DNA of 19,112 nt, from contig NZ_LATL02000004.1 of assembly GCF_000972705.2 (NCBI RefSeq), positions 1 through 19,112 on the forward strand. Direction: 5' to 3'. Made by a program: the position numbers and the translations under genes. How positions within the stretch are numbered: the stretch's first letter is position 1; the number at the start of each line of letters is the position of its first letter. The DNA comes from Limnoraphis robusta CS-951 (GTDB lineage: Bacteria > Cyanobacteriota > Cyanobacteriia > Cyanobacteriales > Microcoleaceae). The notes beneath the pieces were generated by a model, which was not told where the DNA came from, did not search any database, and saw nothing but the letters and a program-made list of their open reading frames with translations. Positions 1 to 19,112 of this stretch are shown one piece after another.

Positions 1-106
1 TCTCTGTACTTGGTGCTTTAAGGTTTTATATGGCCAAAGCATTTCTTGCAAGAACCCCATACCTTAAGTTTTCAAGGTTAATTGCATCGATTAGATGCTG
101 GGTTTT
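1..106 (-). pseudogene. tnpB 3' remnant, left copy
   Basis: The minus strand reads KTQHLIDAINLENLRYG just after the stop codon that closes the neighbouring reading frame at 107. The INLENL core matches the region following the last zinc-finger cysteines of IS200/IS605 OrfB (TnpB) proteins. There is no open frame around it, and the catalytic and zinc-finger parts are absent, so this is a relic. It is the same segment as in the right-hand copy. The element continues beyond the window start, so its other end is not visible. Confidence 0.55.
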
Positions 107-146
107 TCAACTGGTTGAATACCCTGCCAGTAGAGTTATTATAGCA
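1..146. repeat. 146-bp direct repeat, left copy
   Basis: This stretch is identical, base for base, to 18967-19112, in the same orientation. Identity begins at the first base of the window and ends at the last, so its true length is unknown. Read on the minus strand it contains a decayed tnpB motif (HLIDAINLENL, about 68-97), the counterpart of the usual DLNAAINLEN near the TnpB C-terminus. It may be one of two copies of an insertion-sequence remnant, or the overlap produced when an assembly closes on itself. The sequence cannot decide between these. Confidence 0.9.
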
Positions 147-1417
147 TTAGAAAGAGCCTTATATCCCCATACCTGAAGGTAGGGGCGTGTGCGGCAATTT
201 TTGGTAACTTGGAGATTATCGATCGCCAACCCGTGATCATTCCCCGCATCGTTAGCATCTGACCAACGCAGCCAAATTTCTTGACCCGGTGCCAAAGAGA
301 AGCCGCTAAGAGTCCCAGAAATGTCAACTCGATTGTTGTTACCATTTAATCCACCTGCGCTATTGCTGGCGACTGGCCCGGTAAAATCGAGTGCATCAAC
401 ATTAGTCCAGGTGCCACCCGTGAGGTTAGTCGCACCGATCTGGTAGGCAAAATCGAGTTTCTGGGGCGTGGTATTTCCCCCATTGCGCCATTGTTCGCCC
501 GTATAGCTAATGGAAAGAGAGGATAATGTAGTGTTCGTATCGTTGTAGAAGCGGGCGCCCGTTAGGATCTGTCCGGTTGGATTGGACGCAAGCGAACCTA
601 AAGCGCGATCGCTACTTGAACCAAAACTATACAAAGCACCTACATTGGATGTACCCGAACCTGCGTTGTAAGTTGTGCGATTGGAATACCAACCCTCGAG
701 GGTATTACCGTTACTCCAAACGTTACCTGTACCGGATGCGGCGAGGGAATCAAAGTTTTCAGAATAGGGAGTGCTGAGGGAAATTGTTCCTGCGGGATTA
801 GTAACGGTTGTTTCTCCAACCACTTCAAAGTTATCAAAGCGGAATTCATTGTTACCATTTCGAGCTAAATCGTTAATCCGAATTTGGACAGACGATTGAT
901 TTTCAATAGCCGTTACTGTCGTTAAATCAATATTGGCAGTCCTCCAACTTCCCCCTGGTGTGAGGGGGGCGTTATCTAGAGATTTTGTCCAGTTGGTACC
1001 GCCATTAGTGCTATATTCAACATCAAAGGAGTTCGCCGAGTCTGACTGATAATCGAAACGCAGTGAAATGTTTTTCCAATCTCTGGTATCAAGTGCGAGT
1101 ACGAGTTCCGCGTCTGGTCCATCTCCTCTGATATCATCCCAAGCGGCTGCTCTTCCGGCTGTGTGTGTGACTCCGGCGATATCTGTATAGGCAATTCCCC
1201 CTTTACCGTCATCATCGATGTCTTGATAGAACATCTGCAAGCTGGGTGTTCCTCGCAGGTTTTCGGTTTTTATGGGTAACGTTGTGCCACTACCGCTACC
1301 ACTCTCATCATCATCATCATCATCGTCATCGTCATCGTCATCATCAAGATTGAGAGTATCAAACGTCCAGATCGCCATCTGTTTGACTATACCGCTATCG
1401 TTGATTGTGCTGCTCAT
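107..1417 (-). CDS. acidic beta-sandwich-type protein, C-terminus replaced by repeat sequence
   Basis: The function is not recognised. The 436-residue frame starts MSSTINDSG and has no signal peptide. It has a run of 13 aspartates (about residues 25-37), then a Gly/Ser linker (ESGSGSG), then two beta-rich segments of jelly-roll or carbohydrate-binding character, each ending in a similar motif (RFDNFEVVGE and AIDNLQVT). Comparable segments occur in large secreted cyanobacterial proteins ahead of nuclease, lamin-tail or adhesion domains; that parallel comes from general knowledge and not from a search. The last 25-30 residues (from about NCRTRPYLQ) look unlike the rest and run into the 146-bp repeat, where the stop codon lies. 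The original gene was therefore probably longer and was cut here. The start is uncertain: a GGAG lies about 18 nt upstream, and Met14 is an alternative. Confidence 0.6.
   Translation of the reverse strand: MSSTINDSGIVKQMAIWTFDTLNLDDDDDDDDDDDDDESGSGSGTTLPIKTENLRGTPSLQMFYQDIDDDGKGGIAYTDIAGVTHTAGRAAAWDDIRGDGPDAELVLALDTRDWKNISLRFDYQSDSANSFDVEYSTNGGTNWTKSLDNAPLTPGGSWRTANIDLTTVTAIENQSSVQIRINDLARNGNNEFRFDNFEVVGETTVTNPAGTISLSTPYSENFDSLAASGTGNVWSNGNTLEGWYSNRTTYNAGSGTSNVGALYSFGSSSDRALGSLASNPTGQILTGARFYNDTNTTLSSLSISYTGEQWRNGGNTTPQKLDFAYQIGATNLTGGTWTNVDALDFTGPVASNSAGGLNGNNNRVDISGTLSGFSLAPGQEIWLRWSDANDAGNDHGLAIDNLQVTKNCRTRPYLQVWGYKALSNAIITLLAGYSTS
165..185. repeat. short imperfect palindrome
   Basis: CCCCATACCTGAAGGTAGGGG forms a near-perfect hairpin of about 9 bp per arm. 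It lies just right of the 146-bp repeat and inside the abnormal C-terminal tail of the 107-1417 frame. Its GGTAGGGGCG edge resembles the GTAGGGGCG dispersed repeats elsewhere in the window (1921-1937, 16200-16215, 18712-18741). This supports the tail being inserted repeat DNA and not original coding sequence. Confidence 0.5.
1307..1345. repeat. ATC/GTC trinucleotide tract encoding 13 Asp
   Basis: Thirteen consecutive ATC or GTC triplets on the plus strand encode an uninterrupted aspartate run on the minus strand. Such a tract can change length by slippage in whole codons, giving a variable acidic spacer without breaking the frame. Confidence 0.85.
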
Positions 1418-1827
1418 TGGAATGGCTCTGCTCCATTTTTTATAGTTTTTACAAAACGCAGATCAATAAGTCTTGAATCTCCAAAGACTTCAAGCTCAGA
1501 TGCCAGCTTTTAACCCAGAAATAACTGAAGTGATGAATAACTCTCTCTCAGGGAAATCAACGTCTTCATCCTGACTACAAGTTCAGGACATGAGCGTTTT
1601 AGAGAGATGAATAATGTCTCCCCTGGTTGGGCTTAACCTAGTGTCAGAATGAATGAGTTGACTTCTGTAAATTCACTAAGTTCAAGTTAAAGCTTTAAGG
1701 TTAATTCTAGATTAACAATCTGTAAAAATAACAGTTAGTGATGGGTTTTTTACTGAAGCTTTACATTAAGTTTAAATTTCTAGGGATTTTTCAGTTCAGC
1801 AGGAAACAGTTTTTCAAGACTAAAATT

Positions 1828-1887
1828 AACCACTAAGCCACAAATTCACGAAGTTTTCTCTCTTTGTGTCTCTGTGTCTTTGTGGTT
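1828..1887. repeat. 60-bp imperfect inverted repeat (CCACAAAGACACAGAG type)
   Basis: The left arm reads AACCACTAAGCCACAAATTC and the right arm ends TGTGTCTTTGTGGTT, so the ends are complementary (AACCAC / GTGGTT) with imperfect pairing inside. The minus strand contains ACCACAAAGACACAGAGACA, a motif widely dispersed in intergenic regions of cyanobacterial and some other bacterial genomes. It has no coding capacity. It lies about 60 bp beyond the stop of the glucosidase gene and could act as a transcript-end hairpin. Confidence 0.65.
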
Positions 1888-1920
1888 TTTATTCTTGAAT
1901 CTTTGACGAACTGATCATCT

Positions 1921-1937
1921 GTAGAACCCGCCTCTAC
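1921..1937. repeat. short GTAGAACCCGCCTCTAC repeat
   Basis: This is one of three copies of a GC-rich motif in otherwise AT-rich intergenic DNA. The others are AGAACCCGCCCCTACA at 16200-16215 and, inverted and partly duplicated, CTGTAGGGGCGGGTTCT at 18725-18741. The ends GTAG / CTAC are self-complementary. Confidence 0.6.
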
Positions 1938-1949
1938 GAAATCCTTCCT

Positions 1950-4679
1950 CTAGGACTCTAAGTTTTGTGAAAGGTTACTCAAAGCTGCTGAAATATACCC
2001 TTCCTGCAACACATCTTGAGGATTAACCGTAGCAGCAACCGTCATTAAACGAGCAATAACCCCTGTCCATCCGGTTTGATGACTCGCCCCAATTCCTGCA
2101 CCACTGTCCCCATGAAAATACTCGTAGAATAAAATTAAATCTCGCCAATGGGGATCAGTTTGAAACTTTTCACTTTCCCCATAAAGGGGACGCTTTTGCT
2201 GATCATTTTGCAGAAAAATATTACTCAAACGACGGGTAATTTCATTCGCCACTTCCCAGAGCGTCATCCATTGACCTGAACCTGTCGGACATTCGACTTT
2301 GAAATCATCTCCATAGTAAGCATACATCTTCCGTAACGATTGGATCAACATCATATTTACAGGCATCCAAATCGGACCGCGCCAGTTAGAATTTCCCCCA
2401 AATAATCCGCTTGAAGATTCCGCCGGTTCATAATCAACCTGATAAACATTTCCTGCGACTGTAAAAATGTAGGGATTATCTTTGTGATAACGGGAAAGGG
2501 CGCGAATTCCATAATCGCTCAAAAATTCTGATTCATCCAACATTCGTTGCAATATTCGCTGTAATTTTTCGCGGTTTACTGGAGATAACAAGCATTTTCC
2601 TGTGCTGCTTGTTTGAATGGGATCGCTAATATTTTTGATACTTTTGCTATGTTCTTTGTTGAAATCTTCCATCCGCTTGGCGACTTTGGGGACTTTCTCT
2701 AAAAGTTTAGAATCGTAAACCATTGTTGCAAATAAAGGAATTAATCCGACCATAGATCGGACTTTTACCCGAGTTGAATAACCATCGGGGAAGCGCAACA
2801 CATCATAATAAAAACCGTCTTCTTCATCCCACAATTCATCGGCGTTTTCTCCAATGCGATCCATTGCCATCGCAATGTACATAAAATGTTCGTAGAATTT
2901 GCAGACGAGATCTTCGTAGACGGGATTTTCTAGGGCTAATTCAAAGGCAAGGGCTAACATATCTAAGCAAAACATTGCCATCCAACTGGTGCCGTCGGCT
3001 TGTTCTAAAGTTCCTCCTCCGGGTATAATAGAACTGCGATCAAAGACTCCAATATTATCTAAACCCAAAAAACCGCCTTCAAAAACATTATTACCCTGAG
3101 CATCTTTTCGGTTGACCCACCAAGTAAAGTTCATTAACAATTTGTGAAACATACTTTCGAGGAAAACGCGATCGCCTTTGCCTTCATTTGCAAGTTTACC
3201 CATGAGATAAACTTGCGCTGTTGCCATACAATGAACAGGCGGGTTTACATCGCTAAAGTTCCACTCATAGGCGGGAATTTGACCATTCGGATGTAGATAA
3301 ACTTGATTGGTCATCAACCGCAGTTGATCTTCTGCAAAATCGATATCAATCATCCCTAATACTAAACAATGAAACGCTAAGTCCCAAGCGGCAAACCAGG
3401 GATATTCCCATTTATCTGGCATGGAGAGAATATCTGCACTTTCGAGGTGAAACCATTCTTTATTGCGGCTGATAAAGCGACTCGGACAGTCAGGGGGCAA
3501 AATTTCATCATTTAACCAATCTCCTACGGGATAATAGTAGAATTGCTTCGTCCACATCATCCCCGCAAAAGCCTGACGCATGATGTTGTGAGCGTCTTCA
3601 GAAAGGGTTGAGGGAATGACACTATTATAGAATTCATCGGCTTCTTTTAGACGAGTCTTGAAGATAGATTCAAACTGATCACCAAAGGCTGTTTCTGGAG
3701 AAGAAAATGAGCGATCACTTAATCGCAATTGAATCGTTTGTTCACCCCCAGCAGGAACTTCTAATCGATAACTGGCTGCCGCTTTGGTTCCGATTTTATC
3801 CGGGTTAACAGCATCGGTTTTTCCCTCTAAAATATAGTTATTAATGCCATCTTTAACATAGGGTGAAGCATTAGGAATATTAAAGATGCGTTGCGTGTTG
3901 GTTTCGTTTTCTGTAAATAATAGAGGAACGGTGCGATCGCAATATAAATACCGTTTACCCAGTTGATGATGATCAGCCGCGATGGTTTGATCATTGAGTT
4001 GTTTGAGAGTCGGTTTGGGGGGAGTTTGAGGAAACCATGACCAATTATTTCGGAACCAAAATGTCGGTAAAACCTGTAGAGATGCCGCTTCTGGCCCCCG
4101 ATTACACACCGTAATTTTAATCAGAATATCTTCTGGTGTTTCTTTGGCATATTCTATAAATACATCGAAGTAGCGATCTTCATCAAATATTCCTGTATCA
4201 ATCAGTTCATATTCTAACTCTAGACGATTGCGATGACGATTGGTTTTAACTAAATCACTGTAAGGAAAGGCTTCCTGTGGATATTTATACAGGTATTTCA
4301 TGTAGGAATGAGTCGGCGTACTGTCTAGATAAAAGTAATATTCTTTGACATCTTCGCCGTGATTTCCTTCACTGTTTGTTAGTCCAAAAAGGCGCTCTTT
4401 GAGAATCGGATCTTTTCCATTCCACAGGGCTAATGCAAAGCAAAATTGTTGTTGATCATCAGAAATTCCACCTAACCCATCTTCACCCCAACGATAAGCC
4501 CGAGAACGGGACTGATCATGGGTAAAATAGTCCCAAGCATTTCCGGTTTGGCTGTAGTCTTCTCGGACGGTTCCCCACTGACGTTCGCTTAAATAAGGCC
4601 CCCATTTTTTCCAAGGAATATTCTCGCTAACAGTGGCTTGCAGTCTCTGTTTTTCCGAATTAGAATTATTGGTTTCCAT
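1950..4679 (-). CDS. GH63-like / MGH1-like glycoside hydrolase (glucosidase)
   Basis: A 909-residue protein with the layout of bacterial GH63-type glucosidases: a beta-rich N-terminal half (about 1-340) and an (alpha/alpha) barrel C-terminal half (about 360-900). Landmarks include DGLGGISDDQQ (67-77), the family-typical KERLFGLTNSEGNHGEDVKE (94-113), YPWFAAWDLAFH (426-437; Asp433 sits where the family's catalytic acid is expected, by inference), HPNGQIPAYEW (463-473), EGGFLGLDNIGVFDRS (534-549), NWRGPIWMPVNMM and HQTGWTGVIA near the C-terminus. Relatives cleave alpha-glucosidic bonds in oligosaccharides or small glucosides; the substrate here is unknown. No signal peptide is seen, so it is probably cytoplasmic. 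The ATG is supported by AGGAG about 12 nt upstream. It lies 203 bp after recN on the same strand and may have its own promoter there. Confidence 0.85.
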   Translation of the reverse strand: METNNSNSEKQRLQATVSENIPWKKWGPYLSERQWGTVREDYSQTGNAWDYFTHDQSRSRAYRWGEDGLGGISDDQQQFCFALALWNGKDPILKERLFGLTNSEGNHGEDVKEYYFYLDSTPTHSYMKYLYKYPQEAFPYSDLVKTNRHRNRLELEYELIDTGIFDEDRYFDVFIEYAKETPEDILIKITVCNRGPEAASLQVLPTFWFRNNWSWFPQTPPKPTLKQLNDQTIAADHHQLGKRYLYCDRTVPLLFTENETNTQRIFNIPNASPYVKDGINNYILEGKTDAVNPDKIGTKAAASYRLEVPAGGEQTIQLRLSDRSFSSPETAFGDQFESIFKTRLKEADEFYNSVIPSTLSEDAHNIMRQAFAGMMWTKQFYYYPVGDWLNDEILPPDCPSRFISRNKEWFHLESADILSMPDKWEYPWFAAWDLAFHCLVLGMIDIDFAEDQLRLMTNQVYLHPNGQIPAYEWNFSDVNPPVHCMATAQVYLMGKLANEGKGDRVFLESMFHKLLMNFTWWVNRKDAQGNNVFEGGFLGLDNIGVFDRSSIIPGGGTLEQADGTSWMAMFCLDMLALAFELALENPVYEDLVCKFYEHFMYIAMAMDRIGENADELWDEEDGFYYDVLRFPDGYSTRVKVRSMVGLIPLFATMVYDSKLLEKVPKVAKRMEDFNKEHSKSIKNISDPIQTSSTGKCLLSPVNREKLQRILQRMLDESEFLSDYGIRALSRYHKDNPYIFTVAGNVYQVDYEPAESSSGLFGGNSNWRGPIWMPVNMMLIQSLRKMYAYYGDDFKVECPTGSGQWMTLWEVANEITRRLSNIFLQNDQQKRPLYGESEKFQTDPHWRDLILFYEYFHGDSGAGIGASHQTGWTGVIARLMTVAATVNPQDVLQEGYISAALSNLSQNLES

Positions 4680-4882
4680 AGCTACTAATTGACTCCTTTA
4701 GATCGAGACTTGAAGAGAATGTCACTGGCTCTGTCTGAATTAGGATTATTTTCGCACAATTTTTGCTAAAAAAATAGAGGGTGTTTGATATGTATTTTAA
4801 ATGTTTCAATTGTAGTCTTTTTTGATCTTTTATTAAGGGATGTTATCAATTCATCACTTGAAAAATCAAGACTGAATAAATT

Positions 4883-6640
4883 TCAGGAAATAGACGGTTT
4901 TTCCGACTGATCTTTGCTTGTTGCCTGTTGCCTGCTATAATCGGCTTGAGTCAGTAAAGAGTCTGCAAAAGCGATCGCTTCAGTAGCAGAACGTCCACTC
5001 GCCAACTGTGCTAATTCTTCGCGACGTTGATGGTTTGTTAGTTGCATCACTCGTACAACCGTTCTTTCTTCTCCTTCGCTAGAAACCTGATCACGAATCA
5101 CTTCTTTTTTCACCTGAAAATGGTGATCGCCCATCGCCGCGACAATGGGTTGGTGAGTCACACATAAAACTTGATGATGTTGACTAAGTTGATGTAATTT
5201 TTGGGTAATGGCTTGGGCGACTCGTCCAGAAACACCAACATCAATTTCATCAAAGACTAACGTTCCTGAACCTGCGACTTGAGAAAAACAAGCTTTCAAT
5301 GCTAACAAAAACCGACTCATTTCTCCACCTGATGCAATTTCACCCAAGGGTTGTAGCGGTTCACCGGGGTTAGGACTAAAACAAAATTCTATCTGATCTG
5401 CTCCATTAATAGTGGGTTCCATTGGGCTGATTTCGACCTCAAATTTAACCTTTTCCATCGCTAAAGGTTTGAGTTCTTCTATTAAATGAGTTTCCAATTT
5501 AGAAGCGGTTTTTTGACGCAATTGAGTTAAGCTTTCACAAGCAATCGCTAATTGTTGAGCGGTTTCTTGATAGGCTTTTTCCAAGGCTTCGAGGGATTGT
5601 TCACCTTCTTGTAATTCTTTCAGTTCAGCTTGAATTTTCTCATAATAGCTGATCACGTCGGCTAACGTTTGACCATATTTGCGACAAATTTGTTTCAGTT
5701 GTTGAATGCGATCTTCGACATCTTGGAGTCGTTGCGGATCAGACTCAAGTTGTTCACCATAACTGCTAATTTGTCGCCCCGCTTCGGTAACTTGGGCTAA
5801 CGCATCTTCCACCATTGCTAAAATCGGTTGTAGTTGCGGATCATATTCCACCATATCGGTTAATAAATTTTCCGCTTGAGACAGTAAATCTGAGGCAGCT
5901 TTTCCCTCATCATTTTCATACAATCCCTGATATATTTTATAACTTTGCTGTTGAAGTTCAACCACATGACTGAGGCGATTAGATTCTTGTTTGAGTTGTT
6001 CTAATTCATCAGCATCGGTTAAATGAGCGGAGTCTAATTCTTGAGTTTGATAGAGTAATAAATCTAATCTTTGGAGACGTTGTTGTTCAAACTGACGGCG
6101 ATTTTCTAAGGTATTTTTCGCTTGTGAGGCTTGGGTATAAGCTGCGGCTACTGTTTTTTTAGCAACAATTAAATCATGTCCCCCATAGAGATCTAACCAT
6201 TCTCGTTGTAAACTGGGTTGACTCAGTTGTAACGTTTGACCTTGGGCGGTAATTTCGACAAAGCGATCGCGAACTTCTTCTAAGAGTTTTCGACTGATTA
6301 AAATCCCATTTAAACGGGAACGGGTGCGAAGTTTTCCGCCAGAGAGTGTAATTTCACGACAACAAACGGCGAGAGTGCCATCAACTAAATCAATTTCTTG
6401 TTGGGCTAACCAAGAGGCGATCAGGGGTTCGACTTCAAAAGTGGCTTCTAAAATGGATCGTTTTGCACCTGTACGAATCACACGACGATCTACTTTTCCG
6501 CCTAAAACTGCATCAATGGCATCGAGGATAATGGATTTTCCAGCGCCAGTTTCCCCGGTAAAAACGTTTAAACCTAATCCCAGTTCTAGATCGAGATGAT
6601 CAATCAGAGCAAAATTCTCAATCCGCAGCGATAGTAGCAT
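4883..6640 (-). CDS. recN: DNA repair protein RecN
   Basis: RecN is an SMC-like ATPase that acts at DNA double-strand breaks during recombinational repair. From the chosen start it is 585 residues, a little longer than typical RecN. The N-terminus MLLSLRIENFALIDHLDLEL is the family signature. Walker A is GETGAGKS (29-36), a long coiled coil spans about 170-400, the ABC signature is ASGGEMS (436-442), Walker B/D-loop is FDEIDVGVSG (463-472) and the H-loop is THQ (495-497). The same frame is open to an ATG at 6763, but those extra 41 residues are translated heptamer repeat plus spacer (FAFCLLP repeats) and are rejected as start. No strong ribosome-binding site precedes the ATG at 6640. Confidence 0.93.
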   Translation of the reverse strand: MLLSLRIENFALIDHLDLELGLGLNVFTGETGAGKSIILDAIDAVLGGKVDRRVIRTGAKRSILEATFEVEPLIASWLAQQEIDLVDGTLAVCCREITLSGGKLRTRSRLNGILISRKLLEEVRDRFVEITAQGQTLQLSQPSLQREWLDLYGGHDLIVAKKTVAAAYTQASQAKNTLENRRQFEQQRLQRLDLLLYQTQELDSAHLTDADELEQLKQESNRLSHVVELQQQSYKIYQGLYENDEGKAASDLLSQAENLLTDMVEYDPQLQPILAMVEDALAQVTEAGRQISSYGEQLESDPQRLQDVEDRIQQLKQICRKYGQTLADVISYYEKIQAELKELQEGEQSLEALEKAYQETAQQLAIACESLTQLRQKTASKLETHLIEELKPLAMEKVKFEVEISPMEPTINGADQIEFCFSPNPGEPLQPLGEIASGGEMSRFLLALKACFSQVAGSGTLVFDEIDVGVSGRVAQAITQKLHQLSQHHQVLCVTHQPIVAAMGDHHFQVKKEVIRDQVSSEGEERTVVRVMQLTNHQRREELAQLASGRSATEAIAFADSLLTQADYSRQQATSKDQSEKPSIS

Positions 6641-6695
6641 TTTTAGGGTTAAATTATAATCACCAATTGACTGAAAGTTTATGGCGCTACGCGCA

Positions 6696-6779
6696 GGCAA
6701 AAGGCAAAAGGCAAAAGGCAAAAGGCAAAAGGCAAAAGGCAAAAGGCAAAAGGCAAAAGGCAAAAGGCAAAAGGCAAAA
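6696..6779. repeat. heptamer tandem repeat, 12 x GGCAAAA
   Basis: Twelve exact units of GGCAAAA lie between recN and the recN-nusB spacer. Because 7 is not a multiple of 3 and no unit contains a stop on the minus strand, the array creates an artificial open frame (FAFCLLP repeats) fused to recN. Heptameric short tandemly repeated repetitive sequences are known in cyanobacteria. This array lies 55 bp upstream of the recN start, so its length could alter promoter spacing or the leader. Confidence 0.95.
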
Positions 6780-6808
6780 GTTCGACTATAAAAGGTTTTC
6801 AGCTTCTT

Positions 6809-6849
6809 GAAAAGTTTGGCGGGACGGAAACAGACACCGCCAACTTTTC
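6809..6849. other. hairpin upstream of recN
   Basis: GAAAAGTTTGGCGG (6809-6822) and CCGCCAACTTTTC (6837-6849) pair with a single bulged base around a 14-nt loop. No run of T follows on either strand, so an ordinary intrinsic terminator is doubtful. It may be an RNA-stabilising or attenuating structure between nusB and recN, or a small mobile repeat. Confidence 0.5.
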
Positions 6850-6924
6850 GCTTTTACCAATGTCAAATACCGTGTCGGCGTAGTGCTATAGAATAAAATC
6901 ATCAAAATTATTTCCACCTATTTT

Positions 6925-6973
6925 GACCGTTATTAGTAACTCTTTGGGGGGTTAGAGTTACTATTATTCGGTC
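6925..6973 (-). terminator. hairpin just after nusB
   Basis: GACCGTTATTAGTAACTCT and AGAGTTACTATTATTCGGTC are near-perfect complements around a loop containing GGGGGG. It starts 14 nt after the nusB stop on the minus strand, the position expected of a 3'-end structure. There is no U-tract, so termination may not be intrinsic. Confidence 0.45.
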
Positions 6974-6987
6974 TTGTGTATTAAGGA

Positions 6988-7620
6988 TTAACTCTGAATG
7001 GGAACATCAGCTTGAATTTTATCAACAGCACGACGCAATACTCCATTGAGAAATCGATAGCTTTCTTCATCGCTGTAGCGTTTAGCGAGTTCGACGGCTT
7101 CATTAACTGCGACTTGCTCTTGAACTCCCAGGTATAACAGTTCAGCTACAGCAATTCTTAAAATATCGCGATCAATTCGAGGTAAACGGCTCATTTGCCA
7201 GTCTACCATTGCTTGATTCAACAGTTCGTCAATTTCCGTGCGGTGAGTATTAACAGCCGTTAAAATATCAATGGTGTAGCCGACGACTTCTTCCTGTCGA
7301 GCCAGTTGGATCAGTTCAGGAAACTCGACAGCCGTTGCTAAACGATTAACGGCGCTCTGCGTCAGTTCAATGGCTTCTTGGATCATCGCTCTAGCACTTT
7401 GTAGATCGCTTGCTCGAAATTGACTTCCCATCAGGCGATCATTTCCCCGTTGCAATTCAACCATTGCAGTTTCTAGAGACTCTTGACTTTCGGTGGCGAG
7501 TGTCCGCACAACAGCCAAGACGATATCTTGAATTTGTTGAGTCGCGAGTTTTTCTGAACTGCTTGGAAGTTGACCAATACCTAGAACAGCGAGTTCACGA
7601 GCGCTTCGGCGAGCTTGCAT
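6988..7620 (-). CDS. nusB: transcription antitermination factor NusB
   Basis: NusB binds boxA RNA with NusE (S10) and supports antitermination of rRNA transcription. The 210-residue protein begins MQARRSARELAVLGIGQL, the usual NusB start (RR..ARE.A...L). It carries an insertion of about 60 residues (about 40-100) typical of longer cyanobacterial NusB proteins. It ends with the conserved core: LPRIDRDILRIAVAELLYL (146-164), VAVNEAVELAKRYSDEESYR and FLNGVLRRAVDKI. GGGGAA lies about 6 nt before the ATG. The DUF502 gene lies 88 bp upstream on the same strand, an arrangement common in cyanobacteria, so the two are probably co-transcribed. Confidence 0.95.
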   Translation of the reverse strand: MQARRSARELAVLGIGQLPSSSEKLATQQIQDIVLAVVRTLATESQESLETAMVELQRGNDRLMGSQFRASDLQSARAMIQEAIELTQSAVNRLATAVEFPELIQLARQEEVVGYTIDILTAVNTHRTEIDELLNQAMVDWQMSRLPRIDRDILRIAVAELLYLGVQEQVAVNEAVELAKRYSDEESYRFLNGVLRRAVDKIQADVPIQS

Positions 7621-7708
7621 AGAATTCCCCAGTGAGTTGTAATATCAAACGAGAGTTTTAGAACGAGCAGTGTTGAGGAAATATTCTCAATCTAAGGCTA
7701 ATCCTTGA

Positions 7709-8530
7709 TCATTCCTCATCTAATGGTACTGTTTGCAGTCGGTTCTCGTTAGGGATTAACCGTTCAAGTTTTTGATCGCTAACAGGATCGTTTTGAGTGG
7801 GTTTCAAGGGGGCGGTAGAATTGACAATACCACCAGACACTATAATTTTAAAGGCATCTTCGACCGATAGAGTCAGGTTCATCACCTGATTAGTCGGAAC
7901 CACAGCGTACCATCCACTGGTGGGGTTGGGGGTTGTGGGAATAAAAATGCTGATCATCTGTTCCGTCATTTTTGACTGGATCTCTTCGCTGACATTTCCC
8001 GTCACAAACGCCAGTGTCCAAATTCCATGTCGGGGATATTCAACTAAAACCACACGACGAAACTTATCGTTAGAATCTTTGAGCAGGGTTTCTAAAATCT
8101 GTTTGAGGGTTTTATAGACTGAACCCGCCAGAGGGATTGCTTGCAGGATTTGTTCGCCGAAATCAAGCAGCCAGCGACCCACAATGTTACGGGCCATTAA
8201 CCCAATGAATAAGATCCCCAAAAGCGGAACCGCTAATCCCACAACAACGTTGAGTAAGTTAACTAAAATGGGATGCAGTCCATCAAAGGGATTAACCTGT
8301 TTAGGAATTCGCGTCAAAAACTCAATCACCGAACTGGCGATGGTAATCGTTAACCAAATAGTCGTCGCCAAGGGGATAACGACTAATAAACCTGCGATCA
8401 GGTCACTTTTTAAATCTTGTTTTAAACGTTGAAACACAGAGCGTCCACTCTCCTCTTGTATTGGGGCTGGGGGTCGTTGATCAAATTTAGGTTCTCGGGA
8501 ATCCCGATGATTTTTGGTGGACATTACCAT
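7709..8530 (-). CDS. DUF502 family membrane protein
   Basis: A 273-residue protein of the DUF502/COG2928 family. The N-terminus is polar (1-35). Two membrane helices follow, about 44-68 (IAGLLVVIPLATTIWLTITI) and 88-113 (ILVNLLNVVVGLAVPLLGIL), with the family-typical proline in the first. After these come AGSVYKTLKQILETLL, VVLVEYPRHGIWTLAFVTG, IPTTPNPTSGWYAVVP and VEDAFKIIVSGG, all characteristic of the family. The biochemical role is unknown. It precedes nusB on the same strand. Two ATG codons (8530 and 8524) are in frame two codons apart, and no clear ribosome-binding site picks one. Confidence 0.9.
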   Translation of the reverse strand: MVMSTKNHRDSREPKFDQRPPAPIQEESGRSVFQRLKQDLKSDLIAGLLVVIPLATTIWLTITIASSVIEFLTRIPKQVNPFDGLHPILVNLLNVVVGLAVPLLGILFIGLMARNIVGRWLLDFGEQILQAIPLAGSVYKTLKQILETLLKDSNDKFRRVVLVEYPRHGIWTLAFVTGNVSEEIQSKMTEQMISIFIPTTPNPTSGWYAVVPTNQVMNLTLSVEDAFKIIVSGGIVNSTAPLKPTQNDPVSDQKLERLIPNENRLQTVPLDEE

Positions 8531-8853
8531 CCATTTTAGTGGGTTTTATAAAATCCCTGGCTGCCGTTGACCAAGGGTTAGGATCAAAGCCATGACTTAT
8601 ACATATTACTTCTACCAATTGTAAAGAATTGTTGCAAGCTCCATCAGGCTTAGATTATCTCAGCCTGTCGGGATCAAGCCGATGTAGCTGTTGACATCTG
8701 GCGATGAACAGCTTGAACTCGCTTGAACCAGATTTAATAATTGTAAGTCACCAGGAGCGTAGGGGTAATTCATCAATCACCTCTAGCAGTCATGAAATCA
8801 AGAGGCAATTTTTCTCTAAACTGGAGAGTGTCTGTTAACCATCACTCCTGAAC
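8531..8853. other. 323-bp divergent intergenic region
   Basis: It separates the DUF502 gene (-) from the aldo/keto reductase (+), so it should hold promoters in both directions. No obvious box can be assigned. It contains one possible small minus-strand frame (8660-8773) and no recognisable RNA gene. Confidence 0.5.
8660..8773 (-). CDS. possible 37-aa small ORF
   Basis: The frame reads MNYPYAPGDLQLLNL..., ending PTG, 37 residues, with GAGGTG about 5 nt before the ATG, a plausible ribosome-binding site. No domain is recognised. Its length is compatible with chance, and support is only the start context. Confidence 0.2.
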   Translation of the reverse strand: MNYPYAPGDLQLLNLVQASSSCSSPDVNSYIGLIPTG

Positions 8854-9873
8854 ATGAGTCTACCAACTTCTAGTCGCTATCAATTTACTGATGATTTAAA
8901 CATCTGTCGAATTTTAAATGGGATGTGGCAAGTTTCCGGCTATCACGGACGTATTGACCCCAAAGCCGCGATTGACAGTATGTTTCAATATATGGACGCG
9001 GGTTATACGACCTGGGATCTGGCCGATCATTATGGCCCTGCGGAAGATTTTATTGGTGAGTTTCGCAAACAAATTGTTAATCAACGGGGTCAAGAAGCTT
9101 TAGCAAATCTACAAGCGTTTACAAAATGGGTACCTCGACCGGGGAAAATGACTAAAGCGGTGGTTGAGAAAAATATTGATATTTCTCGTCAACGAATGGG
9201 TGTAGAAACTCTGGATTTGTTACAGTTTCATTGGTGGGAATATCGCGATAAAAGTTATTTAGACGCTCTACACCACATGAGCGAATTGCAGTCTGAGGGG
9301 AAAATCAAACATTTAGCGTTAACGAATTTTGATACCGAACATCTGAAAATTATTGTTGAAAATGGCATCAAAATTGTTTCTAATCAAGTACAGTTTTCTT
9401 TGGTCGATCAGCGTCCGTTGCAGCAGATGGTTGAATATTGCCAAAAACAGGATATTAAGCTTTTACCCTATGGGGTTTTGTGTGGAGGCTTTTTATCAGA
9501 AAAGTATTTGAACCAACCCGAACCGCAAAATTTTCAGCTTGAAACCGTCAGCTTGAAAAAGTATAAAAATATGATTGATGCTTGGGGCGGTTGGAGTTTA
9601 TTTCAAGAGCTATTAACGACGCTCAAAACCCTAGCTGATCAACATCAAGTGAGTCTTTCTAATGTGGCGGTGCGTTATATTCTCGAACAGCCAACTGTTG
9701 CGGGGACGATGATTGGTTCGCGTTTAGGGATTTCTGAACATCTTGCTGAAAATGCTCGGGTGTTTGAATTTAGTTTAGATCCCGAAGATTATCAGAAAAT
9801 TCAGGCGGTTACTGAAAAATCTCAAGACTTATTCCGAATGATTGGAGACTGTGGGGATGAATACCGTCGTTAG
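8854..9873 (+). CDS. aldo/keto reductase
   Basis: A 339-residue NAD(P)H-dependent aldo/keto reductase of the (beta/alpha)8 barrel family. The catalytic tetrad can be read: Asp55 and Tyr60 in WDLADHYGPAED, Lys91 in AFTKWVP and His126 in LLQFHWWEY, with the usual spacing. Cofactor-binding parts are NQVQFSLVDQRP and, near the C-terminus, IGSRLGISEHLAENA. The substrate is unknown. LALTNFD (155-161) is the usual post-barrel-5 motif. No strong ribosome-binding site is seen before the ATG. The DUF2470 gene follows after 60 bp on the same strand and may share its transcript. Confidence 0.9.
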   Translation: MSLPTSSRYQFTDDLNICRILNGMWQVSGYHGRIDPKAAIDSMFQYMDAGYTTWDLADHYGPAEDFIGEFRKQIVNQRGQEALANLQAFTKWVPRPGKMTKAVVEKNIDISRQRMGVETLDLLQFHWWEYRDKSYLDALHHMSELQSEGKIKHLALTNFDTEHLKIIVENGIKIVSNQVQFSLVDQRPLQQMVEYCQKQDIKLLPYGVLCGGFLSEKYLNQPEPQNFQLETVSLKKYKNMIDAWGGWSLFQELLTTLKTLADQHQVSLSNVAVRYILEQPTVAGTMIGSRLGISEHLAENARVFEFSLDPEDYQKIQAVTEKSQDLFRMIGDCGDEYRR

Positions 9874-9933
9874 GATGCCCTTTGAGTTCGATTGTTGTAT
9901 GATTAATAAAACTGGAATTAAGGAATTAAAACC

Positions 9934-10230
9934 ATGTCAGCAGAACCTTTAACCCCAGAAATTAGCGATCGCATTTGCGCTCATATGAATGAGGATCACA
10001 CTGAAGCCATTTTGCTTTATGCCCAAATCTTTGCTCAAGCTCCCAATGCTACCTCGGCTCGTATGGTTTCTATTGATCCAGAAGGAATGAATCTAACCGC
10101 ATTAGTCGAAGAAAAATCTACACCTCTGCACGTTTCGTTTGAGCGGAAACTTGAGAATTCTGAAGACGCTCATCATACCCTGATTGAGATGGCTAAACAA
10201 GCTCGGAAAATGTCTCAGGAAGTGGGTTAA
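9934..10230 (+). CDS. DUF2470 domain protein
   Basis: A 98-residue protein that is almost entirely one DUF2470 domain. HMNEDHTEAILLYA (17-30) and MVSIDPEGMNLTAL are its hallmarks. The same fold forms the C-terminal part of some haem-utilisation and pyridoxamine-phosphate-oxidase-like proteins, and small free-standing versions are common in cyanobacteria. Its role is not established; haem or tetrapyrrole-related binding is only inferred from the family. AAGGAA precedes the ATG at a suitable distance. It converges with the next gene, with only 13 bp between stops. Confidence 0.85.
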   Translation: MSAEPLTPEISDRICAHMNEDHTEAILLYAQIFAQAPNATSARMVSIDPEGMNLTALVEEKSTPLHVSFERKLENSEDAHHTLIEMAKQARKMSQEVG

Positions 10231-10243
10231 ATTTCCCTAAACG

Positions 10244-10912
10244 TTAGAGAACGTCGTCGGGTCTTTTTTGTAGTTTTTTGATGGCTTGATTTAAGCGTTG
10301 AAGATAGGGTTTTACCAGCTCTCGATTTTGTCGATCGAGTTTAACAACTTGTCGATGAAGTCGAGCGAGTTTTACATCAACAGGCGCAGAAATTGAGGAA
10401 GATTTAGAGGCGGGAGTCTCAGACTGTTGGGTTGAAATAGCGGTTTGTTTCACCGCTTCTATCGCTTCTTCGATTAATTTTATGCGGACATTCATCACTT
10501 CCCAATCTTGCTGTCTAATCACATCATGTTCTAAACTTTGAGTGACTCGCTGCAACTCCGTTAACACTTCAGTAATCGGATCAAGTTCACTCGCTTCAGA
10601 GGGAGAATTTTGCATCTGTTCGTGTAGAGAATCAACGACTATATGAACATCTGCGATCACAGATTCGGTATATTGTCGGATTTGCTGTTCAAAGCGTTGT
10701 CTGTTAATCAAGTTTAGCCAAAGTGCTGCACTGATAGGAGTTGCAGCATATAAAATCTGCCTGTACCACGCAGCAGCAACCAGAGAACCAATTGTTGATC
10801 CAATCACAGAAGCGTACTCGGCAATTTTAAACCAATCCGTTGATGTTCTAGAACCTGTTAAAGAAGAGGCTTCTCTATTGTGCATGGCGATCGCTACAAC
10901 AAACAGTGACAA
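10244..10912 (-). CDS. membrane-anchored coiled-coil protein, unknown function
   Basis: A 222-residue protein of unrecognised family. It has a short hydrophobic N-terminus (SLFVVAIA), then one or two membrane helices at about 30-66 (EYASVIGSTIGSLVAAAWY and QILYAATPISAALWLNLI). The remainder is largely helical and coiled-coil-like (68-222), with a basic C-terminal coil (KLARLHRQVVKLDRQNRE). The codon at 10912 is TTG; ATG at 10885 gives a 213-residue form. The frame stays open and hydrophobic upstream of the TTG (VWVSIAL), so the true start is uncertain. Its function cannot be stated. Confidence 0.65.
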   Translation of the reverse strand: MSLFVVAIAMHNREASSLTGSRTSTDWFKIAEYASVIGSTIGSLVAAAWYRQILYAATPISAALWLNLINRQRFEQQIRQYTESVIADVHIVVDSLHEQMQNSPSEASELDPITEVLTELQRVTQSLEHDVIRQQDWEVMNVRIKLIEEAIEAVKQTAISTQQSETPASKSSSISAPVDVKLARLHRQVVKLDRQNRELVKPYLQRLNQAIKKLQKRPDDVL

Positions 10913-11165
10913 AGCAATGCTAACCCAAACGGGGACTGATCACTCCATTCGACCCCAAAATTAGAATACTGTCTATCAGGCTGCGTCTTGAGTTATCAGC
11001 CTTTTTCATAATACTTCACAATTTTCCCGGTGTTTCAGCGTTGGGAACTGTCCCCAATCGTCTTATGATGATCTCAGGGACATTTAGAGAAAGCATAACC
11101 TTGATTAACGGCTATTTTGTTGGTTCATCATTTGTTCCCCTTGTCAAGTTTTAGGTGAATGTGTA

Positions 11166-11486
11166 ATGGGTCTAAAAATCATTGAAAGTTTTGATGCCAG
11201 TTTTACTCTCGATCCACAAGCAAAAACGATATTATTTGGCTTACTGACGAGTCAAACGTTTCTCAATCAACTGAGTCAGCAACTTCAGGGAAAATCTGTT
11301 GAATTCACTGAACTTTTATTTCAACCCGTTCCTTATAGCCTTCAAACTCCGAAAGGAATGCCAAGCGAATTTGAACAATACCATGAGTCGGAGGATTATA
11401 TTATTGTTAATGTTCCTCCAAACTTTATGTTTCAAGCCAAAATCTTTAAACCCAGTCGCTTGTGTGCGATTTACCGTCAAGCTTAA
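11166..11486 (+). CDS. unknown 106-aa protein
   Basis: No family is recognised. The protein is soluble, with no signal peptide or membrane segment, and begins MGLKIIESFDASFTLDPQAK. AGGTGA lies 8 nt before the ATG, supporting expression. It is the first of three closely spaced plus-strand genes, followed after 44 bp by the GIY-YIG-like gene, and is probably their operon partner. Confidence 0.65.
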   Translation: MGLKIIESFDASFTLDPQAKTILFGLLTSQTFLNQLSQQLQGKSVEFTELLFQPVPYSLQTPKGMPSEFEQYHESEDYIIVNVPPNFMFQAKIFKPSRLCAIYRQA

Positions 11487-11530
11487 TTGCCGTTAAACTT
11501 AGCCGGATTTCTCTAGAACTTAACCTAACA

Positions 11531-12070
11531 ATGACCACTCAAACCGAAATTTCTACTTTAGCCAGTTTAGACAATATTTCCTACATTGACGAACAAGGTC
11601 TACTTCCCCTCTCGTTGCAAGGAAAAATAGGAGTTTACGCTATATTTAATCGCGATCAAATCTTACAATATGTCGGTTATTCTCGCGATATTTATCTCAG
11701 CTTAAAACAACATTTAGTTCGCAAACCTCAAGACTGTTATGGGGTGAAAGTACAAACGATTGAACGTCCGAGTCGCACGATTTTAGAAGAAATACGACAG
11801 GCTTGGATCGCTGAAAATGGTTCAGTTCCCATCGGAAATGAAGCGCAAGCTGAACAATGGAATCAAGCGATTAATGTCAAACCATTGATGACAGAGGCAG
11901 AAAAGGCGACCTATGAAAAAAGCGACGGACTTGATCAAGAAAAGCTCTTAAAAAATGTTGCCAGACGAATAGAAGCTGATCTTTTACAGATTCTAAAAGA
12001 ACGGGGTTTACAAGAAGAAATTCGCTTCAATCCCAAACTTAAAACCAGTGGTTTATTAGATTTAAAATAA
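11531..12070 (+). CDS. GIY-YIG-like domain protein
   Basis: A 179-residue protein with the first two GIY-YIG motifs: GVYAIF (34-39) and, about 13 residues on, QYVGYSRDI (46-54), followed by a basic helix (LSLKQHLVRKP). GIY-YIG domains are nuclease folds used in repair, restriction and mobile introns. The distal catalytic glutamate could not be placed with confidence, so activity is uncertain. The C-terminal half (about 100-179) is polar and helical. The frame is open upstream to an ATG at 11462 that overlaps the previous gene; 11531 is preferred because it clears the overlap and starts just before conserved sequence. The next gene starts 8 bp after its stop. Confidence 0.7.
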   Translation: MTTQTEISTLASLDNISYIDEQGLLPLSLQGKIGVYAIFNRDQILQYVGYSRDIYLSLKQHLVRKPQDCYGVKVQTIERPSRTILEEIRQAWIAENGSVPIGNEAQAEQWNQAINVKPLMTEAEKATYEKSDGLDQEKLLKNVARRIEADLLQILKERGLQEEIRFNPKLKTSGLLDLK

Positions 12071-12078
12071 ATAAAAAA

Positions 12079-12771
12079 ATGGGATTTCAACTCAGGAACG
12101 TTATTCCTTGGGGACGCAGCTTTGAAGATTATCTAGAAATGTTTGCGTTAACTCCCGAGGAATTAGCACTTTCTATTCTAGATTGTGCGGGTGGCCCTGC
12201 TAGCTTTAATTGCGAGATGAAACGCCGAGGATATCAAGTCATTTCTTGTGATCCGGTTTATCAGTTTTCAGCCGATGAAATTGATCAGCGCATTCAAGCT
12301 ACTTATTCAACTGTTATCGATCAACTGGATCAAAATAAAGATGATTATGTTTGGGAAAATGTTAAATCTCCTGAACATTTAGGAGAGTTAAGAATGGCGG
12401 CGATGCAGCAATTTTTAGAGGATTTTATTCAAGGAAAAGAACAAGGACGGTATTTAACCGCAGAGTTACCGAAATTACCCTTTAATTCTAAACAGTTTGA
12501 CTTGGCATTATGCAGTCATTTATTGTTTACTTATTCTCAACATTTATCATTAGAATTTAATCTAGAATCTCTGTTAGAATTGTGTCGAGTGGCGGCGGAA
12601 GTGAGAATTTTTCCCTTGTTGGATCTCGCTGGAAATCTCTCACCCTATTTGACTCCCGTCATTAGCACTTTACAACAGCAAGGATGGATGGTACAAATTG
12701 AAGCCGTTTCCTATGAATTTCAAAAAGGAGGAAATCAAATGTTGAGACTTTTTCAACCAGCTATAACTTAG
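12079..12771 (+). CDS. class I SAM-dependent methyltransferase-like protein
   Basis: A 230-residue protein with the first half of a Rossmann methyltransferase: ILDCAGGPASFNCEM (34-48) as the SAM-binding glycine loop, QVISCDPVY (54-62) with the acidic residue after beta-2, and FDLALCSHLLF (139-149) as the beta-4 motif. The middle insertion (about 64-130) is long and charged. The target is unknown. It starts 8 bp after the GIY-YIG-like gene, which indicates an operon, but no ribosome-binding site is evident in the AT-rich gap. The stop overlaps the stop of a convergent pseudogene fragment. Confidence 0.7.
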   Translation: MGFQLRNVIPWGRSFEDYLEMFALTPEELALSILDCAGGPASFNCEMKRRGYQVISCDPVYQFSADEIDQRIQATYSTVIDQLDQNKDDYVWENVKSPEHLGELRMAAMQQFLEDFIQGKEQGRYLTAELPKLPFNSKQFDLALCSHLLFTYSQHLSLEFNLESLLELCRVAAEVRIFPLLDLAGNLSPYLTPVISTLQQQGWMVQIEAVSYEFQKGGNQMLRLFQPAIT

Positions 12772-12926
12772 AGATTTTTCTGTTTTTTGATTAACCAATA
12801 GGCGATCATTTCTGCTTTCCCTTTGACAGAAATTTTACCTCGTTTTTTAAAGCCATATTGACCTTTTCAGCGTTCATAAGTGGCTTCGGTGACTTGAATT
12901 CGTCCGGGTGTTCCTGAAGATTCTAT
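12768..12926 (-). pseudogene. C-terminal fragment of an adenylate/guanylate cyclase
   Basis: The minus strand reads IESSGTPGRIQVTEATYER, a stop, then KGQYGFKKRGKISVKGKAEM and AYWLIKKQKNL, then the natural stop. This is the end of a class III nucleotide cyclase domain: SRMES.G..G.IQV......L, then F..RG...VKGKG.M.TYWL. One in-frame TGA interrupts it, and a TAA lies just upstream in place of the expected ...N.ASRM. Everything N-terminal of this is missing locally. Only about 52 codons survive. A HAMP-type fragment on the same strand at 16384-16620 may be the other end of the same gene. Confidence 0.75.
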
Positions 12927-13172
12927 TTAGCTGAATATAACCCGATGAAGTGATTTAGGCAGTTAATCACCCATTAGAATATAACAGATTAAAATAGGCA
13001 AAAGAAGAATATTCTCCTTTTGCCTGATTCCATTAAATAAATATAAAAAAGCCAGTTTGTAGGCAACAATAAATCAGTTATTTAGTTAGATAATTGTCTC
13101 GTTTCCATTTTTACTTCAGGCGTTTCGGGTTATATAAAACCGATTCTACTGGGAAACCAACAATTAAAGATA
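12927..13172. other. AT-rich spacer with a 30-bp palindrome
   Basis: No gene is supported. It joins the cyclase fragment to the STAND gene's 3' end. The notable structure is the palindrome at 12996-13025. Translation of 13100-13170 on the minus strand gives short protein-like stretches, but no frame can be defended. Confidence 0.5.
12996..13025. repeat. near-perfect 30-bp palindrome
   Basis: AGGCAAAAG and CTTTTGCCT are the outer arms of a near-perfect palindrome with AGAATATTCT at its centre (one mismatched pair). It lies about 150 bp beyond the stop of the STAND gene on the minus strand. It could form a strong hairpin at a transcript end or be a boundary element. No T-tract follows on either side. 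Confidence 0.6.
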
Positions 13173-14576
13173 TTATTGATTTACTCCTTTTTTTACCATA
13201 TAGATTTTAAACAAAGGGTTAAGAAAAAATTTAGAGTGATTGGCTTCTTTTCTTTTTTCTACTAACCCTCGACGTTGTAAAGATTGTATTCCATTGATAA
13301 CTTCATCCCTGGATAATTTTAACTCTAATATCATAGGTTCAATCTCTACTTCCTTTGATTGATTTGCCATTTCAATCATAATTTGTTTTTCCATTACAGA
13401 TAACCGTTGCCAATGGCTCTGTAAAAGGGGTTCTAAATCTCCTAAAAATACAGTTTTACTATTTAAAAACTGAGAAACACAACCGTTAAATAAGTTATCT
13501 ATTGTATTAGCAATAAGTTTTAACGCTACAGGATGACCCTGATACAGTTCAATCAACTCTAACCATTGTTCCTCATCCAGTAATTCTTTTTCTTGCAAAA
13601 GTGCTTTTCCGCCCTCTCCTAACCCTTGTAAATGTAAAGTTCTAATACAAGAATTTATTCCCTCTAATGTGGCAATTTCTCTCGCTTTTTCCCAACTCAG
13701 AAGTATTAAACAACTAGGATGGTATGAAGTCGAAATTTGTTTAAAAAATAAGCCATAATCTTCATAATCAGGTAAATATTGACCTGCTAATTGTCCTGAA
13801 CACAAAATAGATTGCAGATCATCTAAAATGAGTAAACAACGATAAGAGCGAAAATAATCTAAGATAGTGGCTAAGGGAGAATCTCCTATTTGAGATAAAC
13901 ATTGAATTAAATTTGTTTTCAATTCTGATAATAGGGGTTTGTGACTCAAACTCCGCCAAATAATGATATCAAATTCCTGTTTAATTTCTTTAATAAGTTG
14001 AACTGCGATCGCACTTTTCCCAATTTCACTCAGTCCGTATATTGTAATGAGTCGCATCTGTTCTTCTAATATCCATTGTTTCAGGGTGGAGAGTTCAGAA
14101 GTGCGATCGTAAAAACTTAAAACTTCAGGTGCTTCTGTTAAATCAGAATATTTTTTAGGTTGATTTAGATTGGAATTATTGTTATTAGGCGGGTGCGATC
14201 TATCTTTTTGTAAATTGGGGTTCTGATGTTGTGTTATTTCTGAAGATTGTGAATTTTCACTATTCAAATTAACGCTATTATTTACAATATTTACACAATT
14301 ATTCTTGATATTACTAGAAGAACCTAATGTTTCAAAAAGAGAACGAAAGTTTGACTGTTTTATATCTTCCTCTAGGATATCAGATAGAACTTTCCATAAT
14401 TTCCAAGCTTGTTTTTTAACATGATCATGACTACAGTTATAATTCTCTGCGATTTCTCCGTATTTTTGACCTTGCCAAGTTCCTTCTAGGATCGCTTTTT
14501 GCAGAGAGTCGAGATGTTTTCCCGTTTTAGCGAACACCTGTTCATCAGTCCACTGCAAGACTTCTTGAATATTCAT
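13173..14576 (-). CDS. STAND NTPase: vMAP-type HTH + NB-ARC, no sensor repeats
   Basis: A 467-residue signal-transduction NTPase. Residues 1-70 (IQEVLQWTDEQVFAKTGKHL, then a YGEIAENYNCSHDHVKKQAW helix-turn-helix) resemble the N-terminal HTH of cyanobacterial vWA-MoxR-associated (vMAP) proteins. An Asn/Ser/Gln-rich linker spans about 85-145. The NB-ARC core follows: FYDRTSELSTL (155-165), Walker A GLSEIGKS (181-188), Walker B CLLILDDLQ (247-255) and GHPVALKLIA (347-356). A winged helix ends the protein (about 385-467). The usual TSRE sensor motif reads LSWEK here, so its arginine is lost. There are no WD40, TPR or LRR repeats, which normally follow and sense ligands. It is divergent from the membrane/AHH operon, with TCCCAC boxes between. 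A regulatory or sensing role toward that operon is inference. Confidence 0.85.
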   Translation of the reverse strand: MNIQEVLQWTDEQVFAKTGKHLDSLQKAILEGTWQGQKYGEIAENYNCSHDHVKKQAWKLWKVLSDILEEDIKQSNFRSLFETLGSSSNIKNNCVNIVNNSVNLNSENSQSSEITQHQNPNLQKDRSHPPNNNNSNLNQPKKYSDLTEAPEVLSFYDRTSELSTLKQWILEEQMRLITIYGLSEIGKSAIAVQLIKEIKQEFDIIIWRSLSHKPLLSELKTNLIQCLSQIGDSPLATILDYFRSYRCLLILDDLQSILCSGQLAGQYLPDYEDYGLFFKQISTSYHPSCLILLSWEKAREIATLEGINSCIRTLHLQGLGEGGKALLQEKELLDEEQWLELIELYQGHPVALKLIANTIDNLFNGCVSQFLNSKTVFLGDLEPLLQSHWQRLSVMEKQIMIEMANQSKEVEIEPMILELKLSRDEVINGIQSLQRRGLVEKRKEANHSKFFLNPLFKIYMVKKGVNQ

Positions 14577-14610
14577 AAATGTAGGTGAGGTTGTCGTTGA
14601 GTCTGAATTT

Positions 14611-14700
14611 TCCCCACTTTATCCCACTTTTTGCAATTATGGGAACTTTTTCCCACTTTTTCCCACGATTTGAGAACCGGAAATATTTAAAACTTCCCAC
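14611..14700. promoter_or_regulatory. iterated TCCCAC boxes in the divergent promoter
   Basis: CCCAC occurs at 14613, 14623, 14652, 14662 and 14696, mostly as TCCCACTTT. The first four form two pairs, each with 10-bp spacing (one helical turn), 39 bp apart. An inverted ATGGGAAC lies between the pairs at about 14639-14646. The array is 35-125 bp upstream of the STAND gene start and also upstream of the membrane/AHH operon. Regular helical phasing suggests a cooperative operator. The bound protein is unknown; the HTH of the adjacent STAND protein is one candidate. Confidence 0.5.
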
Positions 14701-14839
14701 AATATACCACTATTTTCGCTTGTGTCAACCACCAATAAGATGATATGTTATTGAGAACAATGCAATTATTAAATTTTATAATTCAACACAAAAACTTCGT
14801 AAATTTCAGATTATCTAGTTTTTCATTAGGAGAGCGATC

Positions 14840-15463
14840 ATGGCATCAGGATCTAATTCAGTTCATTTTCAAACAAAATTTTTAATTGGCTGGGCAATTT
14901 TTGGATTAGTTGTTGGGATGGGTCTGTTAATCTCTGAAATGAATTCACCTTCAGGAAGTTTTAATGGAATTGGAGAGGTTTTAAGCTATGTTCTTCTTAT
15001 TATTCCATGTTCGGTCGTTCTCGGTGGTTTCTGTTTGTTAATTGACGGCCTTTTTCTTCATCAAGGTACATTTTCACAAGTAACTCATCCAGAATGGTTT
15101 TGGTATGTTTACCCAGTTTTCTTTATCTGGTCACTTACCCTATCTTTTGTATTGGGTTTATTAGGTATCAAAAGTTCTAGTTCTGGAAGACCATTCCCTC
15201 CAATTCCCCCAGAAGATGTTAAAAGAGAAGTAGATAATATGACCATTGATGACTTTTTGAAAAAGTTTGATGAAGCGATAAAACAAGGAGAAAAACAAGG
15301 AAAAATAAAGCCTGAACAGCAAAAAATTATTCGTAAACTCCGAAAATTGGATCGTTCAAAATATAATAAACGTTTCCAAGAAATTTTTAATTCTAATGAG
15401 TTAGATGAGATTTTTGAATTATTGATACAAGTGTTAAGGTTACTAGGACGGAGAGTAGGATAA
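14840..15463 (+). CDS. three-helix membrane protein with cytoplasmic tail, partner of AHH nuclease
   Basis: A 207-residue protein of unrecognised family. Membrane helices lie at about 13-33 (FLIGWAIFGLVVGMGLLI), 44-70 (VLSYVLLIIPCSVVLGGF) and 86-110 (WFWYVYPVFFIWSLTLSFVL). A proline-rich hinge (GRPFPPIPPEDV) leads to a charged helical tail (about 125-207) rich in Lys/Glu. AGGAGA lies 6-7 nt before the ATG. Its TAA overlaps the next gene's ATG by one base (TAATG), so translation is probably coupled. It could anchor, inhibit or export the nuclease, or be an immunity protein or a pore-forming effector. The sequence does not decide. Confidence 0.7.
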   Translation: MASGSNSVHFQTKFLIGWAIFGLVVGMGLLISEMNSPSGSFNGIGEVLSYVLLIIPCSVVLGGFCLLIDGLFLHQGTFSQVTHPEWFWYVYPVFFIWSLTLSFVLGLLGIKSSSSGRPFPPIPPEDVKREVDNMTIDDFLKKFDEAIKQGEKQGKIKPEQQKIIRKLRKLDRSKYNKRFQEIFNSNELDEIFELLIQVLRLLGRRVG

Positions 15464-16092
15464 TGGGACAGGAAAAAAGATATTTTGAAAATATTACAAT
15501 TGATAAAGGTTCTTTGCTCTCAAAACAGCTTAATATTGAGCCGGGAGATTATTTTGGAGAATTTGATTGCAATAACGAAAAGCTACTACTAACAAAACAA
15601 AGAAATACTAAGAATCGTAAAATCTATGAGATGACTGTAACTTATGAACAATTATTAGTAATATTAATATATGCTGCAAGAGTTCAAGGAGATAAGTTTA
15701 CTCCTGAAGATTTAGCAGCTATGACGAAGATTATTAGAAAATCTTCTCCAATCAAGAAATCGAGTAATTCAGATGTAGCACATCACATTATACCTTTGGA
15801 AGTCTGTGAAAAAAGTAAATTGATCCTGGCTGCCAAAAGATATGACTGTTTTGATGAAAACAGCCGTATAAATTTTTTAAAAGTACCCCTTTATTTTCAT
15901 ATAGGAGCTCATCCAAAATACTCAAAACTTGTAGAGGATATTCTTGATGATAGATGGTCTGATTTAGTAGAGTGTGGACAAGAAAATGATCGTAATGCAA
16001 TTAGGGAGGTTATAGAAGAAGTGATCCAATACTTAACTGACATGATAAAGGAAATGAAGGCGAGTGGAGTTTGTATAATCAACGATATTTAA
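15463..16092 (+). CDS. free-standing AHH-family (HNH/Endo VII) nuclease
   Basis: A 209-residue protein whose central part matches the AHH nuclease family: AHHIIPLE (106-113) with His107 and His108, then S118..L, Asn137 in RINFLKVPL, and FHIGAHPKYSKLV (145-157) with His146 and His150. The H.G.HP.Y signature is as distinctive as AHH itself. In known cases this domain is the C-terminal toxin of long secreted polymorphic toxins. Here it stands alone after a 100-residue N-terminal part of unknown fold (EPGDYFGEFDCNNEK, YEQLLVILIYAARVQ, EDLAAMTKII) and has no signal peptide. It is AT-rich and coupled to the membrane-protein gene. No cysteine-metal cluster is evident. A nuclease effector role is inferred from the motif. 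Confidence 0.75.
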   Translation: MGQEKRYFENITIDKGSLLSKQLNIEPGDYFGEFDCNNEKLLLTKQRNTKNRKIYEMTVTYEQLLVILIYAARVQGDKFTPEDLAAMTKIIRKSSPIKKSSNSDVAHHIIPLEVCEKSKLILAAKRYDCFDENSRINFLKVPLYFHIGAHPKYSKLVEDILDDRWSDLVECGQENDRNAIREVIEEVIQYLTDMIKEMKASGVCIINDI

Positions 16093-16199
16093 CGAAATAA
16101 CGGTTGAATAATCTGCAATATCAGTTATTCTTATATCTGCTTGTAAGTTAGGCTTGGGGAGGGTTTAGTAATATTTGGGTGAAGTGAAAAAGCTCTCGA

Positions 16200-16215
16200 A
16201 GAACCCGCCCCTACA
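16200..16215. repeat. short dispersed repeat AGAACCCGCCCCTACA
   Basis: This is a copy of the GC-rich motif also seen at 1921-1937 and 18725-18741. It overlaps the last codons and the stop of the small antitoxin-like frame (16211-16213), so it may have replaced that protein's original end. Confidence 0.6.
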
Positions 16216-16381
16216 AATTTCTGAAAAGTCGAGACTGTATAATTTCTTGCAATTTCTGTTGAACTTCTGGTTTCACATTTAACTCCACATCAGGATCACC
16301 AAAATATTCCTCTAGGCATTGCTCAACGGTGTGCCGAATTAAATCTTGAAGTTGTTCTACAGTCAGATTACTTACCAACAT
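16211..16381 (-). CDS. 56-aa antitoxin-like small protein (orphan)
   Basis: The frame reads MLVSNLTVEQLQDLIRHTVE, then QCLEEYFGDPDVELNVKPEV, then QQKLQEIIQSRLFRNL. It is acidic and helical, with the LxDLIR.TV...L.E..GDPD pattern seen in small cyanobacterial proteins encoded next to RelE/ParE-type toxins. AGGGGA lies 6 nt before the ATG. No toxin gene follows on the minus strand; instead the stop codon falls in a dispersed repeat and the next gene is the convergent AHH nuclease. It may be an orphan antitoxin or an end-truncated one. A link to the AHH nuclease is possible but unproven. Confidence 0.6.
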   Translation of the reverse strand: MLVSNLTVEQLQDLIRHTVEQCLEEYFGDPDVELNVKPEVQQKLQEIIQSRLFRNL

Positions 16382-16383
16382 TG

Positions 16384-16620
16384 TTAATCCCCTATCGGTT
16401 CAACGCTTACTTTTTGATGGAGTTCATCACTGGCTTTTGCTGATTTTGCACCTCTAGCGATCGCTTAACTGGCTTCACTCAGCCTTAAAATCGGTTTCGC
16501 GATCCAACGAGAGGTTAAAATCCCCAATCCAGTCGCTAAGATTACAGCGATAATACAGAGTAAAATTGTGATCGGAGTATTGGCATTAATTTGTTGCATC
16601 AAATCTGATTGTCTCTCTTG
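16384..16620 (-). pseudogene. decayed transmembrane-HAMP fragment of a receptor (cyclase or kinase)
   Basis: The minus strand reads QERQSDLMQQINANTPITIL, a membrane helix (ILLCIIAVILATGLGIL), TSRWIAKPILRLSEAS, a stop (16465-16467), then in the same frame AIARGAKSAKASDELHQKVS and EPIGD. This is the second membrane helix and HAMP linker of cyanobacterial sensor proteins (...SRWI..PI.RL..AS.AIA.G.LDQ.V.V.GI.EL). The frame is closed on both sides, so both the extracellular sensor and the output domain are gone. The same-strand cyclase end at 12768-12926 is a possible continuation. Confidence 0.7.
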
Positions 16621-16913
16621 TTAAATATTTAACTAACGTTTAATGGGATAGATTTCGTTATTCAGGGCTGATCAATATCACTGATCGGTCACTATTAGCC
16701 CATATTTTTAGAGCTTGAATCGCGTTGATACAATTAGAATTATAGTATTATAACAACTGATAAGCGTTCACCACAGAATCTATGTGTTTCGTCAATATTT
16801 GAGACTCATTACAGGTGTAGATACCCATGATGGATTAACATCTTGATGGGTCACTCCCCACTTCCCAAAATAGGAAAACCTGATAGAGAATAAGCTGTAG
16901 AACTGAAAAATCA

Positions 16914-16983
16914 TTTGGTTTTTGCTAGCAGGATGGACTGAAGTAAAACAGACTCGCTAGAAAGATACCAAACAATTTTTTTT
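16914..16983 (+). terminator. hairpin with eight T, possible end of an unannotated RNA
   Basis: TTTGGT (16914-16919) and GCTAGC (16924-16929) pair with GCTAG (16956-16960) and ACCAAA (16967-16972), leaving a loop of about 26 nt, and TTTTTTTT follows at 16976-16983. It looks like an intrinsic terminator or a structured RNA 3' end on the plus strand, but no coding gene lies within 800 bp upstream on that strand. The pairing is interrupted, so it is a candidate only. Confidence 0.35.
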
Positions 16984-16992
16984 AATTCAAGC

Positions 16993-17010
16993 GGGTGATT
17001 GCAATCACCC
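16993..17010. promoter_or_regulatory. perfect 18-bp palindrome GGGTGATTGCAATCACCC
   Basis: This is a perfect dyad of 9 bp arms, 57 bp before the start of the small gene at 17068. It could be the operator of a dimeric regulator, or a hairpin followed by AGTTTTCCCCC. Nothing in the sequence identifies the regulator. Confidence 0.4.
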
Positions 17011-17067
17011 AGTTTTCCCCCTAAAAAGGGTTAGTTATTCGCATTTGTAGAGATTGGGGTTAATCAC

Positions 17068-17256
17068 ATGAAACGCACAATTCTATTAGGTTGGTTAATC
17101 TTATCAACAGGCTTTACAGCGACTCAGATGTTGGGCTGGACTGCCACGTTATCGAGACTATCTAACAATAAAGTGACGATTATCGCTGATTACACCGGAA
17201 ACGATGAGGATGGCGAGCGAGAGGATGTCAAAACCAAACCCGAAACTGAGTCATAG
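17068..17256 (+). CDS. small exported or membrane-anchored acidic protein
   Basis: A 62-residue frame: a basic start (MKR), one hydrophobic segment (about 4-25, TILLGWLILSTGFTA) that could be a signal peptide or anchor, a short middle (TATLSRLSNNKVTIIADYTG), and a strongly acidic tail (NDEDGEREDV, KPETES). TGGGG about 10 nt upstream may serve as a ribosome-binding site. No family is recognised. The sequence layout (signal plus polar mature part) looks real and not random, but the length leaves doubt. Confidence 0.5.
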   Translation: MKRTILLGWLILSTGFTATQMLGWTATLSRLSNNKVTIIADYTGNDEDGEREDVKTKPETES

Positions 17257-17427
17257 ATTTTATTTTCTAAGTTAATCCGCCGTTGGGAAGCTCAAAATTT
17301 TGAGGCGAAGCAAGCCGTTAAAACCCCTAATTGTTAACTCAGTCTGAACAGTCTGAGCGATAGCAGCTTCACTTCTGTCTTCTGTACTGCTAATCTGACA
17401 GAAAGAACGTCAATCTGTCTTAGATAC

Positions 17428-18654
17428 GTGAAATTATTGTGTCTCAGTAATGGTCACGGGGAAGATGCGATCGCAGTTCGCATTTTGCAGCAATTACAAC
17501 GTCTTCCAAACCCTCCCCAGTTAGCCGCTTTGCCTTTAGTTGGAGAGGGAAAAGCCTACCATCAACTCGAAAATGTGCCGATCGCAGGTCCGGTTCAGCC
17601 CATGCCTTCAGGTGGCTTTATCTACATGGATGGCAAACAATTGTTGCGAGATGTCCAGGGTGGTTTATTGCAGCTTACTCGCATTCAATTTCAAATTGTT
17701 CGCAGTTGGGCGAAACAGGGAGCATCCATCCTCGCCGTTGGGGATATTGTACCGCTACTGTTTGCATGGCTCAGTGGCGCAAGCTACGCTTTTGTGGGAA
17801 CCGCAAAGTCAGAGTATTACTTGCGGGATGAACTTGGGCCTGTCTCACGTCAGTCTTGGATGCAGCGTTGGGAAGGCTGGTCAGGTTCGGTTTATCTTCC
17901 TTGGGAACGGGGGTTAATGAGTCATTCTCGCTGCAAAGCGGTTTTTCCGAGAGATCGTTTAACGACTGAAACCCTCTTAAAATGGTCAATTCCTGCCTTT
18001 GATCTGGGAAACCCGATGATGGATGATTTGCAACCACAAATTACTCCCATTTCTAACTGCAACGAAACGCTGACCATCACACTTTTACCGGGTTCTCGCT
18101 TCCCAGAAGCCTCTGAAAATTGGCAACGGATCATTCAAGCGGTGACTGACTTAGTTCAAGGGTTTTCTCCTCAGCAAAAATGGGTCTTTTTAGCCGCGAT
18201 CGCTCCCTCGTTAGAGTTCAACCCCTTCGATGAGTATTTGAGCCGTTTAGGGTGGCAAAAAACACCTGTAGAGGAAGCTTTAGAGGTTCAATACAGTTGG
18301 AAAAATGCCACAATCATTTTAACGCCGCGCTTTAATGATTGTTTGCATCAAGGAGATATGGCGATCGCGATGGCGGGAACCGCAACGGAACAGTTTGTGG
18401 GCTTAGGAAAACCTGCGATCGCCATTCCCGGTAAAGGCCCACAATTCACCCCGAGATTTGTAGAAGCCCAAAGTCGTTTGTTAGGGCCTTCGTTAATTTT
18501 AGTTGAATCTCCTGGGGATATTCCTGATGTTGTGCGATCGCTTTTAGCAGATAAAAATCGCTTAAAATTCATTGCAGAAAATGGTCAAAAAAGAATGGGA
18601 CAACCCGGTGCCTCTCACCGAATTGCCCAATGTTTAATCGAAAAACTAATTTAA
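17428..18654 (+). CDS. lipid-A-disaccharide synthase-related protein (GT-B fold)
   Basis: A 408-residue protein of the cyanobacterial LpxB-related family (TIGR03492 type). It begins with LLCLSNGHGEDAIAVRILQQ, the family signature. Then come PMPSGGFIYMDGKQLLRDVQ (58-77), AVGDIVPLLFAW, a middle linker, LLPGSRFPEA and a C-terminal nucleotide-sugar-binding part, AMAGTATEQFVGLGKPAIAI, followed by PGKGPQFTPRFVEAQSRLLG. True LpxB joins UDP-diacylglucosamine to lipid X; this related group has no proven reaction, and its genomes usually carry lpxB elsewhere. The start codon is GTG, chosen because the conserved sequence begins at residue 2. No good ribosome-binding site is seen. Confidence 0.88.
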   Translation: MKLLCLSNGHGEDAIAVRILQQLQRLPNPPQLAALPLVGEGKAYHQLENVPIAGPVQPMPSGGFIYMDGKQLLRDVQGGLLQLTRIQFQIVRSWAKQGASILAVGDIVPLLFAWLSGASYAFVGTAKSEYYLRDELGPVSRQSWMQRWEGWSGSVYLPWERGLMSHSRCKAVFPRDRLTTETLLKWSIPAFDLGNPMMDDLQPQITPISNCNETLTITLLPGSRFPEASENWQRIIQAVTDLVQGFSPQQKWVFLAAIAPSLEFNPFDEYLSRLGWQKTPVEEALEVQYSWKNATIILTPRFNDCLHQGDMAIAMAGTATEQFVGLGKPAIAIPGKGPQFTPRFVEAQSRLLGPSLILVESPGDIPDVVRSLLADKNRLKFIAENGQKRMGQPGASHRIAQCLIEKLI

Positions 18655-18677
18655 GCGCCGCTAGCGGTTTTATTTTC
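18655..18677 (+). terminator. weak intrinsic terminator after the LpxB-related gene
   Basis: CCGCTAGCGG followed at once by TTTTATTTT lies 4 nt after the stop codon. The stem is only 4-5 bp, so termination may be partial. Confidence 0.4.
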
Positions 18678-18711
18678 GCTCCTGATTTTGATTGCTGTGG
18701 AGAACCGCACA

Positions 18712-18741
18712 TCTGTAGGGGCGCTCTGTAGGGGCGGGTTC
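18712..18741. repeat. duplicated TCTGTAGGGGCG repeat
   Basis: TCTGTAGGGGCG occurs twice in tandem (18712-18723 and 18726-18735, the second continuing GGGTTCT). It is the inverted form of the motif at 1921-1937 and 16200-16215. AGAACCGC at 18701-18708 pairs with GCGGGTTCT at the end, so the whole can fold. Confidence 0.6.
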
Positions 18742-18774
18742 TAAGTTTACCTTTGATTCCCACAAACAACTATT

Positions 18775-18850
18775 TTGACATACTCCCCATTTCTAAAGAA
18801 AGGGGATTCTCCAAGCCTCACGGCTTTGGATTACTGATTCATTGACAACC
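18775..18850 (-). mobile_element. right end of an IS200/IS605-family (tnpB) element
   Basis: On the minus strand the order is AAAGCCGTGAGGCTT (a short stable hairpin), GGAGAATCCCC, TTTCTTTAGAAA, then TGGGGAGTATGTCAA. This is the common right-end design of cyanobacterial tnpB-carrying IS200/IS605 elements: a hairpin, a second stem with CCCC / GGGG arms, and a terminal ATGTCAA. It is also where TnpB's guide RNA scaffold would end. The element's body runs right, out of the window, so its tnpA end is not seen. Confidence 0.65.
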
Positions 18851-19112
18851 CTTACAGCAAGCTAGTTTCCTAACCTACTCCAGAGGGGTGAGTCTCCCCA
18901 GTCGTTCATCCCATTTCAGAGATAGTTTCGGTATGCCCTACCGTACTTGAGAAAAAAATGCTTTGTTCTCTGTACTTGGTGCTTTAAGGTTTTATATGGC
19001 CAAAGCATTTCTTGCAAGAACCCCATACCTTAAGTTTTCAAGGTTAATTGCATCGATTAGATGCTGGGTTTTTCAACTGGTTGAATACCCTGCCAGTAGA
19101 GTTATTATAGCA
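18851..19112 (-). pseudogene. tnpB: tnpB 3' remnant, right copy
   Basis: Minus-strand translations give HLIDAINLENL (about 19034-19063), in the place of the TnpB DLNAAINLENL motif. In another frame they give TVGHTETISEMG, a stop, TTGETHPSGVG, a stop, and GLSMNQ, matching the usual cyanobacterial TnpB tail (VGHT.T.NA.G...). The frame change and at least three stops show that it is not functional. The upstream RuvC and zinc-finger parts are outside the window or lost. The last 146 bp equal positions 1-146. Confidence 0.65.
18967..19112. repeat. 146-bp direct repeat, right copy
   Basis: Identical to 1-146 in the same orientation and flush with the window end. It is embedded in the decayed tnpB sequence that continues left to the element end at about 18775. 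Confidence 0.9.

Follow-up and report, generated by a model that had tools for sequence, protein, structure and literature searches.

Does the cluster of an NB-ARC NTPase gene and a divergent gene pair for a membrane protein and an AHH-family protein in Limnoraphis robusta CS-951 form a conflict module, and if so, which part does each product take? The preliminary description of this locus had proposed a nuclease effector, a membrane protein serving as its anchor, inhibitor or second effector, and a STAND protein acting as sensor or regulator. Within the window, i.e. the whole analysed stretch of 19,112 nt, the gene for the HTH-STAND (NB-ARC) regulator was located at positions 13173..14576 on the minus strand (ORF of 467 aa). 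The membrane protein (MP) gene (14840..15463, plus strand, 207 aa) and the gene for the AHH-family protein (15463..16092, plus strand, 209 aa) overlap by one base in the sequence TAATG. These ORF positions are exactly those of the divergent layout with a coupled gene pair claimed before. Comparison with close relatives by blastn delimited a conserved, unstranded block at 13150..16231, with spans of 13150-16231 in L057 and L058, 13183-16227 in L001 and 14206-16225 in L002, whose contig begins inside the block.

The AHH assignment was checked by a profile search, in which the protein matched PF14412 above the cut-off (24.3 vs 22.3 bits, E 3.2e-5). The core residues H107, H108, N137, H146, H150 and Y153, located by alignment at 15775..15927 (plus strand), are invariant in 30 aligned sequences, comprising the window protein and 29 of 33 other hits; the HH pair is also present in all four omitted sequences (P0039-P0042), which are partial or distant. 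Upstream of this core, an N-terminal domain (residues 1-75; 15463..15687, plus strand) is common to three partners lacking AHH and is strand-rich in the predicted model (pLDDT 83), for which searches gave no significant fold match. In the MP, hydropathy analysis placed three hydrophobic segments at residues 14-32, 50-68 and 92-110, in agreement with the three helices claimed, followed by a charged C-terminal region.

The neighbourhood survey bore out the claimed co-occurrence and operon. Of 24 examined loci, 18 encode an AHH protein of the same family in intact form, and the MP gene lies directly upstream of it in all 18. Of these 18 pairs, 17 are accompanied by a divergent gene whose product has the HTH of the window STAND protein at its N-terminus: 13 with NB-ARC, three consisting of the HTH only and one cut by a contig end (the HTH start of L002, one of the trio loci, was read individually). 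AHH without MP was seen in L065, within an ORF of 1629 aa, and in L066. Seven further genomes of the class contain weak MP matches; for the weak matches L152 and L154, there was no HTH-family match within the sequence stretch examined. Two outcomes had been named beforehand as speaking against the proposal, the lack of an AHH match and genes that are never neighbours; neither occurred.

The MP is found with more than one kind of partner. In L064, L150 and L151 the domain found at the N-terminus of the AHH protein is joined to a C-terminus other than AHH, and a related MP is retained beside these different effector ends; hence AHH is not an obligatory partner of the MP. As further cases of exchange, the partners in L023 and L153 were considered and left uncounted, since neither showed the N-terminal domain. 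The persistence of the MP with other effectors bears on the idea that it is the immunity protein or antitoxin of an AHH toxin, following a polymorphic-toxin or toxin-antitoxin logic in which the regulator merely sets the dosage. The tight coupling of the MP gene immediately 5' of the AHH gene and the fast evolution of both would suit this idea, but besides the exchanged C-termini, the 209-aa protein has no trafficking domain by Pfam and no signal peptide by eye, and we regard it as quite unlikely.

The fast evolution is apparent from dN/dS values of 0.73 for the MP and 0.95 for the AHH protein, compared to 0.26 for the STAND protein and 0.05-0.32 for seven other flanking genes in one genome pair; the MP and AHH values are not significantly above 1 and could also result from relaxed constraint or recombination. 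Rapid evolution of MP and nuclease together with C-terminal exchange fits an intracellular conflict cassette, as had been suspected. It also argues against a housekeeping or DNA-processing function outside conflict, for example in recycling nucleic acids at the membrane. Such a role would be in keeping with the housekeeping-type genes that make up the Pfam-matched neighbours in the window and with the lack of a significant defence-family match for MP and AHH. A PADLOC scan of 12 window proteins yielded no clear defence gene, only RecN cross-matches to SMC/ATPase models and a weak partial Avs2 match at 10244-10912 (15.6 bits, E 6e-4). The AHH protein had no match, and the best matches of MP (E 0.033, 10.2 bits) and STAND (E 0.0044, 15 bits) covered short stretches; the trio does not count as a catalogued anti-phage system. 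Two further points oppose the housekeeping role, namely a patchy distribution (in the order, 21 of 388 genomes at E 1e-3, including four weak cases; in the class, one of 388) and the decay seen in L026, and we consider this role improbable.

The MP and the nuclease form a cassette that occurs with many regulator lineages. On a tree of the HTH (62 of 64 rows, L001 and L058 being left out, and 90 columns only), the MP label, carried by 17 of the 62 rows, requires 14 changes, at least 11 of which are forced by well-supported branches, and it is hardly more clustered than by chance (145 of 500 shuffles gave no higher number). Carriage by viruses or mobile elements was considered and rejected: no MP or AHH relative was detected in viral contigs and plasmids at the sensitivity of the scans, while a relative of the HTH end was found in two viral contigs. 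The flanks of close relatives suggest a single ancestral location, and recent mobility is accordingly not supported.

Which role falls to the STAND protein was addressed through its domains and its promoter. The NB-ARC domain (residues about 151-385; 13422..14126, minus strand) was identified by a Pfam match (33.5 bits, cut-off 23.5, E 3.5e-8), by alignment and by PDB sequence-profile relatives, namely STAND PH0952 and plant NLRs. STAND/NB-ARC proteins are characterized by a Walker A motif GxxxxGK[ST], a Walker B motif and GxP, which read GLSEIGKS, CLLILDD and GHP in the window protein. The N-terminal region (residues 1-85; 14322..14576, minus strand) resembles a sigma70-r4/LuxR-like HTH. Its Sigma70_r4 or GerE matches are weak (E 0.003-0.15, below cut-offs); in the window protein as well as in four relatives they coincide in position, within residues 21-62, in keeping with the HTH noted earlier. 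No model of the vMAP type named earlier was matched. The C-terminal segment (residues about 386-467; 13173..13421, minus strand) appears winged-helix-like from weak matches to winged-HTH regulators; residues 392-448 scored 24.7 bits with an HTH regulator model, well short of its cut-off of 90. C-terminal sensor repeats are typical of STAND proteins, though not universal. Here, no repeat family was found by Pfam and the protein stops at residue 467 after the winged-helix-like region, as the preliminary description had stated.

Upstream of most examined HTH genes we found a tandem 10-bp array with the consensus WGTNGGAAAA, which usually abuts a TATAAT-like box in a fixed register. In the window, tandem TTTTTCCCAC / GTGGGAAAAA units constitute a putative operator array at 14610..14671 (unstranded), with a lag-10 score of 20 that was reached by 0 of 200 shuffles. 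Its GTGGG cores lie 15 and 25 nt upstream of a putative -10 box of the regulator gene, CATAAT (14636..14641, minus strand), 65 nt before the start. An alternative promoter-like pair for this gene, TTGACA-16-TATATT (14701..14728, minus strand), was read from the sequence; if it were the promoter, the array would fall downstream of it.

For the statistical analysis, set A consisted of 19 MP-linked HTH genes, 18 without L026 and 15 after removal of L001, L057 and L058. Set B comprised 46 of the 60 loci L068-L127, which are the best-scoring of 161 matches; seven were dropped because they repeat places of set A, six for an HTH E value worse than 1e-30 and L122 for having no HTH ORF, while one of the 46 (L125, identical to L153) also adjoins an MP. 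The mean lag-10 self-match was 19.5 in the 15 non-redundant genes of set A and 20.2 in set B, compared to 12.6 in 161 upstream control regions (p 4e-7 and p 2.5e-20, respectively, values that overstate independence because the HTH genes are mutually related). Controls were 150-nt stretches before ATG-started ORFs of at least 150 aa, some of which are therefore not intergenic. Significant arrays (shuffle p <=0.01) were present in 15 of 19 genes of set A and 32 of 46 of set B, against 30 of 236 in a looser control; this test gave no array at L022, L023 and L060. With core patterns and a -10 rule that were picked after the sequences had been seen, a -10-like box was assigned to 59 of 64 HTH genes (61 of 161 controls), with 40 of the 59 boxes lying 33-35 nt upstream of the start (2 of 61), and repeat cores fell into two adjacent phases of ten in 95 of 109 instances (7 of 26). 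An upstream element TT[TG]GTCNA that looked recurrent by eye was present in 7 of 53 only and was discarded. The array unit co-varies with the HTH sequence (r 0.36, p 0.0005); among pairs with less than 55% HTH identity the correlation is weaker (r 0.12, p 0.066). About four of twelve more distant HTH genes have an array by eye; hence the array seems to be a feature of a compact clade.

Because of the promoter arrays, their fixed register and the co-variation of unit and HTH, the HTH-STAND protein is most likely a DNA-binding, autoregulated switch. The NLR-like alternative would make the STAND protein a sensor which, through protein contact, recruits or activates the nuclease, the HTH being an adaptor that does not bind DNA. 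In its favour are plant-NLR-type STAND proteins among the sequence relatives, effector genes adjoining the STAND gene and the widespread use of adaptor domains by NTP-dependent conflict systems of bacteria, cyanobacteria among them (in the available part of PMC7159879). This alternative is hard to reconcile with the in-register, operator-like arrays that the HTH genes have at their own promoters, with the HTH-only loci L024 and L025, which retain array and cassette, with the absence of sensor repeats and with the same cassette having differing regulators among lineages, and it appears unlikely. Of the earlier interpretation, then, the AHH assignment, the operon, the co-occurrence and the conflict flavour stand. 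Of the two roles proposed for the STAND protein, that of a regulator is favoured: with its sigma-70 region 4-like HTH, the in-register array at the promoter of most members and the HTH-only loci, the protein resembles a transcription switch bound to its own operator more than a sensor acting between proteins.

We therefore lean, with modest confidence, towards a regulator-plus-effector-cassette module consisting of a self-operator-bound HTH-STAND switch and a membrane-associated MP-AHH unit, with exchange of parts. Judging from arrays, register and co-variation, the switch would bind the array at its own promoter with one HTH per helical turn, and from its position it probably governs the divergent MP-nuclease operon too; as in its family, the nucleotide state of the NB-ARC domain would switch it. 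MP and AHH protein may form a membrane-associated unit in which the AHH protein attaches to the MP through its N-terminal domain, and the MP might anchor, restrain or trigger its partner. In a conflict response within the cell, the AHH core would cut nucleic acid, most likely DNA or RNA of an invader or of the cell itself. Such modules may be assembled by exchange, combining related MPs with different regulators and different C-terminal effector domains.

The HTH family extends well beyond this cassette. It has 5-50 matches per genome in eight genomes, beside very different genes, and at some loci the HTH gene lacks the NTPase. Of 60 ORFs listed as partners of further HTH paralogues, 44 were scanned, and every Pfam family shown had one matching member. 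PADLOC matches among the partners include E1-E2, JAB and QatA; others, argininosuccinate synthase and adenylate kinase among them, look like chance neighbours, and therefore a general defence role is not claimed. As a tentative wider view, filamentous cyanobacteria might possess dozens of orthogonal NLR-like transcription switches, each recognizing an individual 10-bp repeat code at the promoter of its gene and guarding an exchangeable membrane or effector cassette, a transcriptional innate-immune repertoire of which MP-AHH would be one recurrent cassette. If true, NLR-like proteins in these bacteria would be promoter-bound switches bridging SARP/MalT-type regulators and immune receptors. Compact cyanobacterial HTH-NB-ARC proteins, which form a large family, are now connected with specific cassettes and with a DNA target that is concrete and predictable, which opens their function to direct testing. 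The repeat code offers a rule for matching regulators with operators, and further effectors can be sought by means of the AHH protein's N-terminal domain.

Regulators of the MalT/LAL type carry a C-terminal LuxR HTH together with a TPR sensor; here, the HTH is N-terminal and there was no TPR match. No description of the trio or the arrays was found in the open-licence PMC literature. The AHH protein resembles Tox-AHH (PF14412) in its above-cut-off Pfam match and in the residues [AG]HH, N, H, H and Y given for that family in the available part of PMC3482391. Unlike Tox-AHH, it is a stand-alone 209-aa ORF with its own N-terminal domain rather than the tip of a large exported toxin, and its gene shares an operon with a membrane protein gene. 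In the medium SARPs of Streptomyces, a DNA-binding domain is combined with NB-ARC, small forms without NB-ARC exist, and operators are direct repeats of about one helical turn that overlap the -35 region (available part of PMC10972967). The present family is similar in its predicted DNA-binding-type domain plus NB-ARC, its direct repeats near -35 with a period of roughly one helical turn and its NB-ARC-less small forms. It differs in the sigma70-r4/LuxR-like HTH (no SARP DNA-binding domain or BTAD was matched by Pfam up to E 1 in the window protein), in the cyanobacterial host, in an array that extends to the -10 box and in its linkage to membrane and effector genes instead of antibiotic clusters. 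The SigR-type r4_2*NB-ARC*TPR_MalT proteins of cyanobacteria likewise join a sigma region 4-like HTH to NB-ARC (PMC11119718); the available part of that source describes neither cargo nor arrays for them, and the present proteins differ by lacking the TPR_MalT sensor and by the putative repeat operator. The term AHH is absent from the main text of PMC7159879 and PMC8195603, which deal with NTP-dependent conflict systems such as the VMAP ternary system. Unlike the VMAP ternary system, the locus has no adjacent MoxR ATPase or vWA protein (15 window proteins scanned against Pfam); with these and related systems, as far as the available parts of both sources describe them, it shares STAND NTPases, exchangeable effectors and cyanobacterial occurrence.

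The three genes previously described as a divergent STAND NTPase and a membrane-protein/AHH-nuclease operon are present as proposed. Profile searches confirmed NB-ARC in the divergent regulator gene (13173..14576, minus strand) and AHH (PF14412, Tox-AHH) in the last gene (15463..16092, plus strand), and placed the membrane protein with three hydrophobic segments (MP; 14840..15463, plus strand) in no family above a cut-off. Named relatives belong to the cyanobacteria Planktothrix, Limnoraphis, Phormidium, Oscillatoria and Argonema, with one further record labelled Chroococcales. Within the order, a narrow MP alignment had matches in 11 of 195 genomes and a wide one in 15 of 195. At E 1e-3 the wide AHH alignment matched 21 of 388 genomes from the order, four of these weakly, and 1 of 388 from the class.

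Twenty-four loci were examined with their flanks, and in 18 the AHH protein matches both halves of the family model. The co-occurrence anticipated in the preliminary description was borne out at these loci: the MP gene lies directly upstream in 18/18, on the same strand and separated by a few bases, and a divergent gene with the regulator's N-terminal sigma70-r4/LuxR-like helix-turn-helix (HTH) is found in 17/18, L019 being the sole exception; the window, L001, L002, L057 and L058 are closely related. Thirteen of the 17 HTH genes carry NB-ARC (the L060 gene being shortened), three lack it (L022, L024 and L025, the L022 copy being 1 kb off) and one, in L002, runs off the contig with its start readable. 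In L022 an unrelated ORF separates HTH gene and MP (7812-8854). Of the six other loci, L026 combines an intact regulator with broken MP and AHH genes; at L064 and L023 regulator (split over two ORFs in L064) and MP accompany some other partner; L067 lacks an HTH and matches MP and AHH weakly; and L065 and L066 encode other AHH proteins without MP. The 1629-aa ORF of L065 (4165-9054), weakly matching AHH near its end (residues 1514-1624), resembles ordinary polymorphic toxins in layout.

Residues H107, H108, N137, H146, H150 and Y153 of the AHH protein are invariant in 30 aligned sequences, and the set HH, N, H, H, Y is that listed for Tox-AHH in PMC3482391. The protein also has an N-terminal domain, predicted to be rich in strands, which recurs in the MP partners of L064 (E 2.5e-11), L150 (1e-6) and L151 (5e-4; all computed for a database size of 10000). 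The L150 and L151 partners share 35% identity over 64 residues. The C-terminal AHH model did not match these three partners, nor did any Pfam family above cut-off. MP and this N-terminal domain are therefore constant across these loci, and the C-terminal end is what changes. Partners at L023 and L153 were considered as further exchanges and set aside; they are short proteins, and no relation to the N-terminal domain could be demonstrated for them. By eye, proteins at L107 (2384-2728) and L150 (5577-6167) have the C-terminal motif IKW.E....GY.P.GN...YRVDIK..GKT in common, possibly an unnamed effector domain beside two different HTH regulators.

Across the window, L001, L057 and L058 the regulator had a pooled dN/dS of 0.26 (0.20-0.35), MP reached 0.73 (0.52-1.05) and the AHH protein 0.95 (0.65-1.44). 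For the pair L057/L058 the respective values were 0.34, 0.56 and 1.55 (0.86-3.2); a further seven flanking genes common to both gave 0.05-0.32. Regional point values for the AHH protein, to which no significance is attached, were highest in the linker (1.77) and C-terminal helices (1.93), with 0.72 in the catalytic core and 0.63 in the N-terminal domain. Reading frames are still open and the six catalytic-type residues are invariant in the 30 aligned sequences, a pattern that fits diversification of an effector pair, although relaxed constraint or recombination may also account for it.

When the MP-linked label (17 rows) is mapped onto a tree built from 62 HTH domains, 14 changes are required, of which well-supported branches force at least 11; this supports occurrence of the cassette with many regulator lineages; label shuffles were as low as observed in 145/500 cases, and the tree, with 90 columns only, backs this spread, not details. 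Stretches flanking the conserved block (13150..16231) on opposite sides in L001 sit together on its left in the window (12927-13163), so the locus has been rearranged since their common ancestor. An ORF at 11462-12070 looks GIY-YIG-like by eye (YVGYSRDI), and at E 1e-4 it matched nothing in Pfam.

Searched with an alignment of the HTH by itself (A6), eight cassette-carrying genomes gave 28, 50, 28, 5, 9, 10, 24 and 7 matches, some of them fragments; many of the best-scoring ones belong to ORFs of ~450-510 aa with NB-ARC. The HTH resembles sigma-70 region 4 or LuxR/GerE, with scores below curated cut-offs; PDB sequence relatives are the STAND protein PH0952 and plant NLRs. Divergent neighbours of other HTH paralogues are highly varied, some looking like conflict genes and others like chance neighbours, and PADLOC matches within this set include E1-E2 and JAB. 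In L102 (1910-2929 and following) an HTH gene diverges from genes that appear, by eye, JAB peptidase-like and E2-like.

Upstream of most of these HTH genes lies a tandem repeat of period 10, a putative operator. Over 150 nt, the mean lag-10 self-match was 19.5 in 15 non-redundant MP-linked HTH genes and 20.2 in 46 others, against 12.6 in 161 control stretches taken from these loci; Mann-Whitney tests, with related genes treated as independent, gave p 4e-7 and 2.5e-20. Lag 10 was best in 14/18 MP-linked genes, 36/46 others and 16/161 controls, and a shuffle p of 0.01 or less was obtained for 15/19, 32/46 and, in a looser control still containing HTH genes, 30/236. Among the 48 genes whose arrays are clear, the consensus unit reads W-G-T-N-G-G-A-A-A-A, and variants include GTACGAAAAT, GTTGGGAAAT and GACGGAAAAA. 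Like HTHs have like units (r 0.36, 1128 pairs, p 0.0005), the correlation being 0.245 (p 0.0005) below 65% identity and 0.12 (p 0.066) below 55%. No array was found before the L022 HTH gene. By eye, the period upstream in L124 is 9, not 10 (GTACGAAAT), and the 1-kb MP-HTH gap of L024 (10564-11597) holds about three similar copies of a segment containing TTTTTCCAAC-type repeats, which would fit a duplicated operator region.

A TATAAT-like box accompanies 59/64 HTH genes and 61/161 controls, and it precedes the start codon by 33-35 nt in 40 of the 59 versus 2 of the 61. Counting upstream from the box, 95/109 repeat cores begin at 5/6, 15/16, 25/26, 35/36 or 45 nt, and 7/26 control cores fall within those two phases; core and box patterns were picked after the sequences had been seen. 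HTH-only genes such as those of L024 and L025 share this layout. In the window, a putative -10 box CATAAT (14641-14636, minus strand) is in register with GTGGG cores 15 and 25 nt upstream; it lies 65 nt from the regulator start, with more GTGGG units downstream of it, and a rival promoter pair, TTGACA-16-TATATT, can be read at 14728-14701. Such a layout is the one expected when a regulator reads its own promoter and places a single domain on each helical turn.

Given the recurrent trio, the arrays and their register, the invariant residues and the exchange of effector ends, we lean slightly towards a composite model of an array-bound HTH-STAND switch and an MP-docked AHH nuclease cassette in conflict. 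The HTH would bind DNA, NB-ARC would act as the switch and the regulator would control the MP operon; the AHH protein would dock on MP by its N-terminal domain and have nuclease activity, and the role of the cassette would lie in conflict.

No description of the trio or the arrays came up in searches of an open-licence library. A sigma-r4_2/NB-ARC/TPR_MalT architecture (SigR) is catalogued for cyanobacteria in PMC11119718. The nearest mechanistic analogue is the kind of SARP regulator that combines NB-ARC with direct-repeat operators (PMC10972967); membership of the window regulator in that family fails on the DNA-binding domain.
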